From Oscillospiraceae bacterium (GTDB taxonomy: Bacteria > Bacillota > Clostridia > Oscillospirales > Oscillospiraceae), in the NCBI GenBank assembly GCA_017482385.1, contig JAFUNI010000024.1:1-64000 (forward strand): 64,000 nt of DNA, in the 5' to 3' direction. Position numbers and translations under genes: made by a program. The notes beneath the pieces were generated by a model that saw only the letters and a list, made by a program, of their open reading frames with translations, was not told where the DNA came from and searched no databases. Positions 1-64,000 of this stretch are shown here, piece by piece; position 1 is the stretch's first letter; every line of letters starts with the position of its first letter.

Positions 1-105
1 CAAGCTCTGGATGATTACATCTATTATTACAACAACGAGAGAATATCACTAAAATTAAAAGGAATGAGTCCGGTGCAATACCGAACTCATTCACAAGCAA
101 GTTAA
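1..105 (+). CDS. IS3-family transposase (OrfB), C-terminal fragment
   Basis: An open frame enters from the left edge and ends at 105 after 34 codons. The residues YYYNNERI followed by LKGMSPVQYR are the usual ending of IS3/IS150-group OrfB integrases, where NxxRxHxxLxxxSPxxYR lies at the end of the DDE catalytic domain. Only this tail is in the window, so it cannot be said whether the transposase is intact. It is followed by a plausible IS end. No other part of the element is visible. Confidence 0.85.
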   Translation, partial: QALDDYIYYYNNERISLKLKGMSPVQYRTHSQAS

Positions 106-141
106 TATTAAATTTTTGTCTAAACTTTGGGGTTCACTTCA
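1..141 (+). mobile_element. Right end of an IS3-family insertion sequence
   Basis: The transposase tail is followed by an A/T-rich stretch and then, at about 117-141, a sequence of the form TGTCTAAACTTTGGGG...TTCA. IS3-family inverted repeats commonly have this kind of sequence and end in CA. The left end lies outside the window, so the partner inverted repeat and the target duplication cannot be checked. The next gene (pepD, opposite strand) ends 27 bases further on. Confidence 0.6.
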
Positions 142-167
142 GAAAAGCAGAGCATTTTTTATGTACT

Positions 168-1604
168 TTATTCTTTTTGGGCCAAAACTGCAAGAAGTAA
201 ATCCCAATAGGGCTGTACTTGGTCGATGAGCAGGGTTTCGTTGGGGGTATGATAATCCACCGCTGTGGGTTGGATAGCAACGGCATCCATCTCCGGGATC
301 TGTCCGATCACAACATTGGCTTCAATGCTGGCGTGCAAATGCAGGATTTGTATCTCCTTGCCGAAAAGCTGCTTGTGGGCTCTGGCAAAGCGGTCCTGCA
401 TCACTTGATTGCCGTTCCCCGGCCACGCGGTAAATTGGTGTGCGGTGGTCACCTGGAAGCCCAGCATACCCAGCAGTTCTTCTGTGCGGTAATACCATAA
501 ATCACGCAAAGACTCGTCAAGGCTGCGAATGGAATAGCCGGCTTTGAATGCGCCTTGTTGCAGGGAGATCTTGCTGTAAGTTATGGAGAGAATGATCTTA
601 TGCAAGTCCTCCTCGTCGCTCTTCCGCACGCCGGTATGGAGGAAAAACATCGTCCGAATGATATTTATGGAGTCTTCTGATGAAAGGACAGGCTTTTCAT
701 CTTCCCGGACAGTTACCGTGAATTGCAGATCCGGGTCAGATTTTTGATAGCGTCCGTTGATCCTGCGGAAAAGCGTTTGCAGCAGGGTCTCGGCTGCAGC
801 GGCCTGATCGGTGGGGATGCTTACACAGGCTTCGCAGGCGCCGTGAATGGAAGGGCCTTCTGTTTTGATTTCGGCTAAATATACCGGCATTTCCCGGCTG
901 AGCATAAACAGCAGCTCGCCCATAATATTGATGCAGCAAGCCCGGTTCTTGTAACACTCGATGCCCGCGTGTCCGCCCAATCCGCCAAAGAGATGTAAGT
1001 GCAGCTGTGTCAGACCCTCTTTGGCGCAGCAATCAAAGAATTTCTCAAAAGAAAGCATTTTCATACCCACAGAGCTGACGCAAATTTCGTGAGAGCTACC
1101 GGCATCCAGATTGATCATCCGCCGGGATTTAATCATGCTGAGATCCGCATTGCGAATGCCGATCAGACCGGTTTCCTCATCCACGGTGCACAAACACTCC
1201 AGCGCAGGATGGGCAATGGTAGCATCATCTGCGATTGCCAGCATCGTGGCGATGGCAACACCGTCATCGGCGCCAAGGGTTGTGCCTTTGGCTTTGAGCT
1301 TGTTGCCGCTGATGCAAAGCTCCAGCGGATCCGTTTCCAAATCGATCGTTGCGGTTTCGTCTTTGGCCCATACCATATCCATATGCCCCTGTAACAGAAT
1401 GGACGGCTCATTTTCATATCCCGGTGTGGCGGGAATCCGGAAGAGCACATTGTTTAGGGAATCCCGCAGGCACTCCAAGCCCCGCTTCTTTGCAAATTCC
1501 TCCAGGAATGCGGCGATTTTTTCTTCGTGACCGCTTCCATGGGGAATCCGGGTGATTTCTTCAAACCATTTGAAAAAGCCGGCAGGCTTTAAATTTTCTA
1601 ACAT
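168..1604 (-). CDS. pepD: Xaa-His dipeptidase (aminoacyl-histidine dipeptidase, M20C)
   Basis: This is a 478-residue cytosolic metallodipeptidase of the PepD family, which cleaves carnosine-type and other dipeptides. Visible M20 metal-site motifs are GHMDMVW near the N-terminus, GADDGVA, DEETGLIG (the catalytic Glu pair) and a late DYHTPNE that supplies the last His ligand. I start at the ATG at 1604 because a GGAGG lies 11 bases upstream; a TTG six codons earlier overlaps that ribosome-binding site. It is the last gene of a leftward operon (EamA exporter, C26 hydrolase, M20 amidohydrolase, PepD), so peptide-derived amino acids are its likely context. Length fits the family. Confidence 0.92.
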   Translation of the reverse strand: MLENLKPAGFFKWFEEITRIPHGSGHEEKIAAFLEEFAKKRGLECLRDSLNNVLFRIPATPGYENEPSILLQGHMDMVWAKDETATIDLETDPLELCISGNKLKAKGTTLGADDGVAIATMLAIADDATIAHPALECLCTVDEETGLIGIRNADLSMIKSRRMINLDAGSSHEICVSSVGMKMLSFEKFFDCCAKEGLTQLHLHLFGGLGGHAGIECYKNRACCINIMGELLFMLSREMPVYLAEIKTEGPSIHGACEACVSIPTDQAAAAETLLQTLFRRINGRYQKSDPDLQFTVTVREDEKPVLSSEDSINIIRTMFFLHTGVRKSDEEDLHKIILSITYSKISLQQGAFKAGYSIRSLDESLRDLWYYRTEELLGMLGFQVTTAHQFTAWPGNGNQVMQDRFARAHKQLFGKEIQILHLHASIEANVVIGQIPEMDAVAIQPTAVDYHTPNETLLIDQVQPYWDLLLAVLAQKE

Positions 1605-1640
1605 ATAGAAATCAACCTCCAAAAAGAGTTTTACTTTGGG

Positions 1641-2960
1641 TTAAGCCTTCAGGACGATGGAAAGCGCGCCATCTTCTTCGGTGAGTTCTGTTTTGCGGAT
1701 TTGGGAAATGGCGCCTCTTTGGGCAAGATACTCTGCCATAGGGGTGCCACGGGTGGCAAAATCGGCAATGATTTCTTTGCCCTTCTGGGCATCATTCTCC
1801 AAAAGTCGCTGCACGGTTAATAACTGAGCCTTGGCAGAATTCAAACAGGCTCGGTCCAAATCGGCAATATAGAAATTGTCAGAATGCACACCGCAGGAGC
1901 CGCCGCAGGCATTTAAGTGGATAGCGGGGAGCACCTGGGACACATCGCCCATATCCGCACCGCCCCGATTCCAGTAAGATCGGAATTTCACTCTGTCAGA
2001 GCCAACAATGTCTGCGCACACATCTGCAACCAGATCCAGCAGCATTTTCGGGTGCAGCAAAGGACCGCAGCCGGGATTGTCCTGCAGCTCCAGGGTGGTG
2101 TCGGTGGCAGCGGCCGCGCCCAAAAGTACCCGGTCGATGCTCTGGCTGATCTTTTTCTGCAAATCCAATTCTTTGCAGGAAACGGAAACGGTCAGCTCGG
2201 AGCGGCCCTTCAGGGAAAGATCCACCCGGGGCCACATAGAAGCATAGGGATTGTCGGCAAAGGTTGCCCAAAGGGTATTGATGCCGTTCATTGCCAGGGT
2301 TGCTGCCTGCAAGGCATTGGACTTGGGGGAATTGGGGGTAAATACGATGCTCTTATACATAATGCCGTTGCAGCCGCCATCGCAACGGAAATCGTGATCC
2401 TTGCCCAAGGTGGTGTGAACCATCATAGCGATGTCCACATCGTCCATAAATCCCCGGTGCATAAATTCCACCTTTCCCTGGGTGAAACGGATGATGCCCT
2501 CACGCACCATCTGATTCCGCCGGGGCATATTGCTGCTGCTGAGCTCCTCGGAGGGAACGGCCATCAGTCGGACAGAGCCGCACAGACCGTCCAACGCACC
2601 GGGCTGCTGCAGGGCATAGGCAACACCCAGCAAAGCTGCGCATTGGGCGTGATGTCCGCAGGCGTGGGCGTTGCCGCCAACACTGTGCTTGTGGGTAGGC
2701 TGCAGGAGCGCATCCATTTCTGCAGTCAACAGCACCTTGGGGCCGGGCTTTCCGGTGTCGATATCTGCATAGAAACCGGGAATATTTCCGGCCTCAACAA
2801 CTTGATAGCCAAGCTTTTCGAATTCTGCTTTCAAATAAGCGTGGGTCTTCCATTCTTCAAAACCCAGCTCGGGATTCTCCCAAATGGTCTTTTCTGCCGC
2901 TGCGATCAAATCACGGCCCTGGTTCACAAATTCACATAACAAGGTTTGTTTCTGATCCAT
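1641..2960 (-). CDS. M20D-type amidohydrolase (AbgB-like aminoacylase/peptidase)
   Basis: A 439-residue M20 metallohydrolase. The motif ACGHHAQ around residue 100, LTAEMDAL just before it and PSEEL around residue 135 are the metal and catalytic residues of the M20D/AbgB group, which hydrolyse N-acyl or aminobenzoyl amino acids. A dimerisation domain follows, and a late GGSCGVHSDN supplies the final His. The exact substrate cannot be read from the sequence. It lies 36 bases upstream of pepD and 44 bases downstream of the C26 hydrolase gene on the same strand, so the three are probably cotranscribed. No signal peptide is seen. Confidence 0.85.
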   Translation of the reverse strand: MDQKQTLLCEFVNQGRDLIAAAEKTIWENPELGFEEWKTHAYLKAEFEKLGYQVVEAGNIPGFYADIDTGKPGPKVLLTAEMDALLQPTHKHSVGGNAHACGHHAQCAALLGVAYALQQPGALDGLCGSVRLMAVPSEELSSSNMPRRNQMVREGIIRFTQGKVEFMHRGFMDDVDIAMMVHTTLGKDHDFRCDGGCNGIMYKSIVFTPNSPKSNALQAATLAMNGINTLWATFADNPYASMWPRVDLSLKGRSELTVSVSCKELDLQKKISQSIDRVLLGAAAATDTTLELQDNPGCGPLLHPKMLLDLVADVCADIVGSDRVKFRSYWNRGGADMGDVSQVLPAIHLNACGGSCGVHSDNFYIADLDRACLNSAKAQLLTVQRLLENDAQKGKEIIADFATRGTPMAEYLAQRGAISQIRKTELTEEDGALSIVLKA

Positions 2961-3004
2961 TTTTGGACTCCTTTTCTACCACACTGCTTTTTGTGTTCAA
3001 AATC

Positions 3005-3718
3005 TTATTCAGAGAGAAATCTGAATAACTCCGGAAGAAGGGCATCGGCCTCCGGATGACCCTGTACACCCAAAATGTTGTCGCCGTATTCTGTGCCTTC
3101 TACCACACCGTCACCCGATGCGGACCAGGCATTGATGGACACCAGGGTTTGACTTGGGGGTGTGCCGCCGACGTGGAATGTGCAAAGGCGCATAGTGTCC
3201 CGACCCAACACCCGGTGCAGCAGGCTGCCCGGGACGATGTTCACATCGTGCTTGGCCATATCCTCCTGTCCCCTGGCAGGGAGGGCTGCATAATGGCCGC
3301 TGACACTCTCCAGCAGAGAAGCGCCCTTCAACTGATTGTCTCGATAATCACAGATGGCTTTCACCAGGTCACCCTCGTAACCTTGTTCTTCCACCCGGCG
3401 CTTCAGCTCAAAATATGCATAAATCAACTGGCAACCAAGGCAGATGCCCAAGTATTTCTTGTGATGGGTGACGGCGTGGTGAATTACTTGGAAATGGTAA
3501 GGATGGAATTCAGGGCCCCCTTGCACAAGAAAAGCCTCACAGGCTTGCAACGCATCTTCTGTCAGCCAGCCGTTCACCGGAGCCAGACCAATGGGCGTGC
3601 ACCCTGCTTCGAGGATCCGTTGGGCGTAAGTATGTCCCACTAAAATATAGTCATTCATGCAACTCTGTTCAGGATCACCGACCCTGCACTTTGGAACCAA
3701 ACCGATCCATTTTTTCAT
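3005..3718 (-). CDS. Class I glutamine amidotransferase-like hydrolase (peptidase C26, gamma-glutamyl type)
   Basis: A 237-residue single-domain protein resembling gamma-glutamyl-gamma-aminobutyrate hydrolase (PuuD-like). The nucleophile elbow reads LGICLGCQ and the C-terminal catalytic His sits in GVQGHPEAD. The frame stays open far upstream, but the ATG at 3718 has a well-placed GGAGG and gives a normal family N-terminus (MKKWIGLVPK), so the longer reading is rejected. It overlaps the stop of the upstream EamA gene by 4 bases, which indicates translational coupling. The natural substrate is unknown; hydrolysis of a gamma-glutamyl amide is likely, and the operon's peptidases agree with that. 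Confidence 0.85.
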   Translation of the reverse strand: MKKWIGLVPKCRVGDPEQSCMNDYILVGHTYAQRILEAGCTPIGLAPVNGWLTEDALQACEAFLVQGGPEFHPYHFQVIHHAVTHHKKYLGICLGCQLIYAYFELKRRVEEQGYEGDLVKAICDYRDNQLKGASLLESVSGHYAALPARGQEDMAKHDVNIVPGSLLHRVLGRDTMRLCTFHVGGTPPSQTLVSINAWSASGDGVVEGTEYGDNILGVQGHPEADALLPELFRFLSE

Positions 3719-4620
3719 AAGATTTCCTCCGTTTGTTCTGGTATTTTTTGCTTGCTGAGTGTTACCAGCACGGTAGCAATCAGCACAACTACGATGCCGA
3801 TGCCGCTTTTCAGGCTGATGGCTTCTCCCAACACAAAGAAGCCGGCGACGGCGCAGACGATGGGCTCTATGGCACCCAAAATAGAGGTATGCACCGAACC
3901 GATATGCCGAATGGCTAATGTCAGACAGATACTGGCAAGGATCGTACAAACGCCGCTCAGTGTCAATCCCAAGAAAGTTTGGAGAGATATGGAGAATGTC
4001 AGCTGCTTGGTTACCAGGATATAGAGGAAGAACAAGACAGCTGATGCGCAGGTTTTTAGGGTAACATACACCGTAGTATCCATAGCGGCCAGCTGCTGAT
4101 GCTCCGTCCACAGGAAGTAGCAGGCGTAGGCAATCGCACATCCGATGCCCAAAATAATGCCGATGTATGCTTTGCCGGAAGTCAGTGTGCCGCTACTGAG
4201 GAGTGTTGCGCCAACCAAAGAGAGGATCATAGCCGAAATGTTTTGTTTGTTACAGCGGAAACCAAAGAACAGGACGCTAAAGCCCATAGTAAACAGAGGG
4301 AAGGTATACTGCAGCGCAACGCCGATGCTGGTGGGGATATACCGATAGGATTCGTACAGGAAAACCAGCGTAGCCACATAGAACAAGGCGCTGACCGGAA
4401 GCTTCCAGGCAAATCCCCGGGGGTATGTAACCTTTTTGAATTTGGGTGCGGCAAAGGGCAGCAGAATGATGGACGATACCACAAATTTGATAAACAGAGC
4501 CGTTGCCCGGGGGATGGGTTCCTGGGTCAGCACCTTTTGAATGATGACCGGCACAATGCCGCAGATTACGCCCACGGCGATGGCGTAAAAATAACCCATA
4601 TTGATGCGTTTTAGTTTCAC
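3715..4620 (-). CDS. EamA/DMT-family transporter
   Basis: A 301-residue membrane protein with about ten hydrophobic segments in the two-fold EamA repeat, as in RhaT/YdcZ-type metabolite exporters. It starts at a GTG at 4620 with an AGAGAGG eight bases upstream. It is the first gene of the four-gene leftward operon that ends with pepD. An exporter with two amidohydrolases and a C26 hydrolase suggests peptide uptake or breakdown with export of an excess amino acid, but that is inference. The divergent AraC regulator 236 bases away probably controls it. Confidence 0.85.
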   Translation of the reverse strand: MKLKRINMGYFYAIAVGVICGIVPVIIQKVLTQEPIPRATALFIKFVVSSIILLPFAAPKFKKVTYPRGFAWKLPVSALFYVATLVFLYESYRYIPTSIGVALQYTFPLFTMGFSVLFFGFRCNKQNISAMILSLVGATLLSSGTLTSGKAYIGIILGIGCAIAYACYFLWTEHQQLAAMDTTVYVTLKTCASAVLFFLYILVTKQLTFSISLQTFLGLTLSGVCTILASICLTLAIRHIGSVHTSILGAIEPIVCAVAGFFVLGEAISLKSGIGIVVVLIATVLVTLSKQKIPEQTEEIL

Positions 4621-4765
4621 GGATCAGACCTCTCTTTCGCTGCAACTTTTCGCCAACAACTTTATGCCATTTGCAACGAAAAAGCAATAGCCCATTCTGC
4701 TTTTAGATGCTCTTATATTCACCATCGGCGGTGTCGATTATCCTTTGAATTCTACCAGTTTAGGT

Positions 4766-4839
4766 GTGAATTTTGTGTTTTCTATTCCATTTTGACAGCC
4801 ATTATGATACAATAACTGTAAATTGAAGTGAATTTTGTG
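4766..4839. promoter_or_regulatory. Candidate AraC operator: two identical 12-bp direct repeats
   Basis: GTGAATTTTGTG occurs at 4766-4777 and again at 4828-4839. The 62-base offset is close to six helical turns, so both copies would face the same side of the DNA. They lie in the 236-base divergent region between the EamA operon and the AraC gene. AraC-family proteins usually bind direct repeats. I do not see a convincing -35/-10 pair for either gene here. Confidence 0.5.
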
Positions 4840-4856
4840 CTATCCCGGAGGCGTCT

Positions 4857-5786
4857 ATGGAAAAACTGCAATTGATTTGGAGCGGAGAAACAGAGTTGGC
4901 CGTGGGTTGGGTACTGCAACCCCACACCCATGATTTCTTTCACTTGGCCTATGTTCACAAAGGTCAGCTTAGTTTTTTTGCCGACGACCAGGATTATCCG
5001 CTGACGGAGGGCTCTTTGATCCTGCTTCCTCCCGGCGTTATTCATGCCGTGCCGGAGGATGCCCATAATCTCTGCACACAGTATGAGGTTTTGTTCCGCA
5101 TGGCAGATCCGGAATTGCAGGGGATTTTCAACACGAAAAAAGTCCTTGTGTTGCACAAGGCGTCCCATTTGGAACCCTTGTTTTCCTATATCTGTATGCA
5201 CTATAAAAATACGCAACCGGTGTGCGCTGCAAGCGTTGACACTTTCTTGCGTACCATTTTGTTTTCCTTTTTGACGGGCAAGACAAGTTCCGAGGAGAAT
5301 TCGACAGGGTATGTGGATGCGGTTGGGTATTCGCCGCTCATTCAGCGCATCCTTTCACAGGTGGAAAAAGACAGCGACAGAAAATATGACCTTTCCAACC
5401 TGGCCCGTACCTTGGGGTTCAACAAAAACTATCTGTGCACTGCCTTTCACCGTGAAACCGGTATTACGATATCCGAATATGTCAACTATCACAGAATCCG
5501 CAAAATCCTGATTACCTTGCAATATAACGGCTATAACAAGGATTTTCCCCTCCGCGAGATAGCGGATCAGTATGGCTATGTAAACGCGTCCTATTTCAAC
5601 CGTGTGTTCAAAAAATATACAGGAATGACACCCACAGAATTTATGAATGCGCTTTCGGGGGGCGCTGACAGCCCCTTTCAAAAATACTATACGGAGTATC
5701 TGGACCTGAAACGCTATCCCATCAAAGAGTCATTGGAATATATGCAAGGTTTGAAAGCTGCGTCAACCACCGGTGCTATTGCGTAG
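4857..5786 (+). CDS. AraC-family transcriptional regulator with cupin sensor
   Basis: A 309-residue regulator. Residues about 15-95 form an AraC-type cupin (HTHDFFHLAYV, then LLPPGVIHAVPE), and about 165-270 hold two helix-turn-helix motifs, the second with YGYVNASYFNRVFKKYTGMTPTEF, the AraC signature. A GGAGGC precedes the ATG by eight bases. It is divergent from the peptidase/exporter operon and is its likely regulator. A hydrophobic ligand in the cupin is possible but cannot be identified. The transcript ends at the hairpin at 5859-5895. Confidence 0.9.
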   Translation: MEKLQLIWSGETELAVGWVLQPHTHDFFHLAYVHKGQLSFFADDQDYPLTEGSLILLPPGVIHAVPEDAHNLCTQYEVLFRMADPELQGIFNTKKVLVLHKASHLEPLFSYICMHYKNTQPVCAASVDTFLRTILFSFLTGKTSSEENSTGYVDAVGYSPLIQRILSQVEKDSDRKYDLSNLARTLGFNKNYLCTAFHRETGITISEYVNYHRIRKILITLQYNGYNKDFPLREIADQYGYVNASYFNRVFKKYTGMTPTEFMNALSGGADSPFQKYYTEYLDLKRYPIKESLEYMQGLKAASTTGAIA

Positions 5787-5794
5787 GAACAAAA

Positions 5795-5935
5795 GAATTA
5801 TCGCAGATCAACCCAAATCATTCCCAAAGGAACAATTTGGCTCATTCGTTGACCTCATAAAATGCCGTCTGCGATTTTTCGCAGACGGCATTTTTATACT
5901 TATTCCCACTCGATGGCGGGATTTTGGCTTTGTAG
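5795..5935 (-). repeat. Dispersed repeat, copy C (inverted, partial)
   Basis: Read on the minus strand, this stretch contains ATCGAGTGGGAATAAG, then a TATAAAAATGCC...GGCAT hairpin, then AAATTGTTCCTTTGGGAATGATTT. The same order occurs on the plus strand at 23536-23665 and 23790-23915. The opening part resembles the last codons of guaA (GTIEW). Copy C lacks the A/T-rich first 90 bases of the other two. Confidence 0.75.
5859..5895. terminator. Bidirectional intrinsic terminator after the AraC gene
   Basis: A 12-bp perfect stem (ATGCCGTCTGCG and its complement) is flanked by A-rich sequence on the left and a T-run on the right. It is part of repeat copy C, and the same hairpin design occurs in copies A and B near 23.6 and 23.8 kb. 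Confidence 0.85.
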
Positions 5936-5938
5936 ATT

Positions 5939-5978
5939 AAACGGCCACGGATGCAGTTTGCACCTGTGGCCGTTGCGC
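5939..5978 (-). terminator. Terminator of the SGNH gene
   Basis: On the minus strand AACGGCCACAGG pairs with CCGTGGCCGTTT across a loop of about 12 bases, with a short T-run. It starts four bases after the stop codon of the leftward gene at 5982. Confidence 0.6.
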
Positions 5979-5981
5979 TAT

Positions 5982-6578
5982 TCAGACGATGTATGCCGGT
6001 TCGTAGCAAAACAGAATCTTTGCAATGTCCTGCAGGGGACGCTTTTGTTTCAGTGGGCGCACAAAGCCGGTGGAGTACAGGAAAGAAACCACATCTTTGG
6101 TCTGTCGGGGATTCCATACCTGTTGCTTAGCAATATCGCAAAACTCGCAATTTTCGTTTTGTGCGATTACTGCCAGATGCTTGTTGAGATCGGTGATGAC
6201 AGGATCATTATCAGGATTTTTCAGAGAAATGATGGCGATGCGGCATTTCTTATCAAGGCTTCGGATGTGCTGCACCAGATGGCAATACCCTTCATCAAAG
6301 CCGGCTGCGTTTTCAGTAAACAGTGCGATATCGGCATCGCCAATGTGCAAATAGATCTCCTGGGGTGCTAACGGTGCGACGCATTGATCGTAAGTCTTTT
6401 CTGCATTTCCAAGGCAAAGCCCCGGTACGCTCCGGTTATAAAATGTGTATTGCAGGTCAAAGGTTTCCTTGAGCTCGCCTAGAGGAATCAGTCTGTCTTC
6501 CGCCCCGCCGAAGATCACAAGTCCACCTGTTGTTGCAAGGCTGTTTAGTGACCGGTATGTTTTGATCACACGTTCCAT
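5982..6578 (-). CDS. SGNH/GDSL-like hydrolase-fold protein
   Basis: A 198-residue protein with no signal peptide. It opens with GGLVIFGGAED, then YNRSVPGLCLGNA and a strand ending HIGDADIALF, which follows the block order of SGNH hydrolases (block I GDS, block II Gly, block III GxxD). The canonical nucleophile Ser is not evident: the position reads GGAED. So it may be catalytically altered, or a different flavodoxin-like fold. It lies just downstream of the SemiSWEET-like gene (16 bases) and is probably cotranscribed with it. Function is not known. Confidence 0.55.
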   Translation of the reverse strand: MERVIKTYRSLNSLATTGGLVIFGGAEDRLIPLGELKETFDLQYTFYNRSVPGLCLGNAEKTYDQCVAPLAPQEIYLHIGDADIALFTENAAGFDEGYCHLVQHIRSLDKKCRIAIISLKNPDNDPVITDLNKHLAVIAQNENCEFCDIAKQQVWNPRQTKDVVSFLYSTGFVRPLKQKRPLQDIAKILFCYEPAYIV

Positions 6579-6594
6579 AAGCTTTCCCTCCTTG

Positions 6595-6873
6595 TTATGC
6601 GTGTGCGTGCTTTCTGTCCAACGCAGCGTTGCGGAAATACACCACTACATTCATAGACACGATGGCCAGGTTCAACAGGTACACAACCAATACATAGTTG
6701 ATCTGACCGGAGATCAGTTTGGCGGTAATGCCTGCTATGTAACCGGTGATGATCAGCAGAATGAACGGAAGGCTTGTTCCCTTGGTTGTACCGGCCTTAT
6801 ATGCTTTGATCACATTCAGGGGCCAGGATAGGCCAAAGCAGACCAGCATAACGGATTCAAAAACAGCGCTCAT
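6595..6873 (-). CDS. SemiSWEET-like PQ-loop membrane protein
   Basis: A 92-residue protein with three predicted membrane helices. FGLSWPLNVIKAYKAGTTKG is a PQ-loop-type motif in which SWPLN replaces the usual PQ, as in many bacterial SemiSWEETs that dimerise into small-solute (sugar) transporters. TAKL and YVLVVYLLNL mark the next two helices. The start at 6873 has AAGGAG upstream. It leads a two-gene leftward unit with the SGNH-like gene and is divergent from the sensor kinase gene, which may regulate it. The substrate is unknown. Confidence 0.75.
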   Translation of the reverse strand: MSAVFESVMLVCFGLSWPLNVIKAYKAGTTKGTSLPFILLIITGYIAGITAKLISGQINYVLVVYLLNLAIVSMNVVVYFRNAALDRKHAHA

Positions 6874-6906
6874 AAATCATTTCTCCTTTTTGTTTGGGTT
6901 GTCTGG

Positions 6907-6935
6907 ACCATATCACGAAGGAGAAATGAAATCAA
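6907..6935 (-). promoter_or_regulatory. Promoter of the SemiSWEET-like/SGNH unit
   Basis: On the minus strand TTGATT (6930-6935) is separated by 17 bases from TATGGT (6907-6912), upstream of the gene starting at 6873. The -10 is imperfect. Confidence 0.45.
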
Positions 6936-7015
6936 TTTTACCTAATTTAACTAAGACAGTACCTCCGGGAAAATGCTTATTTTACTTTCGAAAGCCAGTT
7001 TGGAAAGGTTAGAAT

Positions 7016-7044
7016 TTGCTTTTTCATTTTTGAAATGCTATGAT
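7016..7044 (+). promoter_or_regulatory. Promoter of the sensor kinase operon
   Basis: TTGCTT (7016-7021), 17 bases, TATGAT (7039-7044). It lies 23 bases upstream of the kinase ATG at 7067. Confidence 0.65.
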
Positions 7045-7066
7045 TATCTAAGTGGAGGGCTGTTTT

Positions 7067-8647
7067 ATGAAAAAAGAGAATCAGCGAAATTCCCTAAAAA
7101 ATATTACCAAGCGGATGTTTCGGACACAGATGGTGCTGATCCTGACCCTTGCTATATTTCTGGGGGCAGCAGGCATTTTTTTGAATATTTACTTTGAACA
7201 GCAAAAGCGGGATCATAACCTCATAAACATTGCAGAGGCCATTGCTCAATCTCCAATTACCTTACAGGGTGGAGATCCCGTGCTGGAAGAATATTTGGAT
7301 TCCCTGAAAGAGTCGCTGCAGGATATTGATGTTATCTCTGTAGTCAACGCAGACAGCACCCGGAGGTATCATTCCAACCATGATCTGATCGGCTCTGTGT
7401 ACGATGGCACGAAACCGGATTTTTCAAACAACAATAAAAGCTACACAGCAAACGATAAAGGCCCTTCCGGTACCCAGCGCCGGGCCTATGCAGCCATCTA
7501 TGATGGAGAAGGCAATTATCAAGGCTTTGTGATCGCTGTTATGCTGATGTCCAACATCCGGGAGCAGACCTTGCAGACAATGCTGGTGTTCCTGCTGATT
7601 ACATTGGCAGCTATTTTCATAGAAATTTTGATCTCTGTGGAGATGTCTGCTAAGATTAAAAAGAGCTTGCTGGGTTATGAACCGGATGTGTTCACAGCTA
7701 TGTATCAGGTTCGTGATAACATTCTGGAGTCCCTGAACGAAGGTGTCTTGGCGGTAGATGCCCAAATGACCGTGCAGTTTGCTAATAAAGCAGCGCAAAG
7801 TATTCTGGGTGAGGGTATTGTTGGGAAACCTCTGTCCAACGGGTGGCTGGTCGATGTCCTGAATGAAGACGGAAAAGAGTTTAACATTCACGGAAACATT
7901 GGCAAGCTGGATGTGCTGGCAGACCGGATTCCGCTTCTGGAGGATCATGCGCGTGTGGGGGCGGTAGGGATCCTGCACAACCGCACAGAGTACACAAAGC
8001 TGATGGAGGATCTTTCCGGCACCCGGTATCTGGTGGATTCCATGCGGGCCAATAACCACGATTTCACCAACAAGCTGCATGTGATACTTGGTCTGATCCA
8101 GATGGAGATGTACCAGGAAGCTACCGACTATATCGAGAATATTACCATCGTCCAGCGCGCTACAATCAGCAGCATTATGAATGCGGTGGATGAGCCTGCG
8201 GTTGCGGCTCTGCTGATCGGCAAGACTGCCCGTGCTGCTGAGCTGAATGTGAAATTCACTCTGCGCGAGGGCTGTAGCTATTGCGCCGGGGATATGCATC
8301 TGCCGGTAGAAACACTGGTCACGGTGATCGGCAATCTCATAGAAAATGCCTTTGAATCTATGAACAGCAAGGGCTCTACATACGACGGGAAAAAGGAACT
8401 GATATTTGGAATCTTCTCCCGTCCCGGTGCGGTGCTGATTACTGTGCAGGATACCGGAGAAGGAATCAAGGCTGAGAACCGGGAGCAGATCTTTGAGAAC
8501 GGTTTTTCTACCAAGGGCGAGGGACGAGGCACTGGCTTGTACCAGGTAAAAACCATGGTGGAAGCGCTGGGTGGTACGATCTCGGTGGAATCTCAGGAAG
8601 GCGTTGGCGCTTCCTTTAGTGTAAAATTCGGGAAGGAGCGTAGCTGA
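7067..8647 (+). CDS. Sensor histidine kinase, DcuS/CitA type
   Basis: A 526-residue membrane kinase. A first helix lies at about residues 20-40, followed by an extracellular Cache/PDC-like domain of about 130 residues, a second helix at about 165-190, a PAS region, then a Spo0B-type dimerisation helix with the phospho-acceptor in NNHDFTNKLHVILGLI. The ATPase domain shows NLIENAFES (N box), DTGEGI (G1) and GRGTGLYQVK (G2). Relatives sense citrate or C4-dicarboxylates, but the ligand here is not predictable. The ATG at 7067 follows GGAGGG. The partner response regulator starts one base after its stop. Confidence 0.92.
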   Translation: MKKENQRNSLKNITKRMFRTQMVLILTLAIFLGAAGIFLNIYFEQQKRDHNLINIAEAIAQSPITLQGGDPVLEEYLDSLKESLQDIDVISVVNADSTRRYHSNHDLIGSVYDGTKPDFSNNNKSYTANDKGPSGTQRRAYAAIYDGEGNYQGFVIAVMLMSNIREQTLQTMLVFLLITLAAIFIEILISVEMSAKIKKSLLGYEPDVFTAMYQVRDNILESLNEGVLAVDAQMTVQFANKAAQSILGEGIVGKPLSNGWLVDVLNEDGKEFNIHGNIGKLDVLADRIPLLEDHARVGAVGILHNRTEYTKLMEDLSGTRYLVDSMRANNHDFTNKLHVILGLIQMEMYQEATDYIENITIVQRATISSIMNAVDEPAVAALLIGKTARAAELNVKFTLREGCSYCAGDMHLPVETLVTVIGNLIENAFESMNSKGSTYDGKKELIFGIFSRPGAVLITVQDTGEGIKAENREQIFENGFSTKGEGRGTGLYQVKTMVEALGGTISVESQEGVGASFSVKFGKERS

Positions 8648-8648
8648 T

Positions 8649-9323
8649 ATGTACCGTGTATTGATCGTAGAAGACGATCCAATGGTGGCAATGATCAATG
8701 AGCAGTATGTTCGCAAGCATAAACAGTTTCAAGTTGTTGGCAGCTGCCGGGACGGAAAAGCCGCGTTGGAGTTTCTGGAAAACAACGAAGCTGACCTGAT
8801 GATTCTGGATGTATTTATGCCCCAGATGGACGGTTTTGAGACCCTGCGGCAGATCCGTAAACGCCAGATCCCAGTGGATGTAATTATGGTCACAGCTGCC
8901 AACGAACGGGAGTCTCTGGAAGAAGCTCTCCATTTGGGAATTGTGGATTATCTTATCAAGCCTTTCACTTTTGAACGCTTCCGAATGGCGCTGGATAAGT
9001 ACATAGCCCATATGGATGCGCTAAATGATCTGGACACACTGAGTCAGAAAAGCATCGACTTTATTATCGACAGCGGCAGGAGAAAAAGCACGGATATCCA
9101 TCCAAAGGGCATCCAGGAAAACACCCTGCAATGCATCATTTCTCACTTGCGTAAAAATACGGAAAAATGGCTCACCGGCGACGAAATTGCCGGCGAGGTT
9201 GGGCTCACCAGTGTGACCGTGCGGCGGTATTTGGCATACCTGACGGATGCCGGCATCGTAACTGCCCAGACGGACTACGCAACCGGCGGCAGACCGTGTA
9301 TGCAGTATAAGATCCACCAATAA
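8649..9323 (+). CDS. Response regulator, DcuR/CitB type
   Basis: A 224-residue regulator. The receiver domain shows the acidic pair EDDP, the phospho-acceptor Asp in LMILDVFMP and the Lys in LIKPF. The C-terminal 90 residues hold a winged or helix-turn-helix DNA-binding domain (GDEIAGEVGLTSVTVRRYLAYL), typical of the CitB/DcuR group. It is cotranscribed with the kinase. No dicarboxylate transporter gene is adjacent, so its regulon is not obvious. The divergent SemiSWEET-like unit or the following DUF2284 gene are the nearest candidates. Confidence 0.92.
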   Translation: MYRVLIVEDDPMVAMINEQYVRKHKQFQVVGSCRDGKAALEFLENNEADLMILDVFMPQMDGFETLRQIRKRQIPVDVIMVTAANERESLEEALHLGIVDYLIKPFTFERFRMALDKYIAHMDALNDLDTLSQKSIDFIIDSGRRKSTDIHPKGIQENTLQCIISHLRKNTEKWLTGDEIAGEVGLTSVTVRRYLAYLTDAGIVTAQTDYATGGRPCMQYKIHQ

Positions 9324-9335
9324 GGAGTGTAAATT

Positions 9336-9872
9336 ATGCAGGATACAGATATTTTGAAATTGGCAGGAGAAATGGGTTTCTGCGCGACATTTGTGGATAC
9401 GAAAGATGTGGTGCAGGATCCGTCTTTTCGGAAATTCTGTGAGGACAACCTGTGCGGAAAGTATAACGCCAACTATTCCTGTCCGCCGGATTGCGGCACT
9501 GTGGAAGAGGTACAGGCACGGCTGAAAGCCGGTAAACGGGCATTGGTACTCCAGACCATTTGGGAGATCGGCAGTTATGAAAATAAACAAGGCATCATAG
9601 AATCTAAGAAGGCACATAATGCGGCTATTGCGCGATTTACGGAGAAGCTGCGGCAGGCAGGCATACAGGGCTTTTGCCTGGGCTATGGTGGTTGCCCGCT
9701 GTGCGATCCATGCAAGCGGATCACAAACGAACCTTGTGCACACCCCGAAAAGAAGATCAGCTGTATGTCCGCCTACTGCATTGATGTGGGCAAGCTTGCT
9801 GAAAAATGCGGTTTGGAATTTGCCTGGATTCCTGAAAAACTGTTTCTCTTTGGCATGTTTATCTTTATGTAA
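9336..9872 (+). CDS. DUF2284 cysteine-rich metal-binding protein
   Basis: A 178-residue soluble protein of the DUF2284 family. Cysteines are clustered as CEDNLCGKY...CPPDCG in the first third and as GGCPLCDPCKR...CAHPEKKISCMSAYC near the end, which suggests a metal or Fe-S centre. No enzymatic function is established that I know of. It lies 12 bases after the response regulator with its own AAGGAG, and is the last gene before the terminator at 9877-9908, so it is probably part of the two-component operon. Confidence 0.8.
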   Translation: MQDTDILKLAGEMGFCATFVDTKDVVQDPSFRKFCEDNLCGKYNANYSCPPDCGTVEEVQARLKAGKRALVLQTIWEIGSYENKQGIIESKKAHNAAIARFTEKLRQAGIQGFCLGYGGCPLCDPCKRITNEPCAHPEKKISCMSAYCIDVGKLAEKCGLEFAWIPEKLFLFGMFIFM

Positions 9873-9876
9873 AATG

Positions 9877-9908
9877 AGACCGCCGGTGCTTAGCATCGGC
9901 GGTCTTTT
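9877..9908. terminator. Bidirectional terminator
   Basis: GACCGCCGGTGC pairs with GCATCGGCGGTC around a TTA loop, followed by TTTT. It separates the rightward DUF2284 gene from the leftward small gene ending at 9911. Confidence 0.8.
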
Positions 9909-9910
9909 AA

Positions 9911-10144
9911 TTAGATGGAGAATGCAACCAGTGCAATATCCTTGCCGGTCTTTTTGCTCAGCAGCTGCTCCAGCTCGGTGATCTTTGCCAGAGCTTCGGC
10001 ATCGTCGCTGAGTGCGGCATACTTGATGGGAGAGTAGGCGACCAGGGTAACTTCCTTGCCGGTCTTGGCGCCCAATTCCTTTTCCAAGGCGGTGATGGAA
10101 TCCAGCAGATCCTCTCTACCGGTCAGATTTGTGTATTGATTCAT
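9911..10144 (-). CDS. Small protein of unknown function with an internal duplication
   Basis: A 77-residue protein that I do not recognise. It is built from two similar halves: ITALEKELGAKTGKEVTLVAYSP and ITELEQLLSKKTGKDIALVAFSI. Each half has a short helix, a KTGK turn and a beta strand. The ATG at 10144 has AAGGAG nine bases upstream and a good promoter at 10179-10207. No membrane segment or signal is visible. It is a monocistronic leftward gene between the two-component operon and the cobalamin riboswitch. The duplication suggests a compact pseudo-symmetric fold. Confidence 0.65.
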   Translation of the reverse strand: MNQYTNLTGREDLLDSITALEKELGAKTGKEVTLVAYSPIKYAALSDDAEALAKITELEQLLSKKTGKDIALVAFSI

Positions 10145-10178
10145 TATTTTATGCTCCTTTTTGTAATATGTAGTTACA

Positions 10179-10207
10179 TTTATAGCATGAAATGAATTGA
10201 GATTCAA
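10179..10207 (-). promoter_or_regulatory. Promoter of the small duplicated protein
   Basis: On the minus strand TTGAAT (10202-10207), 17 bases, TATAAA (10179-10184), 35 bases from the ATG at 10144. Confidence 0.6.
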
Positions 10208-10246
10208 CTCCCAATTTTATTTCTCATCAAAAGATAAAATAACCTA

Positions 10247-10275
10247 TTGCTTTTTCAGCCTGCTTGGCGTATAAT
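10247..10275 (+). promoter_or_regulatory. Promoter of the cobalamin locus
   Basis: TTGCTT (10247-10252), 17 bases, perfect TATAAT (10270-10275). The expected start, near 10282, places the first riboswitch at the 5' end of the transcript. Confidence 0.75.
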
Positions 10276-10284
10276 ATATCCGAA

Positions 10285-10520
10285 AAATGAAAATTGTTCC
10301 CGTGGCCGGGTATAGCGCATGACGAGTACCTGGCTGAACAAGATAATGGGGTGTGAGTCCCCGCGCTGCCGGCGCTGTAAGTGTCGAGATAGCCTGCCGT
10401 TGACGGAAGTCAGTCATTGAGAGAAATCTTGAGAAGGCAGACAGGTTATCGCTTGAGACATAAGTCAGAAGACCTACGGGAATAGGATTGCTTCTTTGCA
10501 CCCGCGCGATGGGCAAAGGG
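10285..10520 (+). ncRNA. Cobalamin riboswitch 1
   Basis: A B12-box-like element AGTCAGAAGACCTACGG lies at 10463-10479. The core upstream has a GGGGTG...GTCCCC stem and a GCCGGCGCTGTAAGTG segment, as in the cobalamin aptamer. The outer helix is formed by TTCCCGT (10297-10303) and ACGGGAA (10476-10482). CTTTGC (10494-10499) and GCAAAG (10513-10518) form the P13 hairpin expected just after the B12 box. The expression platform is the strong terminator at 10545-10577, so ligand should stop transcription. Boundaries are approximate. Confidence 0.85.
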
Positions 10521-10544
10521 CGTTTGTTGTTACGCAGAAAAGCG

Positions 10545-10577
10545 GCTGCGGCAGTATTGTACTGCCGCAGCTTTTTT
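10545..10577 (+). terminator. Riboswitch 1 terminator
   Basis: A perfect 12-bp stem (GCTGCGGCAGTA and complement) with a TTG loop and six Ts directly follows riboswitch 1 and precedes the gene at 10595. It is the likely ligand-controlled off switch. Confidence 0.9.
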
Positions 10578-10594
10578 GTTTGGGGGTGAACCAA

Positions 10595-10756
10595 ATGCAG
10601 AATAGTTCCGATATTATTTTGACAAAAGCAGAAAAACAGCTGATCCAGATTATCCGCTCTCTGGACTACGGCGAGGTGCGGGTCATGATTAAAGACCGTA
10701 ACCCCATCCGCGTGGAGGAGATTCGCAAAAGCATTCAATTACCAAGTGACAAATAA
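10595..10756 (+). CDS. DUF2292 (YezD-like) small protein
   Basis: A 53-residue protein. LTKAEKQLIQIIRSLDYGEV and KDRNPIRVEEIRKSIQL match the pattern of the DUF2292/YezD family, whose function is not established and which is often found beside nutrient-acquisition genes. The ATG at 10595 follows a GGGGGTG. A longer reading in this frame would start inside the riboswitch expression platform and is rejected. It is the first gene under riboswitch 1, so it should be expressed when cobalamin is scarce. A hairpin at 10800-10842 follows it. Confidence 0.7.
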   Translation: MQNSSDIILTKAEKQLIQIIRSLDYGEVRVMIKDRNPIRVEEIRKSIQLPSDK

Positions 10757-10799
10757 AATAGGCTACAGTGTTTAAGAACTGACGGAAGAACCGAGGTTC

Positions 10800-10842
10800 G
10801 GAAAGATAGGGAAAGTGTATCTCTGTCGTTCCGGGCTTTTTT
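10800..10842 (+). terminator. Terminator or attenuator after the DUF2292 gene
   Basis: GGAAAGATAGGGA pairs with TCTCTGTCGTTCC (12 of 13 positions, with wobbles) around AAGTGTA, then GGGCTTTTTT. It lies 25 bases before the next ATG at 10867 and would reduce readthrough into the rest of the locus. Confidence 0.7.
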
Positions 10843-10866
10843 ATTTGTCCCACAGAAAGGAAATCT

Positions 10867-11271
10867 ATGGGATATCCAGGAAGAAATAACATCTACGAAG
10901 CGGCGATCAAGCGGATGGTCACGCAGGCATTGGAAGCACAGGAGCAGGATTTTTTGGTTGCGCATGCTGCCGACACTGATGAGCAGCTCCTTACATATTT
11001 GCGCCAGTGTGCAACTGCCTTGGGACACACACCGTGGCCCCGGGAGATCGCTGGAGGAAGCTATATTGAACAGCGGTTTGGTACGTGGAAGGCAGCCTTA
11101 TTAAAAGCAAAGCTGCCCCGGCCCAGCATACCGGATAACTTATCAGGTTTTGCCCGGATTCAGGAAGAACGTGCAAAACAAGAGGTCCTTTATCGCCAGA
11201 AAAAAGCTGCTAAAAAGCTGCGCGCCCAACAGCGGCAGGCCCAGCAGACGCAAAAGAAACAACCTGTTTAA
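10867..11271 (+). CDS. Homing-endonuclease-associated-repeat protein
   Basis: A 134-residue basic protein. The central part, LGHTPWPREI...YIEQRFGTWKAALLKAKL, fits the homing endonuclease associated repeat (HNAR-type DNA-binding unit). No nuclease domain is present. The N-terminus is helical and the last 35 residues are rich in Gln, Lys and Arg and probably disordered. AAAGGAAAT precedes the ATG. It lies between two cobalamin riboswitches, which is an odd place for such a protein. It could be a DNA-binding accessory protein or a remnant of a mobile element; the sequence does not decide. Confidence 0.6.
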   Translation: MGYPGRNNIYEAAIKRMVTQALEAQEQDFLVAHAADTDEQLLTYLRQCATALGHTPWPREIAGGSYIEQRFGTWKAALLKAKLPRPSIPDNLSGFARIQEERAKQEVLYRQKKAAKKLRAQQRQAQQTQKKQPV

Positions 11272-11464
11272 TGTATAAAATCAACCACCGAAAGGTGGAA
11301 ACCATAAAACCCGGCTTACTTTGTGGCAAATGCGCGACCCATTGGAAGCACCAAAGGACACGCATTCTTGTTACGTAACCGACAATGAAGTCGGCAAATT
11401 TAACCAGTGAGAGATTTTGGCACAAATCAAGGTTTGAAAAACGCAGGAATACTGTATGTATTTC
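11272..11464 (+). other. Non-coding stretch with no recognised gene
   Basis: No supported reading frame is seen here. There is a small CCACC-GAAA-GGTGG hairpin near 11286-11299 and no convincing promoter, so riboswitch 2 may be transcribed by readthrough from 10275. Together with riboswitch 2 this makes a 551-base gene-free interval. Confidence 0.4.
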
Positions 11465-11728
11465 AAGCTTTACAAACTGCAGAGTTGGGGCAAAAGATCT
11501 ACTGGGAAAAGAAGGCGATTCATTTGGCGGTTACGAAAGCTGAACAAGGGAATCCGGTGTAAAACCGGAACACGGTGGGATGCCCACTGTGCTGTAAGCA
11601 TGAAGTTTGTTCCTTTTCTGCGAAAGCAGGTCATTGGGGAAACCTGAGAAGGCGAGGAACAAGCGTTGAGAAAATCCTCTGAACATGTAAGTCAGAAGAC
11701 CTACGAACTGTGCGTTTTTGCACAGCTT
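11465..11728 (+). ncRNA. Cobalamin riboswitch 2
   Basis: The aptamer core is clear: GGGAATCCGGTG...AACCGG at about 11548-11568, then GATGCCCACTGTGCTGTAA, and the B12 box AGTCAGAAGACCTACG at 11690-11705. CTGTGC (11708-11713) and GCACAG (11720-11725) form the P13 hairpin. No T-rich terminator follows before the ATG at 11823, so it may act on translation or on RNA stability. It immediately precedes the lipoprotein and the importer genes. The 5' boundary is approximate. Confidence 0.88.
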
Positions 11729-11822
11729 AAGCACACATACCGATTGATGCGGTATGAGCCGGCTAACCCTTTATAACGCCATATGGCGATCAGATAAATC
11801 TATTTTAGGAGGTAATCTAAGA

Positions 11823-13463
11823 ATGAAAAAACAGATCATTTGCATTTTCCTTGCACTGGTTATGGTGCTTTCCTTGGCAGCCTGTGGTGCAGGCAGTAAC
11901 AAGCAAAATATGCCCAAGTTGCGGATCAATACAGAAACGAATGAGTGGGAAGTTTCCTATGACGGCGGCACCTTGTGGGAAACCATGGGAGTAAAGGCCA
12001 CAGGCGAAGCTGGTGCCGACGGTAAAGATGGCGCAGACGGCGTCAACGGCACCAATGGCAAAGATGGTGTCAACGGAAAAGATGGCATTGATGGCAAAGA
12101 CGGCGCAGATGGTGTCAATGGTACCAATGGCAAAGACGGAAAAGATGGCATTGATGGCAAAGACGGCGCAGATGGTATCAATGGTACCAACGGCAAAGAC
12201 GGAAAAGATGGCATTGATGGCAAAGACGGCGCAGATGGTGTCAATGGTACCAACGGCAAAGACGGAAAAGACGGTGTCGACGGCAAGGATGGAAAAGACG
12301 GTGTCGACGGCAAGGACGGCATTACACCCCACATCGGAGAAGACGGCTTCTGGTACATTGGTGATACCTGCACCTGGGTCTATGCCGGTGAGCAGGTCAA
12401 GTTTACTGTGACCTTCATGGAGTTTAGCAGAGAAAATAAGGTTGTTGTAAGTGCCGGCGACAAAGCGGAAAGCTATACGCCCACATCCGCTGTGGCAACC
12501 TTTGACGGTTGGTATACAGATGAATCTTGCACCACTGCCTATGATTTTTCTTCTGAGGTTACAAAGAACATTACCCTGTATTCCAAGTGGACATATGACG
12601 AAACCTTCGCCAAGATCGGCAGCTTAATGAAAAATGTAAGCTTTGGCTATGCAAGCTGCATAGGCACAACAAATTGCTTTAACTCCGTGTACTACCGTGT
12701 GCTGGCAGATGACCACGGCTATTACAACGGTGCAGCGGAAATTGAAAATTATCTCAAGGGCGTATTCGTCGAAGATGCGCAAGGCAATGTTAGTGTATCT
12801 ACAAGCTGTTCTTTGGCAAACGCTTCTTATCGCTGTCCTTCTCTGATCGTTCTGAACTTTGCATCCGCATTCTCCTCCTATCAGGAATACATCCTGCGCA
12901 ACAATATGGAAATGCCCAGTGATCTGGCCAAGCAAAAGGAATTGGCAATTAAGTACTTCCAGACTGTAGACTATACTGCCGACAGCTATCACACGCATCA
13001 AACCGGAAACTTCGGAATGCAATTTAACTCTATGGGTGTTTCTGTAGTTATGCTGGGTGCCTTGATGGAGCAGCAGGAAACAGACCGTTTTGAGACCCTC
13101 ATTAAAAACGCATATGACAATGTGGACAGTGGTTTCTGGGGTTCGTCTACCTATTTGAATCCCTTCTACCAGCTGTGTGCCAAGTACGATTGGTTTGACA
13201 GCACAAAGCTGCCTGCTGTGGGCGAAACATTGTCTGACAGCGATATTTTAAATTTGTACGCCTATGGCATTGATGTGGCAGGTGACTACTCCGAAAAATG
13301 GAACGCCTGGCAGACGGATGCGCTTTCTGATGATGTTTTGGATGCCGCAGAGGCAAAGGCTTTTGCCTATCACTACGCATACCAGCTTGCTGATGGTAAC
13401 TGCTGGCTGGGCGTTTACGGAAGCAGCCGTGCAATTGTAGATTTCAGCGATGTAACAGAATAA
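11823..13463 (+). CDS. Lipoprotein with collagen-like repeats and InlB-type repeat; candidate corrinoid-binding protein
   Basis: A 546-residue lipoprotein. A signal peptide ends in LSLAACG (lipobox, Cys at about residue 22). Residues 61-165 are 35 uninterrupted Gly-X-Y triplets rich in GKD, GAD, GVN and GTN. Residues about 198-260 match a Listeria-Bacteroides (InlB B-type) repeat, with FDGWYTDESCTTAYDF and ITLYSKW. The last 280 residues match no family I recognise and are rich in Tyr, Trp and Cys. The ATG at 11823 follows GGAGG. It is directly under cobalamin riboswitch 2 and upstream of an ECF importer, so surface capture of corrinoids is the likely role, but this is inferred from context only. 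Confidence 0.7.
   Translation: MKKQIICIFLALVMVLSLAACGAGSNKQNMPKLRINTETNEWEVSYDGGTLWETMGVKATGEAGADGKDGADGVNGTNGKDGVNGKDGIDGKDGADGVNGTNGKDGKDGIDGKDGADGINGTNGKDGKDGIDGKDGADGVNGTNGKDGKDGVDGKDGKDGVDGKDGITPHIGEDGFWYIGDTCTWVYAGEQVKFTVTFMEFSRENKVVVSAGDKAESYTPTSAVATFDGWYTDESCTTAYDFSSEVTKNITLYSKWTYDETFAKIGSLMKNVSFGYASCIGTTNCFNSVYYRVLADDHGYYNGAAEIENYLKGVFVEDAQGNVSVSTSCSLANASYRCPSLIVLNFASAFSSYQEYILRNNMEMPSDLAKQKELAIKYFQTVDYTADSYHTHQTGNFGMQFNSMGVSVVMLGALMEQQETDRFETLIKNAYDNVDSGFWGSSTYLNPFYQLCAKYDWFDSTKLPAVGETLSDSDILNLYAYGIDVAGDYSEKWNAWQTDALSDDVLDAAEAKAFAYHYAYQLADGNCWLGVYGSSRAIVDFSDVTE
12003..12318 (+). repeat. Gly-X-Y coding repeat, including three exact 63-bp units
   Basis: The collagen-like segment is encoded by near-identical 63-bp units starting at 12081, 12144 and 12207, with partial units on both sides. 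Each encodes 21 residues (seven triplets). Near-identity at DNA level means the array could expand or contract. Confidence 0.9.
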
Positions 13464-13497
13464 TCCTCAATATCTTCTTTATACCCTAAACGACAGT

Positions 13498-13528
13498 CTC
13501 GATGGCAGGCTACATGCCTGCCATCGAG
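13498..13528 (+). other. Perfect intergenic hairpin without T-run
   Basis: CTCGATGGCAGGC pairs perfectly with its complement around TACAT between the lipoprotein and DUF4430 genes. There is no T-tract, so it is more likely an mRNA stability or processing element than a terminator. It could set different levels for the two genes. Confidence 0.5.
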
Positions 13529-13595
13529 CAATTCATAAATTCGAAAATTCATGCTTTTGCATTTATATAGATTTCTATCCGGGAGGATATGTTTT

Positions 13596-14978
13596 ATGAA
13601 AAAAAAGAGAATTGCCAATCTGATCATGGTTGTCATTATTGTACTGATTGCGGCAGCGGGCATCCTCGGTGCCGGACATATCCTAGGATGGTTTGATCGG
13701 TCTGAAGCTGCAGCTGTCCTTACAGATATCCGGAGCTTGATCGCAATCGAGCGTAGCGGTGTCTCTTACTCGGTAGGAGAAGATCTGCAGCTGCGGCAGG
13801 GAGATGTGCTGAAAGCGCAAACCGGCGGCTCTGCCACTGTCCGAATCGGCGAGTCTTACCTGTCACTAAATGCCGGAACGGAGTTAACGATAAACGACCC
13901 CTCTGTCGCTGCCTTTTCCGCCCATGTAAGCACAGGCGAGGTGTTTTGTAGCGCCCACGGAGCGTTTGATATTTCCTTTGCAGAGGAAGTACTGAAGTTG
14001 GAAAACAGCACAGTTTACTTAAGTGTTCATGCCGGGGCACAAAGCGTTGGTGTTTTGTCTGGACAGATCGCAGAGGTACAGCCTGGGCAGCAATGTACTT
14101 GGGTAAACGGTGAAAAATCGACCGGTGTTATGGATATTCAGTCCCTGAATGATTTTGCTTTGACCTGTATTCGCAGCTGTCCGCAGGCGCTTTGCTTCAC
14201 TACTGCACAAATAGATACCTTGGAGGCAGAGAGGCTTGCCCAGCAAAAACAGGAGCTGGAAGATCTTTTGAATTCCCAGAAGCCCACCGATGGGAAAAAC
14301 GAAGCCACGACAGAACCCCCGGCTACAACCCAGCCGCCTGCGACAACAGAACCTCCGGTTATAACCCAGCCGCCTGCGACAACAGAACCTCCGGTTATAA
14401 CCCAGCCACCTGCGACGACAGAACCCCCGGCTACAACCCAGCCGCCTGCGACGACAGAACCTCCGGTTACAACCCAGCCGTCTGCGACGACAGAACCCCC
14501 GGTTACAACCCAGCCACCTGCGACGACAGAACCCCCGGCTACAACCCAGCCGGAAGTTCCCAAAACCTACAACTGCACCATCACCATTCGCTGTGATACG
14601 ATCCTTAATAATATGGATTCCCTGAATCCTGACAAGGCAGCCTATGTTCCGGAAAGCGGTGTGATCCTGCAGCCGATCAGCGTAGAATTCACAGAGGGCG
14701 AATCAGCCTTTGATGTACTCAAACGGGTCTGTGAAACGGCAAACATTCCTCTTGAATACAGCTGGCAGCCGCTTTATGACGGTTACTATCTGGAAGGAAT
14801 CAACCATCTGTATGAATTTGACTGTGGGGACGAGTCAGGCTGGATGTATAAGGTCAACGGATGGTTCCCCAATTACACGATCTCTCACTACAAGCTGTCT
14901 GATGGAGACCATATTGTTTTGTGCTATACCTGCAAAGGGTTGGGCACCGATGTGGGCGCACCGGAATGGACGGGCTGA
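13596..14978 (+). CDS. Membrane-anchored FecR-like/DUF4430 (transcobalamin-like) protein
   Basis: A 460-residue surface protein. An N-terminal membrane helix (about residues 6-27) anchors it. Residues about 35-165 resemble a FecR-type domain (LRQGDVLKAQTGGSATVRIGE). Seven 12-residue Thr/Pro units follow at 238-319 as a stalk. The C-terminal 130 residues match DUF4430, the transcobalamin-like C-terminal fold, with ESAFDVLKRVC, GDESGWMYKVNGW and YKLSDGDHIVLCY. The ATG at 13596 follows GGGAGG; an earlier in-frame start is rejected. Transcobalamin homology, the riboswitch upstream and the ECF genes downstream support corrinoid binding at the cell surface. Confidence 0.8.
   Translation: MKKKRIANLIMVVIIVLIAAAGILGAGHILGWFDRSEAAAVLTDIRSLIAIERSGVSYSVGEDLQLRQGDVLKAQTGGSATVRIGESYLSLNAGTELTINDPSVAAFSAHVSTGEVFCSAHGAFDISFAEEVLKLENSTVYLSVHAGAQSVGVLSGQIAEVQPGQQCTWVNGEKSTGVMDIQSLNDFALTCIRSCPQALCFTTAQIDTLEAERLAQQKQELEDLLNSQKPTDGKNEATTEPPATTQPPATTEPPVITQPPATTEPPVITQPPATTEPPATTQPPATTEPPVTTQPSATTEPPVTTQPPATTEPPATTQPEVPKTYNCTITIRCDTILNNMDSLNPDKAAYVPESGVILQPISVEFTEGESAFDVLKRVCETANIPLEYSWQPLYDGYYLEGINHLYEFDCGDESGWMYKVNGWFPNYTISHYKLSDGDHIVLCYTCKGLGTDVGAPEWTG
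14307..14552 (+). repeat. Thr/Pro coding repeat, seven 36-bp units
   Basis: Seven units encode variants of TTEPPATTQPPA (the last is cut short). They form an extended linker between the FecR-like and DUF4430 domains, and being near-identical DNA they may vary in number between strains. Confidence 0.9.
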
Positions 14979-14979
14979 T

Positions 14980-15855
14980 ATGGCAGATGCTTTCTCTAAA
15001 TGCCACCCTGCGGTGAACTTCCTCTTCTTTGTGGGAGCCATCGGTATGTCAGTGGTGATCCAGCACCCGGCCTATCTGTTTGCCGGAATCGTAACAGGAG
15101 CAATCTATTATCTGCTCCTGAACGGCAAAAAAGCCTGGAAGACCATACTGAGTCTGCTGCCGATGTTTCTCGTTCTGACAGTAATAAACCCTCTGTTTAA
15201 TACCCTGGGAGTAACAAAACTGTTTGAAGTATTTGGTAGAAAGTACACCATAGAAGCCTTGCTTTACGGCGCAGCCCTTGCCAGTATGTTCGTCATTATG
15301 ATGCTTTGGTTCGGCTGCTACAACAAAGTGCTGACCAGCGATAAATTTACATGCCTGTTTGGTAATTTGATTCCCTCTATTTCATTGCTTCTTTTGATGG
15401 TCTTCCGAATGGTGCCCAACTTTATCCGCAAGACACAGCAAATTATCGGAGCAAGGATGTCTATTGGTAAAGGTATTAGCGAAACCGCAACTACAAAGGA
15501 AAAGATTCAGGATGGCGGCACCGTTTTAGGTGCCCTGACAAGCTGGGCACTGGAAGGAAGCGTGGTTACTGGCGATTCTATGCGTGCCCGAGGCTACGGC
15601 GCGGCAAAAAGATCCAGCTTTATGATTTACCGCATGACCGGAACAGACTGGATTTTACTGGTTGTTATGCTGGTGTTGCTTGGAGTTACCATTGCTGCAG
15701 CCTTCTTTGGCCAGTTTGTCGCAACCTTTGTTCCTGCTATTGACATCGCACCTGTTTCCTGGGGGCTGGCAGCGTATACCTGCTATCTGCTGATCCCTAC
15801 TGCATTACATATAAAGGAGGCCTTCCAATGGCACATTTCCAGATCAAAGATTTGA
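14980..15855 (+). CDS. ECF transporter T component (EcfT), first copy
   Basis: A 291-residue membrane protein with about six helices. It begins MADAFSKCHPAVNFLFF and carries the EcfT coupling motifs near residues 200-215 (DSMRARGYGAAKRSS, the Ala-Arg-Gly signature that contacts the ATPases). It starts one base after the stop of the DUF4430 gene and its end overlaps the ATPase gene by 28 bases. The partner EcfT at 18177 shares the CHPAVNF opening and overall length. Together with the fused ATPase and the S component it forms a cobalamin-regulated importer. Confidence 0.88.
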   Translation: MADAFSKCHPAVNFLFFVGAIGMSVVIQHPAYLFAGIVTGAIYYLLLNGKKAWKTILSLLPMFLVLTVINPLFNTLGVTKLFEVFGRKYTIEALLYGAALASMFVIMMLWFGCYNKVLTSDKFTCLFGNLIPSISLLLLMVFRMVPNFIRKTQQIIGARMSIGKGISETATTKEKIQDGGTVLGALTSWALEGSVVTGDSMRARGYGAAKRSSFMIYRMTGTDWILLVVMLVLLGVTIAAAFFGQFVATFVPAIDIAPVSWGLAAYTCYLLIPTALHIKEAFQWHISRSKI

Positions 15856-17486
15856 GTTTTTCTTATCCCACCGCCAAAGGTAGAAAGTCCTTGGACGGCA
15901 TAAGCCTTTCCATAGAGAAAGGAGAATATATTGTCCTTTGCGGAAAGTCTGGCTGCGGTAAAACAACACTCCTGCGACAGCTGAAATCTGTACTGGCACC
16001 CCACGGGAAAAAAAACGGCGAGATACTGTTCAATGGAATACCTATCGAGAAAGTCAGCCAGCGGGATCAGTCTGCCAAAATCGGCTATGTGATGCAAAAT
16101 CCGGACGATCAGATCGTCACCGATAAGGTGTGGCACGAGCTGGCATTTGGTCTAGAAAGCCTTGGTTGTGACCAAAAGACAATGCGGGCCCGTGTTGCGG
16201 AAATGGCCTGCTATTTTGGTATTCAGGATTGGTTTCACAGAGATGTAGCCAATCTCTCCGGTGGTCAGAAACAACTTTTGAATCTGGCTTCCATTATGGC
16301 CATGCAGCCGGAAGTCTTGATCCTGGACGAGCCTACCAGCCAGTTAGACCCCATTGCGGCATCTGACTTTTTGAATACGGTACGGAAAATCAATATTGAA
16401 CTGGGCACTACCGTTATTATCACCGAGCATCGCTTGGAGGATATCTTCCCCTATGCAGACCGGGCCATCGTGATGGATGGCGGTAAGGTCATTGCCGATG
16501 ATACCCCCCGAAATATAGGTAAGCTTTTGTATGAGCAGAAGAATGATATGTTTGCGGCTATGCCTACCCCTGTCCGTGTGTTCTACGGCGCAGAAGGCAG
16601 CGGAGATTGCCCTCTGACTGTTCGCGAGGGCAGAACATGGCTCAGCAAAACCTATTCGGAACCCAAGGTAAACACCTTGCCGGTAGATGCGTTGGATGAA
16701 GAAATTGAGCATCCTGCTCTTTCTCTGAAAGAACTGTGGTTCCGGTACGAAAAGGATAGCCCGGATGTACTTCGAGGCGTATCTGCAGAAGTCCCCACAG
16801 GCACTCTGTACGCTATCGTGGGTGGCAACGGTGCAGGTAAGTCCACTACCTTAAAGGCGGTCTGCGGCGTTTGTAAGCCCTACCGGGGGAGCGTGAAGGT
16901 GTTCGGAAAGCCCATAGAAAAATACAAAGCTGCAGAACTGTTCGGCGGCTGCCTTGCTATGCTGCCCCAAGATCCCAAGAGCCTGTTCGTCAAGAAAACC
17001 GTCCGGGAAGATCTTTGTGAAATGACCAAGGACGAAAAGAAAATTGCTGAGATCGCCGCAGTTTGTGAAATTGAAGGTTTGCTTGACAGCCATCCCTATG
17101 ACCTGTCCGGCGGTGAGCAGCAGCGCTCCGCTTTGGCAAAGGTGCTTCTGACCAATCCGAAGCTCCTTTTGCTGGACGAGCCTACTAAGGGTATCGACAG
17201 CTTCTTTAAGGAAAAACTGGCAACCATCCTCTGTAAATTGAAGGAACAAGGCATTACCATCGTTATGGTCTCTCACGATGTGGAGTTTTGCGCGAAGTAT
17301 GCGGATATGGTATCCATGTTCTTTGACGGTCAGATGCTGACCACCGATACCCCGCGTCGTTTCTTCGGGAACAACAGCTTCTACACCACCGCCGCTAACC
17401 GCATGAGCCGCCATGTATTCTCTATGGCCGTCACTGCGGAAGATGTGGTGGAACTGTGCCGCCAGAATGTGGGGGCAGAGGTATGA
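15828..17486 (+). CDS. ECF transporter duplicated ATPase (EcfA1-EcfA2 fusion)
   Basis: A 552-residue protein with two ABC domains in one chain. The first has GKSGCGKTT, LSGGQKQLLN and VLILDEPTSQLD; the second has GGNGAGKST, LSGGEQQRSA and LLLLDEPTKGID. Both sites look competent. A linker of about 60 residues joins them near residues 240-300. AAGGAGG precedes the ATG at 15828. The gene overlaps the T component upstream and the S component downstream (ATGA), so subunits are translationally coupled. It energises uptake by the adjacent membrane subunits. Confidence 0.92.
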   Translation: MAHFQIKDLSFSYPTAKGRKSLDGISLSIEKGEYIVLCGKSGCGKTTLLRQLKSVLAPHGKKNGEILFNGIPIEKVSQRDQSAKIGYVMQNPDDQIVTDKVWHELAFGLESLGCDQKTMRARVAEMACYFGIQDWFHRDVANLSGGQKQLLNLASIMAMQPEVLILDEPTSQLDPIAASDFLNTVRKINIELGTTVIITEHRLEDIFPYADRAIVMDGGKVIADDTPRNIGKLLYEQKNDMFAAMPTPVRVFYGAEGSGDCPLTVREGRTWLSKTYSEPKVNTLPVDALDEEIEHPALSLKELWFRYEKDSPDVLRGVSAEVPTGTLYAIVGGNGAGKSTTLKAVCGVCKPYRGSVKVFGKPIEKYKAAELFGGCLAMLPQDPKSLFVKKTVREDLCEMTKDEKKIAEIAAVCEIEGLLDSHPYDLSGGEQQRSALAKVLLTNPKLLLLDEPTKGIDSFFKEKLATILCKLKEQGITIVMVSHDVEFCAKYADMVSMFFDGQMLTTDTPRRFFGNNSFYTTAANRMSRHVFSMAVTAEDVVELCRQNVGAEV

Positions 17487-18187
17487 AAAAGTCAAACATT
17501 GCGACTTTGATCGTATTTTTTCTGCTGATTCCTGTCACCTTGTTTTTTGGCAGCAAGTTGCCCGGCAGGGGTTACTACATCACGGGTACTGCTATCATTC
17601 TCGAACTGATGATTCCTTTCTTTATGGCCTTTGAGGGGAAAAAACCCCAGGCCAGAGAATTGGTTGTTATTGCGGTGATGTGTGCCATTGCTATCGCGGC
17701 CCGTGTTGCAATTCCTATTCCCAATTTCAAGGCAATCTTTGCTGTTATTATGCTCAGCGGCATTGCTTTCGGCCCGGAGGCCGGCTTTATGGTTGGCGCG
17801 ATTTCTGCCTTTGCCAGTAACTTCTTCTATGGTCAAGGTCCGTACACGCCCTGGCAGATGATGGCTTACGGAGCAGGCGGTATGCTGGCAGGCTTCTGCT
17901 TTGCCAAGGGCAGACTCCCCAAAAAACCGCTTACCATGGCAGTATTCGGCTTTTTAGCGGTGGTTCTGTGGGTAGGCCCTCTGCTGGATACCTCCAGTGT
18001 GTTCCTAATGCTGTCTGACATCAACTGGAACTCCTTGCTGCTGACTTACGGTGCAGGTTTGTCAGTGAATATTAGTCAGGCTGCCTGCACTGTGCTGATA
18101 ATGCTGCTTTTCGGCAGGCCGCTCCTTGATAAGCTGGACCGAATCAAGGTTAAGTACGGCATGATGGAGGACGAAAATGGGCTTTGA
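17483..18187 (+). CDS. ECF transporter S component, probably corrinoid-specific
   Basis: A 234-residue membrane protein with about six helices. IAARVAIPIPNFKA and FMVGAISAFASNFFYGQGPYTPWQM are typical of the substrate-binding S subunits of ECF importers. The ATG at 17483 overlaps the stop of the ATPase gene; an earlier in-frame start lies inside that gene without a ribosome-binding site. Corrinoid specificity is inferred from the two cobalamin riboswitches and the cob genes downstream, since S-component families cannot be assigned a ligand by these motifs alone. Confidence 0.82.
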   Translation: MKKSNIATLIVFFLLIPVTLFFGSKLPGRGYYITGTAIILELMIPFFMAFEGKKPQARELVVIAVMCAIAIAARVAIPIPNFKAIFAVIMLSGIAFGPEAGFMVGAISAFASNFFYGQGPYTPWQMMAYGAGGMLAGFCFAKGRLPKKPLTMAVFGFLAVVLWVGPLLDTSSVFLMLSDINWNSLLLTYGAGLSVNISQAACTVLIMLLFGRPLLDKLDRIKVKYGMMEDENGL

Positions 18188-19058
18188 GAGATGCCATCCC
18201 GCGGTGAATTTCATTTACTTCACTACCGTGATTGCCGGGATGATCGTGTTTCAGCATCCGATTTTCCTGCTTATATCGTTTGTGTGTGCTTTTATTTACA
18301 GCATCAAACGAAACGGTTGGAAAGCATTGATATTTAATGCCGTGCTGTTGCCGTGCGTTGTTGCCTTTGCTCTTTACTACAGCAGCTACACCCATTTTGG
18401 CGTGACAGTGCTGCAGCAGAATATGATTGGCAACAATATGACTCTGGAAAGCCTTGTGTACGGCTTTGTGCTGGGTATCGTGGTTGCTGGTGTGCTGATC
18501 TGGTTTTCCTGCGTGTACTCCGTGTTCACCACGGACAAAGTGGTGTACCTTTTTGGAAAGGTCAGCCCCCGGCTGAGCCTGTTTCTTGCGATCATTCTAC
18601 GTATGGTGCCCCGCATCAAGAAGGAAGCAAAGCGAATCAACACCGCACAGCAAGGAATCGGCAGAGGTGCAAACCAAGGAAATCTGTGGCAGCGAATAAG
18701 AAACTGCATCCGAATCTTCTCCATGTTGATCACCTGGACCATTGATTCGCTGACAACTGCTTCAGAATCTATGCGCAGCCGTGGAAGCTCGCTGCGGGGC
18801 AGAAAGGCTTTTTCTATCTATCGTTTTGACAACCGGGACCGGGCTTATGTGGTTGGCAACTTTGCATGCTTGACCGTAATTTTTATGGCGGTGATGCTAA
18901 AGCAGACGGATATTATCTACGATCCCCGGATCATTATGATGCCGGTGACCACTATGTCCTATGTGTTTTATGCCGGTTATGCCGTCTTTTGTCTGATGCC
19001 CCTTGGCTTGGAACTGTGGACGGAATATCGCTTTAAGAAAGCAAGGAGAGCACTGTGA
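18177..19058 (+). CDS. ECF transporter T component (EcfT), second copy
   Basis: A 293-residue membrane protein paralogous to the T component at 14980: both open with CHPAVNF, both have the cytoplasmic coupling segment (here ASESMRSRGSSLRGRKA) and both end in a helix pair. It overlaps the S gene by 11 bases and the next gene by 4. Having two T subunits with one fused ATPase and one S subunit is unusual. It may make a T1/T2 heteromer, or serve a second S component elsewhere. Confidence 0.86.
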   Translation: MGFERCHPAVNFIYFTTVIAGMIVFQHPIFLLISFVCAFIYSIKRNGWKALIFNAVLLPCVVAFALYYSSYTHFGVTVLQQNMIGNNMTLESLVYGFVLGIVVAGVLIWFSCVYSVFTTDKVVYLFGKVSPRLSLFLAIILRMVPRIKKEAKRINTAQQGIGRGANQGNLWQRIRNCIRIFSMLITWTIDSLTTASESMRSRGSSLRGRKAFSIYRFDNRDRAYVVGNFACLTVIFMAVMLKQTDIIYDPRIIMMPVTTMSYVFYAGYAVFCLMPLGLELWTEYRFKKARRAL

Positions 19059-19804
19059 GAAGAGAGAAAATCTATATTTCTACCATTTCTACCGATGCGG
19101 TACGGGTCGCAAAGGAATATGGCCTTGGCCTGGAGATCGCTGAATACTGCACCGCCTGGAATATGGATGAGAAATTTGCCGGTGTGGATGGTGTGGTCAA
19201 AAAGAAGTTGGAGGGCATTTCCGAAAGCCTGCTCCACGCACCCTATAATGAACTGTTTCCCTGCGCCATTGATAAAAAAGCCAGGGAGTTGGCAGCCTAC
19301 CGCTACCGGCAGGCAATTGACCTGGCCAAACGATATGGCGCAAAGAAAGTCATAATCCACGGCGGTTATAATCCCAGTATCTATTTTCCGGTTTGGTATG
19401 TGGAGCAATCCATAGCGTTTTGGAAGGCTTTTCTGGAAGAAGATCCCGGTGTGGAGATTGTACTGGAAAATGTTTTGGAGGACGACCCGCAGTGGCTGCT
19501 GGATATCGTAAAGAGTGTGGATGATCCGCGCCTTCGGCTTTGTCTGGATATCGGTCATGTGAATGCCTATTCGGCGTTGCCGGTAATGGACTGGCTGGAA
19601 ATGTGGGCACCTTATATTTCCCATTTCCACATCCACAACAACGATGGCTCCCGGGATCAGCATAACGCATTGACTGACGGCACGATTCCTATGGAGCAGC
19701 TGCTTAGCCGTGCACAAGAGCTTTGTCCGGAGGCAACCTACACGTTGGAGCTAATGAAAGATAAGCCCTCTGTAGAGTGGCTGGCAGAAAATAATTGGAT
19801 TTGA
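19055..19804 (+). CDS. Xylose-isomerase-like TIM barrel, probable CbiR-type cobamide hydrolase
   Basis: A 249-residue protein of the AP-endonuclease-2/xylose-isomerase barrel superfamily. Likely metal ligands are the Glu in VLENV, Asp and His in LCLDIGHVNAY, His in HFHIHNND and Glu in TLELMKD. It starts at a GTG overlapping the EcfT stop, after AAGGAG. CbiR, a barrel enzyme of this superfamily described in Akkermansia, hydrolyses cobamides so the lower ligand can be exchanged, and it occurs with cobT, cobS and cobU. The same neighbourhood here makes CbiR the best assignment, but it is inferred from context and fold. Confidence 0.68.
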   Translation: MRREKIYISTISTDAVRVAKEYGLGLEIAEYCTAWNMDEKFAGVDGVVKKKLEGISESLLHAPYNELFPCAIDKKARELAAYRYRQAIDLAKRYGAKKVIIHGGYNPSIYFPVWYVEQSIAFWKAFLEEDPGVEIVLENVLEDDPQWLLDIVKSVDDPRLRLCLDIGHVNAYSALPVMDWLEMWAPYISHFHIHNNDGSRDQHNALTDGTIPMEQLLSRAQELCPEATYTLELMKDKPSVEWLAENNWI

Positions 19805-19816
19805 GGCGCTTTGTAT

Positions 19817-20905
19817 ATGACTCTTCAAGATTATATTTCAGTGGTTTCGCCGCTGAATGATACAGCTATGGCTGCTGCCCGTGAGCGGCAGGCGCAGCTT
19901 GCAAAACCTCCAGGCTCTTTGGGGCGGTTGGAGGATCTCAGTATTCAGCTTGCCGGCATTACCGGAAAAGTGCATAACAAAATTGAAAAGAAGCAGCTTC
20001 TGGTATTTGCCGCTGATAATGGTGTGGTAGCAGAGGGCGTGTCTTCTGCGCCCCAGAGCGTGACACTGATGCAGACCATCAATCTGACCCGGCATAAGAC
20101 CGGCGCATCTACGCTTTGCAAGCATTTCGGCTGCAACATCACTGTCTGCGATGTAGGTGTGAATGCCGACATCAAAGAACCCAAGGTGTTGAACAAGAAG
20201 ATCGCCTATGGAACGCAGAACATCGCAAAAGGCCCTGCCATGACCAGGGAGCAGGCAATGCAGGCAATTATTACCGGTATAGAACTTGTTCAAAATACCG
20301 ATGCGGATGTGATCGGCATTGGCGAAATGGGTATCGGTAATACAACAACCTCTTCCGCTGTTCTTGCCGTTTTGCTGGATGCGGATGTGGAAGCAGTCAC
20401 CGGGCGGGGCGGCGGTATCACGGATCAGAGCTTCCTGAAAAAGAAACAGGTCATCAAAACCGCTATCGATGTGAATAAGCCCGACAAAAATGATGTGTTC
20501 GATGTACTGGCAAAGGTGGGCGGTTTCGATATTGCCGCTATGTGCGGAGCCTTTATCGGTGCAGCGGCGACCCGTCGCCCGGTGGTGATCGATGGCTTTA
20601 TTTCTGCGGTGGCGGCGCTGTGTGCCAATAAGCTTTGCCCAAATAGCACTGCCTACTTTATTCCCAGCCACGCATCTTATGAGATTGGCTACAAGTTGGC
20701 AATGGATGCTATGAGCTTGCAGCCTCTCTTCCTGCTGGGCATGCGATTAGGTGAAGGCAGCGGTTGCCCGTTGGCGTTTGAGATTCTGGATGCCGCCTGT
20801 GCTATACTCAACGATATGGCAACCTTTGACCAGGCCGGCATTGATGACGGTTACTTAGACGAGATCCGCAAGGGCGACAAGTTCACCGTGGAGGGCAAGG
20901 CATGA
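19817..20905 (+). CDS. cobT: Nicotinate-nucleotide--dimethylbenzimidazole phosphoribosyltransferase
   Basis: A 362-residue enzyme that activates the lower ligand base to alpha-ribazole phosphate. The N-terminal KPPGSLGRLEDL, the central GIGEMGIGNTT, the GRGGGITD segment and the late GEGSGCPLAF (containing the catalytic Glu) are CobT signatures. I prefer the ATG at 19817, with GAGG ten bases upstream, over a TTG two codons earlier. It lies 12 bases after the CbiR-like gene and overlaps cobU by 4 bases. Confidence 0.95.
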   Translation: MTLQDYISVVSPLNDTAMAAARERQAQLAKPPGSLGRLEDLSIQLAGITGKVHNKIEKKQLLVFAADNGVVAEGVSSAPQSVTLMQTINLTRHKTGASTLCKHFGCNITVCDVGVNADIKEPKVLNKKIAYGTQNIAKGPAMTREQAMQAIITGIELVQNTDADVIGIGEMGIGNTTTSSAVLAVLLDADVEAVTGRGGGITDQSFLKKKQVIKTAIDVNKPDKNDVFDVLAKVGGFDIAAMCGAFIGAAATRRPVVIDGFISAVAALCANKLCPNSTAYFIPSHASYEIGYKLAMDAMSLQPLFLLGMRLGEGSGCPLAFEILDAACAILNDMATFDQAGIDDGYLDEIRKGDKFTVEGKA

Positions 20906-21447
20906 CGTATTTTATCTCCGGCGGTGCCAAAAACGGAAAATCCACCTTAGCTCAGGATTTAGCAGTTGCACTCGCGGGTGGTGGCAAGCATTACTATGTG
21001 GCAACTATGATCTCCACAGGAAGTGAGGATGATGACCGCATCCGCCGGCATATTGCTGACCGGGACAGTATGGGGTTTGAAACGGTGGAGTGTTTCCGTA
21101 ATATTATGGATTGCTTGAAAATTGCCGACAGTGGTGGTGTGTTTTTGGTGGACAGTGTCACCGCCTTGATTCAAAATTCTCTGTTTCCGGTGGAGAAGAA
21201 CTACGAAATGGACCTGCCTGCAGCAAACCGTTGCGCTGATGAACTGGTGGAATTTGCCCACACAGTCCGTCATGCGGTGTTTGTCAGTGATTATATTTAT
21301 TCCGATGCGGAAGCGTTCTCCGAAAGTACGGAAATGTACCGCAAGTGCCTGGCGGATATCGACCGCCGCTTAGCGAAAGTCTGCGATACGGTTATCGAAG
21401 TGTCTGCCGGGCAGTTTATTATCCACAAAGGGGATCTGCGTATATGA
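20902..21447 (+). CDS. cobU: Adenosylcobinamide kinase/guanylyltransferase
   Basis: A 181-residue bifunctional enzyme that phosphorylates and guanylylates adenosylcobinamide. Walker A reads GGAKNGKST, and the guanylylated His is expected in IRRHIADR. VFLVDSVTALIQN is the Walker B region. Both ends overlap neighbours by ATGA (cobT before, cobS after), so it is tightly coupled. Length is normal for CobU. Confidence 0.93.
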   Translation: MTYFISGGAKNGKSTLAQDLAVALAGGGKHYYVATMISTGSEDDDRIRRHIADRDSMGFETVECFRNIMDCLKIADSGGVFLVDSVTALIQNSLFPVEKNYEMDLPAANRCADELVEFAHTVRHAVFVSDYIYSDAEAFSESTEMYRKCLADIDRRLAKVCDTVIEVSAGQFIIHKGDLRI

Positions 21448-22181
21448 AGAAATACTTACATGCCTTTGTGATGTGTCAGAGCATGTTCTGTGCCATCCCT
21501 GCACCGCAGGCTTGGGATGAGAAGGCAAAGGACAAAATGCTTCTGTTCCTGCCGGTTGTAGGGTTAGAAATCGGCTTGATTTGGGCAGCCATTGCTTGGG
21601 CTTGCAACCGACTGAATCTCCCTGTAATGGTGACGGCGCTGATTCTTGCCGCGTATCCTTACATTGTCACCGGCTTTTTGCATCTGGACGGCTTTATGGA
21701 TGTAACCGATGCGGTGAAAAGCTGGCGGGATTTGGAGCGCAGAAGAGAGATTTTAAAAGACTCTCATGTTGGCAGCTTTGCAGTGATCGGTATCGCTTTG
21801 CTGATGCTTACACAGTTTGCGCTTTTTGCATCCGTGCCTGCGGAAGCAAACTTTTTGATTCTGATCTTTATTCCGGCAGTGAGCCGGTGCTGCTCGTCCT
21901 TGGCCGTGACAGGACTAAAGCCTATGTCGACCAGTCAGTATGCAGACCAAAAGAAACCAAAAACCCACATAGTCGTATTGAGTGTCATGCTCTGCATCTT
22001 CCTGGCAACAGGCTTTCTACTCTGTGGCAAGTACGGATTTGCACTTGTTGGCTGTTTGGTCGGATACGGACTTACCCTGCTGCGTGCTTACAAATCACTG
22101 GACGGCATGAACGGCGATATTTCCGGCTATTGCCTGACCATTGGTGAACTGTACGCCGTGGCTGTCTATGCGCTGGTTTAG
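21444..22181 (+). CDS. cobS: Adenosylcobinamide-GDP ribazoletransferase (cobalamin synthase)
   Basis: A 245-residue polytopic membrane enzyme that joins activated cobinamide to alpha-ribazole. The metal-binding motif DGFMDVTDAVKSW follows the third helix, as in CobS (DGxxDxxDG type; here the last Gly is Ala). LHAFVMCQSMFCAIPAP is the typical N-terminus. The ATG at 21444 overlaps the cobU stop; a longer frame starting inside cobU is rejected. It is followed after 9 bases by a short CobU-like gene. Confidence 0.93.
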   Translation: MKKYLHAFVMCQSMFCAIPAPQAWDEKAKDKMLLFLPVVGLEIGLIWAAIAWACNRLNLPVMVTALILAAYPYIVTGFLHLDGFMDVTDAVKSWRDLERRREILKDSHVGSFAVIGIALLMLTQFALFASVPAEANFLILIFIPAVSRCCSSLAVTGLKPMSTSQYADQKKPKTHIVVLSVMLCIFLATGFLLCGKYGFALVGCLVGYGLTLLRAYKSLDGMNGDISGYCLTIGELYAVAVYALV

Positions 22182-22190
22182 GAGGTAACT

Positions 22191-22553
22191 ATGATCTTAA
22201 TCATCGGCGGAGCTTATCAAGGCAAGCTGACATTTGCAAAGGAAACGCTTGGCATCACGGATGGGGATGTTTACACCTGTGATACCGGAGAAATCGATTT
22301 TTCAAAGCGGTGCATCTATAAGATTGAAGAATTTACTGCCCGGCATGATGATCCCATTGGATATTTTGAATCCCACCGGGAAGATTGGCAGGATAGTATT
22401 CTGATCCTGCAGGATATCTTTTGCGGCGTTGTTCCAATGGGAGCGGAGAATCGGGCATGGCGACAAAAAACCGGGAGACTGGCACAGTATCTGAGCAAGG
22501 AAGCGCAGCAGGTAAGCCGGATCTTCTGCGGATTGGAGCAGAGACTAAAATGA
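22191..22553 (+). CDS. Short CobU-like P-loop protein
   Basis: A 120-residue protein opening with ILIIGGAYQGKLTFAKE, which resembles the CobU N-terminus (GGxxxGKSxxAE) but has Leu-Thr after the Lys. LILQDIFCGVVPMGAENRAWR resembles the C-terminal CobU segment where a similar motif precedes the base-binding region. It is 60 residues shorter than the full CobU at 20902 and lacks the His region. GGAGG precedes the ATG, and it overlaps cobC by 4 bases. It may be a divergent cobinamide kinase subunit or a regulatory paralogue; function is not established. Confidence 0.7.
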   Translation: MILIIGGAYQGKLTFAKETLGITDGDVYTCDTGEIDFSKRCIYKIEEFTARHDDPIGYFESHREDWQDSILILQDIFCGVVPMGAENRAWRQKTGRLAQYLSKEAQQVSRIFCGLEQRLK

Positions 22554-23089
22554 CCATCTATCTGATTCGCCACGGCAAAACAAGTGCCAACGAAAAGCAC
22601 CTCTACTGTGGCAGTACCGACCTGCCCTTGTCCGTTGCAGGCAGACAAGAATTACAGAATATTCGGTATGACATTAAAAATGTCCGTTTCATTACCAGCG
22701 GCATGAAACGGACAGATGAAACTATGCGTATTCTATTTGGTGATGCTCCCTATAAAATCGATTCCCGGTTTCGGGAAGTGGACTTCGGCATTTTTGAAAT
22801 GCACAGCTACGATCAGTTGAAAGACACACCGGAGTACCAAGCGTGGCTTGCCGGAGATAACGAATCCAATGTTCCTCCAGAGGGCGAAAGTGGAAAACAG
22901 ATGAAGAAGCGTGTCTTGTCTGCATTCTCTGAAATCAAGGAAGATACTTGCATCATTGCCCACGGTGGCGTGATCGCTACCATCATGGAGCATTTATTCC
23001 CAGAGGAAAACAAGAACCGCTATGAATGGCAACCAAAACCAGGATGCGGCTATACTGTAACACAGCACGACTACAGAACGTTGAAATAA
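22550..23089 (+). CDS. cobC: Alpha-ribazole phosphatase-type histidine phosphatase
   Basis: A 179-residue histidine phosphatase. LIRHGKTSANEKHLYCGSTDLPLS carries the catalytic RHG, and IIAHGGVIATI the second catalytic His. REVDFGIFEM matches the family's Glu region. In this operon it should dephosphorylate alpha-ribazole phosphate or adenosylcobalamin phosphate. The ATG overlaps the short CobU-like gene; an upstream start in the same frame lies within that gene. It is the last gene of the locus, with a terminator at 23118-23146. Confidence 0.88.
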   Translation: MTIYLIRHGKTSANEKHLYCGSTDLPLSVAGRQELQNIRYDIKNVRFITSGMKRTDETMRILFGDAPYKIDSRFREVDFGIFEMHSYDQLKDTPEYQAWLAGDNESNVPPEGESGKQMKKRVLSAFSEIKEDTCIIAHGGVIATIMEHLFPEENKNRYEWQPKPGCGYTVTQHDYRTLK

Positions 23090-23117
23090 TCAAAAAACAA
23101 ATATCTTCTGAACGACG

Positions 23118-23146
23118 AATCCCCAGCCGATATGGCTGGGGATTTT
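23118..23146 (+). terminator. Terminator of the cobamide operon
   Basis: ATCCCCAGCC and GGCTGGGGAT form a 10-bp stem with GATAT loop, followed by TTTT, 30 bases after the cobC stop. Confidence 0.8.
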
Positions 23147-23200
23147 GCATATGCACACATATGGTTTTAGAAAATTAGCATTTTGGCGCAATATTGGGAA

Positions 23201-23398
23201 TCAAAAATTTTTAGATGCCTTATCGCGTTCCATTGTTTCTGTAATTGCACGACGAATAAAATCGCTAAGCGATTCATTGGTTGCTTTTACATGCTCAGCA
23301 ATAGCAAGCTTCTCTTCCGGAGATACACGTGCCTGTAAATATTCTTGCTTTTCGCGATACTTCTTACGGGCACGAATTTGTGCTTCAGTTGGGGACAT
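23201..23398 (-). CDS. Small ribbon-helix-helix-like protein
   Basis: A 65-residue basic protein with RKKYREKQEYLQARVSPEEK, then helices with NESLSDFIRRAITETMERD, the usual arrangement of Arc/CopG-type DNA-binding proteins. Such genes are common on mobile elements. I start at the ATG at 23398, after GAGGTG, rather than at a GTG three codons earlier. It is a lone leftward gene between the cobamide terminator and repeat copy A, and no toxin partner is seen. Confidence 0.65.
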   Translation of the reverse strand: MSPTEAQIRARKKYREKQEYLQARVSPEEKLAIAEHVKATNESLSDFIRRAITETMERDKASKNF

Positions 23399-23442
23399 TC
23401 TTCTCACCTCGATTATTAGTATACCATAGGTACAAGCAAAAC

Positions 23443-23672
23443 ATTAGTAGAATAAAAAATATTCTCTTAGACACAATTAATAATCCTATAGCAGCATACA
23501 TAAAAAGTTGTCCGTTTAGCCTAATCCCCAAGCCTGTTGGCACAATTGAGTGGGGATAAGTATAAAAAATGCCCTCTGCGAGTAAACGCAGAAGGCATAT
23601 TTTTATGAGGTTAGAGAATAGCCCAAATTGTTCCTTTGGGAATGATTTGGGTTGTTCTTTAACAACAGGTAT
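23443..23672 (+). repeat. Tandem repeat copy A with guaA-like 3' end and hairpin
   Basis: About 230 bases nearly identical to copy B, which begins 254 bases later. The order is an A/T-rich 80 bases, then codons reading PKPVGTIEWG and a stop (like the guaA C-terminus), then a GCC(C)TCTGCG...CGCAGA(A)GGC hairpin, then AAATTGTTCCTTTGGGAATGATTT. A and B together with their flanks fill the gene-free stretch 23399-23924. Confidence 0.88.
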
Positions 23673-23696
23673 CATAGTAGAACATTACTTATTCCC

Positions 23697-23926
23697 ATTA
23701 GTAGAATAAAAAATATTCTCTTAGACACAATTAATAATCCTATAGCGGCATACATAAAAAGTTGTCCGTTTAGCCTAATCCCCAAGCCCACCGGCACTAT
23801 TGAGTGGGGATAAGTATAAAAAATGCCCTCTGCGAGTAAACGCAGAAGGCATATTTTTATTGGGTTAGAGAATAGCCAAAATTGTTCCTTTGGGAATGAT
23901 TTGGTTTGTTCTTTGATAACAGGGTC
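23697..23926 (+). repeat. Tandem repeat copy B, abutting guaA
   Basis: The second copy differs from copy A at a handful of positions, and its guaA-like core (CCCAAGCCCACCGGCAC) is closer to the real guaA 3' end than that of copy A. It ends at the stop codon of guaA, which reads in from the opposite strand. Its hairpin may serve as the guaA terminator. Confidence 0.88.
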
Positions 23927-24923
23927 ATTCCCACTCGATGGTGCCGGTGGGCTTGGGCGTGAGGTCGAACAGAACGCGGTTGATGCCTTCCACCTCGGCG
24001 GTGATCCGGGCAACGATCTTGTGGAGAACGGGATAGGGGATCTCCTCAATGGTGGCGGTCATAGCGTCCTTGGTATTCACAGCCCGGATGATGGCGGGCC
24101 AACCCTCGTAGCGGCTCTCGTCCTTCACGCCAACGCTCTTGATATCGGGGATAGCAATGAAGTACTGCCAGGTCTTCTCAGCCAGGCCGCACTTGTCAAA
24201 CTCATCACGGAGAATTGCATCAGCCTCACGCAGAGCGTGCAGACGGTCCCAGGTAATGGCGCCCAGGCAGCGCACACCCAGGCCGGGGCCGGGGAAGGGC
24301 TGACGGTAAACCATAGCGTGGGGCAGACCCAGAGCCTCACCAACCACACGGACCTCGTCCTTGAACAGCAGCTTCAGAGGTTCTACCAGCTCGAACTGCA
24401 GATCCTCGGGCAGACCGCCCACATTGTGGTGGGACTTGACGGCCTTCTTGCCCTCGGCAGCCTTGATGGATTCCAAAATATCCGGGTAGATCGTACCCTG
24501 TGCCAGGAAGGAAATTCCCTCTAACTTCCGTGCCTCGTCGGCAAAAACAGTGATGAACTCCTTGCCGATGATCTTGCGCTTGGTTTCGGGGTCGGATACA
24601 CCTGCCAACAGGTCCAGGAAGTGATCGGTAGCGTCAACATAGATCAGGTTGGCATCCATACCTTCCTTGAACATCTTGATAACGCTTTCGGATTCGTTCT
24701 TACGCATCAGACCGTGGTTTACGTGCACGCAAATCAGCTGTTTGCCAATGGCTTTGATCAGCAGCGCGGCCACCACAGAAGAGTCAACACCGCCGGAAAG
24801 CGCCAGCAGTACCTTCTTGTCACCAACCTGCTTGCGGACAGCGGCTACCTGCTCTTCGATAAAGGCATCGGCCAAGGCCTTGGTGGTGATACGCTCCATA
24901 GTTTCGGGACGAACATTACTCAT
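23925..24923 (-). CDS. guaA: GMP synthase, ATP-pyrophosphatase subunit only
   Basis: A 332-residue protein that converts XMP to GMP. The PP-loop is LALSGGVDSSV; HGLMRKNES, QGTIYPDI, RQPFPGPGLGVR and the final PKPTGTIEWE are GuaA signatures. The first 20 residues run straight into the ATPase domain. The amino-terminal glutamine amidotransferase domain (about 190 residues) of usual bacterial GuaA is absent and not encoded next door, so this is the split, archaeal-like arrangement or an ammonia-dependent form. GGAGG precedes the ATG. A strong promoter lies at 24967-24995. Confidence 0.92.
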   Translation of the reverse strand: MSNVRPETMERITTKALADAFIEEQVAAVRKQVGDKKVLLALSGGVDSSVVAALLIKAIGKQLICVHVNHGLMRKNESESVIKMFKEGMDANLIYVDATDHFLDLLAGVSDPETKRKIIGKEFITVFADEARKLEGISFLAQGTIYPDILESIKAAEGKKAVKSHHNVGGLPEDLQFELVEPLKLLFKDEVRVVGEALGLPHAMVYRQPFPGPGLGVRCLGAITWDRLHALREADAILRDEFDKCGLAEKTWQYFIAIPDIKSVGVKDESRYEGWPAIIRAVNTKDAMTATIEEIPYPVLHKIVARITAEVEGINRVLFDLTPKPTGTIEWE

Positions 24924-24966
24924 AACGGAAAACCTCCATATTTAGAATCAAAAAATTGATATTGGT

Positions 24967-24995
24967 ATTATACATCTGCTTTTTTTGATGTGCAA
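24967..24995 (-). promoter_or_regulatory. guaA promoter
   Basis: On the minus strand TTGCAC (24990-24995), 17 bases, TATAAT (24967-24972), 44 bases from the guaA ATG. No purine riboswitch is visible in the short leader. Confidence 0.8.
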
Positions 24996-25021
24996 GAGGA
25001 AATTGCAGAAAAATTGACTTT

Positions 25022-26632
25022 TTAATCCCGAATTGGAAGGGTTATATTTTTGCGGAGGGCGATTTCTTCTTCGTATGTAGTCAAATGTACCGGGGAGAAG
25101 TGGGTGAAGGGTATTTCGCCGGTTGCTGCCCGCACAAAGGCTTCCACGCTGCAGGCGGTCATGGAATAGGCGTTTACATAGGTGTCCACCCGCTCAAAGT
25201 ACTGCTCGCCAAGGTAGGGAGAGCCAAAGGAAACATACACGGATTTCTCCTGGCCATACATCATAGACCAGTGGATCTTACCCATTTCTGCTCCCATAAA
25301 GTCAAGAAAACCTCTGGGACGGAAGGGACGGGAGAACATAGCATAGATAACAAGGTCGCTGTCGTCAATGTTCTGGAAGGAGGGGAAAGGATACAGTGTA
25401 GCATCAAAGCCCCGCTTGCACAGTTCCTCGGCCAGCACCTTGCCCTGTTCCCGGGTGGGCTCGTGCTGGGTTATGGCGCAGACGGCAATTTTCTTGACTT
25501 TTTTCGGGTCAATGGGGAAGTGTTTTGCGTTGTCCCGGACCAGGGTGATGGAGTGATCTGCTGTCTGCATCTGGGTCTTTTTGACAAAGGTCTTTTCTTC
25601 CGCAGTCATAGGACGGGGATCGTTGCAGCCTTGGAACAAGCCCAGCTTTTCCTTCATCTTCAGAATACGGGAAACCGCATCGTCCAGCCGTTCCATGGAA
25701 ACATAGCCGCTTTCCACCGCTGCGACCAAATTGTCAACATAATTGGCAGAGGGCCACAGCAGCATATCGCAGCCGGCCTTGAAGGATTCGATTTCCGAGG
25801 TTTCCAGGTCTTTGTACCAGCCATTGAAGCCGCCCATATCCAAAGCATCGGTGACCACAACGCCCTCAAAGCCCATCTCACCCTTTAGAAGTTTGGTGAT
25901 CAGCTCGTAGGACAGCGTTGCCGGCAGGCACATACCGTTGGGGGCGCGCTCGGTCTGATAGGCAGGCAGGGTGATGTGACCGGGCATAATGGAGTACACA
26001 CCGGCATCGATCAGTGCCTGGAACACTTTACCGGATTTCTGCTTCCAGTCCTCCCAGGACAGGGTGTTGTTGGTGGTCACAGAGTGCTGGTCACGCCAGT
26101 CCACACCGTCGCCGGGAAAGTGCTTGGCGCAGGCGGCAAGGCCGTTTTCCTGCATGCCCCGCACCACCTGGGTGAGCAGCTTAACGGCAAGCTCCGGATC
26201 GTCGGAAACACTGCGGGTGTTCACCAAGGGGTTTCTGCGGTTGATATTCAGGTCACACACGGGAGAAAATGTCCAGTTGGCGCCGACAGAGCGGGCCTCC
26301 AGGGCGGTTGCTTTGCCGTAGTTGTAGGCGATTTCCTCGCTGTTGGTGGCGCCCAGACCCATCATGTAGGGGAGCGGGGTCAAGCCCTTGAGCATATCAC
26401 CGCAGCCGTTCTCAAAGTCCGATACTACCAGCATAGGAATGGTGCATTCATCGGTATATCTTTTTAAGGTGGCTGTTGCCTGCTCCAATCCGCCGGCATC
26501 GGCCTCAGTGATGATCTCGCCGAAGAAAAAAGCTGCGCCTGCGTTTTTGACAGTGGACTCACGACCGTTATTCAGTCGCAGTATAACGGTTTGCAGGACT
26601 TTCTCCCGCAGAGATAAATCGGTAATCTTCAT
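25022..26632 (-). CDS. Glycoside hydrolase family 3 (beta-N-acetylhexosaminidase-like)
   Basis: A 536-residue protein without signal peptide. The GH3 barrel shows KHFPGDGVDWRDQH, the NagZ-like KHFPGxG...DxH motif, with the Asp/His pair used by beta-N-acetylglucosaminidases, and VVTDALDMGG contains the likely nucleophile Asp. A second domain follows residue 370. Cytoplasmic location suggests recycling of muropeptide or hexosamine fragments. The ATG at 26632 follows GAGGTG, and a consensus promoter lies just upstream. The gene stands alone, 98 bases upstream of guaA on the same strand. Confidence 0.88.
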   Translation of the reverse strand: MKITDLSLREKVLQTVILRLNNGRESTVKNAGAAFFFGEIITEADAGGLEQATATLKRYTDECTIPMLVVSDFENGCGDMLKGLTPLPYMMGLGATNSEEIAYNYGKATALEARSVGANWTFSPVCDLNINRRNPLVNTRSVSDDPELAVKLLTQVVRGMQENGLAACAKHFPGDGVDWRDQHSVTTNNTLSWEDWKQKSGKVFQALIDAGVYSIMPGHITLPAYQTERAPNGMCLPATLSYELITKLLKGEMGFEGVVVTDALDMGGFNGWYKDLETSEIESFKAGCDMLLWPSANYVDNLVAAVESGYVSMERLDDAVSRILKMKEKLGLFQGCNDPRPMTAEEKTFVKKTQMQTADHSITLVRDNAKHFPIDPKKVKKIAVCAITQHEPTREQGKVLAEELCKRGFDATLYPFPSFQNIDDSDLVIYAMFSRPFRPRGFLDFMGAEMGKIHWSMMYGQEKSVYVSFGSPYLGEQYFERVDTYVNAYSMTACSVEAFVRAATGEIPFTHFSPVHLTTYEEEIALRKNITLPIRD

Positions 26633-26660
26633 AATGCACCTCGCATTTTTTGATACGATT

Positions 26661-26689
26661 AGTATAGTAACGTTATATTTCCATGTCAA
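26661..26689 (-). promoter_or_regulatory. Promoter of the GH3 gene
   Basis: On the minus strand TTGACA (26684-26689), 17 bases, TATACT (26661-26666). Confidence 0.8.
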
Positions 26690-26707
26690 TAGAACGGCAG
26701 TTGTTTT

Positions 26708-27442
26708 TTAGTCCAGCGCCAGGCCAAACCAACCGGGGCGGGGGCAATCCTCCCGGAAAGGCAGCCACATGGCAAAATCACTCTGCGTACCGGGCGTACG
26801 GAAACGGCCTTTGGCAAAGCCCAAAGTTTTGAGAATTCCCGGAGCAGCCTGGGTATTCCCAAGAAATTCCTGGGCAAAAAGGCCATCCGGTGAAGCCTCG
26901 CAAACCAGCAGAAAATCCTCGCCGGCATAAAAGCGGCAGTAGCCTGCCAGGAAAACCATAGCCTGCCCTTCCTGCACCACGCCGCTTTCCGGCAAATAAA
27001 CAGAGCGAAGCCTGGTGTATTCCTCCGGCGTGATTTCCCGGAGGGGTATGGGCGCATCACCTGGCTCGCAGGAAAATCTTGATACGGTGGTGGCGGTCTC
27101 GTAGCCGAATTGACGGTAGAAATCAAAGAGAGATGCGCCGCTGGGGACCAAAATCGCCCCGGCATAACCTTGGCTTCGCAAAATTTCGTGGGTTTCGTTC
27201 AGCAACCTCCCGGCAAGACCCTTGCCCCGGTGGCTTTTTAAGGTGGCCACACCGTAGATATAGGCAAGCTTGTGGCCGGATAGTTCACAGTCAAACCAGT
27301 AAAGGGCGCTGACCGGTACATCGTTTTCGGCAATGTAGTGACACCGCCGGGGGGAATATCCCACCGAGAAAAACAGGTCTGTAAAGTCTTCGGGCTCATT
27401 GAAGGCCTCTTGCCATAGCTGCTTTAGAGCTTTAACAGTCAT
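26708..27442 (-). CDS. GNAT-family N-acetyltransferase
   Basis: A 244-residue protein. YGVATLKSHRGKGLAGRLL is the acetyl-CoA-binding motif A of GNAT enzymes, followed by GYAGAILVPSGASLFDFYRQFGYE (motif B). A C-terminal domain of about 100 residues has no clear assignment. The ATG at 27442 follows GGAGG; an upstream start in the same frame is rejected. It overlaps the end of the DUF2156 gene by 11 bases, so the two acyltransferase-fold proteins are coupled. The substrate is unknown. Confidence 0.85.
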   Translation of the reverse strand: MTVKALKQLWQEAFNEPEDFTDLFFSVGYSPRRCHYIAENDVPVSALYWFDCELSGHKLAYIYGVATLKSHRGKGLAGRLLNETHEILRSQGYAGAILVPSGASLFDFYRQFGYETATTVSRFSCEPGDAPIPLREITPEEYTRLRSVYLPESGVVQEGQAMVFLAGYCRFYAGEDFLLVCEASPDGLFAQEFLGNTQAAPGILKTLGFAKGRFRTPGTQSDFAMWLPFREDCPRPGWFGLALD

Positions 27443-28340
27443 AGCCTTCCTCCTTGAGGCACGCCCACCATTTTTCAATGAGCCTGTCCGGGTAGTAGGA
27501 CAGCTTCGCTTTCCGCAGACCCTCCAAGCCCATATCGTCCTCCCGGTTCAGCCATTGGACTTTGGGGTGTTTCTCCCGCAGATACCGGGCAAATTCCCGG
27601 TTGATGGCGGCATAAGCCCCGTCATAGCCATCCGTGGCTTTTTCAAAGTGAATATCAAAGGTGTCCTCAGACAGGGCAGAGCCCATGGTCATGGCGATGA
27701 TCTTGCCTTCGTGTCGCAGAACAAGGCCCTCCATACCCAGCTCCTCCCGGCTTTGCAAGGCGCGGCGGATGGCGGCCTGCTCCAGATAGAAGCTGGCAGT
27801 GGGGTCGGCGGCTAACTTGGCGGCATACCAATCCTCCAGCATCTTCTCCACCTGTGGGGTGTTGTCCTCCGTGATAGGTTCGACGGTGGTTTCCGGATAA
27901 GCATCCCAAAACCGATTGCAGTGGTTGCGCTTGCGCTGGAGCTTTTTGCCTTTCAGGTCTGCCAGTGCCTCTACGGAATATACATAGTCGTAGCTGTCCC
28001 GGTCCGGCTGAAAATAGAACTGCTCCGGATACCAGGTTTCCAAAAGTTCCTTATCCTTAGCCGTCAAACAGGTGATGCGGCAGGGAATGCCCCGCTCCCG
28101 GGAATCGGCAATGATAGCGTCCAAAGTGGGCTTCAGATCCTCTCCCAATGGGAACTTATATACGCTTTTTCGGTAGAATTGAGAGAAAAAGGCCAAGTTT
28201 CCTTCGTGGAAAGTTGCCTTTTGCCGTCCCCATAAATACATATTGGCAAAGCTGTACTCACAGCCCCGCTCTGCGCAGTAACGCAGGTAGGGCTCGTACA
28301 GTTGTTTATCCGCAGGCTTTACAGCCGTAAAATTCAGCAT
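27432..28340 (-). CDS. DUF2156 (phosphatidylglycerol lysyltransferase C-terminal-like) protein
   Basis: A 302-residue protein with two GNAT-like folds and no membrane helices. EYSFANMYLWGRQ near residue 28, LKGKKLQRKRNHCNRF and the final DMGLEGLRKAKLSYYPDRLIEKW are features of the DUF2156 group related to the MprF catalytic domain. A standalone cytosolic form may aminoacylate or acylate a small substrate. It leads a two-gene unit with the GNAT gene. GGAGTG precedes the ATG. Confidence 0.85.
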   Translation of the reverse strand: MLNFTAVKPADKQLYEPYLRYCAERGCEYSFANMYLWGRQKATFHEGNLAFFSQFYRKSVYKFPLGEDLKPTLDAIIADSRERGIPCRITCLTAKDKELLETWYPEQFYFQPDRDSYDYVYSVEALADLKGKKLQRKRNHCNRFWDAYPETTVEPITEDNTPQVEKMLEDWYAAKLAADPTASFYLEQAAIRRALQSREELGMEGLVLRHEGKIIAMTMGSALSEDTFDIHFEKATDGYDGAYAAINREFARYLREKHPKVQWLNREDDMGLEGLRKAKLSYYPDRLIEKWWACLKEEGYDC

Positions 28341-28368
28341 ATAGGCATCACTCCTTTTGTATAACCTC

Positions 28369-28397
28369 AGTATACCACAATTTTCGCCTCAGTACAA
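28369..28397 (-). promoter_or_regulatory. Promoter of the DUF2156/GNAT unit
   Basis: On the minus strand TTGTAC (28392-28397), 17 bases, TATACT (28369-28374). Confidence 0.7.
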
Positions 28398-28412
28398 CGA
28401 AAATATGGCTAC

Positions 28413-28441
28413 TTGCTTTTTGACCGGGTTTTTGCTATACT
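28413..28441 (+). promoter_or_regulatory. Promoter of the BspA-like lipoprotein gene
   Basis: TTGCTT (28413-28418), 17 bases, TATACT (28436-28441). It lies divergently beside the DUF2156 promoter. Confidence 0.65.
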
Positions 28442-28489
28442 ATAAAAATAAAAAGAGTATAATCCTTATAAGCAAAAAGGAGCGATGAT

Positions 28490-29872
28490 ATGAAAACAAG
28501 GAAGATTTTACAGGCTTTGCTGATGATAAGCTTGGTTGCGGTCTTGCTGCTGAGCTTTGCTGCCTGTGGCAAAAAGAAAAAACCTGCCCCCACTGAGGCA
28601 ACCACCGAGCCCACTGTGATGACGGAGGCCACCCAGTCCACCGAGGCGACTACCGCCCCCACCCAGGCTCCCACGGAGGAGACCACCGAGTCCACCGAGC
28701 CCACCTGTGAGCACCCCAATGCCAAGATGGTGGTGGATAAGGAGCCTACCTGCCGGATCCAGGGCAGCCAGCATATGGAATGCGAAGAGTGTGGGTATGT
28801 AGGACCTGCCGAGGTCATTGAGAAAATCGACCATATTTCCAGTGACTGGATCGTGGAGAAGGAAGCCACCTGCCTGGAGCAAGGCAATCAGTACATAGAG
28901 TGCACTATGTGCAAGACACGGCAGGCCAATATCCCGATCCCCAAGACGGGCCATACCCCCGGCGAGTGGATCCTGGATAAGCAGGCTACCAACACAGAGC
29001 CCGGCAAGACCCACCAGGAGTGCGATGTATGCAAAGAGGTGCTGGCTACTGCGGAAATCCCCACCACCGGCACTACCGGTCTGGCATTCAAGCAGAATCA
29101 GGATGGAACCTATACCGTTACCGGCATCGGCACCTGTAAGGATACTGTGATCTACATTCCCGGGGCCTATGAGGGCGGCGCGGTTACCGCCATCGGCGAG
29201 AAGGCATTTGCCGGCTGCGCCAAGGTGGAGAAGATCATTCTGCCCAGCTCCGTTACAGAAATCGGCGACCGGGCCTTCTACGATTCCGGAATCAAGGAAT
29301 TCACGGTTCCTGCAAGTGTAAAGAAGATCGGTACACAGATCTTCTTCCAGGCAGATAAGCTGGATACTGTGTATTATAACAGCGATTATGCCAATGAGAC
29401 CGCACCCATCTTTGGCGCTACCTGGATCAGAAAGGTAGTCTTCGGCGGCAAGAAAGTGCCTGCCTATGTATGCCAGGGCGCATCCGGGCTTTCGGAAGTT
29501 GTCATTGGCAAGACTGTTACCGAGATCGGCAACAACGCCTTTGAGGATTGCACCAATTTGGGCACTGTAACCATTCCCGACAGTGTTTCTGCCATCGGTG
29601 AAGCGTCCTTTGCCGGCTGCTCTGCTTTGAGCAATGTGGTTATCCCTGACAGCGTGACCCGTATCAACAAGCGGGCTTTCGCCGGCTGTTCCAACCTTTA
29701 CACGGTTACCGTTCCTGCCAGCATGACCAAGATTGGCGAGGAAGCGTTCAGCGGATGCAAGAAGCTGCAGACTATTGATTTCCAAGGCAAGCAGGCCCAG
29801 TGGGATAAGATCACCAAGGGCACAAACTGGGATTATATGGTCAGCAATTACACCGTAAATACCAAAGAATAA
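28490..29872 (+). CDS. BspA-type leucine-rich-repeat lipoprotein
   Basis: A 460-residue surface lipoprotein. The lipobox is LSFAACG with Cys at about residue 26. A Thr/Glu/Pro-rich spacer follows to about residue 75. Residues 76-190 hold three related segments with a CxxC pair in each (ECEECG, ECTMCK, ECDVCK), a pattern common in Firmicute surface proteins and possibly metal-binding. Residues 200-440 are BspA-type repeats (AIGEKAFAGCAKVEKIILPSS and similar). Such proteins often mediate adhesion. AAGGAG precedes the ATG. Confidence 0.85.
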   Translation: MKTRKILQALLMISLVAVLLLSFAACGKKKKPAPTEATTEPTVMTEATQSTEATTAPTQAPTEETTESTEPTCEHPNAKMVVDKEPTCRIQGSQHMECEECGYVGPAEVIEKIDHISSDWIVEKEATCLEQGNQYIECTMCKTRQANIPIPKTGHTPGEWILDKQATNTEPGKTHQECDVCKEVLATAEIPTTGTTGLAFKQNQDGTYTVTGIGTCKDTVIYIPGAYEGGAVTAIGEKAFAGCAKVEKIILPSSVTEIGDRAFYDSGIKEFTVPASVKKIGTQIFFQADKLDTVYYNSDYANETAPIFGATWIRKVVFGGKKVPAYVCQGASGLSEVVIGKTVTEIGNNAFEDCTNLGTVTIPDSVSAIGEASFAGCSALSNVVIPDSVTRINKRAFAGCSNLYTVTVPASMTKIGEEAFSGCKKLQTIDFQGKQAQWDKITKGTNWDYMVSNYTVNTKE

Positions 29873-29876
29873 ACCC

Positions 29877-29902
29877 AAAGCGCCCCCCACAGGGGCGCTT
29901 TA
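29877..29902 (+). terminator. Hairpin after the BspA-like gene
   Basis: AAAGCGCCCC and GGGGCGCTTT form a 10-bp stem. The T-run is only three bases, so termination may be partial and the radical SAM gene 17 bases downstream may be read through. Confidence 0.6.
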
Positions 29903-29918
29903 TATTTGAGGAGACAGT

Positions 29919-30752
29919 ATGCGTTTTCGAAAAATATATGTGGAGATTTCCAATCTGTGCAATTTAAGCTGTGCGTTCTGCCCCGGCACAAAGCGCAGCC
30001 CAGGGCGCATGACCCCGGAGGATTTTGCAAAGCTTTTGCCCAAGCTGCGGCCCTACACGGATTTTCTCTACTTTCATATTATGGGCGAGCCCTTGTGCCA
30101 CCCCCATTTAGCGGAATTTTTGGAAATGGCCCACGGGCAGGGTTTTCGCGTGATTTTAACCACCAACGGAACACTCCTTGCCAAGCAGCAGGAAATGCTG
30201 CTATCTGCCCCCGGTCTTCACAAGATCAATATTTCCCTCCACGCCTTTGAGGCCAATGACTTGGCCGTTCCTTTTGAGGAATACTTGGCGGATTGCTTCC
30301 GGTTTGGTAAGGCGGCAGAGGGGAAGAAATTGGTTGTCTATCGATTGTGGAACAAGGGCGGCGCAGATGCCAAAAATGAGGAAATTCTTTCTGTAATGGA
30401 AAAGGCTTTCCCAAAACCCTGGGTGGTGGAGAACCGGGGGACACGGATCGCAGACCGTGTGTTTTTAGAATATGGCGAAAAATTCGATTGGCCGGACCTT
30501 GGGGCCCCGGAAGGGTCAGAAAAGCTGTTTTGCTATGGCCTGCGGGATCAGTTAGGTGTCCTTTGGGATGGCACGGTAGTGCCCTGCTGCCTGGACCACG
30601 AGGGAGATTTGGCTTTGGGAAACCTGTTTGACCGGGAAATGGAGGAAATTCTCCAAAGCCCCCGGGCTAAGGCCATTTATGAGGGCTTTTCCCGGAAAGA
30701 GGCGGTGGAGGAACTGTGCCGCCGCTGCGGCTACGCAAGACGATTTGAATAA
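29919..30752 (+). CDS. Radical SAM/SPASM-domain protein
   Basis: A 277-residue enzyme. The [4Fe-4S] SAM motif is CNLSCAFC at residues 14-21, followed by HIMGEPLCHP, which is typical of the small radical SAM proteins. The C-terminal part has CYGLRDQLGVLWDGTVVPCCLDH and a final CRRCGYARR, fitting a SPASM-type auxiliary cluster. No peptide substrate gene or partner is visible nearby, so its role is open. GAGGAG precedes the ATG. Confidence 0.88.
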   Translation: MRFRKIYVEISNLCNLSCAFCPGTKRSPGRMTPEDFAKLLPKLRPYTDFLYFHIMGEPLCHPHLAEFLEMAHGQGFRVILTTNGTLLAKQQEMLLSAPGLHKINISLHAFEANDLAVPFEEYLADCFRFGKAAEGKKLVVYRLWNKGGADAKNEEILSVMEKAFPKPWVVENRGTRIADRVFLEYGEKFDWPDLGAPEGSEKLFCYGLRDQLGVLWDGTVVPCCLDHEGDLALGNLFDREMEEILQSPRAKAIYEGFSRKEAVEELCRRCGYARRFE

Positions 30753-30761
30753 AGCAAATAG

Positions 30762-30851
30762 CGGTCATTGCGAACCAGTGCGCACACTGGTGTGGCAATC
30801 TCCCTCTTGTGATGGGGATTCCCACGGGCATAAATGCCCTCGGAATGACCG
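30762..30851. repeat. Palindromic intergenic repeat element (REP/MITE-like)
   Basis: The 90-base stretch begins CGGTCATT and ends AATGACCG, forming terminal inverted repeats. Inside are small palindromes (CCAGTGCGCACACTGG, GGGCATAAATGCCC). Elements of this style are scattered between genes in many Firmicutes. It has no coding potential. Only one copy is in the window. Confidence 0.6.
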
Positions 30852-30888
30852 ATTTTTGCGTAGGGTATCTGTTTTTGGTAGTTTCCCC

Positions 30889-30916
30889 TTGATTATTCTA
30901 TATTTTCTGCTACAAT
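30889..30916 (+). promoter_or_regulatory. Promoter of the structured RNA leader
   Basis: TTGATT (30889-30894), 16 bases, TACAAT (30911-30916). The predicted start near 30923 lies just before the first base of the RNA's closing helix at 30936. Confidence 0.6.
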
Positions 30917-30935
30917 TACAATGAATATTTATGTG

Positions 30936-31212
30936 CTTAGCCTGACCAATATAATCCAAACCCGTTCCTGAGCCGCGGGGCAGTCCCAATGCCTCGTTAC
31001 CGCTTCTTGAAGGGCGGCAAGCCCATCTGCGAAGCGGTGCCTTGCCTTAGAACCGCCCCGTAGCTCAGGAATCTGCGACCTAAGGGGGATGGATGAATGG
31101 TTCAGTCGAAGCATAGGAAGCCGATGGGCTGACGCCCATCAATGAATATAATGACGACTGAGCCAATCAGACGCACCCTTAGGCGGGTTCGGATTATATT
31201 GGCCAGGCTAAG
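30936..31212 (+). ncRNA. Unassigned ~280-nt structured RNA upstream of ABC-F gene
   Basis: A long closing helix pairs 30936-30964 with 31184-31212 (27 of 29 positions). Inside it lie TTCCTGAGC...CGGGGC (30965-30981) with GCCCCG...GCTCAGGAA (31055-31071), CCGCTTC (31000-31006) with GAAGCGG (31031-31037), CCTAAGGG (31079-31086) with CCCTTAGG (31176-31183), TGGTTCAGTCG (31098-31108) with CGACTGAGCCA (31155-31165) and GATGGGC-TGAC-GCCCATC (31123-31140). There is no reading frame and no terminator. The closing helix takes in the first bases of the Shine-Dalgarno of the ABC-F gene. I do not recognise the family; it lacks RNase P, SRP, tmRNA and T-box hallmarks. Confidence 0.8.
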
Positions 31213-31221
31213 GAGTTTGAG

Positions 31222-32826
31222 ATGATTACTGTTAATAATTTAGGTATGCAATTTGGCGGCCAGTGGCTGTTCCAGCATGTGGACCTGCAGTTCCTGCCCG
31301 GCAACTGCTACGGCATCATTGGCGCAAACGGCGCAGGTAAGTCCACCTTCCTGCGTATCCTCACCGGTGAGCTGGAGTCCACCAACGGCTCTGTTACCGT
31401 AGACCCGGACAAGCGTGTTTCCGTGCTGAAGCAGAACCAAAACGCCTACGACGAGTACACCGTTATGGACACTGTCATTATGGGCAATCAGCATCTTTAT
31501 GATGTGATGAAAGAAAAGGATGCCATCTACGAAAAGGAAGATTTCTCCGACGAGGACGGTATGCGTGCCTCCGAGCTGGAAGTGGAATTTGCAGAGATGG
31601 GCGGTTGGGAAGCAGAGTCCGATGCCTCCCGGATCCTCCAGGGTCTGGGCATCCCCACCGATATGCACTATGATATGATGGGTTCCACTGACCCCCGTCT
31701 GAAGGTGAAGATTTTGCTGGCCCAGGCACTGTTCGGCAACCCCGACATCATTATGCTGGACGAGCCTACCAACAACCTGGACATTGAAGCCATCAACTGG
31801 TTGGAAGACTTCCTGCTGGATTTCCCCGGTATGGTCATTGCCGTGTCCCATGACCGGCACTTCTTAAATACCGTCTGCACCCACACCGTGGATATCGACT
31901 ACGGCAAGATCAAGATGTATGTGGGTAACTATGACTTCTGGTACGAGTCTTCTCAGATGGTCCAGGCCATGATCCGCAACAAGAACAAGAAGAACCAGGA
32001 GAAGATCGAAGAGCTGCAGCTGTTTATCCAGCGGTTCTCCGCCAACAAGTCAAAGGCCAAGCAGGCAACCGCAAGAAGAAAGCTGCTGGACAAGCTGACT
32101 GTTGAGGAAATGCCCTGCTCCACCCGCCGTTACCCCTTCGTGGGCTTTATGCCGGAGCGGGAGCTGGGTAAGGATATTCTCACCGTCAACGATGTTTCTG
32201 TCACTGTGGACGGGGAAAAGCTGCTGGACAAGGTCTATTTCTCTGTGGGTAAGAACGACAAGATCGCCTTTGTAGGTGAAAACGAAAAGGCACAGACCGC
32301 ACTGATGCAGATCCTGATGGGCGAGTTAGAGCCGGATGAAGGCAGTATCAAGTGGGGCATCTCCACCATTCGCAGCTACCTGCCTAAGGATAATTCTGAA
32401 TATTTCGAGGGCAACGAGATGGAGCTGGTGGATTGGCTCCGCCAGTACTCTGCCAAGAAGGACGATGTGTACCTGCGAGGCTTCCTGGGCCGTATGCTCT
32501 TCGGCAACGACGATGTGTTCAAGCATGTCAATGTCCTCTCCGGTGGTGAGAAGGTCCGCTGTATGCTCTCCAAGATGATGCTCAGCGGCGCCAATGTGGT
32601 GCTGCTGGACCAGCCCACCAACCACTTGGATATGGAGTCCATCCAGGCTGTGAACAAGGGTCTAGAGGCCTTTACCGGCGTGGTGCTGCTGGCATCCCAC
32701 GACCACGAAATGCTCCAGTCTACCTGTAACCGTGTGATTGCCTTCCAGCCCGACGGCACAATCGTTGACCGCTACGGCACTTATGACGAGTACCTGGAAT
32801 GGGTGGCGCAGCAGAAGGAGAACTGA
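31222..32826 (+). CDS. ABC-F family protein with a degenerate second ATPase site
   Basis: A 534-residue soluble protein of the YkpA/YbiT-like ABC-F group, which act on the ribosome. Domain 1 has intact Walker A (GANGAGKST) and Walker B (IIMLDEPTNNLD) but its signature reads GSTDPRLKVK instead of LSGGQ. Domain 2 has an intact signature (LSGGEKVR) but Walker A is GENEKAQTA and the Walker B Glu is Gln (VLLDQPTNHLD). Site 1 is therefore complete and site 2 is lost in all three parts. The linker with IQRFSANKSKAKQA is normal. AGGAG, partly within the RNA helix, precedes the ATG. argS follows one base after the stop. Confidence 0.88.
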   Translation: MITVNNLGMQFGGQWLFQHVDLQFLPGNCYGIIGANGAGKSTFLRILTGELESTNGSVTVDPDKRVSVLKQNQNAYDEYTVMDTVIMGNQHLYDVMKEKDAIYEKEDFSDEDGMRASELEVEFAEMGGWEAESDASRILQGLGIPTDMHYDMMGSTDPRLKVKILLAQALFGNPDIIMLDEPTNNLDIEAINWLEDFLLDFPGMVIAVSHDRHFLNTVCTHTVDIDYGKIKMYVGNYDFWYESSQMVQAMIRNKNKKNQEKIEELQLFIQRFSANKSKAKQATARRKLLDKLTVEEMPCSTRRYPFVGFMPERELGKDILTVNDVSVTVDGEKLLDKVYFSVGKNDKIAFVGENEKAQTALMQILMGELEPDEGSIKWGISTIRSYLPKDNSEYFEGNEMELVDWLRQYSAKKDDVYLRGFLGRMLFGNDDVFKHVNVLSGGEKVRCMLSKMMLSGANVVLLDQPTNHLDMESIQAVNKGLEAFTGVVLLASHDHEMLQSTCNRVIAFQPDGTIVDRYGTYDEYLEWVAQQKEN

Positions 32827-32827
32827 T

Positions 32828-34579
32828 ATGGAAAAAATCTTGGATATTATCACCGCTAAGATGCAAAAAGCCTTTGCAGAGGCCGGTTACGAAGCCTCTT
32901 TCGGCAGAGTGACCGTGTCCAATCGGCCGGACCTGTGCGAATACCAGTGTAACGGCGCTTTGGCCGCTGCCAAGCAGTATAAATGCGCACCCATTGCGAT
33001 CGCCAATGCGGTAGCGGAAAATTTGGAAAAGGCTGACTTTTCTATGATCGAGGCGGTTATGCCCGGCTTTATCAATCTGAAATTGTCCGATACTTTCCTG
33101 CAGAATTACCTGGAGGGTATGCGTACTGCGACCGACTTTGGTGTGGAGAAATTCGGCACAGGCAAGACCGTGGTTGTGGACTACGGCGGACCCAATGTGG
33201 CAAAGCCCCTGCACATCGGCCACCTGCGCTCTGCCATCATCGGCGAGTCCATCAAGCGGCTGTTTAAGTTCTTCGGCTACAATGCCATTGGCGACATCCA
33301 CTTAGGCGACTGGGGTCTGCAGATGGGTCTGATTATCTCCGAATTACAGGAGCGTCAGCCGGACCTCATTTATTTTGATGAGAGCTTTTCCGGCCCTTAC
33401 CCTGAGGAAGCGCCTTTTACCATCACCGAGCTGGAAGAGATTTATCCCGCCGCTTCTGCCAAGAAGAAAGAGGACGAGGCCTTTGCGGAAAAAGCCCACA
33501 CCGCAACCTTTGAGCTGCAGCAGGGCAGACCCGGCTACCGGGCTTTGTGGCAGCATATTATGCGTCTGTCCCTGGCGGATATGCGGAAGATCTACGACAA
33601 CTTAAATGTCCACTTTGAGGCCTGGCTGGGCGAGAGTGATGCCGATCCCTATATCCCCCCCATGGTAGAGGATATGAAGGCACGGGGCATTGCCGTCCAG
33701 TCCGAGGGTGCTTGGGTCATTCCCGTTGCCAAGGAGGACGATAAGAAGGAAGTGCCTCCCTGCATTTTGGTGAAGTCTGACGGCTCTGCCATCTATGCAA
33801 CCACCGACCTTGCCACCATGGTCCAGCGTATGCAGGACTTTAAGCCCGACCGGATGTTCTACATCACCGACAAGCGCCAGAGCCTGCATTTTGAGCAGGT
33901 GTTCCGGGCTGCCAAGAAGGCCGGTATCCTGCCCGAGGATTATCTGGTGGAGCATTTGGGCTTCGGCACGATGAACGGCGCCGACGGCAAGCCCTTCAAG
34001 ACCCGTGACGGCGGTGTGATGCGCCTGGAAGTGCTGATCAAGGAAATGACCGATTTCGTTCGCGCCAAGGTGGTGGAGAACAAGATCGTAGACAAATCCG
34101 AGGTGGAGGCAACCACCCAAAAGATCGCCATGGCTGCGCTGAAGTACGGTGACCTTTCTAACCAGCCCACCAAGGACTATGTGTTCGATATGGACCGCTT
34201 TGCCGCATTCGAGGGCAATACCGGACCTTATATCCTCTATACCATCGTCCGCATCAAGTCCATTTTGGCCAAATACGGCGCTTGGGAGAACCTGCCCATC
34301 CAGGTTCCTGCCAATGTGTATGCCAAGGAGCTGATGCTTGCCATCACCAAGGCAGGCCCTGCTTTGGAATCCGCTTTGGCAGGCGCTGCGCCCAACCTCA
34401 TTTGCGCTTATATCTATGAGCTGGCCGGTGCGGTGAATAAGTTCTACCACGAGACCCGCATCCTCACCGAAGAGGACAAAAACTTGCAGGCTGGCTATAT
34501 CAGCCTTATCGGCCTTGCCAAGCAGGTGCTGGAAACCTGCATCGATATTCTGGGCTTCTCTGCTCCGGAGAAAATGTAA
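32828..34579 (+). CDS. argS: Arginyl-tRNA synthetase
   Basis: A 583-residue class I synthetase. GPNVAKPLHIGHLRS contains the HIGH motif, preceded by an N-terminal Add1 domain. GFGTMNGADGKPFKTRDGG is the region equivalent to KMSKS. The C-terminal DALR anticodon domain ends in GFSAPEKM. The ATG at 32828 is one base after the ABC-F stop, so the two genes are cotranscribed and argS may depend on the structured leader and its promoter. No T-box is present. Confidence 0.95.
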   Translation: MEKILDIITAKMQKAFAEAGYEASFGRVTVSNRPDLCEYQCNGALAAAKQYKCAPIAIANAVAENLEKADFSMIEAVMPGFINLKLSDTFLQNYLEGMRTATDFGVEKFGTGKTVVVDYGGPNVAKPLHIGHLRSAIIGESIKRLFKFFGYNAIGDIHLGDWGLQMGLIISELQERQPDLIYFDESFSGPYPEEAPFTITELEEIYPAASAKKKEDEAFAEKAHTATFELQQGRPGYRALWQHIMRLSLADMRKIYDNLNVHFEAWLGESDADPYIPPMVEDMKARGIAVQSEGAWVIPVAKEDDKKEVPPCILVKSDGSAIYATTDLATMVQRMQDFKPDRMFYITDKRQSLHFEQVFRAAKKAGILPEDYLVEHLGFGTMNGADGKPFKTRDGGVMRLEVLIKEMTDFVRAKVVENKIVDKSEVEATTQKIAMAALKYGDLSNQPTKDYVFDMDRFAAFEGNTGPYILYTIVRIKSILAKYGAWENLPIQVPANVYAKELMLAITKAGPALESALAGAAPNLICAYIYELAGAVNKFYHETRILTEEDKNLQAGYISLIGLAKQVLETCIDILGFSAPEKM

Positions 34580-34581
34580 TA

Positions 34582-34611
34582 AAAAAGGTGTGCCTTAGGC
34601 ACACCTTTTTT
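34582..34611. terminator. Bidirectional terminator between argS and the M14 gene
   Basis: AAAAAGGTGTGCC and GGCACACCTTTTT form a 13-bp stem with a TTA loop and A/T tracts on both sides, serving both converging genes. Confidence 0.9.
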
Positions 34612-35530
34612 ATTCCCCTGTGGCGGCAATTATTAAAATGGGCGCTACATCCCGGTATATTTCATCAAACTGACTGAGAGGCAGAGGATTCACACCCTCG
34701 CCTACCTCTATGGTATAGCCCGGCCTGCGGAATTCCTGGATGAACCAATCCTTGTACCCGGCAAAGCTGGAGTTAAAGGGGGTGTCTGCCAGGGTGTAGC
34801 CGCTGGCTGCTGCCATCTTGCGACCCAGTTCTTCCGCCCCCGGCACAAGAATATCCTTGAATTGCCAATAAATTTCCTTGCCCTGGCTGTGGAGGGCTAC
34901 CACCAATGCAGGGTCGATATACTCCGTATATCCGGCCAGCGCCCGGGTTTCAAATTGATTTAAGGGGGCGCGGCCTACATAATCCCTTGGGCCGGGGTTT
35001 ACAAAGCCCTGGGCGAATTTGATCTCCCGGGCCTGCAGCCACCCGGCGGGGTATTGCAGATTCAAGTCAACTCCCAAAAGATTGGCTTTCCAGCCATCGG
35101 GAAAGGGGATCATGGGATAGTCCCGGGCCAAACGCTCCGCCAAGTCATACTGAATATCCCCCGGACCAATAGCCCCGGTCACCAGGTCTACCCCGTCGGG
35201 ATCTACCATGGGCACCATATAGATGGTTACCTGCTCTGCCAATTCCCGGGCATTCCGGCCGTAAATTTGTCCCCCGGAGCGGATGGCCTCAGCCAGTTCC
35301 TCTGCAAATTGCAGCAGTACAAGGCTGGTGATCCACTCATTTGCGTGGTGGGAGGCAGAGAAAATTACCTTCCGGGGCCCGTTTCCTGCCACCAAGGTGG
35401 AAACAGGCCGCTGAAAAGCGGTGTTGGTCAGTACCTCTGTGCGCAGAAAAGGATATGTACTGACAAGAGCCCTAATATATTGCTCGTTAGCCTGCGATGT
35501 GATGGGTATGCCGGTTTGTACAATGGCCAT
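34610..35530 (-). CDS. M14-family zinc carboxypeptidase/endopeptidase
   Basis: A 306-residue protein. Zinc ligands are HHANEW (His and Glu) and ALHSQG (His); the catalytic Glu is in TIEVGEGVNPLP. It resembles gamma-D-glutamyl-diamino acid endopeptidases that act on cell wall peptides. No signal peptide or LysM domain is seen, so it may act in the cytosol on recycled muropeptides. The ATG at 35530 has a perfect GGAGGTGAT; a start five codons earlier overlaps that site and is rejected. Confidence 0.88.
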   Translation of the reverse strand: MAIVQTGIPITSQANEQYIRALVSTYPFLRTEVLTNTAFQRPVSTLVAGNGPRKVIFSASHHANEWITSLVLLQFAEELAEAIRSGGQIYGRNARELAEQVTIYMVPMVDPDGVDLVTGAIGPGDIQYDLAERLARDYPMIPFPDGWKANLLGVDLNLQYPAGWLQAREIKFAQGFVNPGPRDYVGRAPLNQFETRALAGYTEYIDPALVVALHSQGKEIYWQFKDILVPGAEELGRKMAAASGYTLADTPFNSSFAGYKDWFIQEFRRPGYTIEVGEGVNPLPLSQFDEIYRDVAPILIIAATGE

Positions 35531-35651
35531 AAAATCACCTCCCATCAGTATATGCTATCTTGGGTGACTGCGTTCAAAAAACAACCCCACAGGGGGGTTG
35601 CAAGTTCCTAAAAATAGTGTATAATAGGGGAAAACAAAGGAGGTGGGTACT

Positions 35652-35981
35652 ATGCACGATCACCACGAACAGGATCATTCCTATATGCACGCCCACGGTA
35701 TTGCCCACTCCCACGGCCATGTCCACGAAAATCAAAAGGCAGTTATCAACCGCCTGGCCCGGGCCATCGGTCACTTGGAGAAGGTGAAGCGGATGGTGGA
35801 AGAGGGCTATGACTGCTCCGAGGTGCTGATCCAGCTGGCGGCTGTCCGCTCTGCTTTGGATAATACCGGCAAGGTAATTCTCAAGGATCATATTCACCAC
35901 TGTATGGTGGATGCGGTGGCGGCGGGCGACCAAAATGCCATCGACAGCCTGTGCGAAGCTGTGGACAAATTTATGAAGTAA
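35652..35981 (+). CDS. CsoR/RcnR-family metal-sensing repressor with His-rich N-terminus
   Basis: A 109-residue helical repressor of the DUF156 family. The core carries the Cys-His-Cys set in GYDCSEVL and KDHIHHCM, as in the copper sensor CsoR. The first 28 residues are His-rich (HDHHEQDHSYMHAHG...HSHGHVH), which suggests additional binding of Ni, Zn or Cu. I start at the ATG at 35652, after GGAGG, rather than at a GTG three codons earlier. No metal transporter or chaperone gene is adjacent, so its target is elsewhere. Confidence 0.88.
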   Translation: MHDHHEQDHSYMHAHGIAHSHGHVHENQKAVINRLARAIGHLEKVKRMVEEGYDCSEVLIQLAAVRSALDNTGKVILKDHIHHCMVDAVAAGDQNAIDSLCEAVDKFMK

Positions 35982-35984
35982 ATA

Positions 35985-36016
35985 AAAGAGCCTTGGCATT
36001 TGCCAAGGCTCTTTTT
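35985..36016. terminator. Bidirectional terminator between csoR-like gene and asnS
   Basis: AGAGCCTTGGCA and TGCCAAGGCTCT form a 12-bp stem with TTTTT on the right and AAAA on the left. Confidence 0.9.
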
Positions 36017-36023
36017 GTTTGTA

Positions 36024-37415
<1,392 letters not shown>

Positions 37416-37450
37416 AGTGTTTACCTCTTTGTTTAGTCTATAATATAAAG

Positions 37451-37479
37451 AGTATAAGCCAAAAAGGAAGAATTTACAA
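37451..37479 (-). promoter_or_regulatory. asnS promoter
   Basis: On the minus strand TTGTAA (37474-37479), 17 bases, TATACT (37451-37456). Confidence 0.7.
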
Positions 37480-37493
37480 GAGGTTTTGAAAAT

Positions 37494-37961
37494 TTAATTG
37501 AGCAAAAATACCCCAAAATTCAGATATCCGGCAAAAGTGACCCACAAAAGATAGGGAAGTAAGAGATTTCCGGCGGTTTCGTCGATGGCAGAGAAACGCC
37601 GCAGGGTGATAAAAATGGCGATCCACAGAGCAATGAGAATGATAAATGCCAGCAGATACATTTGAGCGCCGAAGAATACCAAAGGCCAAATAAAATTCAG
37701 CGCCAGCTGCACAGCATAGGCCTTCAGCGCGGAGCGGATAAGCACCATATCCTCCCCGGAGGTCAGTACCCGGTAGGATGCTTCGCCCATTAAAAGATAC
37801 AGAATGGTCCAAACCACGGGGAAAATCCACCCCGGCGGCGAAAGAGGTGGCTGGTTCATTACCTTATAGCTGCCCATTCCGCCGCTGAGTAACGCGGCAA
37901 GACCACCCACCGCTAAGGGAATGGCCCAGCAAATCAGTCGTTTTTTCCAATCGGTTTTCAT
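37494..37961 (-). CDS. TspO/MBR-family tryptophan-rich sensory protein
   Basis: A 155-residue five-helix membrane protein. PPLSPPGWIFPVVWTILYLLMG is the hallmark loop, and ALNFIWPLVFFG follows in helix 3. TspO proteins bind tetrapyrroles and other hydrophobic ligands; their exact bacterial role is unsettled. GGGAGGGATC lies before the ATG. It is upstream of asnS on the same strand, but asnS has its own promoter in the gap. Confidence 0.92.
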   Translation of the reverse strand: MKTDWKKRLICWAIPLAVGGLAALLSGGMGSYKVMNQPPLSPPGWIFPVVWTILYLLMGEASYRVLTSGEDMVLIRSALKAYAVQLALNFIWPLVFFGAQMYLLAFIILIALWIAIFITLRRFSAIDETAGNLLLPYLLWVTFAGYLNFGVFLLN

Positions 37962-38050
37962 AGTGATCCCTCCCGGTAAGTAGTCTATGAAAATAATCGG
38001 CTTTTTATAATTATCGTTTTTTTGGCCATACTGTATAAGAGGTGTGCAGT

Positions 38051-38440
38051 ATGAAAAAAACGGTGATTTTGCTGATAATTTGTGTTATTTTGTGCGGCTG
38101 CAAAAAAGAAAAAGCACCGGAGCATCGGGTGGTGACGGGGATACAGGTGGAGTATCACCAGGGAGAAAATGTCCTGCATCGCAGCTACAAAAAAACAGAA
38201 AATGTCCAGTTTATGCTGAATTATCTTAGAATATTAAATCCTTTTGGGCCGGTGATCCCGGAGGGAAGACAGGCGGATAACTGTCGGATCACCCTGCAGT
38301 ATTCCCACGGTCCGGACAGCATATACCTGCAGCAGGGAAGCGCATATCTTTGCCGCAACGGCGGGCCTTGGGAAAGTATCGACAGCGCCCGGGCAAGCCT
38401 GCTGTATCCTATGCTTTTGCTGCTGCCCTCAGATGCATAA
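38051..38440 (+). CDS. Small lipoprotein of unknown function
   Basis: A 129-residue protein. The signal MKKTVILLIICVILCGC ends in a lipobox with Cys at residue 15 or 17, followed by a Lys/Glu-rich stretch. The mature part is mixed alpha/beta with TGIQVEYHQGENVLHRSY and later DSIYLQQGSAYLCRNGGPW. I do not recognise a family. The ATG at 38051 with GAGG upstream is preferred to a GTG three codons earlier. It is monocistronic and ends at a strong bidirectional terminator. Confidence 0.7.
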   Translation: MKKTVILLIICVILCGCKKEKAPEHRVVTGIQVEYHQGENVLHRSYKKTENVQFMLNYLRILNPFGPVIPEGRQADNCRITLQYSHGPDSIYLQQGSAYLCRNGGPWESIDSARASLLYPMLLLLPSDA

Positions 38441-38442
38441 AG

Positions 38443-38472
38443 AAAGCCCCTGTCATTGACAGGGGCTTTTGT
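38443..38472. terminator. Bidirectional terminator
   Basis: AAAGCCCCTGTCA and TGACAGGGGCTTT form a perfect 13-bp stem, followed by TTTG. It serves the lipoprotein and the converging dehydrogenase gene. Confidence 0.85.
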
Positions 38473-40781
38473 TACATATCCCGGCAGAATTTGCCGTCAG
38501 CGGTCATTTCATAAAGCTCCGTTAAGGAGGCAAAGGTTTTGTTTTCCTTGTTTTTCAGAGGCCGGGAGAAATAGAATTTTCCGTCGCCAAAGCTGTACAC
38601 GCCGGTAGAACCCAAGGGGAAATGGCTGCCCCGGATGCCTTCCTTGCCGGTTTCACCAATGGGAGCAAGGGTCAGCAGCATTCCGGTCTCACCATCCCGG
38701 CCCAAAAGGGGCTGCTCTGTGGCAGCTGCGGTGGCATCAATGAAGAACAGAATAAAGTCGGTAAACTTCTCCTTTTTGCCACGATACACCGCTGCCAGCC
38801 AGGTGCGGCTGTGGGGATCGTATTCCAAATTCTGCATGCCGTAGCGGGTGTTGCCGGTGTACAGATAGTACCGCTGCTCAGCAGATTCCGGACCGCTGTA
38901 ATGGGGCTTTTCCTGGTTCAGCGGCTGTCCGTAGGTCTCAAAGACAGAGGGGTCATACTGCAAAATAACCTGATGGTCATTATCGTCCCGGCTATTGTCC
39001 TCGTAAATGCCGTAGGCTATCATTATTTTCTTTTCGCCGTTTTGACCGAATACCGGGCCGTAGCCTGTGCCGTCAAAGCCGCTGCAGCCGTAGCGGTGCT
39101 TGTTGCCGCTGACCGGGTCTGTGGCCTCATAATCTGCCCGCACATCCCCGAGCCAAACAGCCTGCATAATGCCGTCCTTTTCCGCATCCTTTTCCATCCG
39201 GTCAATGGCATCCACATCAAAGCTCACCAGATAGAAATTGTCCTCCGGGTTGGGATCCCAGCCGGTCCGGGCAATGACGCCGGCGCCGATGGCATCGTGC
39301 TTTAACTCCAAAGAGCCGTAGATCTTCCGCCGGTCCGGGTCAAAGGTGATGCAGCCCAAATGACCTGCCAAATTCTTGACAGAACCCAAGGGCTTGCCCT
39401 GCAGGTCGGTCTTCAGCAAAATGGTGGTGAAGGAGAAGTACATATGACCCTTTTCCTTATCCAGCGCAATGCCTTGAATGTGACCCTCTGGCCACCAACC
39501 GCTGAACACAGCGCCGGGGTAGCTTTTCTCTTCGCCGCCGTAAAGGTCATTGTAAAGCCAAAGCACCGTGTAGCGGTCTTTTAAGTCCTTGCCGTAGGTG
39601 ACCGCATCGGCGATCTTCTCGTGGGAGTAGAGCTTGTAAAAATCTTCCATAGAAAGACCCACAGCACCCAACATTTTTTCCAAAGACTCCGGGGTGGGCA
39701 TTTCTGCAAGAATTTCACGGATCTCGGCTTCTTTGGCTTTGTAAGCATCCATTAGAGGCTTTTCGTAAAAGCCCACCTTTTTCTGCAGCGCCATGCAGCC
39801 CTCTGCCACCGGGCCGTAGACCCGCTGCATCTGGGCGGCGTAGTCGGCAGGCTTGTGCCGCTTTGTGGGGAACGGCGTTGCTAAAATCTTTTGCCGCAGC
39901 TGGGCGGTGACCACCGCAGAGTAAGCCACATCGATGCCGTGGGGGAAATAAGGCTCGTCCCGGACGATGCCTACGATCTCAAAGAAGTGGGAGAGGTGAT
40001 GCTCGCTGCCGGAGGCAGGCCGGGAAGAACCGGCAAAGCTCATGGCAATGCCCACCAAAACCAGCGCCTCCATCAGCACCTGCACACTCTTTTCGTCCCG
40101 GTTTACCAAACCGGGAGCAAGCTGCAGGGTCTGCAGCAGTGCGTCCATCGTCATATCGTAAATGTACTGGCAGAAATATTCGCCGTTCACCGCCCGACTC
40201 AGCTTCCAGTCATTAAGCGCAGAGTACTTGCCCACGATATCGCCGTAACCGGCCTGGATCATTTCAAAGGGCGCGTCCTTCAGAACAGCCGTGTCCGCCA
40301 AAATGGCAGAGGGCACTTTGGCGCTGTAGGTCACCTTCATACCGCCGGTGATCATCGCCGCGCCGGAGGAGGCATAGCCGTCCATAGAGGGAGCGGTGGC
40401 CACCACAAAATAGGGAAGCTCTGCGTAAAATGCTACATATTTGCAAAGATCCTGTATAACACCGGAGCCGATGCCGATGATGAGATCGTGACCGGACAGA
40501 TCCTTTTGCACCCGCTCAATGGCGGCTTCGTTGGGGATCAGCACCTTATCTCCGGGGAAGATCACCTTGTCCACCTGCTTGCCGGACAAATAGCCCATGG
40601 TTTTTTTACCGGCGGCGGCAAAGGTGTTCTCGTCAGCCACCAGTAAAATGGCTTTGTAGTCCTTGCAAAGGGTTGTCAAATGGCGAATGGCGTCCGGCTC
40701 TACCGCCACAAAATCCATATCGCACCGATGGTGCTTTCCGCAGGCGCAATCCACACCCTGTAAAAGCTTTTGAAAATCCAT
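38472..40781 (-). CDS. Glycerol-1-phosphate dehydrogenase (AraM/EgsA-like) fused to a C-terminal propeller-like domain
   Basis: A 769-residue protein. Residues 1-400 are an iron-containing-alcohol-dehydrogenase-type enzyme like AraM/EgsA: GIGSGVIQDLCKY (NAD site), ATAPSMDGYASSGAA, AGYGDIVGKYSAL, GSEHHLSHFFE and YFPHGIDVAYS (metal ligands). Residues 405-769 are a separate domain with repeated short strands (GHIQGIALDKEKGHMYFSF, GHLGCITFDPDRRKIYGSL) that look like propeller blades. AraM-type enzymes are normally about 390-400 residues, so the C-terminal half is an addition. A DeoR-type repressor is divergent. The substrate may differ from dihydroxyacetone phosphate. Confidence 0.82.
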   Translation of the reverse strand: MDFQKLLQGVDCACGKHHRCDMDFVAVEPDAIRHLTTLCKDYKAILLVADENTFAAAGKKTMGYLSGKQVDKVIFPGDKVLIPNEAAIERVQKDLSGHDLIIGIGSGVIQDLCKYVAFYAELPYFVVATAPSMDGYASSGAAMITGGMKVTYSAKVPSAILADTAVLKDAPFEMIQAGYGDIVGKYSALNDWKLSRAVNGEYFCQYIYDMTMDALLQTLQLAPGLVNRDEKSVQVLMEALVLVGIAMSFAGSSRPASGSEHHLSHFFEIVGIVRDEPYFPHGIDVAYSAVVTAQLRQKILATPFPTKRHKPADYAAQMQRVYGPVAEGCMALQKKVGFYEKPLMDAYKAKEAEIREILAEMPTPESLEKMLGAVGLSMEDFYKLYSHEKIADAVTYGKDLKDRYTVLWLYNDLYGGEEKSYPGAVFSGWWPEGHIQGIALDKEKGHMYFSFTTILLKTDLQGKPLGSVKNLAGHLGCITFDPDRRKIYGSLELKHDAIGAGVIARTGWDPNPEDNFYLVSFDVDAIDRMEKDAEKDGIMQAVWLGDVRADYEATDPVSGNKHRYGCSGFDGTGYGPVFGQNGEKKIMIAYGIYEDNSRDDNDHQVILQYDPSVFETYGQPLNQEKPHYSGPESAEQRYYLYTGNTRYGMQNLEYDPHSRTWLAAVYRGKKEKFTDFILFFIDATAAATEQPLLGRDGETGMLLTLAPIGETGKEGIRGSHFPLGSTGVYSFGDGKFYFSRPLKNKENKTFASLTELYEMTADGKFCRDM

Positions 40782-40811
40782 AAGAATCCTCCTGTTGTGA
40801 AAATTATCTTT

Positions 40812-40840
40812 ATTATAAAATGGATGCTTATAATAATCAA
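40812..40840 (-). promoter_or_regulatory. Promoter of the dehydrogenase fusion gene
   Basis: On the minus strand TTGATT (40835-40840), 17 bases, TATAAT (40812-40817). Confidence 0.75.
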
Positions 40841-40866
40841 GAAATGAGCAAAAATATGACCACTAT

Positions 40867-40896
40867 TTGACAATTGTGCATATTTTAGTGTAAAAT
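40867..40896 (+). promoter_or_regulatory. Promoter of the DeoR-family gene
   Basis: TTGACA (40867-40872), 18 bases, TAAAAT (40891-40896). It is divergent from the dehydrogenase promoter, with 26 bases between the two -35 boxes, so one operator could control both. Confidence 0.7.
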
Positions 40897-40924
40897 GGAT
40901 AAAAAATGCGCATAGGAGGCTCAT

Positions 40925-41674
40925 ATGCTGAAAAATGAACGGGAGCAGGAGATTTTGAATGTCCTGCAAAGCACCGGCTATGCCACGGTGAAGTTTTTGA
41001 GTGAGCAGCTATATACCAGCGAATCCTGTGTCCGTCGGGCGCTGGCCGGGTTGACGGAAAAGGGTTTGGTTCGCAGAAGCTATGGCGGCGTGGAGCTGCT
41101 GAGCAGCCATACCAATGTGACTTCTTTCGGCGCACGGACCCATCAAAACGTGGCAGCCAAGCAGGCGATCGCAAAAAAAGCCGCCCCCTTGGTAGAAGAC
41201 GGCAGTATCGTGTTTTTGGACGGCTCTTCCACATCTTTTTATTTGGCCGCCCAGCTGCTCAGCAAAACCGGGCTGACGGTAGTTACCAACAATACAGAAA
41301 TCCTGAACCTGTTGGCCCAGGCTAATTTCAAGGTCTACTGCTCCGGCGGGGAGCTCAGCGAAACAAACCGCACTTGTCTGGTGGGCCCCGATGCCCAGCG
41401 CAGCTTCGCCGGCATCTATGCCCAGTACGCGTTCTTTTCCAGCAATGCCCTGTCGGCAGAGGGCGTCATTACTGATTGCACCCGTGAAGAGGTGGCAGTT
41501 CGGGAGACCATTCTGCAAAACGCCCGGAAAAAGATTTTCCTGTGCGACAGCAGTAAACTCGATACGGTTTCCGTTTACCGCCAATGCGACCTGAGCCAAA
41601 TCGATACCCTTGTCAGTGAGGACGACCGTGCCAAGAAGTTTGCGAAGGAATTTCCTAATTTGCAAGTGTTATAA
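40925..41674 (+). CDS. DeoR-family transcriptional regulator
   Basis: A 249-residue repressor. The N-terminal winged helix reads ATVKFLSEQLYTSESCVRRALAGLTEKGLVRRSYGGVEL, and the DeoR sugar-phosphate sensor domain includes FLDGSSTSFYLA, VVTNNTEILNLL and FLCDSSKLDTVSVYRQC. It is divergent from the glycerol-1-phosphate dehydrogenase fusion and probably represses it in response to a phosphorylated sugar or polyol. AGGAGG precedes the ATG. Confidence 0.9.
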   Translation: MLKNEREQEILNVLQSTGYATVKFLSEQLYTSESCVRRALAGLTEKGLVRRSYGGVELLSSHTNVTSFGARTHQNVAAKQAIAKKAAPLVEDGSIVFLDGSSTSFYLAAQLLSKTGLTVVTNNTEILNLLAQANFKVYCSGGELSETNRTCLVGPDAQRSFAGIYAQYAFFSSNALSAEGVITDCTREEVAVRETILQNARKKIFLCDSSKLDTVSVYRQCDLSQIDTLVSEDDRAKKFAKEFPNLQVL

Positions 41675-41678
41675 AAAG

Positions 41679-41708
41679 CAGCCACGGCAACCAAAGTTGC
41701 CGTGGCTG
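41679..41708. terminator. Bidirectional terminator
   Basis: CAGCCACGGCAAC pairs perfectly with its complement around CAAA, between the DeoR gene and the converging phosphofructokinase gene. T-rich sequence follows after a few bases. Confidence 0.75.
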
Positions 41709-41721
41709 TAACTGTTTTTCC

Positions 41722-43380
41722 TTAGCCCTTTTCCAGAGCCAGGGTCTGGGTGGTCTGGTCGCAGACCTCAGCAGGGCCCCAGTACTGGATGGCGCCGGGG
41801 TACACATAGCAGGTGTCAACAGCCCAGGTCTCGCGGTTCTCAGCAAAGAACTTGAAGGGCTTGCCCTCCAGCTCAACCAAAGCCTTGCGGATAACGGGCT
41901 TGTCAGCGCCGTGGCGGCGTTCCATGTTCATCATCTTGGTGATGGGCATACCGCCGGCAACCCACTCTTCAGCGGGCTTAGACAGGTTAGAAACCTTGGA
42001 AAGATAGCCGGTGTAGCCATACTGGATCAGCATAAAGGCATTGTAGCCCAGGCTGTAGCAGTAGTCAGCATCAAAGTTAGAGGGGAAAGCGCAGCGGCCT
42101 TCGTAGCCCAGGAAGTGATGCAGGGGAGAGAACTTGCCGGCATACTTGCCCTCGGCCTTGCGCTTAGCCAGGTTGGCCTTGACCATCTCGGAGAACAGCT
42201 TCTCGGACTCGATGAGGGAAACCTGCACATTGCCGTGGGGGTCGCGCTCCAGGAACAGCTGCTGCTGAATGGTCTGGGGCAGGATGGCAAATACAGCCAT
42301 GGACTTTTCGGTCAAACCGGCCTTGATGAAAGCGTACTTTTCTTCCCAGGTAGGAAGTGCGTTGAAGGCATCAGCCTTCGCGCCTGCCAGCAGCTCATTG
42401 ATCTCAGCGATCAGAACGGAGAACTCGGGAACGAATTCCACGATACCCTCGGGAATGATAGCAACACCGAAGTTCCAGCCACGGGCTGCCCGGTTTGCAA
42501 CGGAGTCAGCAATGTAATCGGTGATCTGCGCCAGGGACATCTTCTTGGCAGCGACTTCTTCACCGATCAGGCAGATGTTGGGACGGGTCTGCAGAGCAGT
42601 TTCCAAAGCCACATGGGAAGCGGAGCGGCCCATGACCTTCACAAAGTGCCAGTACTTCTTGGCGGAGTTGGCGTCACGCTCAATGTTGCCCACGATCTCA
42701 GCGTAGGTCTTGGTGGCGGTGTCGAAACCGAAGGAGCACTCGATGTCCTCGTTCTTCAGGTCGCCGTCGATGGTCTTGGGGCAGCCGATGACCTGGATGC
42801 CGGCATTTTGTGCTGCAAAGTACTCAGCCAGCACAGCGGCATTGGTGTTGGAATCGTCGCCGCCGATGATCACCAGGGCGTTGATGCCGTGCTTCTTGCA
42901 GTTTTCTGCCACAATGGCGAACTGCTCCTGGGTCTCCAGCTTGGTACGGCCGGAGCCGATGATGTCAAAACCGCCGGTGTTGCGGTAAGCATTGATGTAT
43001 TCGTCGTCGAAGATGATGTAATCATCATCGATGAGGCCGCTGGGGCCGCCCTTGAAACCGTACAGGACATTGTCCTTGTCGGTGGCCTTCAGGGCATCGT
43101 ACAGACCGCAAATAACATTGTGGCCGCCGGGTGCCTGACCGCCGGACAGGATCACGCCCACAACTTGCTTCTTGGCAGGCGCGGTGTTCTTGCCCTTCTG
43201 GAAGGTGATCTCATTTTTGCCGTAGGTATTGGGGAACAGAGCCTTGATCTTGTCCTGGTCGGCAACGCTCTCGGTAGCGGCGCCGTCCTTCACGCAGATC
43301 TCAGCAATGCCGCCGCGCAGCATACCGGGCAGCTTGGGGTTATACTGGTATCTTGCCAGCTGTAGGGGGGATAGTTTCAT
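41722..43380 (-). CDS. pfp: PPi-dependent 6-phosphofructokinase
   Basis: A 552-residue glycolytic enzyme using pyrophosphate. [15 protein letters not shown] is the phosphate-binding loop, [10 protein letters not shown] has the Asp typical of PPi-dependent enzymes, and PKTIDGDL and [11 protein letters not shown] follow. The long C-terminal part matches the large PFP subclass of about 550 residues. The promoter is at 43412-43440. It is divergent from the aldolase gene, so two successive glycolytic steps are adjacent. Confidence 0.95.
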
Positions 43381-43411
43381 CTTTTTACACTCCTTGCAGT
43401 ATTTTTTATCG

Positions 43412-43440
43412 ATTATACTCCATCTTTACAAAAAGGTAAA
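43412..43440 (-). promoter_or_regulatory. pfp promoter
   Basis: On the minus strand TTTACC (43435-43440), 17 bases, TATAAT (43412-43417). Confidence 0.65.
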
Positions 43441-43473
43441 TAGGAAATTGCAATATTTTTTTATTTATGACTA

Positions 43474-43501
43474 TTGAAAAGCAAAAAAACTGTGGTATAA
43501 T
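43474..43501 (+). promoter_or_regulatory. fba promoter
   Basis: TTGAAA (43474-43479), 16 bases, TATAAT (43496-43501), 55 bases from the fba ATG. Confidence 0.75.
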
Positions 43502-43555
43502 GGTAGCTGTAAAAATACGGGTCTAACCCCGTGAAATAAGAAAGGAAAGATGAAA

Positions 43556-44524
43556 ATGGCTCTTGTTACTACTACCGAAATGTTCAAGAAGGCTTATGAC
43601 GGCGGCTACGCTATCGGCGCTTTCAACGTGAACAATATGGAAATCGTTCAGGGCATCACCGAGGCTTGCTGCGAGGAGAACGCTCCCGTTATCCTGCAGG
43701 TTTCCAAGGGCGCCCGCGCTTATGCGAACCATACTTACCTGGTAAAGCTGGTTGAGGCTGCTATCATTGAGTGCCCCAACATTCCCATCGCTCTGCACCT
43801 GGACCACGGCGACAGCTTCGAGACCTGTAAGTCCTGCATCGACGGCGGCTTCACCTCCGTTATGATCGACGCTTCCTCCAAGTCCTTCGAGGAGAACATC
43901 GCTATCACCAAGCAGGTCGTTGAGTATGCTCACGATCACGGCGTTGTTGTTGAGGCTGAGCTGGGCTCTTTGGCCGGTATTGAGGATGAGGTCAATGTTT
44001 CCGCTGAGGCTGCTTCCTACACCCGTCCCGAGGAGGTCGAGGAGTTCGTTTCCCGTACCGGTTGTGACTCCCTGGCTATCGCCATCGGCACCTCCCACGG
44101 CGCTTACAAGTTCACTCCCGAGCAGTGCACTCTGAACGAGCAGGGCATCCTGGTTCCTCCCGCTCTGCGTTTCGACGTTCTGGAAGAGGTCACCAAGCGC
44201 CTGCCCGGCTTCCCCATCGTTCTGCACGGCTCTTCTTCCGTTCCTCAGGAGTATGTGAAGATGGTCAACGAGAACGGCGGCAAGATGCCCAACGCTATCG
44301 GTGTTCCCGAGGAGCAGCTGCGCAAGGCTGCAAGCCTCAGTGTATGTAAGATCAACATCGACTCCGACCTGCGTCTGGCTATGACCGGTACTGTTCGTAA
44401 GTTCTTCAACGAGAACCCCAGCAAGTTTGACCCCCGTGAGTACCTGAAGCCCGCCCGCGCCAACATCAAGGAGATCGTTCGTCACAAGCTGATCAACGTC
44501 CTGGGCTGCGCCGGCAAGGCCTAA
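43556..44524 (+). CDS. fba: Class II fructose-1,6-bisphosphate aldolase
   Basis: A 322-residue zinc aldolase. AIALHLDHGDSFE (metal and catalytic Asp), EAELGSLAG, IGTSHGAYK and PIVLHGSSSVP are class II motifs. The ATG at 43556 gives the usual MALVTTTEMFKKAYDGG start with AAGGA nine bases upstream; an ATG two codons earlier is too close to that site. Codon choice is strongly biased (GCT, ATC, GAG, AAG), unlike some neighbours, which fits very high expression. Confidence 0.95.
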   Translation: MALVTTTEMFKKAYDGGYAIGAFNVNNMEIVQGITEACCEENAPVILQVSKGARAYANHTYLVKLVEAAIIECPNIPIALHLDHGDSFETCKSCIDGGFTSVMIDASSKSFEENIAITKQVVEYAHDHGVVVEAELGSLAGIEDEVNVSAEAASYTRPEEVEEFVSRTGCDSLAIAIGTSHGAYKFTPEQCTLNEQGILVPPALRFDVLEEVTKRLPGFPIVLHGSSSVPQEYVKMVNENGGKMPNAIGVPEEQLRKAASLSVCKINIDSDLRLAMTGTVRKFFNENPSKFDPREYLKPARANIKEIVRHKLINVLGCAGKA

Positions 44525-44537
44525 TTTCTTAAATAAA

Positions 44538-44567
44538 AATGACCCTCCCGACGGAGGGCCATTTTTT
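44538..44567. terminator. Bidirectional terminator after fba
   Basis: AATGACCCTCC pairs with GGAGGGCCATT with one mismatch, followed by TTTTT. It also serves the converging EamA gene. Confidence 0.85.
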
Positions 44568-45429
44568 ATTTCTGTTTACTGTCGGCAAGGCCGGAGATTA
44601 CTATGGCAACGAAGATGAGAATTGCACCGCCAACCAAGGCGAAGGACAAGGTGTCTGAGCCGGCCAGTATGGAGATCACACCGGTGACTACCGAGGAAGA
44701 GGGCATGGCCACCGCGATAAAAGAGGGGTCCAGCTTTTTTAGGCAGGCAGTGCGGATGACCCAGCACAGCACGGTGGACAGAAGTACGATGCCCACCAAT
44801 GCGCCCAGATGCAAGGGTGCAAAGGAGAATTTGGGGTCATCTACAAACAGCAACGAATAGCTTGCGGAGACTACGAATTGGACTGCAAACTGTATCAGCA
44901 GGTAAAGTCCGGTGTCCAGCCGTTTGGCAAAAGCACCGGTGCCGGCGATATTCACCGCGTAAAACACACCGGCCAGGGCGCATAAGATCATACCCGGGTC
45001 AAAGCCGACCGACAGATTGCCGCCGCACAGGATGAACACACCGCCAAGGCACAGCAACGCGGAAAGGATTTTGGGAAGTGTGATTTTTTGCTTTGCAAAG
45101 ATCAGCATCAGCACGGGAACACAAACGCAGGTCAGATTCTCCAGGAAGGCGCACATTGCCGGGGTGGTCATGGTCAGGCCGAATTTTTGAGTCAGACCGG
45201 CGGCAGAAAAGAACAGACCTGTGGGCAGCGCTACCTTAAAATGCTTCCAGTCCAGCCACTTCAGTTTTCTGCGGTTAGCGATCAGCAGACAGGTCACAGA
45301 AATCAGACTTGCCGCAGTATCCCACAGGGAAGGGGTATAAAGTGTCAGCAGGTGCTTGGTGAAAACCGGGTAAGTACCCCACACCAGCACCACAAATATA
45401 ATACCTATGTAATAAATTTTTTTGCCCAT
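44566..45429 (-). CDS. EamA/DMT-family transporter
   Basis: A 287-residue membrane protein with ten predicted helices in two EamA repeats (FVVLVWGTYPVFTKHLL at the start, then GGVFILCGG and GVFYAVNIAGTGAFAKRL). It is not closely similar to the EamA protein at 3715. I use the ATG at 45429 with GAGGTG upstream rather than a GTG three codons earlier. It is divergent from the LysR gene, which probably regulates it. The substrate is unknown. Confidence 0.85.
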   Translation of the reverse strand: MGKKIYYIGIIFVVLVWGTYPVFTKHLLTLYTPSLWDTAASLISVTCLLIANRRKLKWLDWKHFKVALPTGLFFSAAGLTQKFGLTMTTPAMCAFLENLTCVCVPVLMLIFAKQKITLPKILSALLCLGGVFILCGGNLSVGFDPGMILCALAGVFYAVNIAGTGAFAKRLDTGLYLLIQFAVQFVVSASYSLLFVDDPKFSFAPLHLGALVGIVLLSTVLCWVIRTACLKKLDPSFIAVAMPSSSVVTGVISILAGSDTLSFALVGGAILIFVAIVISGLADSKQK

Positions 45430-45468
45430 TCTTTGCACCTCTTTTGCAGAGGGATTGTATCATAGTGA

Positions 45469-45497
45469 TTGACATTCGGGAAGCGCAGGATTATAAT
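45469..45497 (+). promoter_or_regulatory. Consensus promoter of the LysR-family gene
   Basis: TTGACA (45469-45474), 17 bases, TATAAT (45492-45497): a perfect match to both boxes. Confidence 0.85.
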
Positions 45498-45537
45498 AAG
45501 GGCTGTTAAAAAAATTCACAACACAGGTGAAGAAAAT

Positions 45538-46377
45538 ATGGATGTTTTTAAGATCAAAACCTTTCTCAGAGCGGTGGAGCTGGGAAGCCTGTCCAAGGCG
45601 GCCCAGGAGCTGGATTACGCGCCTTCGGCCCTCTCTCATATGCTCCGCAGCCTGGAGCAGGAACTGGGGCTGCCCCTGCTGAAACGCTCTCCGGCAGGTA
45701 TCAGCCTGACCGAGGCGGGAGAGCAGCTGCTGCCGCTGTTCCGCAGGGCGGTGGAAACGGAATATGCCATCTATACCGCTGCAGAAAAGCTCACCCGCAA
45801 GGTCATACATATCGGTACCTATGCCAGCATTTCCAAATATGTGCTGCCGAAGATCGTGAAGGAATTTAACAAGATCTATCCCCAGGTGGGAATCTCCGTG
45901 ACCGTGGCCAATCAATTTACCCCGGAACTGGTGGAGAAGTTAGATATGGTGTTTGCGGAGAATGACACTGTGGAGGGCCAGTGCTGGATGCCCCTAATGG
46001 AAGATGCCTATGTGGCGGTAGTTCGGGAGGATTGCCTGGAAGACCGGGAAACGGTCGAGCTGAACGAGCTTGCCGAAATACCCTTTATTTTGCCCAATGA
46101 TTCAGCGGTCAAGAACCTGTGCCGGGGCAGAATTTTCAATGTGCTGGAGGTGTCCTCCGATGACGATACCTCTCCCATTTCCATGGTGCGGGAGGGGCTT
46201 GGATTTACGATCCTGCCGCAATTGTCCGTAAAGGGTGAGACGGGGGTTCGTACATTGAGCCTGGAACCCAAAGTGAAAAGAACCCTGGGTCTGACCTGGT
46301 CCAAGAACAATCTGGCTACAGGCGCGGACCAATTGATTCACTATATCAAGCAACAGTTTGAGGAGGTAGAAGTATGA
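45538..46377 (+). CDS. LysR-family transcriptional regulator
   Basis: A 279-residue regulator. The N-terminal helix-turn-helix (FLRAVELGSLSKAAQELDYAPSALSHMLRSLEQELGLPLL) is typical, and the rest is the two-lobed effector domain. The ATG at 45538 gives the normal family start MDVFKIKTFL; the frame is open further upstream without a site. It overlaps galK by 4 bases and is divergent from an EamA gene, so it could control either galactose use or the exporter. Confidence 0.9.
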   Translation: MDVFKIKTFLRAVELGSLSKAAQELDYAPSALSHMLRSLEQELGLPLLKRSPAGISLTEAGEQLLPLFRRAVETEYAIYTAAEKLTRKVIHIGTYASISKYVLPKIVKEFNKIYPQVGISVTVANQFTPELVEKLDMVFAENDTVEGQCWMPLMEDAYVAVVREDCLEDRETVELNELAEIPFILPNDSAVKNLCRGRIFNVLEVSSDDDTSPISMVREGLGFTILPQLSVKGETGVRTLSLEPKVKRTLGLTWSKNNLATGADQLIHYIKQQFEEVEV

Positions 46378-47588
46378 AAACTATATTACCTTTGAGCCTT
46401 GCGGAAAAGGCAGAGTTGGATAAAGGTTTTTTGGAAGCCTTTGGCAGTACACCGGTGCGTTATTTTTCTGCCCCCGGACGGACGGAGATCTCCGGCAACC
46501 ATACGGACCACCAGCGGGGCTGCGTTTTGGCAGCAGCAGTGGATCTGCATACCCGGGCGGCGGTGAAGCCTAACGGCAGCGATCGTATTCGAATTCAATC
46601 CAAGGGCTATCCCTTGGTGGAAATTATGTTAACTGACCTGACCCCGATGGAGGCAGAAAAAAATACCACCGCGGCCCTTATCCGGGGCGTGGCGGCGCGG
46701 TTTTCCCAGCTGGGCTGCAAGGTGGGTGGCTTCGATGCCTATGTGGAATCTTCTGTGCTGCCCGGCTCGGGCCTTAGCTCGTCGGCGGCTTTTGAGGTGC
46801 TGGTGGGCACAGTCATCAACCACCTGTTTTTTGATGGCAAAGCGACCCAGCCCGAGGTTGCCCAAATCGGACAGTACGCGGAAAATGTATTTTTCGGTAA
46901 GCCCTCCGGTCTGATGGATCAAATGGCCTCGGCGGTGGGCGGTATGGTGCATATTGATTTTAAGGATAAGGAAGATCCTGTTATCACGCCGCTGGATTTT
47001 GATTTTGCCGAAACCGGCTATGCTCTGTGCATCATCGATTCCGGCGCGGACCATGCAGACTTGACCGATGAATATGCCGCGATCCCCCGTGAAATGCAGG
47101 CGGTGTGCCGGTATTTCGGCAAGGAAGTGCTGCGGGAAGTGTCGGAAGAAGAATTTTATGTAAACCTTCCTGCTTTGCGGGAAACCTGCGGCGACCGGGC
47201 GGTGCTGCGGTGTGTACATATCTTTGCGGAAAACCGCCGGGTGGCAAAACAAAAGGCTGCTCTGCAGAATGGCGATTTTGAAGCATTTTTGCAGTTGGTG
47301 AAAGAAAGCGGCCGTTCCTCCTGGGTGTACCTGCAAAATGTTCTGACCACCGGCGCTACCGCAAACCAGGCTGTGGCTGTGGCGCTGGCCCTTTGTGAAA
47401 AGTATTTGCAGGGCCGGGGCGCATACCGTGTCCACGGCGGCGGCTTTGCCGGTACGGTGCAGGCCTTCGTGCCCGTGGATATGGTGGAGGGCTTCCGGGA
47501 AAATGTGGAAAAAGCTTTGGGCAAGGGCGCTTGTCATATTCTCTCTGTGCGTCCCCAAGGCGGCGTAGAAATGCTAGAAAACTGTTGA
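46374..47588 (+). CDS. galK: Galactokinase
   Basis: A 404-residue GHMP kinase. APGRTEISGNHTDHQRG is the galactokinase signature (usual form GRxNLIGEHTDY; Thr-Glu-Ile-Ser here is a variant), LPGSGLSSSAAFEV the phosphate loop, and GGGFAGTVQAFVP the C-terminal motif. It overlaps the LysR gene and is followed by a promoter for the AEC transporter. With NahK, GalE and NagA nearby it supports use of galactose and hexosamines from mucin or milk-type glycans. Confidence 0.92.
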   Translation: MKTILPLSLAEKAELDKGFLEAFGSTPVRYFSAPGRTEISGNHTDHQRGCVLAAAVDLHTRAAVKPNGSDRIRIQSKGYPLVEIMLTDLTPMEAEKNTTAALIRGVAARFSQLGCKVGGFDAYVESSVLPGSGLSSSAAFEVLVGTVINHLFFDGKATQPEVAQIGQYAENVFFGKPSGLMDQMASAVGGMVHIDFKDKEDPVITPLDFDFAETGYALCIIDSGADHADLTDEYAAIPREMQAVCRYFGKEVLREVSEEEFYVNLPALRETCGDRAVLRCVHIFAENRRVAKQKAALQNGDFEAFLQLVKESGRSSWVYLQNVLTTGATANQAVAVALALCEKYLQGRGAYRVHGGGFAGTVQAFVPVDMVEGFRENVEKALGKGACHILSVRPQGGVEMLENC

Positions 47589-47613
47589 AAAATCTGTAGC
47601 TTTGTGGTATGAT
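47585..47613 (+). promoter_or_regulatory. Promoter of the AEC transporter gene
   Basis: TTGAAA (47585-47590, overlapping the galK stop), 17 bases, TATGAT (47608-47613). Confidence 0.65.
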
Positions 47614-47646
47614 GTTGAAGATTTTGCGAAACAAGAGGATTTTCCT

Positions 47647-48603
47647 ATGGCAGAAATGTTAAAAGTATTCAATTTGACCTTAAATAATGTGGGTATGCTG
47701 CTGATCTTCATCAGCGTAGGCTACATTCTTCGCCGCAGCCACAAATTGCCGGACGAAGCCGGTAAGGTGATGTCGCTGCTGTGTGTGATGGTGTTTTCTC
47801 CTGCCTACAGTATTTTGAATCTGAGCAAAAATGTCCGGATTGACAAAATGGCAGAGAACCTTCAACTTCTGGGCTATGGCCTTGGCTTTGCCGTTGTGGC
47901 CGTTGTGACCGGCTTGATTTTGGGCAAGGCTATGGGCAAGTCCCCCATGGATAAGAGTTCCCTTACCTATGCCTTTACGTTCCCCAATTACGGCTATTTT
48001 GGATACCCTGTCATTGAGGGTGTATTCGGCAAGGAAGGGCTGGGCGATTTTATGGTCTTTGCCATTCCTATGAGCATTCTTTGCTGTTCCTACGGCTATG
48101 TGCTCTTCCAAAAGGATAAGAAGATCAATCTGCTTCGCCTGCTGAAGACGCCGGTGATTGCAGCCATGTTCATCGGCATTGCACTGGGCTTGAGCGGCAT
48201 AGCGTTGCCTGAGAACAATATTCTGTATAAAACATTGGACGGTGCTGGCAAATGTATGAGCCCCTGCTCTATGTTGCTGGCTGGCTTTATGCTGGGTAAA
48301 TTCCCTTTGAAAAAGCTGTTCTCCGGCATCCGCCCTTACTATTTGACTGCCATTCGTATGCTGGGCATTCCCGTAGCATTTGGCGCGGTGATGTACCTGT
48401 GTGGCCTGCGGGGCAATCTGCTGTTCTGGCCCTTGGTCTTTGCTTGCCTGCCTCTGGGCCTTAACCTGGTGGTTTATGCCGAGAGCAGCGGCTTTGAGAA
48501 AGAGGCCGGTGACAATGCCAAACTTTGCTTTATTTCCTATGTGCTGGCGTTGGTCGTGTTGCCTTGCTTGTTTGCGGTTATGACAAGAATCGCTGGTATG
48601 TAA
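47647..48603 (+). CDS. AEC (auxin efflux carrier)-family transporter
   Basis: A 318-residue membrane protein with about ten helices. FTFPNYGYFGYPVIEGVFG is the central AEC motif, and the second half repeats the fold. Bacterial members export or exchange small organic acids. The ATG at 47647 follows AGAGG; an earlier frame extension overlaps the promoter and is rejected. The substrate is unknown. It ends at a strong terminator shared with the AraC gene. Confidence 0.88.
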   Translation: MAEMLKVFNLTLNNVGMLLIFISVGYILRRSHKLPDEAGKVMSLLCVMVFSPAYSILNLSKNVRIDKMAENLQLLGYGLGFAVVAVVTGLILGKAMGKSPMDKSSLTYAFTFPNYGYFGYPVIEGVFGKEGLGDFMVFAIPMSILCCSYGYVLFQKDKKINLLRLLKTPVIAAMFIGIALGLSGIALPENNILYKTLDGAGKCMSPCSMLLAGFMLGKFPLKKLFSGIRPYYLTAIRMLGIPVAFGAVMYLCGLRGNLLFWPLVFACLPLGLNLVVYAESSGFEKEAGDNAKLCFISYVLALVVLPCLFAVMTRIAGM

Positions 48604-48605
48604 AC

Positions 48606-48641
48606 AAAATCCCGATGTGCGTTGCACATCGGGATTTTTTT
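48606..48641. terminator. Bidirectional terminator
   Basis: ATCCCGATGTGC and GCACATCGGGAT form a 12-bp stem with a GTT loop and TTTTTT on the right. Confidence 0.9.
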
Positions 48642-49770
48642 ATCGCAAGGAGCGCAGGTATTGGGTGGGGGAGATGCCGCAGATTGCGCTGAACTGCCGG
48701 GAAAATTGCTGCTGGCTGGAAAAGCCCATGCGGGTGGCAATCTGGCCCATGCTCATCTGCCCCTCCCGCAGAAGGATCTTGCATTCTTCAATGCGGATCT
48801 TGGCGATGTACTTGCCCGGGGAGGTGCCAAGATGCACCTGGAACAGCTTGTATAAATAAGGAACACTTACATGAACCAGTTCTGCCAATTCTTCCAGAGA
48901 AAGCCTCCGGTGGAGGTTTTGGGAGATCAGCTGCATAGCTCTGTCTACGATCTCGTTTTCCCAGTGGCTGGCGGTGGGATACTGGGGCGCGGATTCTGTG
49001 GGGGTGTCCTGCAGCAGTTCAATGAGGAGGATCTTCATCAGCGATTCCATATATTCCTTGCTGTAGGCATCCTCTTCACTTTGGGTGAGCATTTTTTTGA
49101 AAATGCTCTTAAATTGGGTGCGCATAGGGATGCGCTTGTTGGTGATAGCGGAAAGACTGCCTTCCCCGGCCCAAAAGGAAACGGTGAGGAAGCTTACCGG
49201 CTGGTCTGCGTACTGGGTGTGCCAGTCGTTGCTGTCGAAGATCATAAAATCCTGCTGGCCCAGCACGATGTCCTGACCGCGGACTAAATTGTGCAGCTTG
49301 CCCCGATCCACATAGGTTAGCTCGTAGGGCTTGTGGCTTTCACCCCGGAAGTAGAAATCCTGGGTGCATTCCTGGTACAAAAAGGTGTAGATCCGTTCGA
49401 ATTGCAGATTCTTGCTTTGATTTTCCAAATCCGAAACGGAAACCTGCCCAACGATCCGGGGCTCCTGTGAAGACAGCACATCCACACAGCAGCTGTCATC
49501 CATAGGCATCAGGGAGAAATTGGTGCCCGGCTGCAGGGAAACCACCCGATCCAGGTAAAACACATCCGCGTTTTCCTCCCGGTGGATCACAAGCAATGAC
49601 ATACCGGAAACATAGTCCAAAATCACCGGCCCATCGGCCTCATAACGGGGGATCTCCGGTGCTGCAATAATTTCCAGCCGGGTCTTGACCGGGAATTCCT
49701 CTTCGGGGCATTGGGAGAGGATCTCGCCGCAGTGTAAAAGGTCCTTGCGGGAGAGATTGCGTATTTGCAC
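48640..49770 (-). CDS. AraC-family transcriptional regulator
   Basis: A 376-residue regulator. The N-terminal 270 residues hold a divergent beta-rich sensor region with a cupin-like part (FYFRGESHKPYELTYVDRG, MIFDSNDWHTQY). The last 100 residues are the two AraC helix-turn-helix motifs (LSLEELAELVHVSVPYLYKLFQ and GFSSQQQFSRQFSAICGISPTQYL). I start at a GTG at 49770 because AGGAGGTG lies just upstream; the longer reading has no ribosome-binding site. It is divergent from the NahK/GalE/NagA operon and is its likely regulator. Confidence 0.85.
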   Translation of the reverse strand: MQIRNLSRKDLLHCGEILSQCPEEEFPVKTRLEIIAAPEIPRYEADGPVILDYVSGMSLLVIHREENADVFYLDRVVSLQPGTNFSLMPMDDSCCVDVLSSQEPRIVGQVSVSDLENQSKNLQFERIYTFLYQECTQDFYFRGESHKPYELTYVDRGKLHNLVRGQDIVLGQQDFMIFDSNDWHTQYADQPVSFLTVSFWAGEGSLSAITNKRIPMRTQFKSIFKKMLTQSEEDAYSKEYMESLMKILLIELLQDTPTESAPQYPTASHWENEIVDRAMQLISQNLHRRLSLEELAELVHVSVPYLYKLFQVHLGTSPGKYIAKIRIEECKILLREGQMSMGQIATRMGFSSQQQFSRQFSAICGISPTQYLRSLR

Positions 49771-49879
49771 TGTCTTCACCTCCTTTTTTGCTAATTTATC
49801 ATATCTTATTTGAAAATGCAATAATTTTTACAAATTTTATAAGAAATTTATCATTTTGTTTTCACAGCGGTAGAATCTC

Positions 49880-49908
49880 TTGCAATTACAGGTTAAAAGA
49901 GGTACTAT
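49880..49908 (+). promoter_or_regulatory. Promoter of the hexosamine operon
   Basis: TTGCAA (49880-49885), 17 bases, TACTAT (49903-49908), 34 bases before the kinase ATG. Confidence 0.6.
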
Positions 49909-49941
49909 TAAAATACCAAAATTATGGTTAGGAGAACCGTT

Positions 49942-51006
49942 ATGAACGAACTGATTTCCCAATTTGCGGTAAAGGGCGCACCTGCCCAGTATTCCCGCTA
50001 CGGATGCGGCCATATCAACGAAACCTATATGGTGACCTGCGACTCCGGTTTTGTCTATATCTTGCAGAAGATCAACAAGAGTATTTTCACCAAGCCTGAG
50101 GAGCTGATGGAGAACATCGCCGCTACCACTGCCTTCCTGGCAGAGCGCAGTGATGACCCCCGGGCCTCTATGCATTTGGTGCTGACTACCGACGGCAAGA
50201 CCTTCTATAAGGATGCAGAGGGTGAGTACTGGAGAATGTACGATTTTGTGCCCTCCACCGTCTGTATGCAGAAGGCGGAAACCCCCAAGGATTTCTACTT
50301 TTCCGGCTTGGCCTTTGGCCGTTTCCAGGGTCAGCTGGCAGATTTCCCTGCCCAAACCCTCCACGAGGCCATTGTGGACTTCCACAATACCCGGGTCCGT
50401 TTTGCTCAGCTTCACGCAGCTATAGAGAAAAACTACGAAAACCGGGCAGAACTTTGCAAAGTGGAGTTGGAATTCGCGCTGGCACGGGAATGTGAGGCCG
50501 GTGCGATCGTGGACAAGCTGGCAAACGGCGAGCTTCCTTTGCGGGTGACCCACAACGATACCAAGCTGAACAATGTTCTTTTCGACTACGACACCCGCAC
50601 CCCTCTGTGTGTCATTGATTTAGACACCATTATGCCCGGCTCCTCTTTGTATGACTACGGCGATTCCATTCGTTTCGGCGCATCCACTGCTGCCGAGGAC
50701 GAGAAGGATTTGGACAAAGTGTGGTGCGATATGGAGCTGTTCCGCACCTATACCGAGGGCTTTTTGGAGGGCTGCAACGGGAGCCTCACCGACCTGGAAG
50801 TGGAAATGCTGCCCATGGGCGCTAAGATGATGACCCTGGAATGCGGCATTCGCTTTTTGGCTGACTACTTAAACGGCGATACCTATTTCCGCACGCATTA
50901 TGAGGGCCAAAACCTTGACCGGGCCAGAACCCAGTTCAAGCTGGTGGCAGATATGGAAAGCAAGTGGGAAATGATGCACACCATTGTAAAGGAGAGCGTA
51001 AAATGA
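49942..51006 (+). CDS. N-acetylhexosamine 1-kinase-like (NahK-type) phosphotransferase
   Basis: A 354-residue APH-fold kinase. LRVTHNDTKLNNVLFD contains the catalytic loop (HND...N), CVIDLDTIMPGSSLYDYGDSIR the metal-binding Asp; both match NahK of the galacto-N-biose pathway, which is about 360 residues. The N-terminus has GCGHINETYMV, the nucleotide-binding strand. I start at the ATG at 49942 after TAGGAG. It overlaps galE by 4 bases, as expected for the GNB/LNB pathway, though no GNB phosphorylase is in the window. Confidence 0.82.
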   Translation: MNELISQFAVKGAPAQYSRYGCGHINETYMVTCDSGFVYILQKINKSIFTKPEELMENIAATTAFLAERSDDPRASMHLVLTTDGKTFYKDAEGEYWRMYDFVPSTVCMQKAETPKDFYFSGLAFGRFQGQLADFPAQTLHEAIVDFHNTRVRFAQLHAAIEKNYENRAELCKVELEFALARECEAGAIVDKLANGELPLRVTHNDTKLNNVLFDYDTRTPLCVIDLDTIMPGSSLYDYGDSIRFGASTAAEDEKDLDKVWCDMELFRTYTEGFLEGCNGSLTDLEVEMLPMGAKMMTLECGIRFLADYLNGDTYFRTHYEGQNLDRARTQFKLVADMESKWEMMHTIVKESVK

Positions 51007-52019
51007 AGATTTTAGTTACCGGCGGTATGGGTTATATCGGCAGCCATACCTGTGTAGAACTTTTGAATTTGGGTATGGAGGTGGTCATCGTTGACAACCT
51101 GGCCAATTCCAATCCCGAAGTGCTGAACCGGGTGGAGACCATCACCGGCAAGCGGCCTTTGTTTTATGAACTGGATGTGTGCGATGAGGTTGCTCTTTCC
51201 AAGGTTTTTGCAGAGCATAAGATTGACTGCGTCATTCACTTTGCGGGCATGAAGGCTGTGGGCGAATCTGTGGCTATTCCCGAAAAATACTATTCCAACA
51301 ACCTTGGCTCTACCCTGACTCTGACCCGGGTGATGGCGAAATACAATGTGAAGAAAATCATCTTCTCTTCCTCCGCTACCGTCTACACCGGCGATAACGA
51401 AATGCCCTTGCGGGAAAATTCCAAGACCGGCGGCTGCACCAACCCCTATGGCTGGACCAAGTATATGGGCGAGCAGATCCTGCGGGATATCGCCTTTGCG
51501 GACAAGGAGTGGTCCGTGGTGCTGCTGCGGTACTTTAACCCCATCGGCGCCCACCACAGCGGTCTGATCGGCGAAGACCCCAAGGGCGTGCCCAACAATC
51601 TGATGCCCTATATCTCCCAGGTGGCGGTGGGCCGCAGAGAGAAGCTGGGTGTGTTCGGCAATGACTATGACACCCACGATGGCACCGGTGTCCGTGACTA
51701 TATCCATGTAGTGGATTTGGCGAAGGGTCACGTGGCGGCTATCAAATATGCAACCGAGCATACCGGCACGGAAGTGTTCAACTTAGGCACCGGCACCGGC
51801 TACAGCGTGCTGGATATGGTGAAGTCTTTCGAGAAGGTCAACGGCGTTGCCGTGCCTTATGAGATCACCCCCCGCCGCCCCGGTGACTTGGCTACCTGCT
51901 ATGCAGACCCTGCCAAGAGCCGTGAAGGCTTGGGCTGGGTGGCGGAAAAGACCCTGGACGATATGTGCCGGGACACCTGGAACTGGCAAAAGAACAACCC
52001 CAACGGTTATAACAAATAA
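51003..52019 (+). CDS. galE: UDP-glucose 4-epimerase
   Basis: A 338-residue short-chain epimerase. GGMGYIGSHTCVELL binds NAD, SSSATVYTGDN carries the catalytic Ser/Thr and NPYGWTKYMGE the catalytic Tyr-x3-Lys. Length and motifs match GalE. The ATG overlaps the NahK stop. It would interconvert UDP-Glc/UDP-Gal and perhaps the N-acetyl forms, as the NahK neighbour suggests. Confidence 0.94.
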   Translation: MKILVTGGMGYIGSHTCVELLNLGMEVVIVDNLANSNPEVLNRVETITGKRPLFYELDVCDEVALSKVFAEHKIDCVIHFAGMKAVGESVAIPEKYYSNNLGSTLTLTRVMAKYNVKKIIFSSSATVYTGDNEMPLRENSKTGGCTNPYGWTKYMGEQILRDIAFADKEWSVVLLRYFNPIGAHHSGLIGEDPKGVPNNLMPYISQVAVGRREKLGVFGNDYDTHDGTGVRDYIHVVDLAKGHVAAIKYATEHTGTEVFNLGTGTGYSVLDMVKSFEKVNGVAVPYEITPRRPGDLATCYADPAKSREGLGWVAEKTLDDMCRDTWNWQKNNPNGYNK

Positions 52020-52033
52020 CACTGGAGGCAAAC

Positions 52034-53410
52034 ATGCAATACCTGAACATTCCCTATCATGTGAAAAATCTTCCTAAGTTAGACGAGGCCTTTGTGCCCT
52101 TCGGTGTGTGGAGAAAGGCGTTTTTGGAGGAGGCCACTGTACCCTTTTGGGTGGCGGTGGAGCGTGAGGACGGCAAAATTACCGTTCGCAAGACCTTCCT
52201 CCGTGGCCCGGAGTATGCCGAGGCCAATTACCGCTACGCTGAGCGTACCGTCAAATTCCTTTTGTGGAGCGTGGGTGGCTTCCGTGTGTACTTGTGTGGC
52301 GATAAGGCAGTTATTGCCCGGATTCAAAAGGCCTACACCCCCGCAGGTGACCGGGCTTTTGATGTGCAGTTTATGGAGGATGTGTATGAGCGTCCTTTTG
52401 AAGTACTGTCTGTGACCGAGGAAGATTTCCCCGAGGCCAATGAGGCAGCGGTAGCTGCCGGCGGCCATATGGACGGCTGCCGTATCGGCTTTGATGCAGG
52501 CGGCTCTGACAGAAAGGTATCTGCGGTCATCGATGGCGTACCTGTCTATTCCGAGGAAGTGGTCTGGCATCCCAAGACCCAGGCAGACCCCCAGTATCAG
52601 TATGACGGCATCGTGGAATCTTTCAAGACTGCCGCCTCCAAAATGCCCCGGGTGGATGCCATCGGTGTGTCCTCTGCCGGTGTGTTTATCGGCAACAGCC
52701 CCATGGTTTCCTCTTTGTTTATCAAAGTGCCCCGCTCTCGCCGGGAAGAGGTGAAGTCCGTCTTTGACCGGGCTGCCAAGGAGATCGGTGATGTGCCCAT
52801 CGTGGTGGCTAACGACGGCGATGTGACCGCTTTGGCCGGCGCTATGAGTATGGAGCAGGGCTGCGTGATGGGCCTGGCTATGGGTACTTCTGAGGCCGTG
52901 GGCTATGTAAATGCCGACGGAAAGCTTTTAGGTTGGTTCAATGAGCTGGCCTTTGCTCCCGTGGATGTAAGCGAAGAAGCCATGCAGGACGAGTGGTCCA
53001 CCGACTTTGGCGTGGGCTGCAAGTACTTCTCCCAGGATGCAGTGGTTAAATTAGCGCCCCGGGCTGGCATCGAGCTTGACCCCAATCTGACCCCTGCGGA
53101 AAAGCTGAAGGTGGTACAGGGACTTGCCAACGAGGGCCATAGCGGTGCGCTGCAGATTTTTGAGGATATCGGTACATATTTGGCCCATACCTTGGTGCTG
53201 TATGCTCAGTTCTATAGCTTGAAGTATCTACTGGTGCTGGGCCGTGTTGCCTCCGGTGTGGGCGGTGACCGGGTGGTTGCCAAGTGCAATGCCGTGTTGG
53301 CGGAAGAATACCCGGAATTGGCGAAAACCGTCACCGTAATGCTCCCCGACGAGAAGACCCGCCGGGTGGGTCAGTCCGTGGCAGCAGCCAGCCTGCCGGA
53401 ATTGAGGTAA
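52034..53410 (+). CDS. ROK-like sugar kinase-fold protein with N-terminal extension
   Basis: A 458-residue protein. From about residue 155 there is an actin-like ATPase domain: RIGFDAGGSDRKVSAVIDG (phosphate 1), AIGVSSAGVF, VVANDGDVTALAGAMS (ROK-type acidic motif) and LGRVASGVGGDRVVAK. The first 150 residues are an unrecognised extension. It lies 14 bases after galE and 3 bases before nagA, so a hexosamine or N-acetylhexosamine kinase that feeds NagA is likely. The ROK zinc-binding Cys cluster is not seen. Substrate is inferred. Confidence 0.75.
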   Translation: MQYLNIPYHVKNLPKLDEAFVPFGVWRKAFLEEATVPFWVAVEREDGKITVRKTFLRGPEYAEANYRYAERTVKFLLWSVGGFRVYLCGDKAVIARIQKAYTPAGDRAFDVQFMEDVYERPFEVLSVTEEDFPEANEAAVAAGGHMDGCRIGFDAGGSDRKVSAVIDGVPVYSEEVVWHPKTQADPQYQYDGIVESFKTAASKMPRVDAIGVSSAGVFIGNSPMVSSLFIKVPRSRREEVKSVFDRAAKEIGDVPIVVANDGDVTALAGAMSMEQGCVMGLAMGTSEAVGYVNADGKLLGWFNELAFAPVDVSEEAMQDEWSTDFGVGCKYFSQDAVVKLAPRAGIELDPNLTPAEKLKVVQGLANEGHSGALQIFEDIGTYLAHTLVLYAQFYSLKYLLVLGRVASGVGGDRVVAKCNAVLAEEYPELAKTVTVMLPDEKTRRVGQSVAAASLPELR

Positions 53411-53413
53411 ACT

Positions 53414-54538
53414 ATGCTTTATAAAAACGGCTGTATTTTTACAAACGGAAAGTTTGTCCACGGCAGCTTCCGGGTGGAGAACGACAGATTCACGGAAGTC
53501 CTTCCCACAGTCCCGGAAGAAGAGGGTATCGACCTGCAGGGTGCTTATGTAATTCCCGGCCTGGTAGATGTCCATAACCACGGAAACTCCGGTTTTGATT
53601 TTTCCGACGGCGATTATGAGGGTCTTGTGGCAATGGCCAAGTATCTTGCCCAAAACGGCATTACTTCCTTTGCTCCGGCTTCTATGACATTGCCCTACGA
53701 AACCCTTTCCAAAGCCTTTGCCACCGGCGCAAAGTTCCGGGATGAAAAGCCTGCCGGCTGTTCCCGGATCATGGGAATCCAAATGGAAGGTCCGTTCTTC
53801 TCCGAGAAGAAAAAAGGCGCCCAAAATGGAGCGTATCTTCGTGATCCCGACTTTGCCGCCTTCAAAAAGCTGTACTTCGATTGTGGTGGCCTGGTGCGGA
53901 TCGCAGACTTAGCGCCGGAGCTGCCCGGCTCTGTGGAATTCACCAAAGAGGCAGTCAAGCTCTGCACCGTGTCCGTGGCCCATACAGATGCCACTTATGA
54001 GGAGGCCAAGGCGGTTTATGATGCCGGCGCTACCCATCTGACCCATCTGTTCAATGCCATGCCGGGTATCCACCACCGCAAGCCCGGTGTCATCGGCGCG
54101 GCGGCGGAAAATGACAAGGTGCAGGCGGAGCTGATTTGCGACGGTTTGCATGTCCACCCCAGCGTGGTACGCATGGCTTTCAAGCTGTTCCCGGGACGGA
54201 TCGTATTGGTGTCCGATGCTCTGCGGTGCTGCGGTATGCCCGATGGGGAATATGAACTGGGCGGCCAGCAGGTGTTCTTGCAAGGGGGCATTGCCAAACT
54301 TGCTGACGGCACCATCGCCGGCGCGGCTACCAATTTGTACCAGGGTATGCTGAATGCGATCTCTTTCGGTATTTCCAAGGAGGAAGCCATTCTTTCCGCG
54401 ACTTTGAATCCTGCCAAGGCGTTGGGCTATGGCAAGGAGATCGGCGCGATCGAATCCGGCTACCGGGCAGATTTTGTTATCTGCGACGAGGATCTGAACC
54501 GAAAGACAGTCTATATCGCCGGCGAAGAAATTGCATAA
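53414..54538 (+). CDS. nagA: N-acetylglucosamine-6-phosphate deacetylase
   Basis: A 374-residue amidohydrolase. PGLVDVHNHGNSGFDF (HxH), MGIQMEGPFF (metal Glu), VAHTDATYEEA (His), THLFNAMPGIHHR (His) and VLVSDAL (catalytic Asp) are in the normal NagA order and spacing. It is the last gene of the NahK-GalE-ROK-NagA operon. A second, more divergent NagA-like gene lies at 60307. Confidence 0.93.
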   Translation: MLYKNGCIFTNGKFVHGSFRVENDRFTEVLPTVPEEEGIDLQGAYVIPGLVDVHNHGNSGFDFSDGDYEGLVAMAKYLAQNGITSFAPASMTLPYETLSKAFATGAKFRDEKPAGCSRIMGIQMEGPFFSEKKKGAQNGAYLRDPDFAAFKKLYFDCGGLVRIADLAPELPGSVEFTKEAVKLCTVSVAHTDATYEEAKAVYDAGATHLTHLFNAMPGIHHRKPGVIGAAAENDKVQAELICDGLHVHPSVVRMAFKLFPGRIVLVSDALRCCGMPDGEYELGGQQVFLQGGIAKLADGTIAGAATNLYQGMLNAISFGISKEEAILSATLNPAKALGYGKEIGAIESGYRADFVICDEDLNRKTVYIAGEEIA

Positions 54539-54542
54539 AAAT

Positions 54543-54571
54543 ATCCCCTCTGTGGCTTCCACAGAGGGGAT
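54543..54571. terminator. Hairpin between converging nagA and the membrane protein gene
   Basis: ATCCCCTCTGTGG pairs perfectly with its complement around CTT. Only short T-runs flank it. Confidence 0.7.
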
Positions 54572-54575
54572 CGCT

Positions 54576-55328
54576 TTATTTCAGCAAGTATTCCATAAAC
54601 TGCTTGGTAAGCTCCGGACGGGCGGTGCTTCTGACAGCACCCACATAGATGGTTGTGTCGTCTAAATAATAAGCCTTTTGCAGGTCCTCCCGGCGGCTCA
54701 CATCAATGCCCACGGGGATGGGCTTCTTCATTGTAGTGGGATCCTTGGGATCTTTGGGGTACTCCAATGCATTGGGCTCTACCTGCTCACCCAAAGGGGA
54801 GTTTAACAGATCGATGATGGATTCGTCGATGTAGTAGATCTGACCTTCATATTTTTCCAAAGTCTTCTCATCCAAAACCTCCCGCAGGTCCGCAAACAGC
54901 TTTTGGGAAGTATAAGCGCATACCTGGAAAGCATAGGGATCGCCGACGATAAAATCTGAATCCTGAACAGCGCATCCGGCGATGATCCGCTGAATGGTGT
55001 TGTTGTTCAGCTGGATCTGCCCGGGCATGATCTGTACATCCGAATAGCAGGCCGTGGTCTGCGTTTTACCGTCAATGCCGGCAGATTCGTAAAAACCGTT
55101 CCAAAAAGGCTCTTCGTCAATGCCTATTTTGCAGTTGATGCAAAAGCCGGAGAAGACGATCTCTTTTTGATTGGCTACGGAGGCAACGCCCTGCACCACC
55201 AACACGATGGCAAGAAGAATGCAAATGACGGGGATCTTGTAGTAATCCCAGAAATACTCCCATTTTTCCTTGGTAGGCAGGTCTTTGACCTTCTGCCAAT
55301 CTTCTTTGATGCGTTTGATGAATTTCAT
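54576..55328 (-). CDS. Single-pass membrane protein of unknown function
   Basis: A 250-residue protein with a cytoplasmic N-terminus of about 35 basic residues (KEKWEYFWDYYK), one helix at about 35-53, and an extracytoplasmic domain of 190 residues containing VFSGFCINCKIG and ending LTKQFMEYLLK. I do not recognise the family beyond its resemblance to Clostridial hypothetical proteins with the YFWDYYK opening. It starts one base after the SIS gene stop, so the two are cotranscribed, but no functional link is evident. Confidence 0.65.
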   Translation of the reverse strand: MKFIKRIKEDWQKVKDLPTKEKWEYFWDYYKIPVICILLAIVLVVQGVASVANQKEIVFSGFCINCKIGIDEEPFWNGFYESAGIDGKTQTTACYSDVQIMPGQIQLNNNTIQRIIAGCAVQDSDFIVGDPYAFQVCAYTSQKLFADLREVLDEKTLEKYEGQIYYIDESIIDLLNSPLGEQVEPNALEYPKDPKDPTTMKKPIPVGIDVSRREDLQKAYYLDDTTIYVGAVRSTARPELTKQFMEYLLK

Positions 55329-55329
55329 A

Positions 55330-55932
55330 TTACAGAGCCTTGTTGTTCAGCCGCTCACCCACAGCTCCGCCGGGATGGATCAGCGCAAACTGCTCAGCCT
55401 GGTAGCCGGTCTCTTCGATCACGGCGGCCTGCAGCGCATGGAAGATCATACACAGAGCGGTAGTGGAAGTAGTGCCCTGGGCGTTCCACTTGTCGGTTTC
55501 CTTGTTTACGTGCTGCTTCAGCACCACATCAGCGGCCTGGGCCAGGGGGGACTCCATATTCTCCGTGACGGTGATGATGGAAACACCCTTTGCCTTGCAG
55601 ATATCCACGATGGGCAGCAGCTCCTTGGTCTTGCCGCCCCGGGATGCGAAGATCATCACATCGCCAGCCTGCAAAAAGCCGGTAGCGCCGTGAACAGCTT
55701 CGGCGGGGGAGATGAACCGGGCAGGACGCTCGATGCAGCACATCAGGTGAGCCATATGCTGGCAAATGATGCCGGAGTGACCGCAGCCGCATGTGCCGAT
55801 GCGGGGCGCCTTGCTCAGCAGGTCAACGGCCTTACCGAACTGCTCGTCGTCGATGTATGCGATCATTTCTTCAATGCAATCCCGCTCAATAACATAAGCG
55901 TCCCGGATCGCTTGCAGACTTTCCTTCTTCAT
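55330..55932 (-). CDS. SIS-domain sugar-phosphate isomerase-like protein
   Basis: A 200-residue single SIS domain. IGTCGCGHSGIICQHMAHLM binds the sugar phosphate, and DVMIFASRGGKTKELLPIVDICKAKG is the second SIS strand-loop. ALIHPGGAVGERL is the tail seen in KdsD/GutQ-like and other isomerases. The ATG at 55932 follows AGGAGG. It is divergent from the ceramidase-fold operon, and a sugar-phosphate aldo-keto or amino-sugar isomerase would fit that pathway, although its own operon partner is a membrane protein. Confidence 0.85.
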   Translation of the reverse strand: MKKESLQAIRDAYVIERDCIEEMIAYIDDEQFGKAVDLLSKAPRIGTCGCGHSGIICQHMAHLMCCIERPARFISPAEAVHGATGFLQAGDVMIFASRGGKTKELLPIVDICKAKGVSIITVTENMESPLAQAADVVLKQHVNKETDKWNAQGTTSTTALCMIFHALQAAVIEETGYQAEQFALIHPGGAVGERLNNKAL

Positions 55933-55962
55933 AGAAAATCCTCCTAAGTTTATTTTTGGGTA

Positions 55963-55991
55963 ATTATAGCACAAAAGGAGGGACCCTTCAA
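55963..55991 (-). promoter_or_regulatory. Promoter of the SIS gene
   Basis: On the minus strand TTGAAG (55986-55991), 17 bases, TATAAT (55963-55968). Confidence 0.7.
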
Positions 55992-56084
55992 GGTATTTGC
56001 AAAAATTTTACAAACCGGCAGGAAATGAATTGCAAAAGAAAGAAAATAATTTGCCAAAAGAGGCGAAAAAACCCTTGGTATCAA

Positions 56085-56113
56085 TTGACAAATCCCCTTG
56101 CGGGGGTTATAGT
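56085..56113 (+). promoter_or_regulatory. Promoter of the ceramidase-fold operon
   Basis: TTGACA (56085-56090), 17 bases, TATAGT (56108-56113). The spacer contains CCCCTTGCGGGGG, a 5-bp palindrome that could be an operator. No regulator gene is adjacent. Confidence 0.75.
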
Positions 56114-56159
56114 ATATAGGGTATGACTATAACTATGCCGAAAGGCGAGGTACATAGGT

Positions 56160-57536
56160 ATGAACACATTGCAAGTCGGCTTCAGCCGGGTCAATATCAC
56201 CCCTCCTTTGGAAATCGATATTGTAGGATATTACCACGCCCGCTATGCCTCCGGCATACTGGATGAACTGGAGATCAATGCGCTGGCTCTTGCTGCCGGT
56301 GAGGACAAGGTGATCCTGCTCAGCGCAGACCTTTGTTATATCAGTAAGGGGCCCCAAATGCAAATTTGCGAGCATTTGCAGAAGGTCACAGGCCTTGGCA
56401 AGGATCAGATCTTTATCCATACCACCCATACCCATACCAGCCCCGTGGCCAATGCCAATGGCAGAGGCTTGTCGGTTTTCAGTAATGATGATCAGAAAGT
56501 TGCGCTGGCCCGGGAATACTTCCAGATTTTGCAGCGCAAATTTGCGGATGCCGCCCTGTTGGCGCTGAACGACCTGAAGCCTGCCAGGATGGGCTGGGCT
56601 GTGGGCAATGCGCCGAACATTGCCTTTGTCCGCCGTTTCCGCATGAAGGACGGCTCTGTCCGTACCAACCCCGGCGTGGGCAACCCGGAAATTCTCCATC
56701 CCATCGGTGATGTGGATGAGCGGGTGAATGTGCTCCGCTTTGACCGGGAAAATGCGGAAACCATTGTGCTGGCAAACTTTGGTTGCCATCCCGATGTGGT
56801 GGGCGGCGATCTCATTTCCGGCGACTGGCCCGCACTGTACCGTCACCGCCTGGAAAAGGCCATGGACAATGTGAAAACCATCTTCTTCAACGGCGCTGAG
56901 GGCGATGTGAACCACGTGAATGTAAACGCCAAGGACGGCGATATGAACGATATGTTCCACGACTTTGACGATGTAGCCCGGGGCTACGGTCACGCCCGGC
57001 ATATGGGCAATGTGATTGCCGGTGCAGTGATGCAGGTCTATGACAAAGTAAACTATGTGGATGTGGACAAGCTCCATAGCCGTGTGAAGACCGTTACAGT
57101 ACCTGCCAACAAGGGCAACCCTGAGGATCTGCCCCTGGCCCATAAGTATAATGACCTGCACAAGGCAGGTAAGGACAGTGAGATCCCCTTCAAGGGTATG
57201 CAGCTGACCACTGTGCTTGCCCAGTCGGCCCGAATGGTACGGCTGGAAAACGGCCCCGAAAGTTTTCAAATGGATGTTACCGGCGTGGTCATCGGTGATG
57301 TGGCAATTGTCGGTATTCCCGGTGAGCCCTTTAACAGAGTGGGCATCGGACTGAAGGAAGCGCCGGGTTGGAAGCTGGTTCTGCCCTGCTGTAATGTAAA
57401 CGGCGATGCCGGTTACTTCCCCATGCAGGACTCCTATGACGAGGGTGGCTACGAAGCCTGCTCCTGCAACTATAAAGCCGGAACTGCCGAACAACTGGTG
57501 GCAGAAGGCATCACGCTTTTGAACTCCCTGCGCTGA
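56160..57536 (+). CDS. Neutral-ceramidase-fold hydrolase, cytoplasmic, copy 1
   Basis: A 458-residue protein of the neutral/alkaline ceramidase N-terminal family. Zinc ligands are conserved: HTTHTHTSP, NFGCHPDVVGG, GIPGEPFN and NGDAGYFPMQDSYDEGGYE. The Ser of the GDVSPN motif that is the nucleophile in Pseudomonas ceramidase is absent: the position reads EGDVNHVN. There is no signal peptide, so it acts in the cytosol, probably on a small amide or acyl bond rather than on ceramide. It heads an operon; a paralogue lies at 58951. Confidence 0.8.
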   Translation: MNTLQVGFSRVNITPPLEIDIVGYYHARYASGILDELEINALALAAGEDKVILLSADLCYISKGPQMQICEHLQKVTGLGKDQIFIHTTHTHTSPVANANGRGLSVFSNDDQKVALAREYFQILQRKFADAALLALNDLKPARMGWAVGNAPNIAFVRRFRMKDGSVRTNPGVGNPEILHPIGDVDERVNVLRFDRENAETIVLANFGCHPDVVGGDLISGDWPALYRHRLEKAMDNVKTIFFNGAEGDVNHVNVNAKDGDMNDMFHDFDDVARGYGHARHMGNVIAGAVMQVYDKVNYVDVDKLHSRVKTVTVPANKGNPEDLPLAHKYNDLHKAGKDSEIPFKGMQLTTVLAQSARMVRLENGPESFQMDVTGVVIGDVAIVGIPGEPFNRVGIGLKEAPGWKLVLPCCNVNGDAGYFPMQDSYDEGGYEACSCNYKAGTAEQLVAEGITLLNSLR

Positions 57537-57569
57537 CGGCGCAAAAAATACATATTCGTGAGGTAAATT

Positions 57570-58268
57570 ATGAGCAACTGTAAGATCAAGGCGCCTTTCT
57601 TTGAGATCGGCCCCAAGTCCTACCTGTACGGCGACCAGATCCTGGACCTGGCCAAGGCGGCTGATGCAGCTTCCGAGAAGTACGGCGTGGACATCCTGTT
57701 CACCTGCCCTGTTGTGGACATCCGCCGGGTAAAGGAGAACACCAAGCGCATTCACGTATTCGCACCCCATATGGATCCTATCCCCGTGGGCCGTGGCCTG
57801 GCAGATATCCTGCCCGAGTCCCTGGTTGCAGCCGGTGCTGAGGGCGTTATGCTGAACCATGTGGAAAAGCCCCTGGATTTTGATACCCTGGCTGCCACCA
57901 TCAAGCGTGCTGACGAAGTGGGTCTGACCACCATCGTCTGCGCGGACTCTATGGCCGATGCTTCCAAGATCGCCACGCTGAACCCCGACATCATCGTTGC
58001 CGAGCCTTCCGAGCTGATCGGTACCGGTGTCAGCGTGGGCCCCGAGTATGTGGAAGCTGCCACCAAGTGCGTCAAGAGCGTTAACGAGAACATCCTGGTG
58101 CTGACCGCTGCAGGCATCGCAAACGGCACCGATGTATATAACACCATCATCGCCGGCGCTGATGCCACCGGTTCTTCCTCCGGCGTTGCCAAGGCAGAAG
58201 ACCGCGCCGCTATGGTGGACGAGATGATCGCCGCAGTCCGCAAGGCCTGGGACGAGCGTCACGCTTAA
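57570..58268 (+). CDS. Triosephosphate-isomerase-like enzyme (archaeal type)
   Basis: A 232-residue TIM barrel. GPKSY supplies the active-site Lys position, GVMLNHVEKPL the His, and VAEPSELIGTGVSVG the catalytic Glu, in the order of archaeal-type triosephosphate isomerases. SSSGVAKAED is the phosphate loop. It is shorter than bacterial TpiA (about 250) and lies within a catabolic operon, so it may isomerise a related sugar phosphate such as a tetrulose phosphate, as the paralogues in erythritol pathways do. The start follows GAGG. Confidence 0.8.
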   Translation: MSNCKIKAPFFEIGPKSYLYGDQILDLAKAADAASEKYGVDILFTCPVVDIRRVKENTKRIHVFAPHMDPIPVGRGLADILPESLVAAGAEGVMLNHVEKPLDFDTLAATIKRADEVGLTTIVCADSMADASKIATLNPDIIVAEPSELIGTGVSVGPEYVEAATKCVKSVNENILVLTAAGIANGTDVYNTIIAGADATGSSSGVAKAEDRAAMVDEMIAAVRKAWDERHA

Positions 58269-58308
58269 TTCCGTTTAGAAAAAATAAAAATTTTTGGAGG
58301 TATATACT

Positions 58309-58935
58309 ATGGAATTCAAAGTTTATCAGAAAGAGCTGCAGCTGCAGAGCCGCGGCTGGATCCCCACCTTCCACGACATTTCCAAGGAAGTTATGGAGAT
58401 CGTAAAGCAGTCCGGTGTTAAGAACGGTACTGTTGCTGTGGTTTCCCACCACACCACCTGCTCCGTCATGGTTCAGGAGTGCTCCCACGACATCGACTCC
58501 TTCGACCTGGAGTTCCTGCAGCACGACCTGCTGGACATCATGCGCAAGATGATCCCCGACTACACCAACGAGGGCGATTACCGTCACCCCGGCCCCATCC
58601 ACGCACAGTTCGGCCGCTATGTTGACGAGCCCGGCAACTACACTTCCATGAACACCGACGGCCACCTGCGCTCCGTGTTCTTCGGCCGTTCCGAGACCCT
58701 GACCATCAAGGATGGCAAGCTGGACGGCGGTGAGTTCGCTCACATCTACTTCATCGACTGGGACCACGTCCGTGCCCGTCCCCGTCAGGCCAACATCACC
58801 GTCATGGGTACCACTGAGGATGTAAACGATCGTAAGTGGAAGGGCGGCGAGACCATCAACACCCTGCGTAAGTTCACTCCCGAGGAGAAGGCTTACGACC
58901 TGCACTACGACAACCAGCTGGAAGACCGCGTATAA
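58309..58935 (+). CDS. YjbQ/UPF0047-family protein
   Basis: A 208-residue protein of the YjbQ family. HHTTCSVMVQECS, FLQHDLLDIM and FAHIYFIDWDHVRARPRQANI correspond to the conserved His cluster and the end of the fold. YjbQ proteins have been reported to have weak thiamine phosphate synthase activity, but their physiological role is unclear. At 208 residues this is about 70 longer than YjbQ (about 138), with an insert around residues 85-125. The ATG at 58309 follows GGAGG. Its placement in a sugar operon suggests an unrecognised isomerase, lactonase or phosphatase. Confidence 0.78.
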   Translation: MEFKVYQKELQLQSRGWIPTFHDISKEVMEIVKQSGVKNGTVAVVSHHTTCSVMVQECSHDIDSFDLEFLQHDLLDIMRKMIPDYTNEGDYRHPGPIHAQFGRYVDEPGNYTSMNTDGHLRSVFFGRSETLTIKDGKLDGGEFAHIYFIDWDHVRARPRQANITVMGTTEDVNDRKWKGGETINTLRKFTPEEKAYDLHYDNQLEDRV

Positions 58936-58950
58936 TCGGAGGAACATAGA

Positions 58951-60294
58951 ATGAACACTTTACAAGCTGGATACAGCAAAGTAAATGTGAATCCCATGCT
59001 GGGCATTCCCATCAATGGCTATTTCAAACCCCGCTATGCCGAGGGTATTTTGGATGACCTGGAGATCGTTGCGGTGGCCTTGGCTTGCGGCGAGACCAAA
59101 ACCCTGCTGATGGCTATTGATAACCTTCATATCGGCACCAAACTGGTGAAGAATTATCAGGAAAGAATTTCTGAAAAGACCGGTATAGCCAAAGAGGCTA
59201 TCTTCATTCACTCCACCCACACCCATACTGCCGGTACGCTGGATATGGACAGCAAAAATGAGCTGGTGCTGGAGTATACAGAGTTTGTAGGCAAGCGCTT
59301 TGTGGATGTTGCTGTATTTGCCCTTGAAGACCTGAAGCCTGCCAAGATGGGTTGGGCTGTGGGCAAGGCTCCTAACATTGCTTTTGTCCGCCGCTTCCGG
59401 ATGAAGGACGGCAAGGTCCGCACCAACCCCGGTGTGGGCAACCCCGACATTCTGCACCCCATTGGCGACATTGACGATCGCGTGAATGTGATCCGCTTCG
59501 ACCGTGAAGGCGCAGATACCATCGTGATGGCCAATATGGGCTGCCACCCCGACGTAGTGGGCGGCAACAAGATCTCTGCCGACTGGCCCGCTATGTTCCG
59601 CCGCCGTTTGGAGAAGTCTCTGGACAATGTGAAGGCGATCTTCTTCAATGGCGCACAGGGTGATATCAACCATGTGAACGTAAACGCCAAGGACGGCGAC
59701 TTCAACGACACCTTCCACGACTTTGACGATGTGGATCGTGGCTATGGCCATTCCCGCCATATGGGTAATGTGATGGCCGGTGCTGTCCTGCAGGTTTATG
59801 ACAAGGTCAACTACCGGGATGTGGATACCATTCGCTTTGCCTATAAGGTCAGCGAACTGCCCTCCAATATGCCCAAGCCCGAGGATATGCCCCTGGCCCG
59901 TAAGTATCATGAGCTGCACCTTGCAGGCAAGGACAGCGAGATCCCCTTCAAGGGTATGGAGCTGACCACCGTGGTTGCCGAGGCTGGCCGTATGGTTCGC
60001 CTGGAGCACGGTCCCGAGACCTTCCCCTTGGGTCTTAGCGCTGTGACCATTGGCCCGGTTGCTCTGTTGGGTATCCCCGGTGAGCCCTTCAACGGCATTG
60101 GCCGCGGTATCAAAGAGGCTGCGGGTTGGGAAGTGATCATGCCCTGCTGCTTGACCAACGGTTCTGAGGGTTACTTCCCCATGCAGGACTCTTATGACGA
60201 GGGCGGCTACGAGGCCCGCTCCTCCCGTTATAAGGCAGGTACTGCCGAGCTGATCATCGAAGAGGGTAAGGCTCTGCTTGACACCCTGCGCTAA
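58951..60294 (+). CDS. Neutral-ceramidase-fold hydrolase, cytoplasmic, copy 2
   Basis: A 447-residue paralogue of the protein at 56160, colinear over the whole length and with long identical stretches (APNIAFVRRFRMKDG, VNVNAKDGD). Zinc-site motifs are HSTHTHTAG, NMGCHPDVVGG, GIPGEPFN and SEGYFPMQDSYDEGGYE; again the nucleophile motif reads QGDINHVN. Two similar copies in one operon suggest a heteromer or a pair with different substrates. It lies 15 bases after the YjbQ gene, with GGAGG upstream. Confidence 0.8.
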   Translation: MNTLQAGYSKVNVNPMLGIPINGYFKPRYAEGILDDLEIVAVALACGETKTLLMAIDNLHIGTKLVKNYQERISEKTGIAKEAIFIHSTHTHTAGTLDMDSKNELVLEYTEFVGKRFVDVAVFALEDLKPAKMGWAVGKAPNIAFVRRFRMKDGKVRTNPGVGNPDILHPIGDIDDRVNVIRFDREGADTIVMANMGCHPDVVGGNKISADWPAMFRRRLEKSLDNVKAIFFNGAQGDINHVNVNAKDGDFNDTFHDFDDVDRGYGHSRHMGNVMAGAVLQVYDKVNYRDVDTIRFAYKVSELPSNMPKPEDMPLARKYHELHLAGKDSEIPFKGMELTTVVAEAGRMVRLEHGPETFPLGLSAVTIGPVALLGIPGEPFNGIGRGIKEAAGWEVIMPCCLTNGSEGYFPMQDSYDEGGYEARSSRYKAGTAELIIEEGKALLDTLR

Positions 60295-60306
60295 GGAGGG
60301 TATACA

Positions 60307-61446
60307 ATGACCGCAATCATCAATGCTACATTGGTCATGCGTGACCATTTGATCCCCAACGGCGTACTGCTGATGGAAAATGGCAAGATCACAGCTTTTG
60401 GCGAAAGCCGGAAAATGGAGATCCCGGAAGGCTGCGAGATCATCGATGCCGAAGGAAAGTACGTTGGCCCCGGCTTTGTGGATATCCATACCCACTCCGA
60501 CGGCAAGGTTTTCTTCTATGATGATCCCAAGTCCGTGGGCCATCATTTGAAGCACGGTACTACCACCATTTTGGCAGCGCTGTATTTCAGCATGACCACA
60601 GAGGAATTTGTGGATGCCATGGGCAAGATCCGGGAAGCCATGAAAGACCCGGATTGCAAGAACCTGTGCGGCATCTACATGGAAGGCCCTTATATGAACC
60701 CCAAGTTCGGCTGCGACAAAGAGCATAACCCCTGGGTTGGCCCTGTGGACAGAGAAAAGTATCAGCCCATCATCGATGCCGGCTGGGACTTGGTAAAGGT
60801 TTGGGGCCTGGCTCCCGAGCGGGAGAATATCGTGCAGTTTGTGCAGGATGTAAAGGCTAAGAACCCTGCAGCGGTGTTCTCCGTTGCCCACTCTGAGGCT
60901 TCTCCTCAGGAGGTGGAGGCACTGATGCCTTATGGCCTGCGGATCGGTACCCACCACACCAATGCCACCGGTGACCGCATTTTTTACCCGGAAGTCCGTG
61001 GCGTTTGCGTAGACGAAGCGGTTAACTACAACCGGGAGATCTATGCAGAGCTGATCTGCGACAGTATGGGTATCCATGTAGATCCTTATATGCTGCGTCT
61101 GGTGCGGAGGATCAAGGGTGACGACCGTATCATTCTGATTTCCGATGCCTATGCCTGCGACGGCCCGATTCCCGAGGGCTATGACGGTGTGGACGATATC
61201 AACTTTGACTGGGAAGGCGAGATCGCCGGTTCCAAGCTGACGCTGGATATTGCCTGCCGTAATGCTTTGAAGCATTTGGGCGCTTCCGTTGTGGATGTGT
61301 TCCGCTTTGCTTCTTATAACCCTGCTATGGCAGTAGGGTTCTATGACCGCGGTGAGATCGCGGTTGGAAAACGTGCTGACCTGGTGATCGTTGATCACTG
61401 GATGAAAGTAAACAAAGTAATTTTCGAAGGAGAGACCGTACAATGA
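60307..61446 (+). CDS. NagA-like amidohydrolase
   Basis: A 379-residue amidohydrolase related to N-acetylglucosamine-6-phosphate deacetylase but not orthologous to the NagA at 53414. FVDIHTHSDGK (HxH), GIYMEGPYM (Glu), VAHSEASPQE (His), IGTHHTNATGD (His) and ILISDAY (Asp) retain the metal and catalytic set. The GKRADLVIVD tail is normal. AAGGAGG lies before the ATG, 12 bases after the second ceramidase-fold gene. It overlaps the NagB-like gene by 4 bases, so the deacetylase and the next step are coupled. Confidence 0.85.
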   Translation: MTAIINATLVMRDHLIPNGVLLMENGKITAFGESRKMEIPEGCEIIDAEGKYVGPGFVDIHTHSDGKVFFYDDPKSVGHHLKHGTTTILAALYFSMTTEEFVDAMGKIREAMKDPDCKNLCGIYMEGPYMNPKFGCDKEHNPWVGPVDREKYQPIIDAGWDLVKVWGLAPERENIVQFVQDVKAKNPAAVFSVAHSEASPQEVEALMPYGLRIGTHHTNATGDRIFYPEVRGVCVDEAVNYNREIYAELICDSMGIHVDPYMLRLVRRIKGDDRIILISDAYACDGPIPEGYDGVDDINFDWEGEIAGSKLTLDIACRNALKHLGASVVDVFRFASYNPAMAVGFYDRGEIAVGKRADLVIVDHWMKVNKVIFEGETVQ

Positions 61447-62414
61447 AAGATTTCATTACCGATCCCGCAACCAAATTTGACTTCCAGCCCCACGACTTTG
61501 TTCCCTTCAAGGACAAGAAGGTCTGTGAGTATGTCCGTAGCCTGAGCGGCAAGGATCTGGAAAAGCGCGAGCCCTGGTGGCATCCCGAGTTCGATGTTAA
61601 GGTTATCATGAACCCCCATCCCATTCTGATCGCTACCCTGTTCTCCCGTCTGAAGGCAGCTTCCGAGGCTGGCAAGACCTTCACCATGATCCTGGGTAAC
61701 CCCGAGCCCGACACCTACATTCCTCTGGCTCAGCTGATCAACTACTTCCAGGTTGACTGCTCCAAGGTTCACCTGTTCGCCGAGGACGAGTGGGCTGATG
61801 AGAACGGCAACATTGCTCCCATCACCTACGAGGCTGGCTTTGCTCACTCCATGATCAAGTACTTCTACTATCAGATCGACGAGAAGTTGCGTATGCCTAT
61901 GGAGAATGTCCACTTCCCCACCAATGAGAACATCAAGGACTACTCCAAGATCATCAACGACATCTCCGAGGGTGGCGCTGATATCGCTTCTACCTCTCCC
62001 GGATGGGCTGGCCACATGGCTTTCGTGGATCCTATCCCCGAGTTCATCGGCTCCGGCGATGTTGAAGAGTGGCTGAATCAGCCCGCTCAGATCGTCAAGC
62101 TGCACCCCATGACCATTATGCAGAACTCCCTGAACGGTACCTTCGGTCAGTCCGGCGACATCGCAAATGTTCCTCCCTGCGCCGCTACCATCGGACCTCT
62201 GGATGTTATGCGTGCTAAGGAGCGTATCGAGGTTCACGCACTGGCTACCTGCGGTACTTTCTCCTCCTGGCAGAGAATGACCTCCCGTCTGTGCACCCAC
62301 GGCCCCATCACTCCCTACCTGCCCTCCTCCATGCTGCAGACCAAGAAGACTCAGGTCTACATCAGCGAAGAGCTGGCTGCTCCCTTCGAGTGCTGGGAGA
62401 AGGTCGGTTACTAA
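61443..62414 (+). CDS. NagB/6-phosphogluconolactonase-fold protein, altered deaminase
   Basis: A 323-residue protein of the glucosamine-6-phosphate deaminase fold. HLFAEDEWADE resembles the NagB DEY motif, and TSPGWAGHMAFVDP the GxDGHIAF motif, but the Asp before GH is Ala, while the His is retained. It is 50-60 residues longer than NagB. Codon bias is strong (GCT, TCC, ATC), like fba. It may deaminate or isomerise a different amino-sugar phosphate. A hairpin terminator follows its stop. Confidence 0.75.
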   Translation: MKDFITDPATKFDFQPHDFVPFKDKKVCEYVRSLSGKDLEKREPWWHPEFDVKVIMNPHPILIATLFSRLKAASEAGKTFTMILGNPEPDTYIPLAQLINYFQVDCSKVHLFAEDEWADENGNIAPITYEAGFAHSMIKYFYYQIDEKLRMPMENVHFPTNENIKDYSKIINDISEGGADIASTSPGWAGHMAFVDPIPEFIGSGDVEEWLNQPAQIVKLHPMTIMQNSLNGTFGQSGDIANVPPCAATIGPLDVMRAKERIEVHALATCGTFSSWQRMTSRLCTHGPITPYLPSSMLQTKKTQVYISEELAAPFECWEKVGY

Positions 62415-62433
62415 TCCTTATTATCTCAACGGC

Positions 62434-62465
62434 AAAGGGCCACATCATCGATGTGGCCCTTTTTC
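62434..62465 (+). terminator. Internal terminator before the FGGY kinase gene
   Basis: AAAGGGCCACATC pairs with GATGTGGCCCTTT around a 3-base loop, followed by TTTT. It lies between the NagB-like stop and the kinase ATG 19 bases on, so kinase expression would be lowered relative to the upstream genes unless readthrough is allowed. Confidence 0.8.
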
Positions 62466-62483
62466 AAAAAAGGAGGACACCTT

Positions 62484-63932
62484 ATGTATATTGGTGTTGA
62501 TTTGGGCAGTACCAATCTGAAAGCTGCCCTGTATGATGAAAACTTAAATTGCGTTGCCCAGAAGGGCGCTCCCGTTGCGTATATCCGTGAGGGAGAATTT
62601 ATCGAATTTGACGCGGAAAAGTATTTTGACGATCTGGTTGCAGTACTGCACGATCTGATGGCTGAGAATCCCGGCAAGGTGCTGGAGATCGCCCTCACCG
62701 GCCAGGCTGAGTCCCTGGTTTGCTTGGATGCAGAGGGTAAGGCCGTTTATAATGCCATCTCCTGGATGGATGAGCGCTCCGGAGAGGAGTGCGAGATTCT
62801 TTCTCAGCAGTTTGATGCCCAGCTGTGCCATCGTAAGACCGGTCAGCAGGCTGTGCTGCCCACCTGGCCTGCCACCAAGATTTTGTGGCTGAAGCGTAAC
62901 CGTCCGGAAGTTTTCGGCAAGGTGGCGACCTATATGCTGCTGAAGGACTATATCGTTTACCGGCTCACAGGCAAGAAGTGCGCCGATATGTCCATTGCTA
63001 CTTTCTCTTTTTACTTTGACATTTACGGAAAATGCTACTGGCAGGAAATGCTCCGGGCCATTGGTATTACCGAGAAACAGCTCCCCGAGCTGATAGAGCC
63101 CTGCACTGTGGTTGGCGGCTTGACCGACAATGTGGCAGCAGCCACCGGTCTGACTGCCGAAACCCAAGTCAATGTGGGCACGTTGGACCATTTTGCCGGC
63201 ATGATCGGCACGGGCAACACTGCCCCCGGCGGTATGAACCTGTCCACCGGTACAACAATGGTGCTGACCGCTATGACCGAGGAAAAGCCCGACCCGGACT
63301 GTGACCTGGCGCTCCATTACGGCTTTAAGCCGGATACCTATGTGATGCTGCCGGTTATGGAAAGCGGCGGTGTGTGTTTGGATTGGTTCCGCCGTACCTG
63401 CATGAATAATCTGGATTACGATACCTTGAATGCCGAAATCTTGAAAGCCCCGGAAACAGACCTGCTGTTCCTGCCTTACTTGGTGGGTACAAATGCGCCG
63501 GAATTCGACCGGGAGGCCAGCGGTGTATTCTTCGGCCTGCGCCAGGAGCATACGAATATCCAAATGGCTAAGGCGGTCATGGAGGGCGTATGCTTTGTCC
63601 TGCGGAAAAACTGCGAGGATATCCTGTCCAAGGGTACGAAGATCTCCAGCATCGTTGCCACCGGCGGCGGCGCAAAGAGCCCTGTTTGGTGCCAGCTGCA
63701 GGCGGATATCACCGGCCTTCCCCTGGAAGTTCCCGCTGTCACCGAGGCCGGCTGCCTGGGCGCGGCGATGATCGCAGCCAAGAGCCAGGGTCAGTTTGGC
63801 AGTTTGGAAGAGGCTGCCAAGGGCGTGAAGATGGTTCGTGCCTATACCCCCAACCCCAGCCCCGCCATCGAAGAAAAATACCGCAAGTTCTGCAAGCTCT
63901 ATGAAGCTGCGTTGGAAATTGCCAGAATGTAA
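62484..63932 (+). CDS. FGGY-family carbohydrate kinase
   Basis: A 482-residue kinase. IGVDLGSTNLKAAL is the phosphate-1 motif, GQAESLVCLD and VGTLDHFAGMIGTG follow, and ATGGGAKSPVWCQLQADI with GCLGAAMIAAK closes the second domain. FGGY enzymes phosphorylate pentoses, hexuloses, erythritol, glycerol and related sugars; the substrate cannot be fixed here. GGAGG precedes the ATG at 62484, and the next gene begins 11 bases after the stop. It supplies the kinase of the operon. Confidence 0.9.
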   Translation: MYIGVDLGSTNLKAALYDENLNCVAQKGAPVAYIREGEFIEFDAEKYFDDLVAVLHDLMAENPGKVLEIALTGQAESLVCLDAEGKAVYNAISWMDERSGEECEILSQQFDAQLCHRKTGQQAVLPTWPATKILWLKRNRPEVFGKVATYMLLKDYIVYRLTGKKCADMSIATFSFYFDIYGKCYWQEMLRAIGITEKQLPELIEPCTVVGGLTDNVAAATGLTAETQVNVGTLDHFAGMIGTGNTAPGGMNLSTGTTMVLTAMTEEKPDPDCDLALHYGFKPDTYVMLPVMESGGVCLDWFRRTCMNNLDYDTLNAEILKAPETDLLFLPYLVGTNAPEFDREASGVFFGLRQEHTNIQMAKAVMEGVCFVLRKNCEDILSKGTKISSIVATGGGAKSPVWCQLQADITGLPLEVPAVTEAGCLGAAMIAAKSQGQFGSLEEAAKGVKMVRAYTPNPSPAIEEKYRKFCKLYEAALEIARM

Positions 63933-63943
63933 GGGATTTTGCC

Positions 63944-64000
63944 ATGAAAACTTACACCTTAAAGAAAATCACCGGCGCTCCCGATTGGAATGCCATCGAA
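63944..64000 (+). CDS. Start of a further operon gene, truncated by the window end
   Basis: An ATG follows a weak GGG-containing site, 11 bases after the FGGY kinase stop. The 19 visible codons read MKTYTLKKITGAPDWNAIE. That is too short to assign. It is in the same orientation and spacing as the operon genes, so the pathway continues beyond the window. Confidence 0.5.
   Translation, partial: MKTYTLKKITGAPDWNAIE

Follow-up and report, generated by a model that had tools for sequence, protein, structure and literature searches.

The structured leader of an ABC-F gene is one copy of a dispersed repeat of Oscillospiraceae

Introduction

The gene for an ABC-F ATPase at position 31222 of the window, the whole 64,000-nucleotide stretch of DNA analysed here, is preceded by a strongly structured leader. 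A sequence-only reading took this leader for an undescribed RNA with its own promoter, which could regulate the gene by exposing or hiding its Shine-Dalgarno (SD) sequence. Does the leader belong to the gene, or did it come from elsewhere? Comparisons with related genomes showed it to be a copy of a dispersed repeat of Oscillospiraceae, ~270 bp long and here called family A, and not a dedicated ABC-F leader RNA.

Results

Layout and fold of the leader

Folding of window positions 30936-31221 gave -154.8 kcal/mol, the mean of shuffled sequences being -96.6 (z -11.3, with none of 100 shuffles as good). The 29-base closing arms match at 93%, in agreement with the 29-position closing helix of 27 pairs read from the letters, and AGGAG and the start codon ATG lie at 31211-31215 and 31222 as had been described. 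The features are as follows.

30889-30916, plus strand: promoter-like box outside the element (TTGATT, 16 nt, TACAAT); TTGATTATT is found upstream of element-free ABC-F loci
30938-31210, plus strand: family A repeat with the TA that flanks it at either end; same end points in the other copies of the genome
30936-30964, plus strand: left inverted end, forming the 5' side of the closing helix; matches 31184-31212 reversed at 93%
31184-31212, plus strand: right inverted end, forming the 3' side of this helix; same 93% arm match
30965-31071, plus strand: arm 1, from the fold and the alignment
31079-31183, plus strand: arm 2, containing the core hairpin, from the fold and the alignment
31087-31174, plus strand: core common to repeats with other ends, from the match of models R1 and R2
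31110-31152, plus strand: internal loop of isolated pairs around the terminal hairpin, from alignment column counts
31211-31215, plus strand: AGGAG, SD sequence of the host gene, adjoining the right TA; element-free ABC-F loci have their own AGGAG
31222-32826, plus strand: host gene, an ABC-F ATPase nearest the YbiT model PRK15064, from the match to NF011646

The last two bases of the right closing arm are part of AGGAG, i.e. flank rather than element. By eye, the complement of arm 1 resembles a degenerate copy of the core. The terminal hairpin of arm 2 spans 31123-31140 with the loop TGAC at 31130-31133, and the isolated pairs of the surrounding internal loop are 31119-31143, 31113-31149 and 31110-31152, with 31116-31146 mismatched in this copy. 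The host gene matches NF011646 with E 3.7e-192 and 639.5 bits, which does not reach the curated cut-off of 762.

As had been expected of an RNA without a reading frame, the mechanical ORF list for 30936-31221 contains no long open frame, only a 61-residue minus-strand ORF at 30929-31114. A search of the window copy against Rfam 15 brought no family to its gathering score, and the sole match up to E 5 was mir-1238 at E 3.1, far under the cut-off of that family. The only matches at the gathering score were tRNAs adjoining copies of the element and, in other parts of the window, cobalamin riboswitches. Searches of the window and of the copies thus rule out a known Rfam family. The two cobalamin riboswitches lie on the plus strand at 10283-10495 and 11507-11722, ~1 kb apart. 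No paper on the family A repeat was found in the literature covered, a scope outside which most subscription journals fall, and a string search with four core sequences returned a single match, on human RNA polymerase III.

Dispersed copies inserted at TA

Family A has inverted ends of ~27 bp with TA on each side. The genome of the window carries a second copy at 96% identity and a third, shortened copy on contigs C8 and C14, respectively, both with the same end points. Matches at E 0.001 were found in 10 of 99 relatives including the genome itself; five other genomes carry full or nearly full copies at 76-80%. Across the genus, the full-length query matches 26 of 136 genomes (own included), some over the core only. 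The catalogue of full-length copies holds 25 rows, 22 of which have TA at both ends. Removal of L070, the orthologue of L069, leaves 24 loci, in which the window's locus is represented by its counterpart in genome G127 (L072) and identical 3' junctions are counted once.

Downstream of the copies lie mutually unrelated genes, which by their first residues we take to include secA, frr, purE, ftsE, udp and gdhA. At L013 (574-1003), a copy is located between a promoter-like box and two tRNA genes, directly before the latter. The gene that we take from its sequence to be secA provides filled and empty sites. In G127 the copy stands between TA and TA, followed by AGGAGACCGTT, and the corresponding sites of the window's own genome and of G141 have no copy, G141 having a single TA before AGGAG. 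The secA products of the window's genome and G127 are identical over the 209 residues compared. Among 30 fetched secA starts, 17 were readable at the site, and only that of G127 contains the element. The secA loci with and without the copy show that insertion occurred at the TA directly before AGGAG. Dispersal within the genome and among relatives, together with insertion at TA, identifies the leader as a mobile repeat, which the sequence-only reading had named as an outcome that would overturn its proposal. Phage or plasmid cargo was rejected as a source, with no match in two collections and no exact pattern match in viral contigs.

Insertion beside Shine-Dalgarno sequences

Mobility had been envisaged in that reading as random insertion. 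The sites of family A are strongly biased towards sense positions beside SD sequences. By a symmetric criterion, for which an SD-like motif and a start codon had to be present at a distance of at most 40 nt, 16 of the 24 loci have such a gene start on their sense side and two have one on the antisense side (p 0.0013). The control, TACTA-type repeats that share the core, gave 5 of 80 on the sense side and 15 of 80 on the antisense side, an antisense excess (p 0.04). AGGAG within 8 nt of the 3' end was observed for 10 of 24 family A loci versus 1 of 80 TACTA-type repeats. In the non-coding DNA of the window, defined with a rough ORF mask, AGGAG follows only one of 876 TA sites; TAAGGAG occurs seven times in the whole window, one of these being the element's own junction at 31209. 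Orientation counts from ORFs only were not significant, either for family A (16:8, p 0.15) or for genes flanking the TACTA-type repeats (78:59, p 0.12). Such counts are blurred by false open-ended ORFs: they call L020, L025 and L165 minus, although SD-led plus genes were found there.

Covariation and a core shared by repeats with other ends

Comparison of 10 full-length copies showed that 29 of 89 pairs have changed on both sides, compared with 13.0 in shuffles (none of 500 as high), while 96.0% of the cells pair. In the closing helix, 10 of 26 pairs have changed on both sides and 95.8% of the cells keep pairing. The compensatory changes, together with the folding energy, uphold the fold that had been read from the letters as real and conserved.

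The core, ~88 nt of arm 2, recurs in other repeats. It was found in 40 of 136 genomes of the genus, in 67 of 400 genomes and 43 of 106 genera of the family, and in 27 of 391 genomes and 21 of 223 genera of the class, the window's genome being included each time. Two genomes (G028 and G155) contain at least 32 core copies each. A core pattern scan of named genomes gave at least 116 stretches; among the 80 matches listed are Oscillospiraceae, Ruminococcaceae, Clostridia, Clostridiales, Eubacteriales, Intestinimonas, Eubacterium, Bacillota and 'uncultured bacterium'. One match to the pattern (L250) comes from a contig of the Oscillospiraceae isolate POC01. A further weak core match (E 9.6e-6) lies in the window's own genome at 37165-37245 of contig C8. 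The core points to a superfamily of structured repeats that is widespread in gut Clostridia and has no match in Rfam 15.

The internal loop of the core hairpin consists of four isolated pairs separated by two-base mismatches (tandem G·A). In 72 distinct cores, the innermost isolated pair is C-G in 38, A-U in 27 and U-A in seven and is never broken, and the neighbouring G·A and A·G are kept in 69 and 71 cores, respectively. The covariation score of these cores is 0.486, with 0.109 for shuffles and no more than 0.067 for slid controls; for 59 wider matches the values are 0.668, 0.177 and at most 0.107, the shuffle control ignoring relatedness. The core alignments come from model searches: the model of A4, the wide alignment, contains the isolated pairs and that of A3 the terminal hairpin only. 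A coding function of the core was rejected, as the frame that some copies show by eye is shifted in others by a loop one base longer, e.g. in L148 and L172.

The repeats with TACTA...TAGTA ends have equal 3-bp flanks, always of the form TNA, in 76 of 108 copies; re-pairing of the flanks (2000 trials) gave a mean of 24.4 and a maximum of 38. Other core-bearing repeats have, by eye, quite different ends (e.g. L350, L355, L356, L358, L364 and L365). Two cores on opposite strands are present in L358, L362 and L364 and, with weaker scores, in L357 and L366. Many TACTA-type repeats seem by eye to follow directly after terminator-like hairpins (e.g. L094, L106, L107, L137 and L154).

Truncated copies

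Separate searches of 23 genomes with the 3' 84 nt and the 5' 84 nt gave 13 pieces without the 5' half (L203-L210, L030 and L486-L489). L209 and L486, whose left TAGCCTGAG resembles a normal end, look like internal deletions and were not counted as truncated. Six of the remaining 11 5'-truncated copies start at reference positions 193-201, four of them precisely at 198, immediately behind the hairpin loop 194-197. One of the 11, L210, also lacks the last 25 bases and ends at 253. Copies with the 5' part only were absent from the 23 genomes, apart from three cut by contig ends (L490-L492); L190 and L493 are products with both ends.

Beside the truncated copies, TAA is preserved in the left flank and a TA-type SD in the right one. 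At L204, two relatives read TTTTAAGGAGG; in the copy, the stop codon TAA is followed by the truncated element and then by TTAGGAGG. At L205, the left flank is shared with the relative G111 as far as TTAATTTCC. Simple deletion between GCC repeats predicts TAGCCC and was rejected, the hairpin-tip junctions reading TAAGCCC, TAAAGCCC, TTAAGCCC and TTAAGAGCCC. The pattern recalls target-primed insertion or cutting at the hairpin tip, neither of which is proved.

The ABC-F locus with and without the element

Of 30 ABC-F loci read, only the window's own carries the element; in addition to these 30, G127 carries it at the same locus. TTGATTATT was found within 330 nt upstream in 10 of the other 29 loci, all of which lack the element, so the box read earlier as the RNA's own promoter belongs with the ABC-F gene. 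The right closing arm does end at 31212, inside AGGAG, but this 2-nt overlap with the SD is not a trait of the family. Of the ten copies whose right TA is followed directly by AGGAG, five have a base ahead of the left TA that is unable to pair with the first base of the SD. The computed openness of the SD is 0.01-0.59 in the window and these ten copies versus 0.26-0.67 in six element-free orthologues. An SD-sequestering design was therefore rejected: SD pairing is not conserved and openness does not shift consistently. Because of the latter, the insert is more likely to be tolerated than to be maintained for regulation.

In two ABC-F leaders of other genomes (L046 and L048), other, unrelated-looking palindromic inserts were seen by eye between promoter and SD; the ABC-F leader therefore seems prone to repeated insertion. 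Another palindromic stretch, GGTCATTGCGAACCAGTGCGCACACTGG...GGAATGACC, lies at 30761-30852 of the window, just upstream of the ABC-F promoter, and similar stretches were seen by eye in other loci, e.g. L101 and L410.

Discussion

Positions 30938-31210 probably represent a mobile, non-coding repeat of MITE-like type that inserted, flanked by TA at both ends, downstream of the existing promoter and upstream of the SD of a YbiT-like ABC-F gene. The element would be transcribed together with the gene. With its inverted ends and two inner arms, the transcribed insert would fold as a closed module with the SD directly downstream, about as open as in element-free relatives, and the gene may tolerate the insert with little effect. 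Family A itself would be moved by an enzyme acting in trans. As in MITEs, the ends are terminal inverted repeats, the target TA is duplicated (a single TA stands at the empty secA site of G141), and the element is small, non-coding and present in several copies per genome (three in that of the window). No autonomous element with family A ends was found in 23 draft genomes, in which all end matches are known copies or remnants. This and three further observations fit a MITE-like repeat poorly. The near-symmetric ends leave the strong orientation bias unexplained, the 11 5'-truncated copies without 5'-only counterparts are atypical of MITEs, and the core is under a structural constraint that a mere passenger would not need.

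The sense and SD bias and the conserved fold could also be expected if family A, besides being a mobile repeat, had a host function as a leader RNA, e.g. as an RNase III substrate or an insulating leader, and were kept next to SD sequences by selection. As far as the available text of the sources goes, RNase III cleavage is reported for Correia/NEMIS transcripts (PMC10969869, PMC2229807). However, the downstream genes are mutually unrelated, most relatives have the same gene without the element, and the openness of the SD is unshifted. A host function is thus unlikely.

Movement via RNA is an unlikely explanation. Family A would here be a bacterial SINE-like element, read in sense, whose folded transcript is copied from its 3' end into another TAAGGAG site, with the tandem G·A core recognised by the mobilising machinery. 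Copying from the 3' end would account for the sense orientation, the SD targeting and the 5'-truncated copies broken at the hairpin tip, and the flanks of the truncated copies also speak for it. G·U exceeds A·C by 19 to 2 in A4, 11 of the 19 being in one column. The ratio is only 7:6 in A3 and 46:31 in the full-length copies (p 0.11). The full-length copies resemble DNA transposons in their inverted ends and in the simple TA that flanks them at both ends; the TACTA-type relatives have TNA duplications and no sense bias, cores on opposite strands point to DNA, and the truncated L210 lacks its 3' end as well.

The initial proposal of a cis-regulatory RNA, such as a riboswitch or attenuator, dedicated to the ABC-F gene, which the leader position, stable fold and covariation would favour, is most improbable, since 29 other ABC-F loci lack the element, copies precede unrelated genes and a tRNA pair, and SD pairing is not conserved. 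A strong, covarying leader fold need not mean a riboswitch.

Comparison with known systems

REPINs are doublets of REP sequences moved by RAYT transposases, which are Y1 transposases. Within the part of their description available, they share with family A and its relatives a folded single-strand structure, and some of the relatives have two cores head to head; family A and its relatives are much larger and have target duplications.

The BOX repeats of Streptococcus pneumoniae appear in transcripts, where they extend the 5' and 3' regions of operons, and are likened to family A by this description, not by sequence; SD-adjacent insertion is not among the BOX features in the available part of the source (PMC3049150). 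The resemblance to the MITEs Correia/NEMIS, ERIC and RUP lies in the small, non-coding, dispersed elements with inverted ends, TA at the ends and folded transcripts, as far as these are covered by the available text of the sources (PMC2229807, PMC10969869). Family A differs from them in its length (~270 bp), its two arms, its sense insertion beside SD sequences, its 5'-truncated copies, a core common to repeats with other ends and another target duplication, and a parent element not found in the 23 draft genomes. An ordinary MITE picture leaves unexplained the combination of one core with different ends and target duplications, as well as the sense insertion beside SD sequences. Family A is best read as a MITE-like repeat of a new build.
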